Shown: piece by piece, positions 1 to 44,437 of the stretch | Numbering within the stretch: position 1 is the stretch's first letter | Layout of the letters: every line of letters starts with the position of its first letter | Virus record (IMG/VR): IMGVR_UViG_3300033158_000003 | Location: 1 to 44,437 of that record | DNA length: 44,437 nucleotides | Origin: a virus | Reading direction: 5' to 3' (one strand) | Notes under the pieces: model-generated | The model's input: only the letters and a program-made list of their open reading frames with translations | Told to the model about the DNA's origin: nothing | Database searches by the model: none | Translations under genes and position numbers: made by a program

Positions 1-569
1 GTGGTCGCAGTGGTTTTAGTGATGATGCTGGTAGCCGGCGGCACGAAGCCTGGCGGACAAGCCGTGCCGGTATCAGTAATAGCGACTTCACCGGCATTAA
101 TCCAGGCACCGATCCCGCGGGTCAGGTAGGGCAGCGTGGATCCGTTATCAGCCTGGCTATCCTGGTCAGAGCAGAAGGTGACCTCCATGTTTCGCTTGAT
201 CTGGACGATTGTCTTTTTAACCGCCCGCTGCATCTCACCGCGTTTGCCTATTCCCGCGACGTCGGAGACGTTCTGCGCCATGTCACTGACCATGAACGCC
301 TGACGAAACTTCTGAATCCTGCCGTGTGCCTTAGCGCGCTTGCTAGCAGGGTTTACGTAGTCAGTGTTTGCGACATCGACTCCATCAACGATACCGCCCA
401 GGACAGGGGCATCGTATGCATCCATCTGCCAGTCGTAGATCGTGTTGGCTGGCTCGGTGCCTTTGGGACACATCGAACTAAACGGTGTGTCCTTGTAATC
501 GACCATGGCGATCACATCCGCGAAATCCTCGCGTTTGCCGACCTGGATCGGCTCAGTTAAACTGGGCAT
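1..569 (-). CDS. Major capsid protein, N-terminal part (SU10/DUF5309 family), cut by window end
   Basis: Builds the icosahedral shell. Reading leftward from an ATG at 569, the frame encodes 189 residues beginning MPSLTEPIQVGKREDFADVI, with the typical early 'KREDFADVI...DTPFSSM' stretch of SU10-type (DUF5309) capsid proteins. The frame runs off base 1 without a stop. The rest of the protein is at 43964-44437; removing the 8-base end overlap fuses them in phase into 344 residues, a usual length for the family. The start overlaps the scaffold stop by coupling (TAAATG). Family assignment rests on recalled sequence pattern. Confidence 0.85.
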   Translation of the reverse strand, partial: MPSLTEPIQVGKREDFADVIAMVDYKDTPFSSMCPKGTEPANTIYDWQMDAYDAPVLGGIVDGVDVANTDYVNPASKRAKAHGRIQKFRQAFMVSDMAQNVSDVAGIGKRGEMQRAVKKTIVQIKRNMEVTFCSDQDSQADNGSTLPYLTRGIGAWINAGEVAITDTGTACPPGFVPPATSIITKTTAT

Positions 570-1586
570 TTATTTCTTGGCTGCTGCTCGCCCAGCGGCT
601 GCGCCATCGATAAGCGAATCGACAAATGAGTTCAGAGCTGCATTTGGATCCGCGGCGAAAGCTTCGGCTAGTTGCTGGCCGCTCGGCGTACGGTTAGTAG
701 GAACCCTTGGCGAGGCCGCAGGCGCGGGAGGCGCCAGAGGTTGGCCAGCAGTCGGACCTTTGCCGTTGCGAGCTTTTGCCCGGTCAAATCGAATCTTTTG
801 TCCTACGAGCGCATCCCCGATAATCAGAGCGATATCAGGGTAACGCCGGCACTCAGGAAAAACCGTCAGCCATTGCTTGAAGGTTTTGTTAGCCTCAGTG
901 CCGTCCTTGAATAGCGCCGGGTATTCGCGGCGCGCTTCGGTGTCAAATACGCGCTTGTTAGCAATGAACTCCTTGCGTTCCGGCACATGCTTGGAAAGCA
1001 TCAGCTCGGCGTTGGCCAGGATGCTTTTTACGGCGTTGCCGTCCAGCCATTGCTTGTTGCCCTTGCCGTCGTCTATCTCGCCACCGTCCAAGTGCTGAAT
1101 ACACCAGGTTTTAGCTTCCTGAATGTGGTTAATCTTGGCTGCGAGATCGGTTTCGGTCTCGATATCGGCGAGTGGACTGGCAGCGGTAGGAAGAATGGGT
1201 GGAGGCGCGCTGAACTTCGATTTTAACTCGTCGAGTTCGGCTTGGAGGCTAGTGGCGCGTTCCTCAGCTGTTTTTTTCTGCGCGGTTAACTTATCGATCC
1301 GTTTCTGGACCGACTCGGACAAAATTTCCTCTTTTTTGGGTTCCGGCTCTGCGACTGGTTCCTCGGGCTTGAGTCCCTCTGGAATTTCGACCTCAGGTGC
1401 GGTCTCCGAAGCGCCTGGTTCCGGTGGAGGCGCTTCTTTGGATTTTTGCTCCGGTTGCCCAGGCTCGTCACCGAAGAGGCCTTGCAAGCTTGGGATAGTC
1501 TCGAGCAGATTGTCGATATCCGGTTCCACCGGAGCGGTTTCCGCCGGTTGGTCGACTACCTGGGAGGTCTGAGTCTCCTCTGCCAT
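570..1586 (-). CDS. Putative capsid scaffolding protein
   Basis: 338 residues. The first ~95 are acidic and proline-rich (PEPEPK, EVEIPEGLKPEEPV), followed by a coiled coil (about 90-125, SVQKRIDKLTAQKKTAEERATSLQAE split across heptads) and a helical C-terminal half ending in an alanine/lysine tail. This composition and its place directly upstream of, and overlapping, the capsid gene are typical of scaffold proteins that guide procapsid assembly and then leave. No protease domain is visible. First gene of the leftward late operon; start ATG 1586 lies in the divergent control region and has no clear Shine-Dalgarno. Confidence 0.7.
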   Translation of the reverse strand: MAEETQTSQVVDQPAETAPVEPDIDNLLETIPSLQGLFGDEPGQPEQKSKEAPPPEPGASETAPEVEIPEGLKPEEPVAEPEPKKEEILSESVQKRIDKLTAQKKTAEERATSLQAELDELKSKFSAPPPILPTAASPLADIETETDLAAKINHIQEAKTWCIQHLDGGEIDDGKGNKQWLDGNAVKSILANAELMLSKHVPERKEFIANKRVFDTEARREYPALFKDGTEANKTFKQWLTVFPECRRYPDIALIIGDALVGQKIRFDRAKARNGKGPTAGQPLAPPAPAASPRVPTNRTPSGQQLAEAFAADPNAALNSFVDSLIDGAAAGRAAAKK

Positions 1587-1719
1587 GGTTTACTAACCAA
1601 GAAAAGTGTGCATCCAGGGGATTAAAGGTTCCCCAGTGACCTTGGAGTGGTGTATTGCGTCTCTTCGTGGCAAAAAGCAAGCAGTTTTGCGCCACAATGT
1701 GCCACAAATAAGAGTTCAA
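1587..1719. promoter_or_regulatory. Divergent late control region
   Basis: 133 bp separating the leftward scaffold/capsid operon from rightward terL/portal, so it should drive both late transcripts. It contains two tandem 10-mers at 1688-1707 (TGCGCCACAA then TGTGCCACAA), a motif that recurs in other control regions of this genome. I do not find a convincing sigma-70 -35/-10 pair in either direction, consistent with a phage-encoded or host activator being required. An alternative long terL start at 1606 would read through it. Confidence 0.5.
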
Positions 1720-3330
1720 ATGAAGATTTTGCCGCATCCGGTATACCCGTTGCCCTCTTTTGAGGACTCGATCGCCGATCCGGTGCGAGTCAAAGAATAT
1801 CTGCTCAAGCGCAACGAGCTAATCGAGCTCGAACTGACCGATCCGTGGCGTTACGGCTACCGGCCGCCGGTCTGGAATCTGGTTGAAGCTGAAATCAATG
1901 CCGGTCAGCGCGAAATCCTCATCCTGGGCGGCAACCGGGCGAGCAAGAGCGAATATGCCGGCCGCAAAACGGTCGAGGCGCTGGATTCAGGCGAAAAAAA
2001 ACGCGTCTGGTGCCTGCAAACCAACGAAGCCAACTCAGTTGAAATGCAGCAGCCCATTGTCTGGCGCTACATCCCGATCGAGTACAAGGGACTCAAGAAA
2101 AGTCAGGTAACCAATATCAGCTACACCCAGAAAAACGGGTTCAGCGAAAACAAGTTCATCCTGCCAAACGGCTCGGAATGCGTATTCCGGAACTACGCCC
2201 AGTACGCGCAGGACAGCACGGTGGTCGAGGGCGGCGACTGCGACATGATCTGGTGCGACGAGCTGGTGCCGCTTAACCTGGTCGAGACATTGCGCTACCG
2301 GCTGGTCACCCGCGGCGGGATCCTGATTATTACTTTCACGCCGATCGAAGGTTACACGCCAACCGTTAAAGAATTCCTGGATGGGGCGCGCACCACGCAG
2401 TGGGCCCATGCCGAGCTACTGGGCGAGAAGGTGCCACGCGTCCAGCGCTGCGTCCGCAAAGGGAGCTCAATCGTCTATTTTCACTCTGCCGACAACCCGT
2501 TCGGCGGTTACGAGACGATGAAAAAGACACTGGCCGGCGCACCGAAAAACGAGATCAAGACCCGGGCTTACGGGATTCCAACCCGCGCGATCCTGGCCCG
2601 GTTCCCGAAATTCCGCGACTCGGTGCATGTGATCGAGCCTGAGCGGATCCCCAGGGAAGGCACCCGCTACCAGTTTGTCGATCCTGCCAGTGCCAGGAAC
2701 TGGTTCATGATCTGGGTCCTGGTCGACGCGCGCGATCGCCACTTTATATATAGAGAGTGGCCTTGCGAAGGCGTCTACATCCCCGGTATCGGTGACCCGG
2801 GTTCGTGGGCGGAAGCGGACGGGCGCAAAGCAGACGGGCGAGCCGGCCAGGCGCAGACTTCCTACGGCTGGGGCTTGGAACGTTATGTCCAGGAAATCGA
2901 AAGAGTCGAAACAACAGGGACAAGTCCGGAAGGAGAACCGGAACGTGAAGAAATTGTCGCTCGCTGGATGGATTCGCGGTTTGGCAACACGCCCAACCTC
3001 AAAAACGATGCCGCTACGACGATGATTGAAGAGTGCGCGTTGCTCGACTTGCCCTTCGCGCCCGCGCCGCTGGATCCGATCGAGGAAGGGGTGTCCTTGA
3101 TTAATTCGTTATTGGATTTTGATCCTGACAGTGGTAAAGAGCCGAAGCTTTTCATCTCGAGCGAGTGCAAGGCAGTGATCTTCAGCCTAAAGGTCTGGAC
3201 CGGGAAAGACGAAAAACTGGGCGCTTGTAAAGACCCGGTCGATTGCGTCCGCTGGATGGCTATCGCCGGCCTGTGCGACATCGGCGGCAGTCTGCAACTG
3301 GTTGACCCCATCGGCATCGATCCTCTATGA
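1720..3330 (+). CDS. terL: Terminase large subunit
   Basis: DNA-packaging motor: an ATPase that pumps DNA into the procapsid plus a nuclease that cuts it. From ATG 1720 the protein has 536 residues. Walker A variant GGNRASKS is at about 70-77, Walker B with catalytic acid (DMIWCDE) at about 175-181, and 'IITFTPIEGYTPTV' is the coupling motif region. The C-terminal half has RNase-H-fold acidic residues (FVDPASARNWFMIW, WMDSRFG, DPVDCVRW). A longer frame from 1606 exists, but its extra N-terminus runs through the GCCACAA control repeats and is not family-like. The stop overlaps the portal start (ATGA). Confidence 0.93.
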   Translation: MKILPHPVYPLPSFEDSIADPVRVKEYLLKRNELIELELTDPWRYGYRPPVWNLVEAEINAGQREILILGGNRASKSEYAGRKTVEALDSGEKKRVWCLQTNEANSVEMQQPIVWRYIPIEYKGLKKSQVTNISYTQKNGFSENKFILPNGSECVFRNYAQYAQDSTVVEGGDCDMIWCDELVPLNLVETLRYRLVTRGGILIITFTPIEGYTPTVKEFLDGARTTQWAHAELLGEKVPRVQRCVRKGSSIVYFHSADNPFGGYETMKKTLAGAPKNEIKTRAYGIPTRAILARFPKFRDSVHVIEPERIPREGTRYQFVDPASARNWFMIWVLVDARDRHFIYREWPCEGVYIPGIGDPGSWAEADGRKADGRAGQAQTSYGWGLERYVQEIERVETTGTSPEGEPEREEIVARWMDSRFGNTPNLKNDAATTMIEECALLDLPFAPAPLDPIEEGVSLINSLLDFDPDSGKEPKLFISSECKAVIFSLKVWTGKDEKLGACKDPVDCVRWMAIAGLCDIGGSLQLVDPIGIDPL

Positions 3331-5576
3331 ATTTTGCCGAAGTAAAGCGTTCGTTCACCTGGGCCCTGACAGAGGCCAGCAGCTACATCTCCTTTATATC
3401 TACGCTGGACGACAGCCGTTACTGCCGGTGGGCAGGGCAGACCTATGACGGGCGCAAGTGGAGCGCGAACACGGGCAAAGAAGTGTTCCCGTGGGAAGGC
3501 GCCTCCGATATCCGCCCCTATTTCATCGACGACCTGATCATCGACGACGTCGACATCATGCGCACCGCAGACAAGAACTGCCACATGCAGACTTTGCCGA
3601 CTAATTCGCTCTACCAGGAACAGGGAACGGCGACAACGGCAGTACTGGACTGGGTAGTGCGCAACATGATGGCGGAGGAACTGGACCGGGAAAAAGAACT
3701 CGCCGCGCAATGGCGCCAGCACTACGGCTCGAGCGTAATCGGGATCGACTGGTATCTGGATTTCGATTCCGAAGTGGTCACAGTCACCATGCAGGATCTG
3801 ATGCAGATGGCGATGATGGATCCGCAACTGCAGGCGTTTTTGGAATACCTGATGCGTAACGCGCAGCGGCTGTCGGGTAGCGATATCGCGCAGGCTGCGC
3901 GGATGTTAGCCATGTATTTTCCGGACCTGGCCAGTCCGCCGCAAACCCCTGAAGAAGTCATTGACCCGACCACTAAATCAGCGGGCCCGCCTCCCAAACC
4001 GACTTCCTACACGACCGATATGAGCGTGCGCAATCCCCAGGAAGCGCTCACGAGCCTGATGCGCACCGGGCAGTTTGCCTATGATCGCCCTTATATTAAA
4101 GAGAACCGCCCGTGCGTGACGGCCTACCGCACCTACCAGGACGTGTTTTTCTTTCGCAACACCTACGACTTGCAGCGCCTGCCCTGGATCGTGCGCCGGG
4201 ACGTTATCCCAAAATCGACTGTAATCGACCGCAGCCGATACGAGCGCTGGGATCCAAAGTTTACGACCGAGATCCTGGAGCGGGCCGGGAGCAGTGCGCT
4301 GCTGAATCTAGGCATGCAGACCCTGTTCCGGTTCAGGGACCGGCTCTATGTCGATGAGATGAAAGAGCTCTGCGAGGTCTATTACGGCTTTTACCGCGGG
4401 CAGGACGACAAGAACCGGCGCCAGACGCTGGTTACGATTTTCCATCCTAATTTCGAGTTGATCGGCCGCCAGTTGCCATTGCCATACGCGCACGGCAAAT
4501 ATCCTTTTGTCTTGTGCCAGCGGGAGCGCCGCAGCCGCTCAGCACTGGAAAGCCGTTCGGTAGGCGACGTCGCGATGACTGCCCAGGCTGAGATCAAGCT
4601 GCAAAAAGACAGTCGCAACGACCGGACAGCGCTCTGCACCATCCCGCCTTTGCAGGTGCCGCTGGGCAGAGGCAAACAACAGTACAAGCTCGGGCCCCGT
4701 GCGCAGCTGGGCGTTATGCGGCCCGGCGAACTAGCGTGGCTGCCGCCTCCTCCGCTTGATCAGACCACTTACCAGACCGAGATGAGCATCCGGCAGGATG
4801 CCTGCAATTATTTCGGTAAAAACATGGAGGGAGTCGACCCGAACAAGGCGCTGCGCAAGCAGCAGCGGCTGATCGATAACTGGCTGGGCGAGCTGCGCAT
4901 GGTGCACGTCCAGATTTACCAGCTTTGCCAGCAGTACCTGCCTGATGAGATCTGGATAACTGCCTCAGGAGATCAGTTGGTGGTGCCGCAGCGGGACCGG
5001 CAATCGATCCAGCGCAATTTGAATCTGGTGCTCGAGTACGACGCAAAAGATCTCAACACAGAGTTCGTCACCCAGAAACTGCAACTGATCCAGCAGATGT
5101 TAGTCACTACTGACGCCGCCGGCGTGATCGACCGCGCGGGCCTGACCATGTACGCGGCCAGAGCACTGGACCCGGCGCTGGCGCGGCAACTGATCCAGCC
5201 CCAGGCTGCGGTCAGCCAGCAGGAGATTAACGACGAGCAGGATCAGTTAAGCAAGATTGCAGACGGCATTGAGCCGCCTATGTACACCTCCGGCCAGAAT
5301 GCGCAGCTGCGCCTGCAGGTTATCCAGAACACCATGCAGCAGCAGGGCTACATCAACGCGCTCCGGCAGAACCCGATTGCGCTGCAAATTCTGGACCGGC
5401 GCGTACAGAATCTGCAGTTCCAGGTTACCCAGCAGCAGAACGCGATCACCGGCAAGCTCGGTGTCCAGCCGGGACCGACTCAGAGCCTTACCGGCACCGG
5501 GCCGGCGCCAGCTCCTCAGAGTCAGCTAATGGGCGGGGGCAGTTTCGGGGGCACCGGAGGAGGCAGTGGCGCATAA
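3327..5576 (+). CDS. Portal protein (podovirus-type, large)
   Basis: 749 residues, expected to form the dodecameric DNA channel at the capsid vertex. It directly follows and overlaps terL by four bases. It has the size and style of the long podoviral/SU10-type portals: an N-terminal alpha/beta region with 'FPWEGASDIRPYFIDDLI' (typical portal N-terminal motif), a central 'RERRSRSALESRSVGDVAMTAQAE' helix region and a long Q-rich helical C-terminal part (residues ~560-700), which in related portals forms a barrel or crown. The last ~40 residues are low-complexity G/P/Q. Confidence 0.9.
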   Translation: MNFAEVKRSFTWALTEASSYISFISTLDDSRYCRWAGQTYDGRKWSANTGKEVFPWEGASDIRPYFIDDLIIDDVDIMRTADKNCHMQTLPTNSLYQEQGTATTAVLDWVVRNMMAEELDREKELAAQWRQHYGSSVIGIDWYLDFDSEVVTVTMQDLMQMAMMDPQLQAFLEYLMRNAQRLSGSDIAQAARMLAMYFPDLASPPQTPEEVIDPTTKSAGPPPKPTSYTTDMSVRNPQEALTSLMRTGQFAYDRPYIKENRPCVTAYRTYQDVFFFRNTYDLQRLPWIVRRDVIPKSTVIDRSRYERWDPKFTTEILERAGSSALLNLGMQTLFRFRDRLYVDEMKELCEVYYGFYRGQDDKNRRQTLVTIFHPNFELIGRQLPLPYAHGKYPFVLCQRERRSRSALESRSVGDVAMTAQAEIKLQKDSRNDRTALCTIPPLQVPLGRGKQQYKLGPRAQLGVMRPGELAWLPPPPLDQTTYQTEMSIRQDACNYFGKNMEGVDPNKALRKQQRLIDNWLGELRMVHVQIYQLCQQYLPDEIWITASGDQLVVPQRDRQSIQRNLNLVLEYDAKDLNTEFVTQKLQLIQQMLVTTDAAGVIDRAGLTMYAARALDPALARQLIQPQAAVSQQEINDEQDQLSKIADGIEPPMYTSGQNAQLRLQVIQNTMQQQGYINALRQNPIALQILDRRVQNLQFQVTQQQNAITGKLGVQPGPTQSLTGTGPAPAPQSQLMGGGSFGGTGGGSGA

Positions 5577-5598
5577 AAACACAAAAAAGGAAAACAAC

Positions 5599-5832
5599 AT
5601 GGACGAAAAAACTGATTACCAGGGACCGGCTGAGCCGGGCACACCGCTCGAGCCGGATGAATTACCGGAGAGCCCGCCGGAGTTCCAGAAAGCGACTCAA
5701 GCTCCGCGCCAGGAAAAGGAGGTCCACCCCACGAGCGAACTCTCCAGTACGCCCCGGCATAAAGCCGGTAAACCCTCGAGCGGGACGCATCCGACCGCTG
5801 AACTGCACATCAAACCAAAGGGACGACGCTAA
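5599..5832 (+). CDS. Small acidic/basic disordered phage protein
   Basis: 77 residues from ATG 5599, preceded by AAGGA. A GTG at 5566 with a good GGAGG would add 11 residues and overlap the portal stop. Charged and proline-rich (PAEPGTPLEPDELPESPPE) with two similar words, 'HPTSELSSTPRHKAGKPSS' and 'THPTAELHIKPKG', suggesting an internal duplication. No domain recognised. Rightward late operon; its TAA overlaps the next ATG. Confidence 0.55.
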   Translation: MDEKTDYQGPAEPGTPLEPDELPESPPEFQKATQAPRQEKEVHPTSELSSTPRHKAGKPSSGTHPTAELHIKPKGRR

Positions 5833-5999
5833 TGGCTGAACTGGGAACTGAATTTGAGAAGCTTGACGAGATCCTCTCCATCCTGCGCCGGATCGAGGAG
5901 CGCCAGGTGCGCACTACCGCGATGGTGGCGCAAGTCAAGGAACACGAGGCGCCCGTGACCGGTTCCTTCGCCTCGAGCGATTTAGGAGACAAAAAATGA
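5832..5999 (+). CDS. Small coiled-coil protein
   Basis: 55 residues (MAELGTEFEKLDEILSILRR...). Residues ~5-40 form an amphipathic helix or coiled coil with regular leucine/isoleucine spacing. Starts on the TAATG overlap with the gene before and ends in an ATGA overlap with the next, so translation is coupled. Function unknown; its place after the portal suggests a minor head or connector role. Confidence 0.55.
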   Translation: MAELGTEFEKLDEILSILRRIEERQVRTTAMVAQVKEHEAPVTGSFASSDLGDKK

Positions 6000-6400
6000 A
6001 CAGACTTAAAGTCCCATTTGCTGATATCACAGACGAAGATCTCACAACGTTGCTTTCCAGGTGTCCGAACGCCTGGCAGGGCGATCAAGGGTTCCAGAAC
6101 TGGTGTGTGGACATGGTTAATCTGGCGAGCGGGCCGGCATCGCCTCCAGCCATTATTTCGATTGCTCCCAATACGGTGGCAGCCGGCGCACCCGATACCG
6201 TGATTACGGTAACCGGAACCGATTTCGCTTCCGGCGCCGTAGTGGTGACCAGCGCCGATCTGGCAACAACCTTTTTAAATCACCAGACGCTCACCGCGAC
6301 GATCCCCCTCTCGCAGCTTGCTGCTGCCGCGACGATTCCGGTTACGGTGCGCAATCCTGACAGCCAGGTCAGCGGCGCGCTTGATTTCACGGTCACCTAA
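5996..6400 (+). CDS. IPT/TIG-type Ig-like domain protein
   Basis: 134 residues. Residues ~1-45 are helical (ITDEDLTTLLSRCPNAWQGD). Residues ~50-134 form one IPT/TIG immunoglobulin-like domain: 'AIISIAPNTVAAGAPDTVITVTGTDFASGAVV' through 'TIPVTVRNPDSQVSGALDFTVT', with the typical PN/G-x-T-F spacing. Such Ig-like domains decorate phage heads or tails and bind carbohydrate weakly. Good Shine-Dalgarno (GGAG at about 5985). Overlaps the gene before by ATGA. Confidence 0.75.
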   Translation: MNRLKVPFADITDEDLTTLLSRCPNAWQGDQGFQNWCVDMVNLASGPASPPAIISIAPNTVAAGAPDTVITVTGTDFASGAVVVTSADLATTFLNHQTLTATIPLSQLAAAATIPVTVRNPDSQVSGALDFTVT

Positions 6401-6404
6401 AAGC

Positions 6405-6548
6405 ATGCCGATTAAAGGATCGATTCTTTATCCGTTCCGGTGGTTCTGGCGCCAGGACATCTCCACCCAGGTCCAGATCCCGACCAGCACAGGCGTGCCG
6501 CCTCCCAACCCAGCGCCAGTTAAAAGTGCCACCGTCCAGAAACGCTAG
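6405..6548 (+). CDS. Hypothetical 47-residue protein
   Basis: Starts ATG 6405, four bases after the TIG-domain stop, and overlaps the next gene. The sequence (MPIKGSILYPFRWFWRQDIS...PPPNPAPVK) has an aromatic N-terminal patch and a proline-rich tail. No family recognised. Called from operon packing only. Confidence 0.4.
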   Translation: MPIKGSILYPFRWFWRQDISTQVQIPTSTGVPPPNPAPVKSATVQKR

Positions 6549-6846
6549 GCTCACTGTGCCGGTGGTGCGCGTAGTCGACTCGATCGAGTTCCTGCCTGAG
6601 GTCTTGCCCAGTGTGTTGCGCGAGATTAACGAGCGGCAATGGGCCGCGGTTAAACAGGTCTTGATCGAGGCCAAGTACAAAGCCGAAAGCATGCTGCGCA
6701 ATGACGCGGTCTTCGATTCACCGGGCAAGGTCAGCTATTACCAGGGCTGGGTCGCTTATGCTGATTATGTGATCAGTTCGCTGGAGAGCCTGCGTGCCGA
6801 GTCCGGGCCAGAGCAAGCGTCTGAGCCGGAGCCGGGACCGGAATGA
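6526..6846 (+). CDS. Conserved phage protein of unknown function
   Basis: 106 residues from GTG 6526; a GTG near 6556 is an alternative start. The centre is helical and looks like a family recurrent in phages near the portal: 'QWAAVKQVLIEAKYKAESMLRNDAVFDSPGKVSYYQGWVAYADYVISSLE' (described in pieces). Acidic E/P tail. The start codon lies inside the preceding small gene and the stop overlaps the next ATG. Role not known; possibly a head-completion or packaging accessory. Confidence 0.6.
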   Translation: MPPSRNARLTVPVVRVVDSIEFLPEVLPSVLREINERQWAAVKQVLIEAKYKAESMLRNDAVFDSPGKVSYYQGWVAYADYVISSLESLRAESGPEQASEPEPGPE

Positions 6847-7160
6847 GATTTCTGGTGATAGGAGTCAGCACCGAGGTCGTGGACTCGGCACTCAATCAGA
6901 TTGAACGGATCAGCGCCTGGCCGGTGCAGGCGCTCAATCTTGCTCTCTTTGTGCTGGTGCTGGCTGTTTGCTGGCTTTATCTGCAGAGCACGCGCAAAGA
7001 TTTGCACAAGCTCCAACAAGCCAACGCAGATGAGCGAAGAGAATATATCGAGGCTCTTAGAACACTGGTCCACGATAGTTCCAAAGTCATCGAACGGAAC
7101 AACACGATCTTTGAGCGGGTCGACCGGCGGCTCGAGCGTGAAAGTGACCGACACGCTTGA
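6843..7160 (+). CDS. Membrane protein with C-terminal coiled coil
   Basis: 105 residues: a short N-terminal helix, one transmembrane segment at about 29-47 (ALNLALFVLVLAVCWLYLQ), then a charged coiled coil to the end. The topology fits holin- or spanin-like or membrane-anchor roles. A second membrane/coiled-coil protein follows immediately, and a further holin candidate sits beside the lysin gene at 42038-42331, so its role in lysis is open. Confidence 0.6.
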   Translation: MRFLVIGVSTEVVDSALNQIERISAWPVQALNLALFVLVLAVCWLYLQSTRKDLHKLQQANADERREYIEALRTLVHDSSKVIERNNTIFERVDRRLERESDRHA

Positions 7161-7797
7161 GAGGCCGGCGCCAAGGCGCCACTTCTCCACCGAGAGTCTC
7201 AACGAGCTCTTATTCTGGGGCATACACCTGGCTATCGTGGCGATAAGCCTGGGGATCATGTGGGTCAAAATCGACGGCAACACCAAGGCTTTAAAGACCT
7301 TGATTGCGGCCCAGGACAAAGAACTGGAGCTGGTCAGGCAGCAAGTCCTAGTCGAGGCGACCAGCGCCCAAGAGGAGCACAAAGCCGAGCAGCAGCGCTC
7401 GATTCAGTTTAGCGCCGCCTTCGCCGCTTTAAGCGCGATCCAGGCCGACGTCAAAGACGCCTTGAACAAGTCGACGCAAACTAACAATCTTGTCTTAGAG
7501 GCGGCTCAAGCAACTGAAAAAGCCGCTCTTGAGAGTAAAAGCGCAGCCAGTGGTGCGGAGACTCTGGCGATGAGGGCGGCCGGCACCGCGGGTGCGGCTG
7601 CTGCTGCGGCCGGTCGAGCAGCTGCCAGCTCCAGTCATACGAGCTCGGTGGTCGCTTCTAAGGTCGTTACCAGTTCTGACAAGCGCGCGCTGTCTGCGCA
7701 GCAAGCGGCTTTGGCGGCAAAGCAGCAAAAACTGGAGAAAACCATCAAACGCGTCAAGGTCAAGGGACCGAACCTGTTCGATAAATTATTCCATTAA
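7138..7797 (+). CDS. Membrane-anchored alanine-rich coiled-coil protein
   Basis: 219 residues from GTG 7138 (GTG 7144 is an alternative), overlapping the previous gene. The frame is open further upstream, but that part is a shadow of the preceding gene. One transmembrane segment at ~24-45 (LLFWGIHLAIVAISLGIMWVKI), then a long coiled coil and an A/S-rich stretch ('AAGTAGAAAAAAGRAAASS') before a basic end. Looks like a rod projecting from the membrane. Function unknown; the pairing with 6843-7160 suggests a joint membrane role. Its stop overlaps by four bases the stop of the convergent gene at 7794. Confidence 0.55.
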   Translation: MKVTDTLERPAPRRHFSTESLNELLFWGIHLAIVAISLGIMWVKIDGNTKALKTLIAAQDKELELVRQQVLVEATSAQEEHKAEQQRSIQFSAAFAALSAIQADVKDALNKSTQTNNLVLEAAQATEKAALESKSAASGAETLAMRAAGTAGAAAAAAGRAAASSSHTSSVVASKVVTSSDKRALSAQQAALAAKQQKLEKTIKRVKVKGPNLFDKLFH

Positions 7798-7973
7798 TGG
7801 GGTTGGGACGGGATATAGTACTCCTCCTCCTCTAATTGAGTTATCCGGTCTCTGAGTCGGCTGTTTTCCGCTTTGAGCTCCAAGATCAGCTGGCAGAGGT
7901 TAATCACGCACTCCCGCGCATTAATATACTTAACACGGAATTCTTCTTCCTCTATCGCTTGGTCTCCAGTCAT
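7794..7973 (-). CDS. Small coiled-coil protein, last gene of the leftward early operon
   Basis: 59 residues (MTGDQAIEEEEFRVKYINAR..., ending EYYIPSQPH). Residues ~20-52 form a leucine-spaced coiled coil (CQLILELKAENSRLRDRITQLEEEE). The ATG lies in a TGATG overlap with the upstream 73-residue gene, so it is translationally coupled. It ends tail-to-tail with the rightward gene, stops overlapping. Too short for many gene finders; called from coupling and coding-like composition. Confidence 0.55.
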   Translation of the reverse strand: MTGDQAIEEEEFRVKYINARECVINLCQLILELKAENSRLRDRITQLEEEEYYIPSQPH

Positions 7974-8191
7974 GGCTTTTGCAAAAGCTCGCCTATATTA
8001 ATCATGCATTCCTCGATCCGGTTACTGCAGCGGTTAGCCTGGGCGCAGATCGCTCTGGCCTGGGCGTAAGTGTAGCGCGCCGCTGCGGTAACGTCTGGCG
8101 TATAGCCCAAGCCTCCCCATCCCCTATAACCCTTGTGTTCATGCGACCAGACCAGCCAGTCATTTGGTTGATGCTCCTTTTCTGTGTTCAT
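7970..8191 (-). CDS. Conserved small phage protein (WSHEH family)
   Basis: 73 residues. The N-terminal half 'DWLVWSHEHKGYRGWGGLGYT' followed by 'AAARYTYAQARAICAQA' matches a small family I recall from many phages, with a short beta region and then a helix. The function is unknown. Starts by overlap with the upstream gene's stop and ends by ATGA overlap into the 59-residue gene. Confidence 0.65.
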   Translation of the reverse strand: MNTEKEHQPNDWLVWSHEHKGYRGWGGLGYTPDVTAAARYTYAQARAICAQANRCSNRIEECMINIGELLQKP

Positions 8192-8817
8192 GGTGGCAGC
8201 AGTGCTAGCATTCTGTTATAGCGGGTTTCGAGATCCTTGACCGCGGCCGGGCCTTCGTCTTGGGCGAGCTGGCGCAAGATGGGCAGGCCAGTCTCGATCG
8301 AGTGGATGATCTCGGCCCGGGTAGCCGGGCGGCCTTCGCAAAACCAGAGAGTCTCGACCGGCTCCCCGAATTTGCAGATCGGCCCGGTCGGAGTGTTCAG
8401 CGGGCGGTAAGTCTTGGTGATCCAGACCAGGGCGACGCCCGGGTTACGCGTGATGCCTATACCGGGCATGTCATAGTCTTTGGGGAGATCGCGCTCGCGC
8501 CGGTGCATGCGAGGAGTGGTGAGGAACGGGCAGGCCCGCACGCTGTAGAGCGCGCAGTCTCTGTGGTTAGGCGGCTCGCCGCTGGTGTGGTTAATCGCGC
8601 ACATCGGGCCGATCACGAACGCGGCGAACTTGCCTAATGGCTCGCCGCAGACAAAGCACAAGCGTTTATAGTAAGCATCGGCGACTTTTCCCGGCCCGAT
8701 TACGCGGAAGTCCGGGACGCCGTCTTTCCAGTAAACGAACCATGGCACCGGGCGCCCGGCAGAATCGCGTGGCAGTTTGGCAATCCGCGGTGGGGGGGTG
8801 ATTTCTACCATTACCAT
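8188..8817 (-). CDS. Conserved phage protein with zinc-binding cysteines
   Basis: 209 residues from ATG 8817, six bases before a second ATG (8811), preceded by AGGAGAGG. A family widely seen in phages and actinobacteria: 'PVPWFVYWKDGVPDFRVI', then LCFVCGEPLG, 'FVIGPMCAINHTSGEPPNHRDCA', 'ACPFLTTPRM'. The C-x2-C, MC, DC and AC positions look like two metal sites. Enzymatic role unknown. Overlaps the upstream gene's stop. Confidence 0.7.
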   Translation of the reverse strand: MVMVEITPPPRIAKLPRDSAGRPVPWFVYWKDGVPDFRVIGPGKVADAYYKRLCFVCGEPLGKFAAFVIGPMCAINHTSGEPPNHRDCALYSVRACPFLTTPRMHRRERDLPKDYDMPGIGITRNPGVALVWITKTYRPLNTPTGPICKFGEPVETLWFCEGRPATRAEIIHSIETGLPILRQLAQDEGPAAVKDLETRYNRMLALLPP

Positions 8818-9254
8818 TTTCCTCTCCTTCTGGGTGCAGGCCCGCTGTAGACCCACGGGCGCCGGAAATCCAGTTCGCTGGCCGGTTCAGCCAGTCTGAG
8901 CCGCATCCCGCGCACGAACTTGTCGTTGCGTTTGACCAGCACCGTGCAGGTGCGCCGGCTGGCCAGTTCATAGTACTCGCAAACGATCATGCGCGGGTTA
9001 GGACCCACCCGCACCACCTTGAGATCGCGCACGATAGGCTGCCGCCCTGGCGGCTCGAGCGTTTCTTCCTCTTTGGCCACGGTCGGCTCGAGTCCGGGTT
9101 CCGGCTTTTTAGCGCCTGCTGCTGTGCGCTTTATATTAGCTTTGCCGGCGCACGCCGGGCAGCAGTAGACGCGCACTTCCCACCGCTCTTGCGTATAACC
9201 CTCCGGCCGGAAATAGATCCCGCCGCACTCCAGGCACTCTTTACTTTCTCTCAT
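8811..9254 (-). CDS. Small zinc-ribbon protein
   Basis: 147 residues from ATG 9254; the longer open frame to 9362 is discarded because it covers the previous gene. N-terminal zinc ribbon: C-LEC-G at ~7-10 and CCPAC at ~28-33. A charged linker follows, then a beta-rich C-terminal half (VVRVGPNPRMIVCEYYELASRRTCTVLVK). Function unknown. Overlaps the upstream stop by 14 bases. Confidence 0.55.
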   Translation of the reverse strand: MRESKECLECGGIYFRPEGYTQERWEVRVYCCPACAGKANIKRTAAGAKKPEPGLEPTVAKEEETLEPPGRQPIVRDLKVVRVGPNPRMIVCEYYELASRRTCTVLVKRNDKFVRGMRLRLAEPASELDFRRPWVYSGPAPRRRGKW

Positions 9255-9507
9255 GGAAATCCTCCTCGACCGAAACGAGGCTCTTTTCCAGCGCCAGGTC
9301 GAACCACTCGCGCGCTTCGCCCTGGGCACCGTCACTGCCCACGATAGCCGTCGCCGCTGCATAAGCTAACGCATTAAGCGCCTCATACACACGGTCCCGG
9401 CTAATCGGCCCGGTTACGTAATTATCCCTGAGCGCCCTCAAGATCTTTACTGTCAGATCCTCTATCCGCTTTTCATCCAGCCCGCTATCATCAGGCTCCG
9501 CTCTCAT
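9241..9507 (-). CDS. Hypothetical helical protein
   Basis: 88 residues, almost entirely helical and acidic (RIEDLTVKILRALRDNYVTG..., DRVYEALNALAYAAATAIVG). No motif recognised. ATGA-type overlap with the upstream 63-residue gene. Confidence 0.5.
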   Translation of the reverse strand: MRAEPDDSGLDEKRIEDLTVKILRALRDNYVTGPISRDRVYEALNALAYAAATAIVGSDGAQGEAREWFDLALEKSLVSVEEDFHERK

Positions 9508-9695
9508 CCCCCAGGCCCACGCGATTTCCCAGGCTCCTTCTCGCCAGTACTGTCCCGGCTCTCCTTACTAAACTTGCTCTTTGCTACGCTCCCGCTCCCG
9601 GCCGGCCCCTCGTGCAACGGACTCTTTTTCGGGCTCCCAGTCCGCTGCGGCGCCGCACCTTTCCCTCCTGTTAGTTCAGCATTTTTCTTCGCCAT
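9504..9695 (-). CDS. Small basic disordered protein
   Basis: 63 residues, rich in K, G, S and P (NAELTGGKGAAPQRTGSPKK...), with no predicted fold. It has one of the better ribosome sites in this operon (AAAGGATAGGAATAA before ATG 9695). Could bind nucleic acid through charge; nothing more can be said. Confidence 0.45.
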   Translation of the reverse strand: MAKKNAELTGGKGAAPQRTGSPKKSPLHEGPAGSGSVAKSKFSKESRDSTGEKEPGKSRGPGG

Positions 9696-9882
9696 TTATT
9701 CCTATCCTTTCGTTGTTATGTTTCTTTGCCTTAGTCGCTAACTCCCACCCATCCCTAAATCCTAACGCGTACCAGCTAGCATGTCCGTCGCCTCTCCCAA
9801 TCGCTTTCCTGCGCCGGTTCGGATACCGCCTCACCCGCAATGCTAACATCCGCTCTAACTCCGCTTCACCCTTCCAGTCCAT
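9676..9882 (-). CDS. Small basic protein
   Basis: 68 residues, arginine/lysine-rich N-terminal half (ELERMLALRVRRYPNRRRKA), then 'WYALGFRDGWELATKAKKHNN'. Starts inside the last codons of the methyltransferase frame (GGTGGA upstream) and overlaps the next gene by 20 bases. Unknown function. Confidence 0.45.
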   Translation of the reverse strand: MDWKGEAELERMLALRVRRYPNRRRKAIGRGDGHASWYALGFRDGWELATKAKKHNNERIGINGEEKC

Positions 9883-10804
9883 GTCAGTTCCACCTTTGCT
9901 ATGGCTTCGAAGAACGGGTACGCCTGGTGCGGCACGACCGCGTTGCCGAGCGCTTTAAGACGGTGTGATCGATCGGAAATCCCATCAACTGCTCGACAAA
10001 GCGCGGGTTGAGTGAGCCGGAACACTCTTGAGTTCGGATCGCATACTCCCTCAAATCCATCTGCGCCTTCCCCCCGTCCGGTTTCCTGCCCGTGATGCTC
10101 GTTCCCTCCGGATTGCGCCGGCCGCCGTTGGGCACTGTCGGCGTCGGCCAGAGCCTCGGATTGGCTACCTGATCCTGAATGCTCATGCAATGGCCATTCT
10201 CCAGACGCTTCTCGCCGTCCATCGCCCCTCGCTCCCCTATCTGCCTTGTGGGCGTGCGCCACAATGCCATCCGGTCCAGCGTGTTCTTCAAACTGCTTTC
10301 CTGTCCGTTGGGACCCAGCGCATGGCTCGCGTCCGGCGTGCCCAACAATGAAGACTCTGTATCGGAGGTGTTTAGCCCCAGTCGAGTTAGCTGGAACGCT
10401 GAAAGCCCGAACCTCGTATCCAAGCGATTCCAGACGTAGCAGTACTCCATCGAATTCGCCCAGCGTGAGGATGCCAGGAGGATTTTCGAAAATGCACCAA
10501 GCGGGCTGGACTGCTCCAACCACATCGAGCACTGCCGACCAGAGCCAACGGTCATCCTCAGCGCCTCTGCGCTTCCCGGCAAGACTGGCCGGCAGGGCAC
10601 GCCTGCACTGAGAACCGTGCATCCTCTACAAGCGCTAAAGTCTGCTGTTCGTATGTCGCCATAGTTAGGTATCTCCGGCCAATGCTGTGTTAGCAATTCA
10701 GAGCAGTAACTATCAGTTTCACTAAATCCTATAGTCTTGAATCCGGCCCACACGGCGGCTATGTGAAATCCGCCTATGCCGGTGCATAAATCAAGGTGCG
10801 TCAT
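9855..10804 (-). pseudogene. C5-cytosine DNA methyltransferase, frameshifted at motif IV
   Basis: Would methylate cytosine in DNA, probably for anti-restriction. The N-terminal part, from ATG 10804, carries motif I (LDLCTGIGGFHIAAVWAGF) and runs to the catalytic motif IV 'SAGVPC'. The remainder (AGKRRGAEDDRWLW, motif VI FENPPG, 'RAFSVPANSTGAKHLRYRVFIVGH', final 'RLKALGNAVVPHQAY') is in another frame beginning near 10583. The expected PCQPASLAGKRRG requires about four extra bases (the CAGC of a CAG-C codon pair) between 10580 and 10590. So this is either a real inactivating deletion or a sequence error. Both frames stay open downstream, which hides the break. Confidence 0.8.
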
Positions 10805-10813
10805 CAGCACTCC

Positions 10814-11164
10814 TCAACTAACATCCTCGCTAACATCCTCGTGGCACTCCCTGCATACTCCTACCAGGTCCCACAACTTCTCCCGCCGCAGCCATTCCGC
10901 GCTCCCCGGCATGATCGGCCACGGCGGATACCGCAAGTGATGCACCTCGACCGCACGCCGGTTGGCGCACCCCTCACACAACCTGCGGCACCTCCCCATC
11001 ACCTTGCGCCTCTTTTCCATCCACATCGGACTGTCCAGATACAGCCGGTAGGCCGCCAACCACTCGATCCGTTCTCCAGTCCGTTTCGCTTCCCGTTCCA
11101 TCCGGCGTATTGATAAATTCATAGGAGGCGATTTAAGGCGTTTTGTTCGGGAGTCCGCTGTCAT
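10814..11164 (-). CDS. HNH endonuclease-like protein
   Basis: 116 residues. C-terminal two-thirds: 'YRLYLDSPMWMEKRRKVM', C-x2-C (CEGC), 'VEVHHLRYPPW', 'EWLRREKLWDLVGVCRECHEDV'. This is the usual HNH layout with HH in the catalytic beta strand and a second C-x2-CH zinc knuckle. May nick or cut DNA in replication, packaging or exclusion of other phages. Start ATG 11164 preceded by AAGG; ATG 11122 is an alternative. Lies just upstream of the methyltransferase. Confidence 0.8.
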   Translation of the reverse strand: MTADSRTKRLKSPPMNLSIRRMEREAKRTGERIEWLAAYRLYLDSPMWMEKRRKVMGRCRRLCEGCANRRAVEVHHLRYPPWPIMPGSAEWLRREKLWDLVGVCRECHEDVSEDVS

Positions 11165-11179
11165 TACCTTACCGGAGCA

Positions 11180-11509
11180 TTAAAACACGCTCCTAGCGCC
11201 GTTTACGGAAGCGCTAGCCCCATCCCTATCAGCCGCCCCAACCATCTTTTCAAGCTTCGCCGCTAATGCCTCGATCCGCTCTCCCCTCCCTCGATTCTCG
11301 CTACTCATTAACCCAGTCCTACTAAGCATCCGGTAGTAGCTCCGATGCCCTCCCAGTAGACTTAGCAGAAACGTAAGCTCCTTTGCCGTAAATATTTGTG
11401 AAAATTTTTCCGAGGGGAGTTGACCGGTCGTCGGCTCGGCCCCCACCCCGCCGGCGGACCCCCTCCCCCCCTCTTTGGCCCGGGCGGGAGATTTCAAATC
11501 ACCCTTCAT
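11180..11509 (-). CDS. Hypothetical protein
   Basis: 109 residues. The first ~35 are low-complexity, then 'FSQIFTAKELTFLLSLLGGHRSYYRMLSRTGL' is helical, followed by a charged helix. No family recognised. ATG 11509 overlaps the upstream stop (ATGA). An AGGAGG lies upstream but is locked in a GC-rich palindrome (see 11511-11525), so a downstream start is possible. Confidence 0.4.
   Translation of the reverse strand: MKGDLKSPARAKEGGRGSAGGVGAEPTTGQLPSEKFSQIFTAKELTFLLSLLGGHRSYYRMLSRTGLMSSENRGRGERIEALAAKLEKMVGAADRDGASASVNGARSVF
11486..11508. repeat. 23-bp repeat, copy 1 (inverted partner at 17542)
   Basis: GGGAGATTTCAAATCA followed by CCCTTCA. The reverse complement of 17542-17564 matches at 22 of 23 positions. 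The core GATTTCAAATC is a near-palindrome. This copy covers the start codon of the 109-residue gene. Confidence 0.6.
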
Positions 11510-11949
11510 CGGAGGGTGACCCTCCTTTGTGGCGCGATTGTGGCGTTTTCCGAGGGCGTTTGATCACTTGGCGACGATATGTGCGCCAAATGCGCCCGTT
11601 CTTCGGCAAGGGTCGACCGGTCAGGAAAGGGGTTAGGTAAGTGCTTTCGAAGCTTGGCGAAACAGGATCGGCTGCTTCGAGAGCAAGCATAGCAAACTCG
11701 AGCGAAGCTTTTGGGAATTGACCAGGCGCATTTACCGAATTGCCAAGCAGAAGGATACACCTCGCAACCGTTTCTGACTTTGATGACGATCAACTCGAAA
11801 CCGAGGAGGACGTAAGGCCAGCCATACATGCGGTCCTGCATGTAATCGGAGTAAACGCTGTAAAGAGCGACGTTACCCTTGCGACCGATTTGTGAATAGG
11901 AGCGGCCCGGGAGTTTGAAATGGATAGGGAGCGGGACAGGGTTAGTCAT
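11506..11949 (-). CDS. Conserved phage/plasmid protein of unknown function
   Basis: 147 residues from ATG 11949; the open frame to 12309 upstream is low-complexity shadow and is rejected. 'PGRSYSQIGRKGNVALYSVYSD...YVLLGFELIVIKV' resembles a small beta-rich family common in phages and bacteria ('GDVAIY...YEVI.I'). The C-terminal part is basic, cysteine-containing and looks less constrained. Overlaps both neighbours by ATGA or near-ATGA junctions. Confidence 0.6.
   Translation of the reverse strand: MTNPVPLPIHFKLPGRSYSQIGRKGNVALYSVYSDYMQDRMYGWPYVLLGFELIVIKVRNGCEVYPSAWQFGKCAWSIPKSFARVCYACSRSSRSCFAKLRKHLPNPFPDRSTLAEERAHLAHISSPSDQTPSENATIAPQRRVTLR
11511..11525 (-). promoter_or_regulatory. Shine-Dalgarno-sequestering hairpin
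   Basis: On the transcribed strand the sequence AAAGGAGGGTCACCCTCC stands directly before the ATG at 11509. GGAGG can pair with CCTCC across GTCAC, hiding the only good ribosome site. This would make translation depend on coupling from the upstream gene. Confidence 0.45.
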
Positions 11950-12214
11950 AACGTGGGAAAGGATTATGATCACGGATTTGTTCGAGTGTCTGATGGATTC
12001 TCTCGAGGCAAGCAGCGACGTGGGTGATGGAGAAGCTGATGCGAGCCAGAGAGACGTCGATGGACTGGATGCTGATGAGTTTGGTGAACTGGAGGTCGTC
12101 TGAGAGTGCTGGTACTTGCTGAGCAAGAGCAAGAGATTTTTGAAGACGTTCATCGGCTTGGTTTTCATGCTGAGCGAAAGAGGCGAGGAGAGGTGGGCGA
12201 AGAGGTGGAGGCAT
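11942..12214 (-). CDS. Helical protein downstream of the candidate origin
   Basis: 90 residues, mostly alpha-helical with heptad spacing (ERLQKSLALAQQVPALSDDLQF..., ITHVAACLERIHQTLEQIRDH). No known domain. First gene after the iteron region and coupled to 11949 by an eight-base overlap. No clear Shine-Dalgarno, so the start is uncertain. An iteron-binding or accessory replication role is possible from location only. Confidence 0.5.
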   Translation of the reverse strand: MPPPLRPPLLASFAQHENQADERLQKSLALAQQVPALSDDLQFTKLISIQSIDVSLARISFSITHVAACLERIHQTLEQIRDHNPFPRYD

Positions 12215-12256
12215 AAGATTTTGGTTTTCAGATTAGGGTTACTGGCAAAAGCGAAA

Positions 12257-12409
12257 GTCTGGCACAAACAAAGCGGATCGCTTGTTGCTTTGGACAATTG
12301 TGCCAACAACCCCCTTTAGGGGAGTTGGCAATTGGCACAAAGATCCGCCTTGTGCCAGACGTTGATTGGCACATGAAATGGCACATAAATGGCACATGGC
12401 ACAAAGTAT
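12257..12409. other. Candidate replication origin: iterons and nested inverted repeats
   Basis: Eight copies of the 7-mer TGGCACA or its complement lie here. Direct copies are at 12260, 12333, 12367, 12379, 12390 and 12397; inverted copies at 12299 and 12351. A long inverted pair, GTCTGGCACAA...GCGGATC at 12257-12279 and its complement at 12343-12362, encloses a hairpin TGCCAA...CCCC-TTTA-GGGG...TTGGCA (about 12301-12330). Iterons plus hairpins beside a RepA-like ATPase gene resemble RSF1010-type oriV organisation. Function is inferred. The region also lies between genes of one operon. Confidence 0.6.
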
Positions 12410-13495
12410 TTACAGTGTCTGTGGTTTGGGACGGAATTTGGTGACGTAGTTTGAAGTCAGGAAGTAGGTGGAGTCAGTTGGTGTGAGGGCGATGAAGCCG
12501 TTTGATTTAGCTTCTTTGAGTCTGCGCTCGAAGGTGCGTTTTGAGAGACCTGCGGCGGTTGCGCGGCGCAGGAGGTTTGAGTAATTGGCGTATTCATCGT
12601 CATCGAGGAGCTGGCAGAGCTGGTGGACATCGAAACTTTTCTTGCGTTGGGTGAACGACTTGAGGTTATCGGGATCTTTATGCTGTTGGACCCTGAAGCG
12701 CGGATAATCGAATTCGACGACGAATGAGTCGATGGGTGGCCAGTGGCGCAGGTCGACGTGGACGGTGTAACATTTTTCGTCGGCATGTTCCCTGAAAGCG
12801 AGGCAGGCATCCGGTGCGCGGCCCCAGACGCCGGAACCGCTGAAGGCGTCGATGGCGCGTTTGTCGCTCTGGTTGCCTTTGGAAAAGTGCTGGAGCAGGT
12901 CGACGCCGGATTTGAGTTTTTTGGCGAACTGGAGCGCGCGGTTCATGATGTCGATAATGACGCCGGCGTCTGATTCGCTTAAGCCTGCGCCTGCGAGCAA
13001 GCGATAGGTTGGGTCGAAAGAAACCGCGCTGTATTTGTCCGGGACGATATGTTCGGCTAACTCGGTCAGATCTGAGAGATGGAAGGCTGCGCCGCGCAGG
13101 GAAAGGATCTCGATATTGTCCAGGTTGCCTTTGCCGTAGGATTCGCCGATCAGCTCGTAGCGGCGTTTGATCTCTGCGCTGAAAAGTTCCAGGTCGATAT
13201 GGAGCACTTTGCCGCCGAAGGTTTTTGGCCACACGAGCCAGCCCAGGTTATTGGAGATGCAGAACATCAGATCCATCTGGGCCCAGCTTTTCCAGCTCTT
13301 GGAATGACCGCCTAAGAGCAACACTTCTTCCTTGCGCCACAAACCGTCAATAATCACCGGCGGTTCAGGCTCGGCGAGAGTGGCGACCGGTTTAATGGCA
13401 TCCCAGTGCGCGGTTGGAGCGGGCAGCGCTGCCACCGCGGGATTGTGGCGCAGCAACTGTTCTTTAAAATCTCGCCAGGAGACAATGTCGCTCAT
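12410..13495 (-). CDS. RepA-like replicative helicase/ATPase (AAA_25)
   Basis: 361 residues, RecA-fold ATPase of the plasmid RepA / AAA_25 type. Walker A variant GGHSKSWKSW is at 62-71 (the usual glycine before the lysine is W). Walker B-like 'AVSFDPTYRLL' is near 155, followed by 'VDLLQHFSKGNQSDKRAIDAFSGSGVWGRAPDACLAF', characteristic of the family. A C-terminal winged-helix region (~300-345) could bind DNA. Probably unwinds or loads at the adjacent iteron origin; no phage polymerase or primase is seen nearby, so host enzymes are likely used. Confidence 0.8.
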   Translation of the reverse strand: MSDIVSWRDFKEQLLRHNPAVAALPAPTAHWDAIKPVATLAEPEPPVIIDGLWRKEEVLLLGGHSKSWKSWAQMDLMFCISNNLGWLVWPKTFGGKVLHIDLELFSAEIKRRYELIGESYGKGNLDNIEILSLRGAAFHLSDLTELAEHIVPDKYSAVSFDPTYRLLAGAGLSESDAGVIIDIMNRALQFAKKLKSGVDLLQHFSKGNQSDKRAIDAFSGSGVWGRAPDACLAFREHADEKCYTVHVDLRHWPPIDSFVVEFDYPRFRVQQHKDPDNLKSFTQRKKSFDVHQLCQLLDDDEYANYSNLLRRATAAGLSKRTFERRLKEAKSNGFIALTPTDSTYFLTSNYVTKFRPKPQTL

Positions 13496-13498
13496 TTG

Positions 13499-13810
13499 TT
13501 AGCGTTTAAGTGGCAGGAGCGCAATTTTAAGCTTGCCGTTTTTTGCTAGCCAACCGGCAGCGCGGTAAGGGCGGCCGGCTATGAAGCCGCTTCCGATTAA
13601 ATCAGGGTGATCAGAATCTTTTTTTTGAGTGTTATCAATAAGTTCCAGAGCGCCGCGCGGGTTATCCAGCCCCAGTTTCTCGCGCTCGTGGTTGACTAGC
13701 TCTCTGATCATATCTTCCATGCGCAGGGTGTCGCGGTGGATTTCAGGGCTGAACTGTAAGATTTTCGCGCGCAAAGCGTCCTCATCGACGATGTAAAAGG
13801 CCCGTCCCAT
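13499..13810 (-). CDS. Hypothetical protein
   Basis: 103 residues between the repA-like gene and a small DNA-metabolism-associated gene. Helical middle (ALRAKILQFSPEIHRDTLRMEDMIRELVNHEREK) and beta-like C-terminus (AAGWLAKNGKLKIALLPLKR). No motif recognised. ATG 13810 is immediately adjacent to the preceding stop. Confidence 0.5.
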   Translation of the reverse strand: MGRAFYIVDEDALRAKILQFSPEIHRDTLRMEDMIRELVNHEREKLGLDNPRGALELIDNTQKKDSDHPDLIGSGFIAGRPYRAAGWLAKNGKLKIALLPLKR

Positions 13811-14002
13811 TTACAAAAGCTTCGGCTGGGTCTGGTCTTCGAAATAGTCGGCGATCGCCTGCATCATGGCGATTTCGCGCTCGGCGCTTTGCTCCGTCAT
13901 TGTGCCTTGGCTAACCAAGCGCCGGTAAACCCGTTTGCGTTGTGCGACCTCGCGCTTGGCGCATAAACACAATTGATCGACTGAAAAGTGTTTATCGTTC
14001 AT
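13811..14002 (-). CDS. Small conserved phage protein
   Basis: 63 residues from ATG 14002 (ATG 14041 would add 13). 'FSVDQLCLCAKREVAQRKRVYRRLVSQGTMTEQSAEREIAMMQAIADYFE' (read in parts) is the pattern of a short helical protein I recall from many phage replication regions. Two helices separated by a Gly-Thr-Met turn. Function unknown. Confidence 0.6.
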   Translation of the reverse strand: MNDKHFSVDQLCLCAKREVAQRKRVYRRLVSQGTMTEQSAEREIAMMQAIADYFEDQTQPKLL

Positions 14003-14021
14003 CTTCGTCCAGGATCCGCCG

Positions 14022-14207
14022 CTAAAGTCTTGGATTTCCATAGTACTGGCCCGACTCGATTTTTTTGCGGCGCGAGAAAGTCCCGGCGCATTTTGTGCCC
14101 CGCTCAAAACCGGTCTTTAACCCGCGCTCGAACCCCAGCCGGTAGCTGAACAGCCCAAAGAGCGTGCCCACCAAAAAAACACTCCCAAGCTCTATCCAGT
14201 GGCTCAT
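14022..14207 (-). CDS. Small single-span membrane protein
   Basis: 61 residues: N-terminal transmembrane segment (IELGSVFLVGTLFGLFSYRLGF, ~5-26), then a short basic tail with a repeated 'GFERG(L/T)K' word. Starts by overlap with the PD-(D/E)XK nuclease stop. Unknown role. Confidence 0.5.
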   Translation of the reverse strand: MSHWIELGSVFLVGTLFGLFSYRLGFERGLKTGFERGTKCAGTFSRRKKIESGQYYGNPRL

Positions 14208-15358
14208 GTTTTTGCCTCCGTGTCTTTAAGTTTGCGTTTTGAGCCATCACTGGCTAGCTCGGGCTCCTGCTGGTTCCATTTGAGCACCGGCGCGAACCGG
14301 TTGTTGACGAAATCCTCCAGACTCTTGCCTTTGAAGCCCGTCGCCTTCGCACACGCAGTTTCCAGCTTGCCGATTGTGACCTTGGCGATACCGAAAAACT
14401 CCGGCTGCGACATGAAATCTTTCGCTATGCCGTAGGCGCCAAGGGTGTCGGTAATGACCCGCTCGCGTTTGCCCTCCTTTAAATACCAGCCCGGCACAGC
14501 GTCCGGAGCACTGGCAAGAATCGTTTTATAACGCTTGCGCACCGCTTCCAGGACCCGGGCCGCAGTTCCGATCGCCTCAAGGAGCCGCGCGCCCTGGGTG
14601 CCGACCGGCAACTCGAACTCTCCAGCTTCGATGCGCTTGGCCAATTCATAGGTGCGGTTCGCGCTGGCCCGCGCTTCAGCGCAAACCGTCTGCGCCGGGC
14701 AATGGTCGCACCACGCACCCGGGATCCGCGGCGCATCCGGATCGGCACAGTCTCGAATGGCAGCGCGCAGCTCGCGCAAGCATAACTCAGCCTCAGGCTC
14801 GTCATAGAGCGCGATACTGGTCGCGTTGCGCTCAAAAAACGGTTGCAGAATCGCTACGCTGAACTCTGCACAGGCGCTGAAATTCGCCCGCGCCAAACCC
14901 ACCAGCTCGCGCAACTGATCGTTTTCTTCGGCCGGCACAACCCGCTTGAAACCCGTTTTGCCGTCAATGATCAGCATCCGCATCCGAGCCGGGTTCAATG
15001 TTCCGTAGGCGACATCGAACTGGCCAGAGTGCACGGGCTCCAGGCGCTGATGCAGCCACAGGCGCTGTTCCCGGCCCAGCAGCACGAACTGTTCGCCGCG
15101 CGCCCAGTCGGTCGCCACCAACCGTTCCAGGCGTTGCAGGCTTGAGAGCACCTCCGCGTCTTTAGCCTCTAACTGAACATGTTCACCGCACCAGGCGCGG
15201 TGAATTCGGGTCCCGCGCTCCGCATCGGAATCAGGCTCCTGGGGCGGCAACTTGCCGGCCTTGCGCAACGCCCGAATCAGGTTCGAGCTCCCCGGGCAGC
15301 GCCTGCGCCGGTATGCGCTTGAAGCGCTGTCGAGGTCCAGCCGCTCCGGATCGTTCAT
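14204..15358 (-). CDS. PD-(D/E)XK exonuclease, DUF2800-like, with likely Fe-S cluster
   Basis: 384 residues, RecB-family nuclease partnered with RecT. 'RGTRIHRAW' is at ~49-56. Acidic metal-binding residues: D115 in 'SGQFDVAYG', then IIDGKTG with D132 and K134, followed by 'NDQLRELVGLA' with Q148. Four cysteines, C21 and C217-x2-C220-x5-C226, match the 'iron-staple' arrangement of AddB/Cas4-type nucleases. Expected to resect DNA ends to single strands for RecT. The start overlaps the recT stop. Confidence 0.8.
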   Translation of the reverse strand: MNDPERLDLDSASSAYRRRRCPGSSNLIRALRKAGKLPPQEPDSDAERGTRIHRAWCGEHVQLEAKDAEVLSSLQRLERLVATDWARGEQFVLLGREQRLWLHQRLEPVHSGQFDVAYGTLNPARMRMLIIDGKTGFKRVVPAEENDQLRELVGLARANFSACAEFSVAILQPFFERNATSIALYDEPEAELCLRELRAAIRDCADPDAPRIPGAWCDHCPAQTVCAEARASANRTYELAKRIEAGEFELPVGTQGARLLEAIGTAARVLEAVRKRYKTILASAPDAVPGWYLKEGKRERVITDTLGAYGIAKDFMSQPEFFGIAKVTIGKLETACAKATGFKGKSLEDFVNNRFAPVLKWNQQEPELASDGSKRKLKDTEAKT

Positions 15359-16452
15359 GGCACCTGGTCAATTTTCATTTTGCGTAGTTCAGCCAGCCTG
15401 TCAGTGCAGGACTCCCAGTCCGCAATCACCATGTCCAGATGCTGATCGGCGCAGTCGTCCAGGCTGGCGGCTTGTGCCGGCGCCAGCCGCAACGGTTTCA
15501 TCAACCCCAGTAGCTCAGCCTCGCTGAAGCCGGCCTTGACCAATAAAGTACGGATCTGACCGACTCGATTCAGAGGCTCTACAGCTTGCACAGGCTCGGG
15601 CGCTGGTGCGCTCTCTGGCGGCTTTGGCGGCACCAGAGGCTCCTGCCCTTCCTCGTCATCCAGACTGGCCGCCGCAGGGCGCCGTACAGCTCGAGAAGCG
15701 TTATCGGCTCCTAACACAGTCGCTCGGGCCGGCGCAGCTGCGTTAAAGCGCTCCTGCTCGGTAAGCGAGTCAGGATCATTGTCGCGCTCAAGAGCTTCAC
15801 GCGTCTCAGGCGAGAGCGGTAACCCCTTGGAGTGCCGCCTGAAGACGGTCTTTTTCGCCATTTCATTCCAGTCAGTCACCCACGGACCTTTGCTTGCTGC
15901 GCGGCTGCGCTTACGCACCGCTTCAATTTCCGCCACGCTCATCCAGTCGAACTCCTCGGCCCCGTCAGGGAACTTCACCCAGCTGTAGGCACCCAGGATC
16001 TTGCCTCGGTCTTCCAGGTTGGGTTTATGGTCCAGTAGACCGCGCGTGCCAAAGCGCAATTCAAACTCGTCCTTGGCGCCCACCACATCGCCGTGCATCG
16101 CACTCACATCATGATTGCGGCGCACCAGTTCCTTGATGCCCTTGTAATCGACAATGAGCGTGCATTCCTCGCCAAAGGGGATCAGGTGCGCACGCCTGCC
16201 ATCGGGTTCCAGCCCCATCGCCCCAAGGGAAAGCAGGCAGTTAAAAAAGCTTTCCTGGCTGCATTTGAGCAGGTCCGGATTTCTGTGTGTTGCCTGGAAC
16301 GCAATGCGCACGAAGCGCTCGGGGCTCATGGTGCGCGGTAGAAGCGCGCTCAGCTCGCGCTTGAACGTTTCGCCCTGGAGCCACTCCCGCAGTTCCCTCT
16401 TGGAGGAGGACTGCGGCTTGGTTATTTGTTTGGATTGTATCTGACTGGTCAT
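15355..16452 (-). CDS. recT: RecT-family single-strand annealing protein
   Basis: 365 residues. The conserved RecT core spans ~18-230: 'FKRELSALLPRTMSPERFVRIAFQAT', 'SFFNCLLSLGAMGLEPDGRRAHLIPFG', 'IVDYKGIKELVRR', 'PDGAEEFDWMSVAEIEAVRKRSRA', 'WNEMAKKTVFRRHSKGLPLSPE'. A variable linker follows and then a helical C-terminal segment. Anneals single strands in phage recombination, with the adjacent nuclease supplying the strand. Its first 212 bases overlap the upstream nuclease frame. Confidence 0.93.
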   Translation of the reverse strand: MTSQIQSKQITKPQSSSKRELREWLQGETFKRELSALLPRTMSPERFVRIAFQATHRNPDLLKCSQESFFNCLLSLGAMGLEPDGRRAHLIPFGEECTLIVDYKGIKELVRRNHDVSAMHGDVVGAKDEFELRFGTRGLLDHKPNLEDRGKILGAYSWVKFPDGAEEFDWMSVAEIEAVRKRSRAASKGPWVTDWNEMAKKTVFRRHSKGLPLSPETREALERDNDPDSLTEQERFNAAAPARATVLGADNASRAVRRPAAASLDDEEGQEPLVPPKPPESAPAPEPVQAVEPLNRVGQIRTLLVKAGFSEAELLGLMKPLRLAPAQAASLDDCADQHLDMVIADWESCTDRLAELRKMKIDQVP

Positions 16453-16873
16453 AGAGTGTTACACCGTAGGTTTGTAATGTGATGTTCAGAAGGGTAGTTA
16501 TGATCCGCTCTGCCTCCAGCGCACTGCCAACGACCCAGACGTAGTGGCCCAGGCTCGAGAGCAGCTCGATTGTCTTTTCCTGTTCTTCGCTGAATCTGCC
16601 GCTCGCCAGCTTGAATTCGAAAAGCGCCGTGCGGCCGCCCGCCAGCCACACGCTGAAGTCCGGATGCCCTGGCGCAATCGTGGAACGCTTGTCGCTACGC
16701 GGCCAGACGTAATGGAGCGCGCCGCGTTTCTCGAGTTTGCGCAAAATCGCGGCGAAGCTCTTCTGCTCGTCAAGTTCGCGCCTGGCAATGGCTCTCCGTT
16801 CGCGGGCCAGCACTTTGGCTTGCTCAGCCGGAGCCATGCGCGCGACGATATTCGGTTCGCGCCCCGTGATCAT
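16241..16873 (-). CDS. VRR-NUC nuclease with long overlap into recT
   Basis: 210 residues from ATG 16873, nine bases after the HTH gene; a GTG/ATG-type start at 16993 would overlap it. VRR-NUC core: GHPDFSVWLAGGRTALFEFK (D72, E86, K88), followed by 'SEEQEKTIELLSSLGHYVWVV', the usual resolvase-like helix and strand. The nuclease domain ends near residue 130. The last ~75 residues lie entirely over the start of recT and are low in family resemblance, so the overlap is either real or created by a lost stop or frameshift. Confidence 0.75.
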   Translation of the reverse strand: MITGREPNIVARMAPAEQAKVLARERRAIARRELDEQKSFAAILRKLEKRGALHYVWPRSDKRSTIAPGHPDFSVWLAGGRTALFEFKLASGRFSEEQEKTIELLSSLGHYVWVVGSALEAERIITTLLNITLQTYGVTLYDQSDTIQTNNQAAVLLQEGTAGVAPGRNVQARAERASTAHHEPRALRAHCVPGNTQKSGPAQMQPGKLF

Positions 16874-16884
16874 GGCAACGCGGG

Positions 16885-17079
16885 CTAAAACTTGCCGACA
16901 GTCTGCTGGCGTTCCCAGCGCTCGATATCGCTCAAGCGGAACCGCAACCGGTGCCTGAACTTGATGCACGGGATACGTCCGCTGCGCGCCCACCGGTAGA
17001 TCGTTTCCCGGTCGAGCCCGAGCATCTTTGCGACTTCATTAGCCGTTAGTCTCCTGTCTTGAACGATTGTATCTGGCAT
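16885..17079 (-). CDS. Excisionase/MerR-type HTH DNA-binding protein
   Basis: 64 residues from ATG 17079 (AAGGCGGA upstream; a GTG at 17112 is an alternative). Textbook winged helix of the excisionase family: 'RLTANEVAKMLGLDRETIYRWARSGRIPCIKFRHRLRFRLSDIERWE'. Could be the directionality factor for the integrase or a regulator of this operon. It sits ~2 kb from the integrase, on the opposite strand. Confidence 0.8.
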   Translation of the reverse strand: MPDTIVQDRRLTANEVAKMLGLDRETIYRWARSGRIPCIKFRHRLRFRLSDIERWERQQTVGKF

Positions 17080-17248
17080 GGGTCCGCCTTTTGTTGGGTG
17101 AATCAATAGCACGCTTTCAGGACGACTTTGGAACCGCAGGAAACACCAGATGCGTTCCAGACAGATTTGGATGCATTTCGGAACAGATTCGTAAACGTTT
17201 CAAAGATATTTCGCCTCAAACTTTTTTGTTGACAATGTTAGGCGTGGA
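17080..17248. other. Intergenic region upstream of the HTH gene
   Basis: 169 bp between the first gene of the leftward operon and the HTH gene. A weak leftward promoter is possible: TTGTCA, 18 bases, AAATAT (complement strand, about 17205-17234). AAACGTTT palindrome near 17194. No gene seen. Confidence 0.3.
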
Positions 17249-17518
17249 TTAGCCGTTCGTGTCGTTAAACACCCTCCCCAGGAGCTTCTTTTCCAGGTAA
17301 CGCAGAACTAGTTCTTTGTGGAGGTCGGCAGCCAGTCGCTGCGCCTCCAATAATACTGCGCGGGCCTGCAAGTCGTCTCGCAGATTGGACCGCAGCCGGT
17401 GGGTGCGATAGTTATAAAGCTGTTTTCCGCTTAAGAGCCGTTCCATGGCGAGCCTCTCAATTGCTGGATCGAACTCATGGAACAATCCATAACTGTTCTT
17501 GTTCTTCTTCTTAGACAT
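17249..17518 (-). CDS. Hypothetical first gene of the leftward early operon
   Basis: 89 residues from ATG 17518 (GGAAAGGGAAA upstream); the longer frame to 17599 enters the control region. Basic N-terminus (MSKKKNKNSYG), then helices 'RLAMERLLSGKQLYNYRTHRLRSNLRDDLQARAVLLEAQRLAADLHKELVLRYLEKKLL'. No family recognised. Being first behind an operator-bearing promoter suggests an early regulatory or host-takeover role (inference). Confidence 0.5.
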   Translation of the reverse strand: MSKKKNKNSYGLFHEFDPAIERLAMERLLSGKQLYNYRTHRLRSNLRDDLQARAVLLEAQRLAADLHKELVLRYLEKKLLGRVFNDTNG

Positions 17519-17541
17519 CCGAAATTTCCCTTTCCTAGGGT

Positions 17542-17564
17542 TGAAGGATGATTTGAAATCTCCC
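17542..17564. repeat. 23-bp repeat, copy 2
   Basis: TGAAGGATGATTTGAAATCTCCC split: matches the complement of 11486-11508 at 22/23. Lies in the 5' leader of the 89-residue gene. Confidence 0.6.
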
Positions 17565-17583
17565 ACACATAAAGTGAATTCAG

Positions 17584-17743
17584 ATTTTAGACGATGCAAT
17601 TTGCATAGTTACGCTAAACTAATCCTGAATACGCTTGCGCTAGACAGACTGGCACAGCATTGCAATTTGCAAAAGTTACAACTTGACTTAGAACCCTTTG
17701 TTTATCACTTGACAATCATAGAGACATGCTCTATCTTGATTGC
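17584..17743. promoter_or_regulatory. Divergent early control region with paired operators
   Basis: Two copies of TGCAATTTGCA: the first inside the perfect palindrome ATGCAA-T-TTGCAT at 17594-17606, the second at 17661-17671. Each is followed by a related AGTTAC word. Rightward promoter: TTGACA 17709-17714, 17-base spacer, TATCTT 17732-17737; the expected start is at the ATG 17744, i.e. leaderless. Leftward: TAAAAT (17584-17589, complement) lies just downstream of operator 1. The layout resembles a switch region between the two operons; the cognate repressor is not identified. Confidence 0.6.
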
Positions 17744-17932
17744 ATGAACAAAAAACACTTCTTCGAACTGGTTCCCGGAAAAAACGGAATGCACGTCCTG
17801 ACAGACTTTGGCCGGCCGATTCTCGAAACCCGTGACAAGCGCCACGCCGAGCTGATGCTGGAAGACTATCAGTGCGGATACTCGCAAAGCTTAGAACGCC
17901 AGATGCAGAGCTGGGAAGACGCGGGCGAATAA
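17744..17932 (+). CDS. Small protein from a leaderless transcript
   Basis: 62 residues (MNKKHFFELVPGKNGMHVLTD...), with beta-like first half and helical second half ('HAELMLEDYQCGYSQSLERQMQSW'). The ATG at 17744 coincides with the predicted transcription start of the TTGACA/TATCTT promoter; an in-frame ATG at 17726 would lie inside the promoter. Unknown function. As first gene of the rightward lysogeny segment under the operator pair it is a candidate regulator. Confidence 0.5.
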   Translation: MNKKHFFELVPGKNGMHVLTDFGRPILETRDKRHAELMLEDYQCGYSQSLERQMQSWEDAGE

Positions 17933-17942
17933 CTAACCGACC

Positions 17943-17965
17943 GGCGAGGGTTCGACCCCCTCGCC
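17943..17965 (+). other. tRNA T-arm-like hairpin
   Basis: Perfect 8-bp stem GGCGAGGG / CCCTCGCC around TTCGACC. It obeys the T-arm consensus (G53, TTCGA, C61) but no complete tRNA surrounds it and no U-run follows. Could be a remnant of an attachment site shared with a host tRNA 3' end, or a terminator-like stem. Confidence 0.4.
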
Positions 17966-17983
17966 ACTTGAGAGCTTGCATCC

Positions 17984-18202
17984 ATGACCAAACGCAAAGA
18001 TCCGGACCGCAATCAGCGCGGCGGCAGACGACCCAATGCAGGCCGCAAGCCGTCTGTTCCGGGCGGACGCGCGCAACTGACGATCAATCTGGCCCGCAGA
18101 ACGATCGAGGCACTGGGTATTTATCCGGCGAGGGTCGCGGAGGAAATCGTTGAGAGGTTTGTTGCCGACGGCGGACGCAAACATGGAATTGAACCTGACT
18201 AA
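17984..18202 (+). CDS. Small basic putative DNA-binding protein
   Basis: 72 residues. Basic N-terminus 'NQRGGRRPNAGRKPSVPGG' followed by 'AQLTINLARRTIEALGIYPARVAEEIVERFV', a beta strand then two helices, as in ribbon-helix-helix proteins with an AT-hook-like arm. Probably a regulator (inference). Overlaps the next gene by 20 bases. Confidence 0.5.
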   Translation: MTKRKDPDRNQRGGRRPNAGRKPSVPGGRAQLTINLARRTIEALGIYPARVAEEIVERFVADGGRKHGIEPD

Positions 18203-18566
18203 CCTCAAAGACCTCGCCTACATCTGCGAGATCGCGCTTATTTACTACGAACGCAGCTACGGGCTCCCGAAAGAGGACGCCTGGCGCGAGCGCATCACCA
18301 GGTACAGGACTTTGATCCAGGCTGAAATTGATCGGCTTGAGACATCGCCTGGTGAACAGCCGCTCCAAATCGATCCCGAACGCGTCAGTTGCGAAACCGG
18401 CATTTACGTCCGCGCCGTTTATCCGGCGGACGGCAAAATTCACTCGGTCGATATCTCGGAACTGACCAAAGAATCGCTCTTTGCGTGGCTGCGTTCCGGC
18501 GGCGGAAACAACCCATGGGCCGAAAAGCTCGTGGCACTTCTGCTAGGCTACGAGGTCGATGATTGA
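18183..18566 (+). CDS. Hypothetical protein
   Basis: 127 residues from ATG 18183 (GGCGGA upstream). N-terminal helices ('LTNLKDLAYICEIALIYYERSYG'), then a beta-rich centre and 'SVDISELTKESLFAWLRSGGGNNPWAEKLVALLLGYE'. No family recognised. Ends two bases before the stop of the convergent small gene. Confidence 0.5.
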   Translation: MELNLTNLKDLAYICEIALIYYERSYGLPKEDAWRERITRYRTLIQAEIDRLETSPGEQPLQIDPERVSCETGIYVRAVYPADGKIHSVDISELTKESLFAWLRSGGGNNPWAEKLVALLLGYEVDD

Positions 18567-18568
18567 AT

Positions 18569-18784
18569 CTACTTACTTTCGATAGCTGCAATCTGGTCTG
18601 GTTCGAGGACGAACAACCTGCCGGTGTGAGAGTCAAAAAGAACGATTCGCACGGGCGGTTTGCGCTCATAAATCAGCACGTCGGCTTCGCGATCAATGTC
18701 GATCCATGTACCGCCGACAGTCTCGACGGCGAACGGGCGGAAAGGGATCTGTCGAAGCCGCTCATTGACGATTTGGGCATTCAT
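18569..18784 (-). CDS. 'PFRPF' family small protein, copy 1
   Basis: 71 residues from ATG 18784. 'RLRQIPFRPFAVETVGGTWIDIDREADVLI...VLFDSHTGRLFVLEPDQIAAIE' is a small beta-rich family I recall from Verrucomicrobiota and Planctomycetota genomes, and resembles 27119-27328 in this genome. Function unknown. The overlapping rightward frame at 18563-18850 is judged a shadow. Confidence 0.6.
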   Translation of the reverse strand: MNAQIVNERLRQIPFRPFAVETVGGTWIDIDREADVLIYERKPPVRIVLFDSHTGRLFVLEPDQIAAIESK

Positions 18785-19113
18785 TCGAATGTCTGTACCA
18801 CTGCCGTCGCTCGCACGCAATTCCGATGCGTGTCCATGCTGGTAGCATAAAGTCGTGCCAGAGCAGAACGCCACAAATACGCCACAGTTTTTTGGCTCCC
18901 TCGAGAAACGGTAGCTCCCAGATCTTCCCTTACCACCGGCCTACAACACCGGCCCTAAGTCGCCTAAAGCCTTGATGTTACGCAACTTAAAGTTCCTGTT
19001 CCACATGGAACATTCACCATTTAAATAATACAAAAAACGACTAAAAACGACACATTACGCTTGATTTTGTGCCACATTTGGCGTAGCGGATTTTGTCTAA
19101 TACTTATTCAAAC
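18785..19113. other. Non-coding region upstream of the integrase, with parS-like palindrome
   Basis: 329 bp without a gene. Contains ACGCCACAA and ACGCCACAG spaced 11 bp (18868-18887), a 16-bp inverted repeat TGTTCCACATGGAACA at 18997-19012, a repeated AAAAACGAC (~19032-19050), and TGTGCCACAT at 19068-19077. TAATACT at ~19098 could be the integrase -10. The arm-like repeats could be integrase or regulator sites; a phage attachment site may be here. Confidence 0.5.
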
Positions 19114-20280
19114 ATGACCGGCAAATTCACTGTTAACCAACTCTCCGCTCCACACGGCAAGTGTCACTGGCGCGTCGAAGGCAAAATCCATGGCAAACGT
19201 ATCCGCGCTTTCTACCCCACCAAGCTCGAGGCCGAAGAGGCCGCGCGCAGACAGAACATCGAACTGGCTGACCACGGGGCTAAATCTGCCGCCTTTCCAG
19301 AGTGGCTGCGCTCTGAAGCATTGTATTGCCACCAGCTACTCGAGCGGATCGGCGCAAACCTCACTCAAGCGACTGATTTCTACCTCAAACACCACGACCG
19401 GCGCGCAAATTCGCTTACCGTCAACGAGGCATTCAAGGCTTTCCAGACTCACACCGAGCGCAGAGTGGCAAACGACCTTATCACCAAAGGTCACGCGGGA
19501 ACCTCAAACAAATCCATTCGCAAGTTCGCCGCCGAGTTCGGTGAGCGCTTCATTTGCGATATCACCACGCTCCAAATCCAGGACTGGCTCGATCTGTTGC
19601 CATTGGCCGCCCCCACAAAGAGAACCTTGCGGCGCAACATCGGGGCTCTGTTCATTTACGCGCGCAAACGCACCTGGATTAAAGAGAATCCGGTCAAGGA
19701 AGTCGAAGCAGCCCTGGATCGCCACTCAAAAACGAAACAGCCAGAGATTGTCTCGGTGTCTGAAGCGGCAAAACTGCTTGAAACCGCCGAGGACAGGCTG
19801 GTGCCGGTAATCGCACTTGGCCTCTTTGCCGGTATCCGGCCGGCTGAGGTCCGGCGCCTCTCCTGGCAAAATATCCTGTGGCACAAACGCCAGATCGATG
19901 TTCCGGCTAAAATAGCCAAGACCGCACAGGCGCGCTGGGTCGACATGACCGACAACCTGATCGAATGGCTTAGTCCTTATCGCAAAAGCCTTGGACCCAT
20001 TATCGACTTGAGCGAAAGTCATGCCACCCGGGCGATAGCTAAAGCAGGAAAAGACGCCGGAATCGCAAAATGGCCCAAGGACGGATTGCGGCACTCCTTC
20101 GGCTCTTATCACCTGGCCGCACACGATAACGCGGCACTCACTGCCCGCCAGATGGGGCATGTATCCACCGACATGGTCTACGCCCATTACAATAACCGGC
20201 GCACCAGGGAAGAGGGAATCGCCTTCTTCAACATCCGCCCCGCCGGCGCCGCAGCCCAGAACATCGTTGCCATCGCATAG
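19114..20280 (+). CDS. int: Tyrosine recombinase / integrase
   Basis: 388 residues from ATG 19114 (TTG 19093 alternative). N-terminal arm-binding region (KIHGKRIRAFYPTKLEAEEAARRQ), core-binding helices, then the catalytic domain: GLFAGIRPAEVRRLSW (Arg I), 'AKIAKTAQARWVDM' (Lys), KDGLRHSFGSY (Arg II, with Asp where many enzymes have His), QMGH and the nucleophile in 'DMVYAHY'. Integrates or excises the phage, or resolves multimers. The box II Asp variant is common in Verrucomicrobiota recombinases as I recall them. Confidence 0.92.
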   Translation: MTGKFTVNQLSAPHGKCHWRVEGKIHGKRIRAFYPTKLEAEEAARRQNIELADHGAKSAAFPEWLRSEALYCHQLLERIGANLTQATDFYLKHHDRRANSLTVNEAFKAFQTHTERRVANDLITKGHAGTSNKSIRKFAAEFGERFICDITTLQIQDWLDLLPLAAPTKRTLRRNIGALFIYARKRTWIKENPVKEVEAALDRHSKTKQPEIVSVSEAAKLLETAEDRLVPVIALGLFAGIRPAEVRRLSWQNILWHKRQIDVPAKIAKTAQARWVDMTDNLIEWLSPYRKSLGPIIDLSESHATRAIAKAGKDAGIAKWPKDGLRHSFGSYHLAAHDNAALTARQMGHVSTDMVYAHYNNRRTREEGIAFFNIRPAGAAAQNIVAIA

Positions 20281-20448
20281 CCTTGGGCGCTATAATCGAT
20301 TGGCAGCAGCGCTCAATCGGTCAATCGACTGCCCTCTGGCCCCTGATTCGCCTCTCGGGTTCCACGAGGGCAGTTTGATTTTGTCAATAAATGCATTGCC
20401 AACGCACTTCGCTCAGGCTTACCGTCCCCCACGAGTGGGCAGAGGCGA
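20267..20448 (+). promoter_or_regulatory. Sigma-70-like promoter and structured 5' leader
   Basis: TTGCCA (20267-20272), 18-base spacer, TATAAT (20291-20296), so transcription starts near 20303, leaving ~146 bases before ATG 20449. The leader has an 8-bp inverted repeat CTGCCCTC (20329-20336) / GAGGGCAG (20366-20373). In its loop, ATTCGCCTCT (20346-20355) is fully complementary to AGAGGCGAAT (20441-20450), which is the Shine-Dalgarno plus the first two bases of the start codon. The pairing suggests translational control. Not a riboswitch class I recognise. Confidence 0.55.
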
Positions 20449-20769
20449 ATGAAAGCGATTCTGATTGACCCGTGGAACAAGGCGCTGGAAACCATTGATA
20501 TCAATGACGTCGATCTGCCGGCACTGCTGGAGCTGCACCGGCTGGTGGGCGAAGACGCGTTAGCCTTTGCTTACCCCTGTCCGGGCGTGTCGATTGCCGT
20601 AGGCGATCACAGTGCGCTCCACGAGCCTCCTCTGCCAGCTTTCACGCTCGATGGACTCAATGGTGCCCTCTACGGGCGCGCCGTGGTTCTGGGCCATTCT
20701 CGCGACGGCAAAAGCCGGGATCTCAAGCTCTCCATCGGAGCGCTATCAAAAATCATCGAGTGGATATGA
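20449..20769 (+). CDS. DUF3846-like protein
   Basis: 106 residues. 'MKAILIDPWNKALETIDI' followed by a long middle and 'LYGRAVVLGHSRDGKSRDLKLSI' matches the layout of DUF3846 (MKAILIDP at the start, GRgLVLG near the end). Biochemical role unknown. Stop overlaps the lipoprotein ATG. Confidence 0.6.
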   Translation: MKAILIDPWNKALETIDINDVDLPALLELHRLVGEDALAFAYPCPGVSIAVGDHSALHEPPLPAFTLDGLNGALYGRAVVLGHSRDGKSRDLKLSIGALSKIIEWI

Positions 20770-21083
20770 AAACGCTCAGTATCCTCTTTCTAGCTTTGCT
20801 CGTTCAATCCTGCACCTGGGGCTACAAGCAAGCTACCACCAGCCAGACTTATTCAGCTGTGCCGGTTGACCATGTGGAAATTCTGTCGTTTCCACCCAGC
20901 CGGCCATTTAAACAGATTGGCATCGTGTCGGCGGTTGGGTATCTGTCGAGCTCTGAGACCTACCGCAAATTGCGTAAAGCTGCGGCTGATCTGGGAGCTG
21001 ACGCAGTCATCATAACTCACTCGACTCCTGTTAATATTGCGACCTATCCTTCGGTTGAAGGTGCAGCCATCAAGTACCTATGA
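20766..21083 (+). CDS. Lipoprotein
   Basis: 105 residues. N-terminal lipoprotein signal 'MKTLSILFLALLVQSC' with lipobox VQSC (Cys16). The mature part 'VEILSFPPSRPFKQIGIVSAVGYLSSSETYRKLRKAAADLGADAVII' resembles small outer-membrane lipoproteins in which 'lrkkAaelGADAVI' is conserved. A lipoprotein in a lysogeny segment may modify the host surface, for example in superinfection exclusion (inference). Overlaps both neighbours by ATGA. Confidence 0.7.
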   Translation: MKTLSILFLALLVQSCTWGYKQATTSQTYSAVPVDHVEILSFPPSRPFKQIGIVSAVGYLSSSETYRKLRKAAADLGADAVIITHSTPVNIATYPSVEGAAIKYL

Positions 21084-21595
21084 AAACAATCGAGTATCGG
21101 GACATTGTCGACAGGGACGATTGGGACAGTGGCCCTTGGGACAATGAACCCGACAAAGTCCAGTGGCAGGATCCTGAGACCGGCATGCCCTGCCTGGCAG
21201 TAAGAAATCGTTTTACCGGCAACTGGTGCGGCTATGTCGGAGTGGCTCCAAGTCATCCGTGGTTCGGTCTGGACTACGATGACCAGAAGATTGTCGAGGT
21301 CTCAGTCCACGGTGGATTGACCTTCGCCGGACTCTGCGCCGAGGACGATAAGGAGCACGGCATATGCCACAAGCCTGAACCGGGCGAACCGACCCACGTC
21401 TGGTGGTTTGGCTTCGATTGTGCCCACGCTTTTGATCTAGCTCCAGGAATGGTCGCATCGCTTAAAAAATACAAAGAGGCTGAGGAACAGGAACGTATCC
21501 TGGCGCACTTCCGCAGCGACAGCTACCGCGATCTTGCCTACGTCAAGCAGGAGTGCGCCCAGCTGGCTAAACAACTCCGTGAGCAAGAAATCTAA
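21080..21595 (+). CDS. Conserved phage protein
   Basis: 171 residues. 'GPWDNEPDKVQWQDPETGMPCLAVRNRFTGNWCGYVGVAP', 'VHGGLTFAGLC', 'VWWFGFDCAHAFDLAPG' (seen in parts) belong to a family common in phages and prophages; several C and H residues could bind metal. C-terminal ~45 residues form a coiled coil. Function unknown. Confidence 0.7.
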   Translation: MKTIEYRDIVDRDDWDSGPWDNEPDKVQWQDPETGMPCLAVRNRFTGNWCGYVGVAPSHPWFGLDYDDQKIVEVSVHGGLTFAGLCAEDDKEHGICHKPEPGEPTHVWWFGFDCAHAFDLAPGMVASLKKYKEAEEQERILAHFRSDSYRDLAYVKQECAQLAKQLREQEI

Positions 21596-22109
21596 GTTCC
21601 CAGGTAACAGGGGCGCGATTCTCGTGGAAGGTCAGCAGCAAGCGTCCTTCTGGATCCGCGCTTTTCAGCTCGGAGAACAGATCGATCGTGTCCGCGCCAA
21701 AGTCGCAGAAAGGCCCGAGCGCAAAGTAGCCTCTGCACCGATTATCGGCCACTACATAGTCGACGAGAATCTAGAGTTTTATTATGTGCTTTCCTTCGAT
21801 GTGGATTCTCTCGGAGCGCGCGACATGCTGGGCAAAATCTTTTATTGCTCACCGGAGCATCGAGACCAGGCAATTAAACTCAGAAACGAAATCGGTGTGG
21901 AACGAATGAACGACGTTTTGAATTGTGCGAAATGCGGTTCAGACAACATACGGGTTTACCAGAGTTGCCCGCCTGCGGCGCTAAGTCAGGACTTGCAGGA
22001 CTTCAATTTTTTTTGGGGTGTCGAATGCAATGACTGTCATCACCACAACGCGCATTTCTGGTCGAAATTAGCCGATGCGATTCGGGAATGGAACGAGAGA
22101 AAATCTTGA
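21579..22109 (+). CDS. Protein with C-terminal Lar-like zinc domain
   Basis: 176 residues from GTG 21579, overlapping the previous stop; GTG 21624 is an alternative. The N-terminal ~105 residues have no recognised domain ('GHYIVDENLEFYYVLSFDVDS'). The C-terminal ~65 have CAKCGSDN...CNDCHHHN and end 'LADAIREWNERK', the layout of Lar restriction-alleviation proteins (two C-x2-C, then an AI..WN.R motif). Could protect phage DNA or modulate restriction, interesting beside a broken methyltransferase. The domain call is by pattern only. Confidence 0.55.
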   Translation: MSKKSKFPGNRGAILVEGQQQASFWIRAFQLGEQIDRVRAKVAERPERKVASAPIIGHYIVDENLEFYYVLSFDVDSLGARDMLGKIFYCSPEHRDQAIKLRNEIGVERMNDVLNCAKCGSDNIRVYQSCPPAALSQDLQDFNFFWGVECNDCHHHNAHFWSKLADAIREWNERKS

Positions 22110-22204
22110 ATTCGAGATTGGAAGAAGCGCTGAAAGAAAAAGACGCCGAGATCAAGCGGCTTAGGACTGCTTTGCGGCATTTGGAAGCTTTGACGCAATC
22201 ATGA
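22088..22204 (+). CDS. 38-residue coiled-coil protein
   Basis: Begins MEREKILNSRLEEALKEKDA and is entirely one charged helix. It overlaps the Lar-like gene's end by 22 bases and the next ATG by ATGA. Called from coupling on both sides. Confidence 0.4.
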   Translation: MEREKILNSRLEEALKEKDAEIKRLRTALRHLEALTQS

Positions 22205-22332
22205 AAGCGCTGGAGAAAAAGGCCGAACGAGTCGCTGGCGAATTTGTGGACAAAGGCATGGAACTGGAAATTGAGACTTACGAACCCAAGAAGGAACAGC
22301 GTGAGAATCCTCCCAATCACAAATCCAGATGA
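22201..22332 (+). CDS. 43-residue charged protein
   Basis: Lysine/glutamate-rich (MKALEKKAERVAGEFVDKG...), no motif. Overlaps its neighbours: ATGA on the left, 32 bases on the right. Confidence 0.4.
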   Translation: MKALEKKAERVAGEFVDKGMELEIETYEPKKEQRENPPNHKSR

Positions 22333-22528
22333 ACTTTCGGTAGTCGCTGAAACGATCCTGCGCAACACTTTAAGGGACAAGCGAGCGTTCGAACTGATCG
22401 AAGCACTCATTGCTGATCCTGAAGCTGACAGACGCCAACTGGTTATTACAGGTTTTGCGCTAGGCGCGGCAGCCGCCTTAAACGAAATGATGCAGGGACA
22501 TTTGATTAATGTCCATAGCAAGGGCTAG
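22301..22528 (+). CDS. Small helical protein
   Basis: 75 residues from GTG 22301 (AAGGA five bases upstream). Helices 'DELSVVAETILRNTLRDKRAFELIEALI' and 'LVITGFALGAAAALNEMMQGHL'. No family recognised. Its TAG overlaps the TAG of the convergent RHH gene. Confidence 0.5.
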   Translation: MRILPITNPDELSVVAETILRNTLRDKRAFELIEALIADPEADRRQLVITGFALGAAAALNEMMQGHLINVHSKG

Positions 22529-22701
22529 TGGTGCTTCTTTAGCCCTTTAATAATCAGCTCCTCAATCCACTGTGATCGCGTCTTTTCCGGAATCGTAGAG
22601 CGCAGGAGATTAGCTACTTCTGTCCGCAGCCGGATAATGATCGACAGCTTGCGCTCCTCATCCGGCGGTCTGCCGCTTCCTGGTCTGGGTCCGCCTCTCA
22701 T
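22525..22701 (-). CDS. Ribbon-helix-helix (CopG-like) protein
   Basis: 58 residues from ATG 22701: basic glycine/proline arm (MRGGPRPGSGRPPDEERK), strand 'LSIIIRLR', then helices 'EVANLLRSTI' and 'TRSQWIEELIIKGLKK'. This is the expected size and layout of a CopG/Arc repressor or a plasmid partition adaptor. Divergent from the 22815 gene, so it probably binds the 22702-22814 control region. A candidate binder of one of the repeat arrays in this genome. Confidence 0.65.
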   Translation of the reverse strand: MRGGPRPGSGRPPDEERKLSIIIRLRTEVANLLRSTIPEKTRSQWIEELIIKGLKKHH

Positions 22702-22814
22702 AAATGTTCAAAATTCAAAACGCTTTTGATTCAGCATAGACAAAATCAGAGCGCTTGGCAATCTTAATCCAAAGTTGATCGCTGTGCCACATTCTGCCAC
22801 AATGCCGCTCAACC
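22702..22814. promoter_or_regulatory. Divergent control region with tandem GCCACA motif
   Basis: 113 bp between the RHH gene and the terminase-small-like gene. Holds TGTGCCACAT and TCTGCCACAA in tandem at 22783-22802, the same 10-bp-period motif as at 1688 and 26767. No strong sigma-70 promoter found. Confidence 0.45.
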
Positions 22815-23327
22815 GTGCGCATTGCTGATAAGGCGAACGATCCATGGAACGGGATAGACTGGCGCTGGGAAATCCCGCAGGACGCTGACCCCTACGATCT
22901 GGTGCTGGCCAAGGTCCGGATCGTCTCTGACCGGATGCCGGATAAGTACCGCAAGTGTCTTCATATGCTGGCTGATGGCTGGAGTCCCAACCTGATTAAC
23001 CAGTGGCTGGGTCTGGGCGACGATGTCATCCGGCGCATCCGGCAGATTCATCCGGTATCGATCGCCAAGGTCAAGGAAAGCATTCTGGATAACCTCTTGG
23101 AGGCGAGCCAGATCATGAGCGAGCGGCTCGCCAAGGAAGCGCACACGCTTCCCGTCCACCGGTTGCCCAACGCACTGGCTGCGACGATCGACAAGGCACA
23201 GCTCCTAAGCGGAGGGGTTACCCAGCGCACCGAGACCAAACGCGTTGTCACCCAAGAAGAATTGCAGGCGCTTTTTGAGGCGCTGCCGCACGCAAAAACA
23301 ATCGAGGATAAAAGCGATGCCCACTGA
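22815..23327 (+). CDS. Putative terminase small subunit or HTH regulator
   Basis: 170 residues from GTG 22815. HTH-like stretch '[33 protein letters not shown]', a long helix ('[21 protein letters not shown]'), then '[42 protein letters not shown]', which resembles the C-terminal signature of HTH-type small terminase-like proteins (DKaqLL.G..t.r.e). It is far from terL (by about 21 kb), which is unusual. A transcription regulator is the alternative. Confidence 0.5.
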
Positions 23328-25347
23328 AGACATGACCCTCACCTGGCAATCGCCGCAGTTTAATGTCGATCTGACTCCGGTTGATGTAACGCTCCAGTTC
23401 AATGCGGCCGGCGCTGGTCCGATCGGGCCGCAGGGCGCGCCAGGACCGGCAGGGGCACCGGGCGCCACAGGCGTACAGGGTCCGCCTGGTCCTCAAGGAT
23501 TGTCTGGACCCCAAGGAGCGATTGGCCCCCAGGGCGGACCAGGTCCGGTGGGTCCGCAGGGGGTTCAAGGACCGACAGGTCCGCCTGGAGCCGGGCTGGT
23601 CATTAAAGGCACCGTACCGACTTCAGCGAATCTTCCCACTACCGGTAACGCAGACGGCGACCTCTGGATTGCCGCTGACACCGGGCACGGTTGGGTATGG
23701 ACACAATCGACTTCCAGCTGGACTGACGTTGGCCAGATCCAAGGACCACCTGGACCGGCGGGTGCACAAGGTCCAACGGGCACGCAGGGTCCAATCGGGG
23801 CCACTGGACCTGCGGGACCAACGGGCGCAACCGGCGCTCAAGGTCCGGCAGGCGCGACCGGTCCACAAGGAGCAACAGGACCAGCAGGCACGACCGGCCC
23901 GCAGGGAATACCTGGTGTCCCGATGAACTGGCGCGGTGCCTGGGATTCGGCTACCGCATACGCAATCGGTGATGCCGTTCAGCGCAATGGATCGAGCTAT
24001 ACCTGCATACAGGCCAACACGGCCCAAGATCCAGCGATTCAGACGACCTACTGGAGTCTGTGCGCAGCACAAGGCGCTGTCGGACCGACAGGCGCAACGG
24101 GTCCGACAGGACCACAAGGGCCAACCGGCCCGCAAGGAAGCACTGGCCCGCAAGGAAGCACTGGGCCCGCTGGCCCCGCAGGACCGTCGACTCCGAGCGC
24201 TAATAGCGGAAACTTGCTGACAACGGGCAGCGACAACTTGCTTTACCTGCCGGCCAGCCAGATCCAGCCGACTATCTGGAGTGCCAGACTTAGGTCGTTT
24301 AATAGCATTGGAAACTGCACATTCGAATGCGACCAGCGCAATGTAGGAACTGCTCTAACTAATCCGGCCAGTGGAACCTTTATCCAGGATCGATGGGCCA
24401 TTTTTAAAAGCGCTGGTTTGACCGGCGCGGTCAATACTGCGCTGCAAAGTGTTCCCAGTGCGCCGATTGTCATTCCCGGGACGAATTTCGGCATTACGCA
24501 AAATTTTCAGCGGTTCACGGTAGGGACAGCACAAGCGAGTTTGGCGGCAGGCGATTTTTGGGGGATTACTCAAAATCTTGAAGGTCCGCATTGGCGCGAG
24601 CTTTCGCTTGATGTTCATTCGGTTTCGTTGCTGGTTCGTTCGACTGTCGCCGGACTAAGCTTTGCCCTACGTCTGCGGGATTCAGGCGTACATAATAGCT
24701 TGGTTAAACTCTGCACCATTCCATCGGCTAATACTTGGACCTTGGTTACGTTGCCTAATTTGCCCGTTTGGGTGGGTACATATAGCGCGGTCCCCGGGCA
24801 AATCGCTTATCTATTGGATATTTTTCTAGCTTGCGGTTCGACTTATACGGCCGCGTCTAATGCAGCTTGGCAGAGCGGCGATATTCGTGGGGTCACCGGC
24901 ATGGGCAATTTTCTAGCGACTGCGGCTGCGACTTTTGACGTTGCTTTCGTCCAGCACGAGCCCGGCAGTCAGTGCACGACCCTGATCGATGTGCCGTTTC
25001 CGCAGAATTACGACGCTTGCCTTCGCTACTTTTCAAAAACTTATGGTTATAGTGAAGCTATAGCAACTACGGATATTAATGGACTAAATGGTTCTTTTTT
25101 GGCAAGTGCGGCTTCGCGTGCGGATGGTTTCGGCCCGTTTTCTAAAAGAATGGCTAAGGGGCCGACCGTTACCCTTTATGAGCCGTCAGCAGGATCTGCC
25201 AATACAGCTTATGATTTGTCAGTTGGAGCGGCAGTATCGGCAACCGCGCAGTACATTAACGATGCTTCATTTCTCCGATTGAATGGCACCAGTTTTACTA
25301 CTGGCCATATTTACGGAGTTCACTACACCGCCGACACCGGCTGGTAG
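23317..25347 (+). CDS. Collagen-like tail fibre / receptor-binding protein
   Basis: 677 residues from ATG 23317. Residues ~30-95, ~135-205 and ~250-295 are Gly-X-Y collagen-like repeats ([20 protein letters not shown] types). They are interrupted by '[14 protein letters not shown]...[16 protein letters not shown]' and by a CBM5/12-like '[27 protein letters not shown]' module. The C-terminal ~370 residues are a globular adhesin with the common phage ending '[35 protein letters not shown]'. Binds the host surface. Repeats of this type can expand or contract. Confidence 0.85.
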
Positions 25348-25358
25348 CTAATAGATTT

Positions 25359-25700
25359 ATGTCAGACTACACTACTTCCTACGCGATCAGATACAGCACG
25401 CCGCACCTGAGCCAACAAACCGAGGTTGCGGTAGTCACTGCAGCCGTAAGCATACAGAACGAAGACCCTGGCACCGCCGATCACGCCAACCGCCTTCGTT
25501 GGGCAAATTGGGCAATTCCTAACTCAAGCGTTGCTTGGCAAGCGTTTGCATGGCCGGTCGCTAACAATCCGAGCATCGTTGCCGCGGTGACGGCTGATCC
25601 GAGCGGTCAGACGGTCGCTGATTCTGACGTTCAATTTGTGGTGAATTCTTACGTCGAAATCGTCATCACCGAATGGGTCGCTAACAACCCTGCTGCTTAA
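25359..25700 (+). CDS. Small structural protein downstream of the fibre
   Basis: 113 residues, beta-rich and uncharged (TSYAIRYSTPHLSQQTEVAVVTAAVSI..., 'NRLRWANWAIPNSSVAWQAFAWPVANNP'). It looks like a phage structural accessory seen after fibre genes; possibly a chaperone or capsid decoration. Starts 11 bases after the fibre stop. Confidence 0.55.
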   Translation: MSDYTTSYAIRYSTPHLSQQTEVAVVTAAVSIQNEDPGTADHANRLRWANWAIPNSSVAWQAFAWPVANNPSIVAAVTADPSGQTVADSDVQFVVNSYVEIVITEWVANNPAA

Positions 25701-25803
25701 GGTCTGGGGATCGCTTGCGGCGGCTGCTGCGATTGGCCGCCATGCGCTTTCTGGAAAGCTTTGCGCCAGACGATCACCTTGCGCCACCATTTTCCCCGCG
25801 CTC
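25701..25803. other. Non-coding spacer before the repeat array
   Basis: 103 bp after the structural gene with no supported gene. Includes short GC-rich stretches but no clear terminator stem with U-run. Confidence 0.3.
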
Positions 25804-25958
25804 GGTCTCGCTCATCCGTACTGGGTTGCTCGCAGTTCTTGGCTCGCTCCTTTGTTGTGGGTTACTCACCATGAATGGCTCGCTCTCCGGTCATTGGGTT
25901 ACTCAGTCTAGATGGCTCGCTTCAACGAGTTGGGTTTCTCATCTCGTATGGCTCATTG
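25804..25958. repeat. Nine-unit 18-bp direct repeat array
   Basis: Ten-base words begin at 25804, 25822, 25840, 25858, 25876, 25895, 25913, 25931 and 25949, i.e. spacing 18,18,18,18,19,18,18,18. They strictly alternate between type A (TGGCTCGCTC) and type B (TGGGTTACTC), with a few substitutions, separated by unrelated 8-9-base spacers. It fills the gap between the 25359 gene and the stop of the leftward gene at 25953. I see no open frame that uses it. The arrangement suggests an iteron, centromere or packaging-type protein-binding array. Confidence 0.75.
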
Positions 25959-26243
25959 CGCCAGTTCCTCCAGCGCTAAAGCCAGCATCACTTCGCCTTC
26001 CTTGCGCACATCCTCGGCCAATTCGCCCAGCCGATTGACCAGTATGGTCGTCAGAAATTCCATCACCTTGACGTGCTGGTAGATCCGGTTGCGCGCCAGT
26101 TCGCTGCCAAAGTGCTGCAGCATTAACTGGTAGACCATGCGCCAGTATTCGCGCCGGGTTTGGCACGCGTGAGGCAGCTTGCCGTCGTTGACCAGATCCT
26201 TGATCACCACGATCGCCATCTCTGTCAGCCGCTCCCACTTCAT
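25953..26243 (-). CDS. Helical hypothetical protein
   Basis: 96 residues, nearly all helix ('REYWRMVYQLMLQHFGSELARNRIYQHVKVMEFLTTILVNRLGELAEDVRKEGEVMLALALEEL' in parts). No motif recognised. Start overlaps the upstream stop (ATGA). Its stop lies in the last unit of the 18-bp array. Confidence 0.5.
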   Translation of the reverse strand: MKWERLTEMAIVVIKDLVNDGKLPHACQTRREYWRMVYQLMLQHFGSELARNRIYQHVKVMEFLTTILVNRLGELAEDVRKEGEVMLALALEELAQ

Positions 26244-26776
26244 TGAGACCTCGCGCTCACGGGTTGAATCACGGTCAGCGTGCCACTGAAAAGCGGCGTC
26301 ACGATCGGCGTAGGGGACGCAGGCGACTGTACCATGCGGACCTCGTAGAAATACGGCACCGCTTGCATCGTCGCGGTGACAGTGGCGGAAACGGTCAGCC
26401 AGGTCGTGCCTTGAGTCGGAGTGGTGGTCTCAGTCCAGTCGACCTCGACCACACTGGGATCAGTGTCCGGAATGCTCAACGACGTCTTAGCCGTAAACAG
26501 GAACTCGAATCCCGTGATATTGACCGGTTGCGTGTTCCCGTTTGCGTCCTTGACCGTCAGCGCAATCTGGCTTGAGAGCGTAGCGCCTTGCTCGACACAG
26601 AGGTTCAAGCCCGGCGGCCCGCAGGAAGGACACGGCTGGACCGGAGGCGAAGGCGTCGTTGTCGAAGGGGTAACCGGAACGTTCGCACTCGAAGGACCAA
26701 TCGGAGTCCGCTGGATCTGAGTCTGATAGCGGATCGCAGCCAGATTCGGCATGTCCAGACTGGGCATGTGCCACAT
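26240..26776 (-). CDS. Putative virion protein with Ig-like/BppU-type domain
   Basis: 178 residues (ATG 26776; ATG 26767 or 26752 possible). N-terminal ~60 residues are proline/threonine-rich with 'PCPSCGPPGLNLC'. Residues ~65-175 form a beta-sandwich like the N-terminal domain of baseplate upper proteins ('EQGATLSSQIALTVKDANGNTQPVNITGFEFLFTAK...VPYFYEVRM'). Likely a tail or fibre accessory. Its start is overlapped by the TGTGCCACA tandem motif. Confidence 0.5.
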   Translation of the reverse strand: MWHMPSLDMPNLAAIRYQTQIQRTPIGPSSANVPVTPSTTTPSPPVQPCPSCGPPGLNLCVEQGATLSSQIALTVKDANGNTQPVNITGFEFLFTAKTSLSIPDTDPSVVEVDWTETTTPTQGTTWLTVSATVTATMQAVPYFYEVRMVQSPASPTPIVTPLFSGTLTVIQPVSARSQ

Positions 26777-26854
26777 CGTGCCACAAAACTTTCCAATACG
26801 CCAGACGCAATTTGCATTGCAATGCTGTTTGGTTTATGCTATACACAATCAAAT
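26767..26854. promoter_or_regulatory. Divergent control region: GCCACA tandem, palindrome and promoter
   Basis: TGTGCCACAT-CGTGCCACAA at 26767-26786. Then GCAATTTGC (26807-26815), as in the operators at 17594 and 17661, running into the perfect palindrome GCATTGCAATGC (26814-26825). Rightward promoter: TTGCAA (26817-26822, inside the palindrome), 17-base spacer, TATACA (26840-26845). The predicted start is ~26852, three bases from ATG 26855, so the mRNA is nearly leaderless. Strongly suggests a repressor-controlled promoter. Confidence 0.6.
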
Positions 26855-27088
26855 ATGCTTTACACTCTCGCAACTATCGTTCTGTTTGTCATCGCCGTGA
26901 GGCTGCTCTTTTGGCCAGCCGTATTTGCCGGTGCGCTGGCCTGGCAACTGCGCTGGATCCTTCTCGCGCTTTTCCTTGCTTTCGTAGCCTTTTTCCTGGG
27001 TCCGATCCTGTACTCCTCTTGGCAGGCCAACACCCAGGCAGAGGCACAGGTCAAGGCGTACCAAGAAACGCATCCAGGTGCCCGATGA
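26855..27088 (+). CDS. Small two-span membrane protein
   Basis: 77 residues. Two transmembrane segments, ~3-27 (YTLATIVLFVIAVRLLFWPAVFAGA) and ~32-54 (RWILLALFLAFVAFFLGPILYSS), then a short charged helix. ATG 26855 sits almost at the predicted transcription start. Holin-like topology, but its control by an early-type operator rather than the late operon argues for a lysogeny or exclusion function. Confidence 0.55.
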   Translation: MLYTLATIVLFVIAVRLLFWPAVFAGALAWQLRWILLALFLAFVAFFLGPILYSSWQANTQAEAQVKAYQETHPGAR

Positions 27089-27118
27089 GGACCGTCACAA
27101 TTTTCCTGGACCGCCCAA

Positions 27119-27328
27119 ATGAATAACGCGCAATTGAAAGAGCTTGTCACTCGTCGACCGTTCCGCCCGTTCGAAGTCGCAACAAGCGCCGGTGATCATT
27201 ACGCAGTCTTGGAAGAAGCCGACATTTTCAATAATCGTCGGCGACCGGATCTTTTCATCATTTTCACTGAAGATGGTCTAGCACATTGGATCGAATCGAC
27301 AGACATCGTGAGCGTTACAACATTGTGA
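27119..27328 (+). CDS. 'PFRPF' family small protein, copy 2
   Basis: 69 residues (MNNAQLKELVTRRPFRPFEV, then 'VLEEADIFNNRRRPDLFIIFTEDGLAHWIESTDIVSV'). Same family as 18569-18784: shared (R/I)PFRPF-(A/E)V-x-T start and an acidic/hydrophobic beta end. Two divergent copies in one phage suggest paralogues with different partners. Unknown function. Confidence 0.6.
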   Translation: MNNAQLKELVTRRPFRPFEVATSAGDHYAVLEEADIFNNRRRPDLFIIFTEDGLAHWIESTDIVSVTTL

Positions 27329-27335
27329 ATCAGCA

Positions 27336-27527
27336 ATGAACGACGAAAACCAACCTGCCACTAAGGGCGATCTGCGGTTACTGGAACACCGTTTACGCGA
27401 GTTTATTCTTGATCGGGAAAGTGCCCTGACGTGGCGTGTCATCGGACTCTGTTTCCTGGTCACCGCAACTCTGTGTGGCGGACAGCTTACCGTATTTATC
27501 TTTATGCTCAGCCACTGGAGACGATGA
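27336..27527 (+). CDS. Small membrane protein with N-terminal helix
   Basis: 63 residues. Charged helix 'TKGDLRLLEHRLREFILDRES' followed by one transmembrane segment (VIGLCFLVTATLCGGQLTVFIFML, ~35-58). Resembles small holin-like or DUF1640-like proteins that start with 'tK.DL..l...l'. Pairs with the next gene; stop overlaps its ATG. Confidence 0.5.
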   Translation: MNDENQPATKGDLRLLEHRLREFILDRESALTWRVIGLCFLVTATLCGGQLTVFIFMLSHWRR

Positions 27528-27748
27528 CCACGATTGATATTCTTAATCACCTGAAAGCTTCCGGTCTCGCGGAAAAGCAGGCCGAAGCGATCGTCGAAGC
27601 TATCGAACAGAAGCGCGAGGACTTCGTGCGTAAAGCCGATTTGGAGGCTGTTGCCGAGCGGCTAAAAAGCGAGCTGCAGCGCTTCGTGTTCGTCACCATT
27701 GTACTGACCGCTATAGCGCAGCTTGTGGTTGCCAAGATTTGGCATTGA
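27524..27748 (+). CDS. DUF1640-like tail-anchored membrane protein
   Basis: 74 residues. 'TTIDILNHLKASGLAEKQAEAIVEAIEQ' then 'VRKADLEAVAERLKSELQRF' and a C-terminal membrane segment (VFVTIVLTAIAQLVVAKIW). This is the layout of bacterial and phage DUF1640-like proteins (helix, tkaDLe coiled coil, C-terminal anchor). Function unknown. Ends eight bases from the convergent 1583-residue gene. Confidence 0.6.
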   Translation: MTTIDILNHLKASGLAEKQAEAIVEAIEQKREDFVRKADLEAVAERLKSELQRFVFVTIVLTAIAQLVVAKIWH

Positions 27749-27756
27749 CAAGTTCG

Positions 27757-30700
27757 TTACTTCCTTGGTCGAAAATTTCTATTCATCCGATAATATTGCT
27801 GGTCTGTCGTGAACGGCGACGTCTTTTCCAGCGGCGTAACCTGGCTGGCGCGATCGATCCGGTAAGACTTGATGATCGGCCGAGTGCCAGGGAACCCTTT
27901 CCCACCGCGAGCTTCGAGCAACGGATTCGCGTCTCGGTTCACGTCGGTGTCAAGCCGCAACAGTGAATTGATCGCATCGCGCTTTGCTTCACCGATTCCG
28001 GTTGCCCCAGGTTGACCATTGGCATGGTTCTGGAAGTAAGTGTTCCAATCCTGAGTGAACTCGCTCGGATTATTCCAAAGTTGGCGGAACGGCGCCCGCG
28101 TCGCGTTCTGGAGATAGTTGTGGTTAAGCTGATCGAAGTCCACGCTCCGCAAGAGCACGTTATCCTTTTGGGAGATCTCGAATCCGTAAGGGACAGCAAA
28201 CTTTTCAGTGCCGCGGAACGAACCGTACCGCTTACCTTCAGTGAGCGCCTTGTGATAAAACATCCTGAAGATGGTTCCCATCTTCGAGTTATCAGCCAAA
28301 TTTTCGGAAAGCGCGTTCAGCGCTTTGATCTGATGCGGGTTGTATTCGTTAGTTTTAGCGAGCGCATCGCGTAGCTCCTGCGGCAGATAGCGGACGAAGG
28401 TATTGCCGTTTGGCAATGTCTTGAAACCTATATCGGCTTTTTGATTTTCCGAGAGTGCGTTAATCCGATCCAGCATGTCGTCGGCCAGCTTCGCGTTATA
28501 TTGCCGAACCTGCGCTGGCGTGCGCATCAGCGGTACGCCGCGACTGTCGCGCATCACGCTGCCGTCCGGATTACGCATGAACTCAGGTGCCGTGTCCAGG
28601 AACGTGTCGGCAGCGTTTGTTGAACGCAGATCCTCTCGAGTAAAGGCCCGAGTCGGTAACTCTTCATTGTCAATCGCCCGGTCGCGAAAACGCGTTTGGA
28701 AAAATTTCTGGGTGAGTTTATCAACCGCGTCATTCGGGCGTACGCCATCGAAGAGATGCGTCCCGGTAACAAGATTGCCCTGCCGGTCAAAAGCGAAACC
28801 TAGCTTTGCATAGGCGTTCTTGAGCATGTTCTGATTGATCCAGCCGGGCCGGAAAGCGGAGGTCGCGTCGACCGCTCCCTGTGGCGACATCATGTAATCA
28901 ACACCGTGCTCAGCGAATAGTTCTCTGGCGATATCAAGATCACTCAGGTGCGCAGTAGGTTCGCCGCTACGCGCAAGACTGGTGACGTAGCTGTTCTTAA
29001 AATTCTGAAAGTCCTGATTTGTTATGTAGCGGCTGGTTGCTGGATCAACGCCGATGGGATTGCCTTTGGCATCAACTGCCGTGTATTGACCAGGTTCGCC
29101 ACGGTCAACGTTGCCAAGGAGCGCATCATAAATATCAGGGACCATGCCGGCGCTTTGGGTCGCGTGCATGAGCTCGTGGCCAAAAATGCCGCGCACTGTG
29201 CCCTCCGGATTAGCCAGATTAACCGTGATCGCTGGCTTATCGGCACTGTCGAAATAATGAATGTGCGGATCGAATGCGCCGGCAACACCCGCTGGATCGT
29301 GCGTGAAATTAACGCGCAGGCCAGGCGCCTGTTGGAGATAAGTTGAGAGCATCAACTGGTCCTTGGGTTGCAGCGACAAAAACTGGTCGCGCTGTGTGCC
29401 AACCATTGTGTGCAACGTGCGCTGCCAATCGCCGCGCGCTTTGAGATAGACTTCGCCGGGACTGTTGTAGCGCATCCATTGGCCGAATCCGCCTCCAGCC
29501 ATGCCGAACAATCCGCCGGGAATTGCGTTGCTGATCGCACCACTTAAAGGGTCGTTAGGATCGCTAATAGCGCCTATGAACGCACCTGTTGCCATTCCCG
29601 CTGGCGCACCCTTCGCCGCTGCCGCAATCGTTTGTACGGCAGGAGAATCAAGGAATGCAGCCATGTGCGGGCTCACCAGTTTGGTTCCCTGGCTCATTCT
29701 CGTCCAGAATGGAACAGTCGCTTCTCCGTAGGCCAGTTCCTGCCCATAAGTCTTAAAAAAATCTCTTAAGACTGAAGCGGCTTTTGGGATTGCATCGACG
29801 TGCTCGAGCGCATCGACTCCCATCTCTGCCAGTCTGCCGCCCCAGGCGTGTCCTCCCATAGCGCCAACCCCAAACAAGATTCCTCGTCCCATCTTGTCTA
29901 TGAGCTCACGGGCAACAGGATTGCCTCCGCTCAAGAAATTCAGCGTCCGGTCGCCCAGTCCGATAAGCTTCAAAACAGCGTTGCCGGCAGCGCCAATGAC
30001 ATTGCCGGTCGCGTTAGCGATGCTCTGCGCAAACTGTGTAGCTGTGCCTGGATCAGTGGCAATGCGCCCCAGACTGGTTAGTTGCTGCTGGAGGTTAGCG
30101 CTTTGCTGCTGAAACGCGGCATCGGCAGCCCGAGCATCAGGCGCCAGATTAGCTTGCGCGTTGCGAATATTGAGGTAGTTCGGATTGCCTGCTTCAGTCT
30201 CCGGATTAGGTGGGACGACCTGGGTCGAATCGAACATGAATTTTTGTGCTCGCGCCTCTGCGACATCAGTCGTTGTCTCGAGCGCACGCTCAGCCAGTAA
30301 CGGACGAAAAGCGCCCACGGCTTTCATGCCCGCTAATCCTTCCAGGACGCCTGGGCCGACGAGCTGCGCGATTTGCGAAATACCCTCGGCTGCTTGCGGA
30401 TCGGTCTGCCAGGTTTGGAGTTTCTGTCCGAGATCGGCGAACGCTCCAGTGGCTGAATACGCGTTAGCCATCAAACTTTGTATGCCGCTGCCTACGTCAG
30501 CGACCTGCTGCTGACTGCCCACCAATCCCTGGACATCGTGCAGATACTGAGTGTGCAGTTGCGCCAACTTCTGCGGGTCACTAGTGAACATGCTAGCCAA
30601 TGGCACGTAAAGATTTTTACCGGCCAGCATGACTTGGGCTAGCATATTGTAGACGTCAGAAGCAGTTTTGCCTACTCCTTGCGCAGTGAGCGCATTAAGA

Positions 30701-32508
30701 TCTGTTAATCCGGCTAGTGCCTCCGGATCCGGCGCCTGTCCGCTCGCCTTTTCCGCTACTGCGCGTACAGCCGGGATAGCGTCTTTCCAGCCGGTCCTCG
30801 CTAGCGCGGCAACTGAATTCCAGATGTCCCCAACGCCTGACACGCCGCTGTTAATCGCGTCCCAGACTTTCTCGCCCATGTCTTTCTGTGCGCTCGCCGC
30901 CTTCTGCGGCTTCAAGACCATTTCGTCGAGCAACTGGGCGTTGTTAGGATCTGTCAACGCCTGGGGATTTTTTGCCAGTGTTACCGCAAGCCTATCATAA
31001 GGATCGATTTGGTTCGGGTCGCCACCATTAGCGATATAAGAATCATAAGCTTTAACATCGTCTGGAGTAGCAACACGCATGCCGAAGCTCTCCGGTTTTG
31101 TCCTGGCTTGCACGTCGCCAGCTTGCGAAAGCACCAGGCCGACTTTCTGGCCTGACTGCGGCTGGCCTGGAGGCGTGTAGCCTGCCGGAACTCCGGTTTC
31201 TGTCGAGGCAAAAGCGTTGCGTGCGAGCGCTTGCTGCATTGCCTGGTTAATCTGATCAGGAGCGACTGCTGCGGTCTGGTTTGACCAGGGATAAGTTATT
31301 GCCCCTGGTGCTGACACGTTGACCTGGGACACTCCTTGCTGACCGCCAGTCCCTTTGGGGACAATTGCGTACTGGACCGGCCCTTTGAAATTCTCATTTA
31401 ATCCCAGAGCCGATCGTGTGCCCATCAGCATGTCCAGGCCCGCGCCTGTTGTACTTCCCGGGCCGACATCTTTAAGCGATGCGGTCGTCGATTGTCCGCT
31501 CTGCGGGTTTGTGACTTGGACGTCGAACTTCGAGTTAAACTGATTCGCAAAATTCTTGTCGGTAAGATCTCCGTATTGAGCCAGAACATTTGCTGGTAGC
31601 GCAACGCCGGTCGTGTCAGTTCCATCCAGCTTGTCGCCCCACTTTCCAACGTTCCAGTTCGGCTCCGTGTATCCGCCTCGAGCTGGATTATCAACTTCGC
31701 CAAATTCAGTTCCGATTGTAGTAGTCGCATTAGTCGCGCTGCTGCTGGGTGAGGCGTAAACGATATTGCCGGTCTCGCGCTGTTGCTGCTGCTGCATGAC
31801 GTCGCCGACTGTCACGCTTGCTGGATTCATCGCTTGCCATGGGTAGATGATTGGCGGGACCGTCAGCGGCTGTTGCTCGGTCTGCTGCGCTACCGGCGTA
31901 GTCTGTCGCGGCCGGATATTGCCGTATTCTTCCCTTGGCAGATCTTTCCAACTCTTAAAATTCGCATCCTGAATATGGTCGTTATCGTTCGGCCCGATAC
32001 CGGTCAGTCCGTAGTTTGTCGCAAGATGTTGGCCGAATTCGTAAGCACTGTCATTGTCCCACTGAAGTTCGCCTTTCGGTCCCTTGTTGACCCAGTCGAA
32101 AGCTCTGCCGTAGGTGTGATAACTCAATTGCGGTGCGACAGCCTGCGGGCCCCCCGCTAGATGCCGTTCGTAAAGTGCCTGCTGTTCTTGCGGGCTGCGA
32201 TAGCCCATGTGAAGCACCGGGTCGTAACCGGCATCCCGCATTCCCTGGATCCATTGTCTGGCACGGTCGGCGAAATCGGGCTGCAAGCTATCCAGCGAAG
32301 CCTGTGTTTGAGAGTCTACTGAAACATCTGTTTGCGGAAGCTGGATCTGGGGCAGGTTCTGCTGGGGAAGATTCTGCTGTAGCGACTGCGCCTGGTCTAG
32401 GGACGAGGTTTGCGTTTGGCTTGCGCTAGAAGTGTCTGTGCCAGTCTGCGGCTGATTCTGCGGCGGACTAAGCAGACTCCCTAGGACTCCATAGTCGAGA
32501 GCAGGCAT
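27757..32508 (-). CDS. Giant internal virion protein with M15 peptidase, DPBB-like and HExxH domains
   Basis: 1583 residues, last gene of the late operon. Q-rich start, then a D-Ala-D-Ala carboxypeptidase/M15-type domain at ~80-182 (GYRSPQEQQALY, SYHTYGRAFD with H131 and D138, NDHIQ with H178). Residues ~262-385 form a double-psi beta-barrel-like region ('VTNPQSGQSTTASLKDVGPG...GAGLDMLMG'). The central part is long, helical and glycine-rich with hydrophobic segments. HELMH at 1111-1115 is a zincin-type metalloprotease motif. Probably ejected with DNA to breach peptidoglycan and span the envelope, like podoviral internal proteins (inference). Confidence 0.75.
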   Translation of the reverse strand: MPALDYGVLGSLLSPPQNQPQTGTDTSSASQTQTSSLDQAQSLQQNLPQQNLPQIQLPQTDVSVDSQTQASLDSLQPDFADRARQWIQGMRDAGYDPVLHMGYRSPQEQQALYERHLAGGPQAVAPQLSYHTYGRAFDWVNKGPKGELQWDNDSAYEFGQHLATNYGLTGIGPNDNDHIQDANFKSWKDLPREEYGNIRPRQTTPVAQQTEQQPLTVPPIIYPWQAMNPASVTVGDVMQQQQQRETGNIVYASPSSSATNATTTIGTEFGEVDNPARGGYTEPNWNVGKWGDKLDGTDTTGVALPANVLAQYGDLTDKNFANQFNSKFDVQVTNPQSGQSTTASLKDVGPGSTTGAGLDMLMGTRSALGLNENFKGPVQYAIVPKGTGGQQGVSQVNVSAPGAITYPWSNQTAAVAPDQINQAMQQALARNAFASTETGVPAGYTPPGQPQSGQKVGLVLSQAGDVQARTKPESFGMRVATPDDVKAYDSYIANGGDPNQIDPYDRLAVTLAKNPQALTDPNNAQLLDEMVLKPQKAASAQKDMGEKVWDAINSGVSGVGDIWNSVAALARTGWKDAIPAVRAVAEKASGQAPDPEALAGLTDLNALTAQGVGKTASDVYNMLAQVMLAGKNLYVPLASMFTSDPQKLAQLHTQYLHDVQGLVGSQQQVADVGSGIQSLMANAYSATGAFADLGQKLQTWQTDPQAAEGISQIAQLVGPGVLEGLAGMKAVGAFRPLLAERALETTTDVAEARAQKFMFDSTQVVPPNPETEAGNPNYLNIRNAQANLAPDARAADAAFQQQSANLQQQLTSLGRIATDPGTATQFAQSIANATGNVIGAAGNAVLKLIGLGDRTLNFLSGGNPVARELIDKMGRGILFGVGAMGGHAWGGRLAEMGVDALEHVDAIPKAASVLRDFFKTYGQELAYGEATVPFWTRMSQGTKLVSPHMAAFLDSPAVQTIAAAAKGAPAGMATGAFIGAISDPNDPLSGAISNAIPGGLFGMAGGGFGQWMRYNSPGEVYLKARGDWQRTLHTMVGTQRDQFLSLQPKDQLMLSTYLQQAPGLRVNFTHDPAGVAGAFDPHIHYFDSADKPAITVNLANPEGTVRGIFGHELMHATQSAGMVPDIYDALLGNVDRGEPGQYTAVDAKGNPIGVDPATSRYITNQDFQNFKNSYVTSLARSGEPTAHLSDLDIARELFAEHGVDYMMSPQGAVDATSAFRPGWINQNMLKNAYAKLGFAFDRQGNLVTGTHLFDGVRPNDAVDKLTQKFFQTRFRDRAIDNEELPTRAFTREDLRSTNAADTFLDTAPEFMRNPDGSVMRDSRGVPLMRTPAQVRQYNAKLADDMLDRINALSENQKADIGFKTLPNGNTFVRYLPQELRDALAKTNEYNPHQIKALNALSENLADNSKMGTIFRMFYHKALTEGKRYGSFRGTEKFAVPYGFEISQKDNVLLRSVDFDQLNHNYLQNATRAPFRQLWNNPSEFTQDWNTYFQNHANGQPGATGIGEAKRDAINSLLRLDTDVNRDANPLLEARGGKGFPGTRPIIKSYRIDRASQVTPLEKTSPFTTDQQYYRMNRNFRPRK

Positions 32509-33792
32509 TTATTGACCCCAAGTCGTTGGTCCTACCGAACCAGCGGGCATCGTCAGGTCTTGCGAAGGGCCGCCAGGTTTCGGTGTGAGCGCTTGCAATG
32601 TTTTTTGTAGCTGTCCCGGCATATCTTGTGTCGCCCATCCAACCACACCAGAAGGCTGCTGTTGCGGTGTGGTGCCATATGGCGTCCCCTCGCTTGCGAT
32701 AGTCGGATAGGTTGGCTGAGTGGGAGAAGCAGCAGGCGGCACACCTGTTGGTGGTCTCCAGACTGTACCTCCGAGCGGCTGCTTGGTTTGTGGATCGATA
32801 TCCGTATAGCCCGGCTGATTTGCTAGCGGTGCCTTACCTGCTGCTTGCGCATTGAGCGTATCGCTCGTCGCTTGACTGACGCCGGCTTTGACTGCCGGTT
32901 GAACGGGATTAACTGTGACTGTAGCTGCTGGTGTAGTCTGCCCCCATAGTTGCTGCGGCGATGGCACCGGAAAATTCTTCTGGGCATCACTACCGAACTG
33001 GTTAACCAGTGTCGCATAATCATTGTAAGCGTTGGCGTAAGCCTGCTTGAGCGGCGTAGCGTCCACGTTTCCAGGCAATCCCTGGATCTTAGCCTGCAGA
33101 CCGTTCATCTCCATCTGGATCATGTCGGCGGTTTTTCTGGCACTCATCAGAGAGCTGTCGCCCGGTCCAGGCATCAGTTGCCTGATCAAAGCCTGGGCCT
33201 CGTCCTTGCCAGCAACTTGACCAGTGTCCTGTAAAAGCCCGCGTCCAAGCGCGATAACTGATCCGCCACGAGTCGCTTCATAGAGACGAACGCGAGGATC
33301 GGTCATTTGCTGCACCTTCCCGCTGACGTCCCCGACTCCTACAGTCCGATACATATCGTTCTCAGGAATGTCCTGGTTCTGGTGGTAGAGCATCATGATC
33401 TGGTTGTGCGCATTAAGTAGCCCGCTCGCATCTTTGACCTCCTCCGGACTCATGGTGCGCGGCCCGAATTGTTCAAAGGTGTGCATCTGCATCTGGCGCT
33501 GGAGCTCCGCCTGCTGACGCATCGTATCGAGCTGCATCTGGCGCATCGTCTCGAAGCCTTGCTGGTAAGCGGCTTTGCGAGCGTCCTCGAAGTCCTGCAT
33601 GGTAGGATGCAGCCCGCGTTGATAGGCGAACATCATCTGCCTGTTCGCACTGTCAGCGGCGAACTTCTCCACGTCGAATTGCTGCGGCTGATTCTGCTGT
33701 GGCTGGATCTGCTGCGGTTGCGGCTGAGCGGCCTGCAGCGGCTTTTTGGTTACCGGATCGATGTCAACGTAAGTGTATTGCGGCTCTGGCAT
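32509..33792 (-). CDS. Internal virion protein, Q-rich
   Basis: 427 residues. Long helical Q/M-rich first half ('AYQQGFETMRQMQLDTMRQQAELQRQMQMHTFEQFG') and a disordered P/Q/T/G C-terminal third. 'TYVDIDPVTKKPLQ' near the start recurs as 'GYTDIDPQTKQPLGG' near residue 330, an internal repeat. Lies one base after the next gene's end, in the cluster of internal proteins; likely an ejection protein. Confidence 0.55.
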   Translation of the reverse strand: MPEPQYTYVDIDPVTKKPLQAAQPQPQQIQPQQNQPQQFDVEKFAADSANRQMMFAYQRGLHPTMQDFEDARKAAYQQGFETMRQMQLDTMRQQAELQRQMQMHTFEQFGPRTMSPEEVKDASGLLNAHNQIMMLYHQNQDIPENDMYRTVGVGDVSGKVQQMTDPRVRLYEATRGGSVIALGRGLLQDTGQVAGKDEAQALIRQLMPGPGDSSLMSARKTADMIQMEMNGLQAKIQGLPGNVDATPLKQAYANAYNDYATLVNQFGSDAQKNFPVPSPQQLWGQTTPAATVTVNPVQPAVKAGVSQATSDTLNAQAAGKAPLANQPGYTDIDPQTKQPLGGTVWRPPTGVPPAASPTQPTYPTIASEGTPYGTTPQQQPSGVVGWATQDMPGQLQKTLQALTPKPGGPSQDLTMPAGSVGPTTWGQ

Positions 33793-33795
33793 AAA

Positions 33796-34461
33796 CTATT
33801 GCCCTGGATCTGGGATGAAAGTTCCGCCCGGGAAGAGCTTGCCGGTCTGGATTTTTCCCGTGGCTGGATCCGTGCGCTGAACATACCTAGTGCCTGGGAG
33901 TGCTGGTGCACCTACAGCCGGTTTTTGTTGCGGCTGTACCTGAAGCGCTGGCGGCTGCGCTTGATTCTGCGGCTGGTTCTGCTGCTGCGGTTGCACTTGC
34001 TGTGGTTGTTGCTGTTGACCCGGTTGCCAATACATTTCTTTCGGGTTGACGCCCGCCGCAGTGCCATATCCGCTTCTGACTGCGTTGACTGTGTCCAGCA
34101 GCTTCGCGTGCTGAACTGCGACCTCCACGCCGCCTTGGCCTCGTTGCAGTGACGCCTGCCGCTGATTGGCTTGGTCCAGAATCCATTGGTTAGCATACAT
34201 GCCGAGCATCTGCTCCTTTGCTCCTAAGCTTTTCCCGGCCAGAGATTTGTATGCGTCTGGGCTTAGCATCTTACCCTGAAGCATGGCATTGAGCATGTCA
34301 TTGGCGTTCTGGTTGCGCTGCATGACATCGGCAACACCCTTTGTCGCATCTGAAAGCGCGTGGCCAGCCTGCGCGATTCCGGCAGCGTAGCCAGAGCCAA
34401 TGTCTCTCGTTGGAACCTGTGCCTGAATGTTAAAAGAGGGGGGGGTGGGATCCATTTCCAT
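33796..34461 (-). CDS. Internal virion protein
   Basis: 221 residues: 'ISGYAAGIAQAGHALSDATKGVADVMQRNQNANDML'-like helical first half (seen as GSGYAAGIAQAGHALSD), a Q/P run around 140-175, and an ending 'YVQRTDPATGKIQTGKLFPGGTFIPDPG' similar to the DP-TK words in the next protein. Helical YAAGI...A.AL segments are common in ejection or pilot proteins. Confidence 0.55.
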   Translation of the reverse strand: MEMDPTPPSFNIQAQVPTRDIGSGYAAGIAQAGHALSDATKGVADVMQRNQNANDMLNAMLQGKMLSPDAYKSLAGKSLGAKEQMLGMYANQWILDQANQRQASLQRGQGGVEVAVQHAKLLDTVNAVRSGYGTAAGVNPKEMYWQPGQQQQPQQVQPQQQNQPQNQAQPPALQVQPQQKPAVGAPALPGTRYVQRTDPATGKIQTGKLFPGGTFIPDPGQ

Positions 34462-34465
34462 AAGA

Positions 34466-35281
34466 TCAACCTTTCTTCACGGTCCCAAAATAATCGGGAA
34501 CCAGGCCGTATTCGGGCGCCGCTCCGGACACGTTTACCAATTCAGTTTTCATTTTCGGGCAAAAGACTTTCTGACCATGGATCCGTTTGTCGACGCACCG
34601 GATGCAGACCTCATACCAGTCGGAGTTGGGCGTCTTGTCAGGCAGCTCGCGCCTGGTCACCAGGTCGTAGCGATCGGTCTGGTAGGGCACGTCGAATCGC
34701 TCGGTGTAGTCCCAGATGTCGTCATGGGTCCACTCTTTCAGCGGGAAAACGAAGTCCGGACCTTCATCGCGGTAAACGACACGGGAATGCAGCGGCACCA
34801 GTCCGAAGATCTGGTCTTCGTCGCAGTCCTTGTGCGCGACCAGAGCCGCGTCCCACGGATAAACATAGACGCAGACGGGACGCATCAGGAAGTTGAGCCC
34901 GCAAAGGAACTTGTCCGGATCGTCGCCGTCTTTAAATTCGAGCGCATTCTTCAAAACTGCCAAATTGGAGTTCGCGCCCGTTTGGTATTCGCTTACCAGC
35001 GCAACGATCTCCTTACCGTGCATCAGCGAAGTCTTTTGCGGCGGGTAATCGTGGACCTCGAGGTTGTAGAGGTTGATTACCTGGTCGGCAAACGCATTTT
35101 TTCGAGGAAACCAAGGGTCACGATGATAAACGACGGGAATCCGGACATTGCGCGACAAGAGCAAGTGCAGCAACACAGTCGAGTCTTTCCCGAAACTGCA
35201 GTACAGCACCGGGAGACGATATTTCCTGAACTGTTCGGCACAGAATTCGAACGTCTCTTTTATCTTATCGTCCAGACTCAT
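34466..35281 (-). CDS. PAPS reductase/ATP-PPase family protein
   Basis: 271 residues, adenine-nucleotide alpha-hydrolase fold. PP-loop CSFGKDSTVLLHL (S29-T35), 'VVYHRDPWFPRKNAFADQ', 'RVVYRDEGPDFVFPLKEWTHDDIWDYTERFDVPYQTDRYD', which is the PAPS-reductase/DndC-like pattern, plus C-terminal cysteines (CIRC, FCP). Might act in sulphur metabolism, nucleic-acid thiolation or nucleotidylation; no dnd partners are seen. Unusually, it sits inside the virion operon and overlaps the SET gene. Confidence 0.8.
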   Translation of the reverse strand: MSLDDKIKETFEFCAEQFRKYRLPVLYCSFGKDSTVLLHLLLSRNVRIPVVYHRDPWFPRKNAFADQVINLYNLEVHDYPPQKTSLMHGKEIVALVSEYQTGANSNLAVLKNALEFKDGDDPDKFLCGLNFLMRPVCVYVYPWDAALVAHKDCDEDQIFGLVPLHSRVVYRDEGPDFVFPLKEWTHDDIWDYTERFDVPYQTDRYDLVTRRELPDKTPNSDWYEVCIRCVDKRIHGQKVFCPKMKTELVNVSGAAPEYGLVPDYFGTVKKG

Positions 35282-35669
35282 GGCTTATCATTTTGCGCTC
35301 GTAGTCTGCGTCTGACTCCGGAGGCACGGTGAGCTCGGTTCCTGCCGCAATATCGACAGCGGCAATCAGGATATATTCACGTTCCTGCACACCACCTAAG
35401 CGCAGATTGGCCTCTTCGCCGCGGCGCGGAAAATTGAGAAACTGCGCTTCGTCGATGCATAGCACCAGTTCATTGGATTGGTTAAGATACCCACGCTGTT
35501 TTGCGTAGTCTCTAAGCTTGCGTTCCCAGTTTTCGACTATCCATGCCGGCCAACGCTGGTCGACGTGATCAAACATCCAAACAACCTGTCCCTGGTAAAT
35601 ATCAATCGCGGCAAAGACCCCTTGTCCATGGATCTCTGATTTTCTGATTTCGACTGGAACGGTTAACAT
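35265..35669 (-). CDS. SET-domain protein (putative lysine methyltransferase)
   Basis: 134 residues, a minimal SET domain. 'IRKSEIHGQGVFAAIDIYQG' (res 8-27) is the SET-N motif; 'FLNFPRRGEEANLRL' (77-91) stands where NHSCxPN normally is, keeping the asparagines; 'YILIAAVDIAAGTELTV' (99-115) is the SET-C motif. The usual catalytic tyrosine after GEEL is not in place (GTELTVPP), although Y123 is near. Would use S-adenosylmethionine to methylate a protein. Between virion genes, so a virion or host protein is the plausible substrate. Confidence 0.75.
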   Translation of the reverse strand: MLTVPVEIRKSEIHGQGVFAAIDIYQGQVVWMFDHVDQRWPAWIVENWERKLRDYAKQRGYLNQSNELVLCIDEAQFLNFPRRGEEANLRLGGVQEREYILIAAVDIAAGTELTVPPESDADYERKMISHESGR

Positions 35670-35674
35670 AAGAT

Positions 35675-37153
35675 CTAGAGTAACACTGCGCCGCCCACGA
35701 GAGCAGCGCCGGCGATCCCCGCGCCTGCGCCGATCATCGCGCCGGAGCTCGCCCCACCCGACTGCGCGTTCGCGTACTGCGCTCCCATCTGCGCGTTGTA
35801 GCCAGCCATCGTGTTCTGGTTGACAAGCCCCAGCAATCCCGAGGACTGGAACAGGCTCGGGCCGCCGGTCCCGTATTGGTTCAAGCCTGCGCCGGCACCG
35901 GCCAGCGCTGCGCCTTGCGGTTGGTAACCGAGTATGCCTGAAAGAGCCTGTTGCTGCGCACCGGTGAGGTACTGGCCAATCCCGGCACCGAACTGTTGCT
36001 GAGCCAGTTGCTGCTGCAGCGCCGCGCCCTGGATCCCTGCTGCCTGGCCGATGGCGCCCTGGTAAGCTGAGAGCGCCTGTCCCTGCAGGCCGGCTTGCTG
36101 GCTAATCGCGTTCTGAAGATTGGCTGCGATCTGTCCCTGGAGCCCTGATTGCAAACCGATATTGCCCTGCTGAATACCGGCGATTCCTTGGCCGATGTTA
36201 GCGCCCAACTGCTGATTTGCCAGCGTTGCCTGGATATCAGTCGAAGTCAGTCCAAGCGCATTAGCTACACGCTGCTGCTGCTCATTCTGGACAAGAGGAG
36301 CAACGCTACCGGCAAACTGTTCACGCTGTTGCAACAGTTGTTGCTGCATCTGCTGCTGGCCCATGATCTCAGCGCCGATTGAGCCGGTGGACTGGAGCAT
36401 GCCCCGAGCTGAATAGGCCGCCCGTTCCTGTTGCGCTACGTCCGCTGCCATCTGCGGTGACATCGATCCTCCGAGCGCCAGCTGCTGCTGCGCAGTGGTC
36501 TGAAGTTGCTGCGTAAGCGGATCCAGGTTGCCAAGCGCACCCATGACATTGCCTTTAGTCGCGTTAAAGATATCGCTGCGGGCATTGCCCAAAACGTTCT
36601 GCTGCAACGCCCCGAGCTGTGCGACGGTCTGATTGGTCCCAACCTGGCTCTGAGCAGCCAGTCCCTGCAGTTGCTGATTGATGGGAGTTAACTGCCCGCC
36701 GGCTTGTGCGGCTAGATTCTGGAACCCCTGCATCTGGCCAGGAAGAGCTCCCATCACATTAGAATAGAGTCCGCTCAAAGTAGGATCGAGGCCTGCGCCC
36801 ATCTGCGAAGTAGCCAGATTGGCAAGCTGCCCGAACTGGGGACTGGACCCCATGAGCGCCTGCGCAGTTGGTGCGCCCATCATCTGCAGATTTGTCAGTT
36901 GTCCGGCGCTGGCTTGCTGCTGCGCAGCATTCGCCACGCCTTGCGCCTGCGGCATCATGTTAAAATATTGCTGCGCGTAAGCGGCAATGTTCTGCGACTC
37001 CATCTGCTGCTGGAGCGCGTTGTACTGGGGCTGATACTGCGCCTCCTCGCTATAGAGTTGCGGGGCATTGGAGATATAGGCGCCCTCAGCCTGCGCGAAT
37101 TCTTGTGCTGCGTTAGGAGGGGTTTGTGCTTGTACAGACGGGGCTCCGCCCAT
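35675..37153 (-). CDS. Q/A/G-rich internal virion or tail protein
   Basis: 492 residues from ATG 37153 (AAAGGA eight bases upstream); the open frame to 37219 is discarded. Almost entirely A, Q, G and L with repeated 'QQAGLQGQALSAYQGAIGQAAGIQGAALQQQLAQQQFG'-type units (read in parts), then a C-terminal glycine/alanine hydrophobic segment (SGAMIGAGAGIAGAALVGGAVLL) that could insert in a membrane. Typical of internal or pilot proteins of podoviruses. Overlaps the preceding 127-residue gene by 41 bases. Confidence 0.6.
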   Translation of the reverse strand: MGGAPSVQAQTPPNAAQEFAQAEGAYISNAPQLYSEEAQYQPQYNALQQQMESQNIAAYAQQYFNMMPQAQGVANAAQQQASAGQLTNLQMMGAPTAQALMGSSPQFGQLANLATSQMGAGLDPTLSGLYSNVMGALPGQMQGFQNLAAQAGGQLTPINQQLQGLAAQSQVGTNQTVAQLGALQQNVLGNARSDIFNATKGNVMGALGNLDPLTQQLQTTAQQQLALGGSMSPQMAADVAQQERAAYSARGMLQSTGSIGAEIMGQQQMQQQLLQQREQFAGSVAPLVQNEQQQRVANALGLTSTDIQATLANQQLGANIGQGIAGIQQGNIGLQSGLQGQIAANLQNAISQQAGLQGQALSAYQGAIGQAAGIQGAALQQQLAQQQFGAGIGQYLTGAQQQALSGILGYQPQGAALAGAGAGLNQYGTGGPSLFQSSGLLGLVNQNTMAGYNAQMGAQYANAQSGGASSGAMIGAGAGIAGAALVGGAVLL

Positions 37154-37496
37154 AATGAATATCCTTTCTGCCTTTCTCCCAGGGATAGACCCTGATTTTT
37201 CCTCGCCTCTTAAATGCAAAAAACAGGTGCGGATACGGTGCTTCGAGCATGTAATCGTAGCCGGTTAGCGCTCCCGTTGGATGGCTTAAGAACCACAAGA
37301 ACCAGCAATTCTTCGGACCATTCGGATCCAGCGATATGATCCGTTTGCCGTCAGTCAACACCTCTTCAGCCATCAGGACAAAGTCCGGCCGTTTGATAAC
37401 GACCCCGAACAGGAAACAGCGCAGGAGCGCAGCGCTGAATCCGCCTTCGGGTTCGTTATCTTGGAACCACTTCTTTGTCTTTTCTCCGATAGTCAC
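37113..37496 (-). CDS. Hypothetical phage protein
   Basis: 127 residues. 'GGFSAALLRCFLFGVVIKRPDFVLMAEEVLTDGKRIIS' and 'NCWFLWFLSHPTGALTGYDYMLEAPYPHLFFAFKRRGKIRVY' have the feel of a small alpha/beta enzyme or acetyltransferase-like protein, common beside tail genes. No firm family. Starts by ATGA overlap with the collar-domain gene. Confidence 0.5.
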   Translation of the reverse strand: MTIGEKTKKWFQDNEPEGGFSAALLRCFLFGVVIKRPDFVLMAEEVLTDGKRIISLDPNGPKNCWFLWFLSHPTGALTGYDYMLEAPYPHLFFAFKRRGKIRVYPWEKGRKDIHYGRSPVCTSTNPS

Positions 37497-39544
37497 GTCT
37501 TAATCATCCAAAAGATAACTGTGAAGGGTTGCATGTTGTTATGCGCCTGGTTGCCGCCGGCAGGGGCGATAGTGATGTTAGATTCGGACAGATCGATGCT
37601 GATGTTGGCGTTCTGGGCGCCAGTATTGGAAGTGCCACCTGGCTGATAAGTAGTTTGGCCGCCACCTTGTAAAGCAACCGCCGAGCCGAGCGGATAAACA
37701 TAGGAGTGCTGGTGCGGCGTCTGGGTTACGCCGTGGGCATGCTGATTATCCGTCAGTTGATGGTTGTGCTGAGCGAGTTCGCCCGGGATCAAGAGGTGCG
37801 CTTCTTCGCCACCATAGGAACCAAACGCGCGTGAGGTTATACCCGCGACTGGACTGCTGACATAGCCGAGCGGAGTGCGCCCGCGCAGGTCTGGCAAATT
37901 GAACGTAGTCAGGTTGTCGCCAGCTCCCCAATAAGTGCCAATTGCCGCATAGAGGTTCGGGTACAGAGTCCGAGACACTGCGCTGCCGTCGCAGGCCAGC
38001 CAGCCGCCGGGCAGGTTCGGACCGCCGAATCCGCGAATTTCACCGGGCGGAATCAAGAGGTTGATCAGGCTCTGGGAAAGCGCCGCCAAGGTGATTGAAC
38101 CGCCCTGGTAAGAATTGGTGTCGACTCCGGTGACCGAGTCCAGCAGAAACCCGATTGTGCCGGCGTCATCAACTGTTTTAAACCGGCGATTAATGTCGAG
38201 GCCGATTGCGCGGGCGTTCAGCGACGGGCGCCCGAACCCGATTGCCGGGAAATAACCGTCATTGTTAGCGTTGGCTGCAGTGCCATTAATAAAGACGCCT
38301 GAGGCTGCAGCGGCACCTGCGCCGACGACCGTGTCCAAGTCATGCTCGAGGATGCCGATGCCGGTGTCGCCGGCTTTGTTGACCGGCGTATAACCCAGGC
38401 AGCCAACCACCGCATTGCCGTTAGTCGTTACAGTATTTCCGCTAGGTACAACCGTGCCAGGTGAAGCATTGCCCGCAGCACCAGTGTTCTGTGCACCCAC
38501 CGTAGTGCCGGCTACGCTGACAGTCTGGTAAAGACCTGCTCCCTGGATATTGAGGGCCAGACCCGTGGAAATGCCTCTTGCGCTGGCTACGGTGATATTA
38601 ACATTGGCGTTTACCGCAGGCACACTGAAAGCAGCGGCTGTCGTAGTGGAGACCCCTGGATCCAGGTTTATCGCCTCAACCACCCCCACACCGATATCAG
38701 CGCTCTGGATTGCGCCTGGCGCGAAAGCGCCTTTCGGGATCACGCCTGGATTAGTGACGTAGAGACTTGAGCGTGCCAGGCAACCGTCCTGCAGCATGGT
38801 CGAGTCCACGCTGGGCGTCTCCAGAAACAGCGATGGATCATCGACAAACTGGGTGGCGACCTCGCCGAGCTGGAACTTCAGCCTGGCGAAATTGATTCGG
38901 TAACTAGCGCTGGAAAGCGCGCCGCTCGGCAGGCGCACCTTGATTAAAAGTCCGTTTGCAACGTTGTTTAAACCGCTGGCGCTTAAATCGATCGTGACGG
39001 TCTCATAAGCCCAGGATCCAACTGTGACTGTCTGCAGATTGACGCTTGTCTGCAGCGTGACGTTATTGAAATCGTTGAAATTGTTAGCAGTCCAGATCTC
39101 CAGCGTTGGCGAGAGCAGACCTCCGGAATTGTTTTCGATGTAGCCGCTCCAGGTGCAAGGCCTGCGCAGGGTCGCGCTCAAGTCGCCATTGATCTGCTGG
39201 CCTATCGAGCAGTCAGTGACGTTTGCAGCGCCGTCGACTTCCATGCTCCAGAGCGAGTAAAGGTCTGGTACGTCGGTTGAACGCTTGCAATTAACAGCCG
39301 CACCGTTCGGATTGATGCTCCAGTAGTCGGCATTGACAGTTTCAGCACCAACCGGGCAGGACACCCCTGCCGGCGTCGCCCAAAAACTCGAGTAAAAATT
39401 ACCGTTCCTGAAAAAATTCTCGTCAGTGACAGGCGTCTCGATCGAAAGTGAGACCACCGGGACTGCCATCAGGTTAATCTTGTCGACCGTGAGAATGTCG
39501 GTCTCTTTAAGCTGAAGGGATGGAATGACGGTGAGATCTGCCAT
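37493..39544 (-). CDS. Tail fibre protein with phage collar domain
   Basis: 683 residues. N-terminal jelly-roll/carbohydrate-binding-like region (~40-235: 'NGNFYSSFWATPAGVSCP...SYRINFARLKFQLGEV'), a beta-rich shaft, and a Phage_Collar domain at ~515-580: 'IPPGEIRGFGGPNLPGGWLACDGSAVSRTLYPNLYAAIGTYWGAGD...FNLPDLRGRTPLG' (in parts). C-terminal tip with NHQHxH-like 'HNHQLTDNQHAHGVTQTPHQHSY', which may bind metal as in T4 gp12. Receptor-binding tail part. Confidence 0.85.
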   Translation of the reverse strand: MADLTVIPSLQLKETDILTVDKINLMAVPVVSLSIETPVTDENFFRNGNFYSSFWATPAGVSCPVGAETVNADYWSINPNGAAVNCKRSTDVPDLYSLWSMEVDGAANVTDCSIGQQINGDLSATLRRPCTWSGYIENNSGGLLSPTLEIWTANNFNDFNNVTLQTSVNLQTVTVGSWAYETVTIDLSASGLNNVANGLLIKVRLPSGALSSASYRINFARLKFQLGEVATQFVDDPSLFLETPSVDSTMLQDGCLARSSLYVTNPGVIPKGAFAPGAIQSADIGVGVVEAINLDPGVSTTTAAAFSVPAVNANVNITVASARGISTGLALNIQGAGLYQTVSVAGTTVGAQNTGAAGNASPGTVVPSGNTVTTNGNAVVGCLGYTPVNKAGDTGIGILEHDLDTVVGAGAAAASGVFINGTAANANNDGYFPAIGFGRPSLNARAIGLDINRRFKTVDDAGTIGFLLDSVTGVDTNSYQGGSITLAALSQSLINLLIPPGEIRGFGGPNLPGGWLACDGSAVSRTLYPNLYAAIGTYWGAGDNLTTFNLPDLRGRTPLGYVSSPVAGITSRAFGSYGGEEAHLLIPGELAQHNHQLTDNQHAHGVTQTPHQHSYVYPLGSAVALQGGGQTTYQPGGTSNTGAQNANISIDLSESNITIAPAGGNQAHNNMQPFTVIFWMIKT

Positions 39545-39547
39545 AAG

Positions 39548-41227
39548 CTAAATTTCAGTCCTGGGTGCGCGCTGATCTTCGAACTCTTCGAGCACGATTG
39601 AACGAATGCCCAGAGTGCCGACATTGTTCTCGATCCTGAACTGGCAATAGCGTCCGAAGAGGTCGACATCGAAACGCTCGGTTGACTCCTGCTGGCGTTC
39701 GAGCTCGACACCGTTAGCCCCAAGCATCAGCGGCAGCCCTACGGAGTAGTCTTTGCGCCTGGCGCTAGCGTGGTCGTCGTTAAGATTCTCCGGATTCCAG
39801 CGTGTTTTGCCGAATGTCTCGTATTTAGTCCTGTCCTTAGTCCGATTTGCGACGAGCGTTTTTGCGTTCGAACCGTCTACGAATGCTTCGACAGTAAAAT
39901 CTGGATTCCAGGTTGCGCAGGCGATAGCGACGCGCGGGAATTTGTTGCGCGGGCCGACCCCGGTATAGCCCCGAGTCAAGACTCCGAAATCGATCTGGTA
40001 CTCGTAATCAGTGGTGTTGCCGAGGATGTCCGTTCTGCCCTGTTCCAGAAGGAGGACAATCCCTTTTACGCGATCAATCGCGAATATGCGGCGATCGCCG
40101 ATGTAGTTTATTTTGACCAGGTCATCGATTCTGAAATCGGCATCTCCGAAGGTGTCGATCGATTCCCAGCTAGCGCTGATCATGTTGTAGACTAGCAACA
40201 CGTTGTTGCGTGTAGCGTTCTGGAGCGGCACCGCAAAATAGACTCGTTCGCGCCTGTTCTCGGCTCTGATACCGCCGGCAGCGTTCCAGTTGATGGCATC
40301 CAGTATTGGTTTGATGTTGTCTGAGACGGGCAACGAACCGGCCTGGGGCGAACCCTCGAAAACCTGGCTGACCTGGTAGACCCCTCCGTAATCCAGAAAA
40401 TAGATGTCGCCTGCGACAGCAGTGACAGCTTTTAAGCCTACGAGTCCTTTAGTGCCGGGTAGCTTTTGTAAAGTCGCACTGGATAGATCGCCTGTGACGT
40501 TCGCCATCTGGAAGATGGAATGCTGCTTAAAGCAGAGCACGGTTTCCTGCACCCACGGAAAAACGCGCACCAGAGTGTCAGCCTCACCCGAATTGATCCG
40601 AAAATCGTTAACAGCCCATTGATAGACGCTTTCACCGATATCGCTGATAGCGAGCCCATCCCGGTCATGCGGCACCAATATCCTGTTCGACATGGACTCC
40701 GCAGTGACTGCGTTAGGCATCGGGTATCGCGTTGTGTCGCTGCTGCCTGGATCAGGCAATGCCTGCCAGTAGACGCTCCAATCGCCTTGCCACATGAGCG
40801 GCGTCAGATCGGGCCCGCGCCACATGTAGAAATTGTTGAATAGCTGGCTGAACTCGACGGTGTAATTGATCACCGTGGTCATCGGAATGAAGTGCGCCGC
40901 TTCACAGTCCCGCACAAACCAGACGCCTTGGGTCACCGCTAAGGCTAGCCATTCGAGCCCGTTGGGATCGGAGAAAACGCCTACTCCGTAGATCTGCCCA
41001 TAGTTAATATAATTGAGTGCGCCTGGACAGAGACTACCCTTGCGGGTAGCCATTCCCCCGTTTTCCAGGCGCAAATTGTAACCTTCAGCGTACCAGCCGG
41101 TGAGCAGTTGAGCCGGGTCCTTCGTCTTCATGTCCATGCCGGCAAAGGCCGTGTCGCCAACGGGCTGCGGCCAGGAAAAACCCATTTGCTGATCATTCGG
41201 TCCTGCTTGTCTTTGCCACCTAGGCAT
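39548..41227 (-). CDS. Tail nozzle-like beta-propeller protein
   Basis: 559 residues. 'NLRLENGGMATRKGSLCPGALNYINYGQIYGVGVFSDPNGLEWLALAV', then 'NRILVPHDRDGLAISDIGE', 'PWVQETVLCFKQHSIFQMANVTGDL', 'DIYFLDYGGVYQVSQ', 'RRERVYFAVPLQNATRNNVLLVYN', repeated WD-like beta blades. This matches the nozzle or 'stabilisation' (P22 gp10-like) proteins of short-tailed phages, which form the end of the DNA channel. Start overlaps the GH75 stop. Confidence 0.65.
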   Translation of the reverse strand: MPRWQRQAGPNDQQMGFSWPQPVGDTAFAGMDMKTKDPAQLLTGWYAEGYNLRLENGGMATRKGSLCPGALNYINYGQIYGVGVFSDPNGLEWLALAVTQGVWFVRDCEAAHFIPMTTVINYTVEFSQLFNNFYMWRGPDLTPLMWQGDWSVYWQALPDPGSSDTTRYPMPNAVTAESMSNRILVPHDRDGLAISDIGESVYQWAVNDFRINSGEADTLVRVFPWVQETVLCFKQHSIFQMANVTGDLSSATLQKLPGTKGLVGLKAVTAVAGDIYFLDYGGVYQVSQVFEGSPQAGSLPVSDNIKPILDAINWNAAGGIRAENRRERVYFAVPLQNATRNNVLLVYNMISASWESIDTFGDADFRIDDLVKINYIGDRRIFAIDRVKGIVLLLEQGRTDILGNTTDYEYQIDFGVLTRGYTGVGPRNKFPRVAIACATWNPDFTVEAFVDGSNAKTLVANRTKDRTKYETFGKTRWNPENLNDDHASARRKDYSVGLPLMLGANGVELERQQESTERFDVDLFGRYCQFRIENNVGTLGIRSIVLEEFEDQRAPRTEI

Positions 41228-42041
41228 TGGATACGTTCTGGACGACGTTTACTGTCACTCCCGGCGGAACATCGATTGTGATATTCACAACTTGCTGCCC
41301 TGGAGGCGGAATCGGTGTCGGTTCTGGCGGCGGCGGACCTATATCTGGGAATTGCTCCCAATTGATTTGCGGCAGAAGCAGCTTGGCACTGTCATAGCCT
41401 CCCCAATCGATGAAAAGCTGATAAGCGGCATTCGCCAGATCATCCAGCTTCGCGGGCCAGCCAACATACGAACCTGGGAAATAAATCATGGCGATCACTT
41501 CGCTTGGTTCGCCACCCTTCTTCGGATCGCTGTTGACCCCTAAAGCATCGCAAAGCGCCATTGATCCTTCCCCCAGCTGATTTGCAGGTCCGATATCCGC
41601 GTACAGTGCCCAGGAACATTTGCCGGTCTTATTATTAAAGACCATTGCCAGGTCGCCCAACGTTTGTTCGGGGCTGAACGTTGGCTTAGAGGGCAGCACG
41701 ATAAATGGAATCAGCCCGCTATCGACGTATTTAGCTGGATGGCTATCGTGAAACCCAGGCGCCACTAGCGCGGTTGTCGAAACGTAAAAACCGGGCGCGA
41801 CATTTTCTTGTGATTGCACATAGGGATTACCCTTCGAATCACAAGCGATCCCCCACCAATTACCAGGCGAACCCGCATTAGCCAGGTAGTCGAGTCCAGG
41901 CGGGCTCCCGTCCGGATGATAAGCTTGAGGATTTCCGTCCGCATCGACCGCAAGCGGACAAGTCCAGCCAAGGATACCTGGCTTGTTATCAAGCTGCATT
42001 ATGTAGTTGTTGCCGAAGTGGACGACAGCGCTTTTGCTCAT
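41220..42041 (-). CDS. GH75 chitosanase-like protein, putative endolysin
   Basis: 273 residues. Recognised from the GH75 pattern: 'AYHPDGSPPGLDYLANAGSPGNWWGI', 'PYVQSQENVAPGFYVSTTAL', 'KYVDSGLIPFIVLP', 'GDLAMVFNNKTGKCSWALYADIGPANQLGEGSMALCDALG' (parts). Conserved acids D149 and E158 are the likely catalytic pair. GH75 enzymes cleave chitosan. C-terminal ~45 residues are proline-rich with a beta strand. It follows a holin-like gene, so lysis of the host wall is its probable role; a virion-borne polysaccharide depolymerase is the alternative. Confidence 0.75.
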   Translation of the reverse strand: MSKSAVVHFGNNYIMQLDNKPGILGWTCPLAVDADGNPQAYHPDGSPPGLDYLANAGSPGNWWGIACDSKGNPYVQSQENVAPGFYVSTTALVAPGFHDSHPAKYVDSGLIPFIVLPSKPTFSPEQTLGDLAMVFNNKTGKCSWALYADIGPANQLGEGSMALCDALGVNSDPKKGGEPSEVIAMIYFPGSYVGWPAKLDDLANAAYQLFIDWGGYDSAKLLLPQINWEQFPDIGPPPPEPTPIPPPGQQVVNITIDVPPGVTVNVVQNVSNA

Positions 42042-42331
42042 TTGCCAAGCTTTTGTTCTAACCGTTTTACGGTGTCCAAAATCTCTTTTTGTCTATCGAT
42101 GGTGGTGTGTAATTCGCTGTAGAGCTCATTAATCTCACTAACTACCCGTCGCACCTCTTCCCGGTTATCATCTCCGCTGCGCTGGGTGGCTAGCCAGTTG
42201 CTACCACCGCTCAAGACAATCAGCCCGATCGTAGCGAGTTTAACCCAGTTGTCGCCACCGGATGCCATCTGCAACAGAGCGGAGGTTGCACTGCCATTTT
42301 GCTTCGGAGGCTGTGGCGCTTCAGCGTTCAT
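42038..42331 (-). CDS. Holin-like membrane protein
   Basis: 97 residues. One transmembrane segment at ~30-47 (VKLATIGLIVLSGGSNWL) after a polar N-terminus, then a charged coiled coil (~55-95, 'REEVRRVVSEINELYSELHTTIDRQKEILDTVKRLEQKL' in parts). Directly upstream of and overlapping the lysin gene by four bases, the classic position for a holin. Confidence 0.6.
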   Translation of the reverse strand: MNAEAPQPPKQNGSATSALLQMASGGDNWVKLATIGLIVLSGGSNWLATQRSGDDNREEVRRVVSEINELYSELHTTIDRQKEILDTVKRLEQKLGK

Positions 42332-42591
42332 TTTTTGTTAGTCTTGTTCATCAGACCGTTCTTGCCGCTGTCACCCATATCCGGATACTTTTTGTGGACC
42401 TTGGCGCGGACTGCCTTTTTCTCAGCCGGTGATCCGTGCTGGCTTACCCTGGACAATGCATTGGCCGCATGAGCACGGTCTGGAATCGGATACGAACCGG
42501 CTCCCTTGCCTTGTGGTCCTTCTCCTTTACCGGGAAGAGCGAATTGGCTCTTGGGTAATTTCTTGCGTTGTTTGGTCGACAGTACAGCCAT
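42328..42591 (-). CDS. DUF6582-like small phage protein
   Basis: 87 residues. 'LSTKQRKKLPKSQFALPG', 'GSYPIPDRAHAANALSRVSQHGSPAEKKAVRAKVHKKYP' match a small basic family found near capsid and lysis genes of many phages (the recalled pattern 'YPIpD.aHA.nALaRvsQ.Gs...k..IraKV..KyP'). Function unknown. Two-base spacing from the stop of the 53-residue gene. Confidence 0.75.
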   Translation of the reverse strand: MAVLSTKQRKKLPKSQFALPGKGEGPQGKGAGSYPIPDRAHAANALSRVSQHGSPAEKKAVRAKVHKKYPDMGDSGKNGLMNKTNKK

Positions 42592-42592
42592 G

Positions 42593-42754
42593 TTAGTTCA
42601 TCAAACCTCCTCTATTCTTCTTCTTCCTTGGCCGATCGACTCCGGTGATATTGCCTTTGTTTTTGCTGGCGTAGAAAACCTGCTCGCCTTTTTTCTCGCC
42701 GTATTGCTCCGTCATGGCGGACTTGATCTTCTGGCCTTTTTTGGTGAGTGGCAT
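42593..42754 (-). CDS. Small conserved basic phage protein
   Basis: 53 residues (MPLTKKGQKIKSAMTEQYGE..., ending GGLMN). 'MPLTKKGxKIxxAMxxQYGxKKGExVFYASxNKGxITG' is a widely conserved phage mini-protein pattern, of unknown function. Start in a TGATG overlap with the adaptor-like gene. Short but well supported by family pattern. Confidence 0.75.
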   Translation of the reverse strand: MPLTKKGQKIKSAMTEQYGEKKGEQVFYASKNKGNITGVDRPRKKKNRGGLMN

Positions 42755-43605
42755 CAGACGACCCTCGCTGAGTAGCCGGTGAACTGACCGGCCTGAATTG
42801 TCTGTTTGTCGAATTCGCTGGCCAGCAATGCGTAAGCCTGCTGCAACTGGTCAGGCGCTTTCTCGTTCTGTCCGCTAACAATCAAAGTGTCGCTGAATGC
42901 TGCCTGGGTAACGAACCCTCTGAACACCCACGGGATCCGGAACTGCTGCCAGTTGGAAGGTGGTGTGTTATTCAGATTGTTATCAATCAGGCTCAGGTAG
43001 GTGTCCATGCCGTAATAGCAGGCGTCACCGGTGTTGTAGGTCTCAGTGCTATCCCATTCGTCCAAGCCGATGCCGGGATAGGGGATCCTGAACTGAATCC
43101 AGACCGTTTGCACAACCGGCGATAAGGAGAACTCGAGGCCGTTGTTAGATAACAGGAACGGGATTGGAGTCCGGTTCATGTCAGAGTAGGGGTTCTTGTT
43201 CCAGGCAGTGAACGCTGTCCCGATCGGAGTGTGCCCAGGCTGCTGCCACAGGACGGTGCGCGGGTAAGGACTTACATTAGCCTGCCAGACCGCGGAATTG
43301 GAAAGACTGCCACCAATTGTGGGCACGAGCGCCTGGTAGTAGTACCTGGAGCACCAATCCCAGACCACATCACCCTGGCTGTAGGACACTGTCGGATCGT
43401 AGTCTGGGCTAAACGCGCGCTCTTCAACGAAGGTAGTCTCAACAAAGTCATAGAGTTCCCAAGCTTCCTTGAGTCGAGTATCAATGAACTCAAGAATCTC
43501 TCTGGATCTGCTTGGAGAAAGATTAGCATCGTCGCCGGTTGGCTCGAGACCCACTCGCCTGGCGATTCCATATAAAATACGCTGCGTCGAAACGGGCGGA
43601 TTCAC
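42754..43605 (-). CDS. Head-tail adaptor-like virion protein
   Basis: 283 residues. Helical first ~60 ('TQRILYGIARRVGLEPTG...SREILEFIDTRLKEAWELYDF'), as in podoviral adaptors that contact the portal, followed by two CBM5/12-like beta modules ('YDPTVSYSQGDVVWDWCSRYYYQAL', 'WDSTETYNTGDACYYGMDTYLSLI') and a helical end. Probable connector or decorated adaptor. Starts by overlap with the preceding gene. Confidence 0.6.
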   Translation of the reverse strand: MNPPVSTQRILYGIARRVGLEPTGDDANLSPSRSREILEFIDTRLKEAWELYDFVETTFVEERAFSPDYDPTVSYSQGDVVWDWCSRYYYQALVPTIGGSLSNSAVWQANVSPYPRTVLWQQPGHTPIGTAFTAWNKNPYSDMNRTPIPFLLSNNGLEFSLSPVVQTVWIQFRIPYPGIGLDEWDSTETYNTGDACYYGMDTYLSLIDNNLNNTPPSNWQQFRIPWVFRGFVTQAAFSDTLIVSGQNEKAPDQLQQAYALLASEFDKQTIQAGQFTGYSARVV

Positions 43606-43949
43606 GGGCGGCTAATCATCATTTTTCGACTACGGGCACGCAGAGCGATGCTCGGGTTGTCGCGCTTGAGCTTTCTAACAAAGTCTTTGTCATTCCAGAT
43701 CTGTGGACCGCATCGCTGGGTCCAGTAGAAGTAGACAGACGGATCCAGGCGCATATGCAGCTCGCCCAGACCGTCTACCCAGCAGTTGTCCAGGTGAGCG
43801 CTCGCAGCAGCGACGCGTTGCTGCGAGCCGTACGCCATCTCATTTTTCGCTTGTTCCTCGTCCAGGATCGACCGGCAGAAATCACTTACGAAGCCCTCGC
43901 CATAGGCTTGGGCCAGGTCGCGAGCGAAATCCTCCCAACCGGTGATCAT
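43602..43949 (-). CDS. Small virion-region protein
   Basis: 115 residues. Helical N-terminus 'WEDFARDLAQAYGEGFVSDFCRSILDEEQAKNEMAYGSQQR', then 'GELHMRLDPSVYFYWTQRCGPQIWNDKDFVRKLKRDNP'. I recall similar proteins just after capsid genes in related phages, but no function is known. 14 bases after the capsid stop. Confidence 0.6.
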   Translation of the reverse strand: MITGWEDFARDLAQAYGEGFVSDFCRSILDEEQAKNEMAYGSQQRVAAASAHLDNCWVDGLGELHMRLDPSVYFYWTQRCGPQIWNDKDFVRKLKRDNPSIALRARSRKMMISRP

Positions 43950-43963
43950 GGCGCTAGCGCCCT

Positions 43964-44437
43964 TTAAGCAGTCGGTGCGACTTTTGCTAACCCGAGCGGG
44001 TTATAGATCACAAGGCCGCAGATCGCGTCTACGTAACCCCTTGGACCACCACCCAGATTCGGGTTTTCCTGGTAACCAGGCATCCGGTTATACCGCAGCT
44101 CGAACTGGTCCCAGTCACAGAAGTAACCGCGCCCGTTCATGATGTTAGCAGCGGATGCTCCGGTGGGCAGCCCTGCCAGAAACAGGCTCAAAATCAGTTT
44201 AACGCTCCCAAAATCGCCTTGCCAGAAATCGACCGTCGCGATGATCGATTTGCTGGTCGCGTCCTGGTTATACCGGCGCAAGGGCACCGTGGAGACCGCG
44301 CTCGGCACCCAGGCGGCAAATGAACTGAACAGTTTCTTTAACGCTGTGCCGCAGATCAGATCGAAATCCTTCTGTTGGCCGGTCTGATGATAGACCGATT
44401 CCATCGCGGCGTTGATATCGTCTTCGATCGTGGTCGC
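43964..44437 (-). CDS. Major capsid protein, C-terminal part, cut by window end
   Basis: Continuation of the capsid gene that starts at 569. From the window edge the frame reads ATTIEDDINAAMESVYHQTG and goes on to the stop at 43964. The first codons repeat the last codons of the N-terminal part (GCG ACC AC), so the joined protein reads ...TKTTATTIEDDINAAMESV.... The C-terminal 'RRYNQDATSKSIIATVDFWQGDFGSVKLIL' and 'DWDQFELRYNRMPGYQENPNLGG' segments look like the beta-rich C-terminal part of DUF5309 proteins. The ATG at 44404 is internal, not a start. It is followed 14 bases downstream by the next virion gene. Confidence 0.85.
   Translation of the reverse strand, partial: ATTIEDDINAAMESVYHQTGQQKDFDLICGTALKKLFSSFAAWVPSAVSTVPLRRYNQDATSKSIIATVDFWQGDFGSVKLILSLFLAGLPTGASAANIMNGRGYFCDWDQFELRYNRMPGYQENPNLGGGPRGYVDAICGLVIYNPLGLAKVAPTA

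What the first reader, a model, noticed from the sequence alone, without database searches (positions are those of the whole stretch)
25804..25958. Strictly periodic, alternating nine-unit 18-bp array in a non-coding gap
Two 10-mers, A (TGGCTCGCTC) and B (TGGGTTACTC), alternate A-B-A-B-A-B-A-B-A at 18-bp steps (one step of 19), separated by unrelated 8-9-base spacers. Conserved words with diverged spacers mean selection for binding sites, not recent duplication. Read leftward, it gives E-R-A-x-x-x / E-(Q,K,stop)-P-x-x-x, so a decayed hexapeptide-repeat gene is an alternative. Candidates: plasmid-style iterons, a centromere bound by the RHH protein (22525-22701), a packaging start site, or a transcription-coupled control site. 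I know no described phage element of this form.
Basis: seen in the sequence. Interest (0 to 1): 0.8.

Follow-up and report, generated by a model that had tools for sequence, protein, structure and literature searches.

The report
Phage guide-RNA array lacking its effector
The repeats are a TIGR array, a recently described phage counterpart of CRISPR arrays that makes short two-part guide RNAs, sitting here in an apparently complete temperate phage that has no recognisable gene for the Tas protein such guides need.

Summary
On the minus strand it reads (5'-truncated edge)-[spacer-loop-spacer-edge]x4, with edge GAGCGAGCCA, loop GAG(A/T/C)AACCCA and 8-nt spacers. This is a TIGR (Tandem Interspaced Guide RNA) dual-repeat array as defined by Faure et al. 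2025 (PMC12045711): alternating 10-mers, ~36-nt units, CCA box C, A-rich loop, truncated edges at both ends. The experimentally validated TIGR array of Salicola phage CGphi29 has nearly the same edge (AAGCGAGCCA). I found the same arrays in more than 100 other viral stretches; 91 of 125 with at least two units also carry a Nop-domain Tas gene. Across the family, all six frames have stops and 503 of 510 spacers are distinct, so they are guides, not codons or binding sites. The unusual part: the window is a circularly closed ~44.4-kb integrase-encoding phage with no detectable Tas. The array came with a 96-aa ORFan as a cassette absent from all relatives examined at that site, on the strand of the late genes. 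Most likely it supplies tigRNAs to a Tas encoded elsewhere (host, prophage or co-infecting phage); a decoy or a stranded relic are the rivals. No target could be identified.

The parts
25804..25958 (-). TIGR dual-repeat array: four guide units (read on the minus strand)
   Evidence: Alternating repeats, spacer and unit length, and terminal truncations match the published definition; same repeats in many Tas-encoding phages
25949..25958 (-). 5'-truncated edge repeat (CAATGAGCCA; only ..GAGCCA kept); overlaps the stop codon of the 96-aa ORF
   Evidence: other arrays begin the same way with only GCCA kept
25931..25940 (-). Loop repeat 1 (GAGAAACCCA); flanking spacer A 25941-25948 TACGAGAT, spacer B 25923-25930 ACTCGTTG
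25913..25922 (-). Edge repeat 1 (AAGCGAGCCA; identical to the Salicola CGphi29 edge)
25895..25904 (-). Loop repeat 2 (GAGTAACCCA); spacer A 25905-25912 TCTAGACT, spacer B 25886-25894 ATGACCGGA (9 nt, the 19-bp step)
25876..25885 (-). Edge repeat 2 (GAGCGAGCCA)
   Evidence: family consensus
25858..25867 (-). Loop repeat 3 (GAGTAACCCA); spacer A 25868-25875 TTCATGGT, spacer B 25850-25857 CAACAAAG
25840..25849 (-). Edge repeat 3 (GAGCGAGCCA)
   Evidence: family consensus
25822..25831 (-). Loop repeat 4 (GAGCAACCCA); spacer A 25832-25839 AGAACTGC, spacer B 25814-25821 GTACGGAT
25804..25813 (-). 3'-truncated edge repeat (GAGCGAG then ACC)
   Evidence: other arrays end the same way with GAGCG
25953..26243 (-). 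96-aa ORF immediately upstream of the array, start overlapping the stop of the preceding gene; inserted together with the array; no homologue found
   Evidence: no relatives, no Pfam, not a Tas; helical model, mean pLDDT 82; no fold match at E<=0.001
25697..25792 (-). ~30-codon small gene homologous to one in relative G015; apparently without a start codon here; marks the downstream edge of the inserted cassette
   Evidence: DNA alignment with L234 4908-5022
26240..26776 (-). 178-aa gene conserved in relatives; marks the upstream edge of the cassette
   Evidence: 48-67% identical in six related records; phrog_1084

Best explanation
The feature is a TIGR guide-RNA array transcribed leftward (minus strand), probably as part of the late operon that runs through the 96-aa ORF. 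The transcript would be cut in the edge repeats into four ~36-nt tigRNAs, each holding two 8-nt (once 9-nt) spacers flanked by box-C/D-like repeats. Because this circularly closed phage genome has no recognisable Tas gene, the guides most likely work in trans: a Nop-domain Tas from the host, a resident prophage or a co-infecting phage would load them and bind (or cut) DNA matching spacer A on one strand and spacer B on the other, with a competing mobile element as the likely target. Shown: array identity, family membership, non-coding nature, position, cassette structure, absence of a detectable Tas. Inferred: transcription, processing, trans-use and the class of target.
For: Architecture: alternating 10-mers, 8-nt spacers, 36-bp unit, CCA ends, A-rich loop, 5'- and 3'-truncated edges. 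The validated Salicola phage CGphi29 array next to its tasH reads AAGCGAGCCA-8N-AAGACAACCA-8N and ends in a GAGCG-type truncated edge before a terminator. The 3-unit strict pattern finds 50 viral stretches, most with the same alternating edge/loop arrays; 91 of 125 loci with >=2 units carry a Tas. The Tas profile hits solved TasH at E 1e-70, TasR at 1e-47 and IS621. 503 of 510 spacers distinct and stops in all six frames. Loci with the same edge and the GAGTAACCCA loop (L008, L020, L045, L091/L209) encode ~270-aa TasA-like proteins. No Tas in the window: hmmsearch --max gives only noise (about 6 bits or less) and the 26-row profile nothing at E<=0.1. The genome closes: an 8-bp end overlap restores the major capsid frame. 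Several other long array contigs also lack Tas.
Against: No expression or processing data. No target above chance: tandem-spacer matches with mismatches in relatives equal shuffled controls or reduce to one conserved site, and exact matches in viral contigs fall in phages unrelated to the window. No promoter-like site and no terminator-like site just downstream of the array on the minus strand. One unit is 37 rather than 36 nt. No Tas-encoding partner from the same host or sample was identified.
Confidence: 0.75

Rival explanations
1. Stranded relic: the array and the 96-aa ORF were captured by recombination from a Tas-encoding phage and now have no function.
For: No Tas in the genome; the cassette is absent from relatives; small array; one 9-nt spacer; the downstream small gene appears to have lost its start codon.
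Against: All internal edges and loops fit the family consensus, truncated ends are intact, the array is in the sense orientation of the late genes, and several other long contigs carry Tas-less arrays.
Confidence: 0.3
2. RNA decoy: the phage makes tigRNA-like RNAs to titrate or misdirect a Tas deployed by a competitor, as solitary CRISPR repeat units do against Cas proteins.
For: Repeat-compatible Tas proteins exist in other phages; the array is without an effector and downstream of late genes.
Against: Four units with four different spacer pairs are more than a decoy needs; no precedent for TIGR found in the papers searched.
Confidence: 0.12
3. The phage encodes its own, highly diverged Tas that the profiles miss.
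For: Many window genes have no known function; Tas proteins are only ~25% identical to each other.
Against: The profile reaches IS110-type transposases yet gives no signal in any frame of the window; the 96-aa neighbour does not match; genes shared with array-less relatives are unlikely candidates.
Confidence: 0.1
4. DNA-level binding array (iterons, centromere, packaging or control site).
For: Short conserved words at regular spacing, some 3 kb from an RHH-like gene (22525-22701).
Against: RHH homologues occur in relatives G004 and G017 that lack the array; the same words accompany Tas genes in many unrelated phages; an alternating two-word layout with truncated terminal edges is that of TIGR arrays.
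Confidence: 0.02
5. Decayed gene for a hexapeptide-repeat protein.
For: 18 bp is six codons; one + strand frame is open through the array.
Against: Stops occur in all six frames across 45 family arrays, and no frame is consistently open; repeats are conserved at synonymous sites; five of six frames in the window array are closed.
Confidence: 0.01

Closest known systems
SpTIGR-TasH array of Salicola phage CGphi29 (NC_020844; Faure et al. 2025)
   Same: Edge AAGCGAGCCA (window GAGCGAGCCA or AAGCGAGCCA), A-rich loop ending in CCA, 8-nt spacers, 36-nt unit, truncated terminal edge
   Different: Salicola array has ~10 units, directly follows tasH and ends in a terminator; the window has 4 units, no tas and no terminator-like site after the array
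TIGR arrays with TasA-like genes in metagenomic phages (L008, L020, L045, L091/L209)
   Same: Same edge and same loop variant GAGTAACCCA/GAGAAACCCA, 18-bp steps
   Different: They carry a ~270-aa Nop-domain gene beside the array; the window carries none
Virus-borne mini-CRISPR arrays and solitary repeat units (from memory)
   Same: Effector-less guide array in a virus that would depend on a machinery encoded elsewhere
   Different: Unrelated repeats, a single 25-36-nt repeat type, Cas rather than Tas

Membership tests
TIGR dual-repeat array | Two distinct alternating repeats of 8-12 nt | tested here: met
   Two 10-mers alternate nine times
TIGR dual-repeat array | Short non-repetitive spacers (8-9, up to 12 nt), ~36-nt unit | tested here: met
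   Seven 8-nt spacers and one of 9; units of 36 (one of 37)
TIGR dual-repeat array | Both repeats end in CCA (box C); loop repeat A-rich | tested here: met
   GAGCGAGCCA and GAG(A/T/C)AACCCA
TIGR dual-repeat array | Array starts with a 5'-truncated and ends with a 3'-truncated edge | tested here: met
   CAATGAGCCA at 25949-25958 and GAGCGAGACC at 25804-25813; same in other arrays
TIGR dual-repeat array | Rho-independent terminator after the array (described as typical, not obligatory) | tested here: not met
   No minus-strand terminator-like site near 25804
TIGR dual-repeat array | Transcribed and processed to 36-nt tigRNAs | not testable with these tools
   Needs RNA
TasR-type TIGR array | Repeats start with UG (box D) | tested here: not met
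   Repeats start GAG/AAG, as do the Salicola TasH repeats (AAG); so TasA/TasH-like, not TasR-like
Complete TIGR-Tas system | Nop-domain Tas gene in the same genome | tested here: not met
   No match in the window with three profiles at maximum sensitivity or in the genome search; genome closed by end overlap
CRISPR array | Single repeat type of ~25-36 nt with similar-sized spacers | tested here: not met
   Two 10-mers, 8-nt spacers
Hexapeptide-repeat coding sequence | An open frame through the repeats in the family | tested here: not met
   Stops in all six frames over 45 arrays

The most novel reading that the evidence does not exclude
Effector-less TIGR arrays are a recurrent class of late-expressed phage cargo: guide cassettes carried without Tas that exploit, redirect or inhibit a Tas encoded by a co-resident element, the TIGR analogue of virus-borne mini-CRISPR arrays or RNA anti-CRISPRs, possibly helped by a small partner protein such as the 96-aa ORF.
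Probability: 0.35. Interest if true: 0.78.

Novelty: new variant of a known kind. Interest (0 to 1): 0.52.

Why it matters
The natural role of TIGR-Tas systems is an open question, and the founding study found arrays through their Tas genes, so Tas-less arrays would have been missed. A small, closed temperate phage with four guides and no effector gives a compact test of whether tigRNAs act in trans between mobile elements. The repeat profile found here also makes arrays findable without a Tas gene.

Tried and rejected
Relatives by the 96-aa ORF and by the 1583-aa structural protein: none by this method. Rfam and tRNA scans: nothing. Close relatives searched for the array: none. Fold search of the 96-aa model and PDB sequence search: no credible match. 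Target search in own genome, relatives and viral contigs: not above chance. RNA folding of single units: three of four unstructured; unit 1 folds because its two spacers are partly complementary. Coding and iteron readings rejected. blastn of the array against named phages: only chance matches.

Full report
OBSERVATION. The nine alternating words are present at the stated coordinates with 18-bp steps and one 19-bp step. Surrogate sequences give chains of at most three words (200 first-order Markov surrogates, both strands); the window gives eight at two mismatches. The pattern is real.

WHAT IT IS. A strict three-unit pattern scan of IMG/VR returned 50 viral stretches. Translating and printing them showed, in most, the same alternating words with unrelated spacers and no consistent frame, in arrays of up to about 67 words. 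Blasting the ORFs of these loci against each other showed one protein family in most of them, of the type GxGxxxAxxxxxDIxKAxTVSxxWxFAGL, and a second, unnamed family recurring in 19 loci (the published TIGR loci have an occasional ParB-like partner, which this one may or may not be). The first family has weak Pfam hits to Transposase_20 of IS110, and its profile matches solved TasH (E 1e-70), TasR (1e-47) and IS621. These are TIGR-associated Tas proteins.

COMPARISON WITH THE PUBLISHED DEFINITION. Faure et al. 2025 (PMC12045711) define TIGR arrays as two distinct alternating 8-12-nt repeats (edge, loop) separated by short spacers, processed to 36-nt tigRNAs, starting with a 5'-truncated edge and ending with a 3'-truncated edge, with CCA (box C) ends and, in TasR arrays, an A-rich loop. 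Read on the minus strand the window array is CAATGAGCCA-TACGAGAT-GAGAAACCCA-ACTCGTTG-AAGCGAGCCA-TCTAGACT-GAGTAACCCA-ATGACCGGA-GAGCGAGCCA-TTCATGGT-GAGTAACCCA-CAACAAAG-GAGCGAGCCA-AGAACTGC-GAGCAACCCA-GTACGGAT-GAGCGAGACC: four complete units and both truncated ends. The experimentally characterised Salicola phage CGphi29 array has edge AAGCGAGCCA, loop AAGACAACCA, 8-nt spacers and a truncated GAGCG edge before a terminator. Across 641 edges and 674 loops from 89 loci the consensus is GAGCGAGCCA and GAG(A>T)(A>C)A(C/A)CCA, and the window repeats fit it.

NOT CODING, NOT A BINDING ARRAY. Over 45 long perfect runs all six frames have stops and 503 of 510 spacers are distinct, close to the number expected for random 8-mers. 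The RHH-like gene suggested as a centromere binder has homologues in array-less relatives G004 and G017.

THE PHAGE. The window's ends overlap by 8 bp (GCGACCAC). Joining them restores one frame of an SU10-type major capsid protein whose two halves match the single capsid gene of relative G017. The record is therefore, within assembly error, a complete circularly permuted genome of about 44.4 kb, although the database classes it as linear. It encodes a tyrosine integrase and so is probably temperate. TerL relatives at 60-83% identity were found. At the syntenic position they carry an Ig-like 106-aa gene (G004, G017) or a ~30-codon gene (G015), and neither the array nor the 96-aa ORF. In the window the 96-aa ORF and the array lie between the 178-aa gene and a homologue of the G015 small gene, so ORF and array form one inserted cassette. 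The stop codon of the ORF lies inside the first truncated edge and the array is in the sense of the late-gene strand, which makes read-through transcription plausible (inference; no promoter-like site was found).

NO TAS. Three Tas profiles at maximum HMMER sensitivity give at most about 6 bits in the window, and the 26-member alignment finds nothing at E<=0.1. The 96-aa ORF is not a Tas, has no homologue and is predicted helical. Of 125 loci with at least two units, 91 have a Tas in the stretch held. Among those without one that I then searched across the whole record, eight have it elsewhere, while several long records do not (G030 72.6 kb, G031 89 kb, G035 50 kb, G036 51 kb, G042 36 kb, G045 28 kb, G050 80 kb, G054 47 kb). 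These may be incomplete, so they support but do not prove that Tas-less arrays recur. Loci sharing the window's edge and its GAGTAACCCA loop carry ~270-aa TasA-like proteins without an obvious nuclease domain; these are the best candidates for a compatible effector.

TARGETS. With the published geometry (spacer A on one strand, spacer B on the other, gap 0-2; the order of the two halves is my deduction from the published 3' overhangs) I found no match with up to two mismatches in the window, and matches in relatives at the level of shuffled controls apart from one site conserved in several related records, two mismatches from unit 2. Exact matches to units 2 and 3 in viral contigs (2 and 83 stretches) lie in phages with no detectable similarity to the window. 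Targets remain unknown, as for TIGR systems in general.

VERDICT. Ordinary in kind (a TIGR array), unusual in context (a closed phage genome with guides and no effector). Identity is close to certain; the trans-acting role is an inference. In the scan of species genomes a strict four-unit form occurs in only four contigs, all from metagenome-assembled genomes, consistent with a mainly viral element.

Noticed in passing
window 1-569 and 43964-44437: The record is classed linear, but its ends overlap by 8 bp and together encode one complete SU10-type major capsid protein, so the genome is probably complete and circularly permuted.
   Followed up: yes
window ~1606-6846: TerL, portal and two following genes are inverted relative to the capsid block compared with relatives G004 and G017, where all lie on one strand. 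True inversion or assembly artefact not decided.
   Followed up: no
G030, G031, G035, G036, G042, G045, G050, G054 (loci L013, L019, L040, L043, L063, L080, L115, L218): Other long viral contigs with TIGR-type arrays and no detectable Tas gene.
   Followed up: partly
L241, L243, L244 (Dehalococcoidia MAGs), L242 (Spirochaetaceae MAG): The only genome-collection contigs with the strict four-unit pattern; the three Dehalococcoidia MAGs have no Tas match. Possibly proviruses or binned viral contigs.
   Followed up: no
L017 427-1128: A ~234-aa gene ends where the Tas gene starts, with relatives in about 19 array loci; no Pfam match. It could be the published TasParB-like partner.
   Followed up: no
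window 25923-25948: Spacers A and B of unit 1 are partly complementary (ACGAG / CTCGT), so this unit alone folds unusually well (z -3.1).
   Followed up: partly
window 34469-35281 and 35268-35669: PAPS-reductase-like protein and a weak SET-domain-like protein encoded side by side among structural genes, both conserved in relatives.
   Followed up: no
window 5996-6400: Protein with two similar copies in each of two relatives and a third similar to the Ig-like gene that occupies the array's site in G004 and G017.
   Followed up: no
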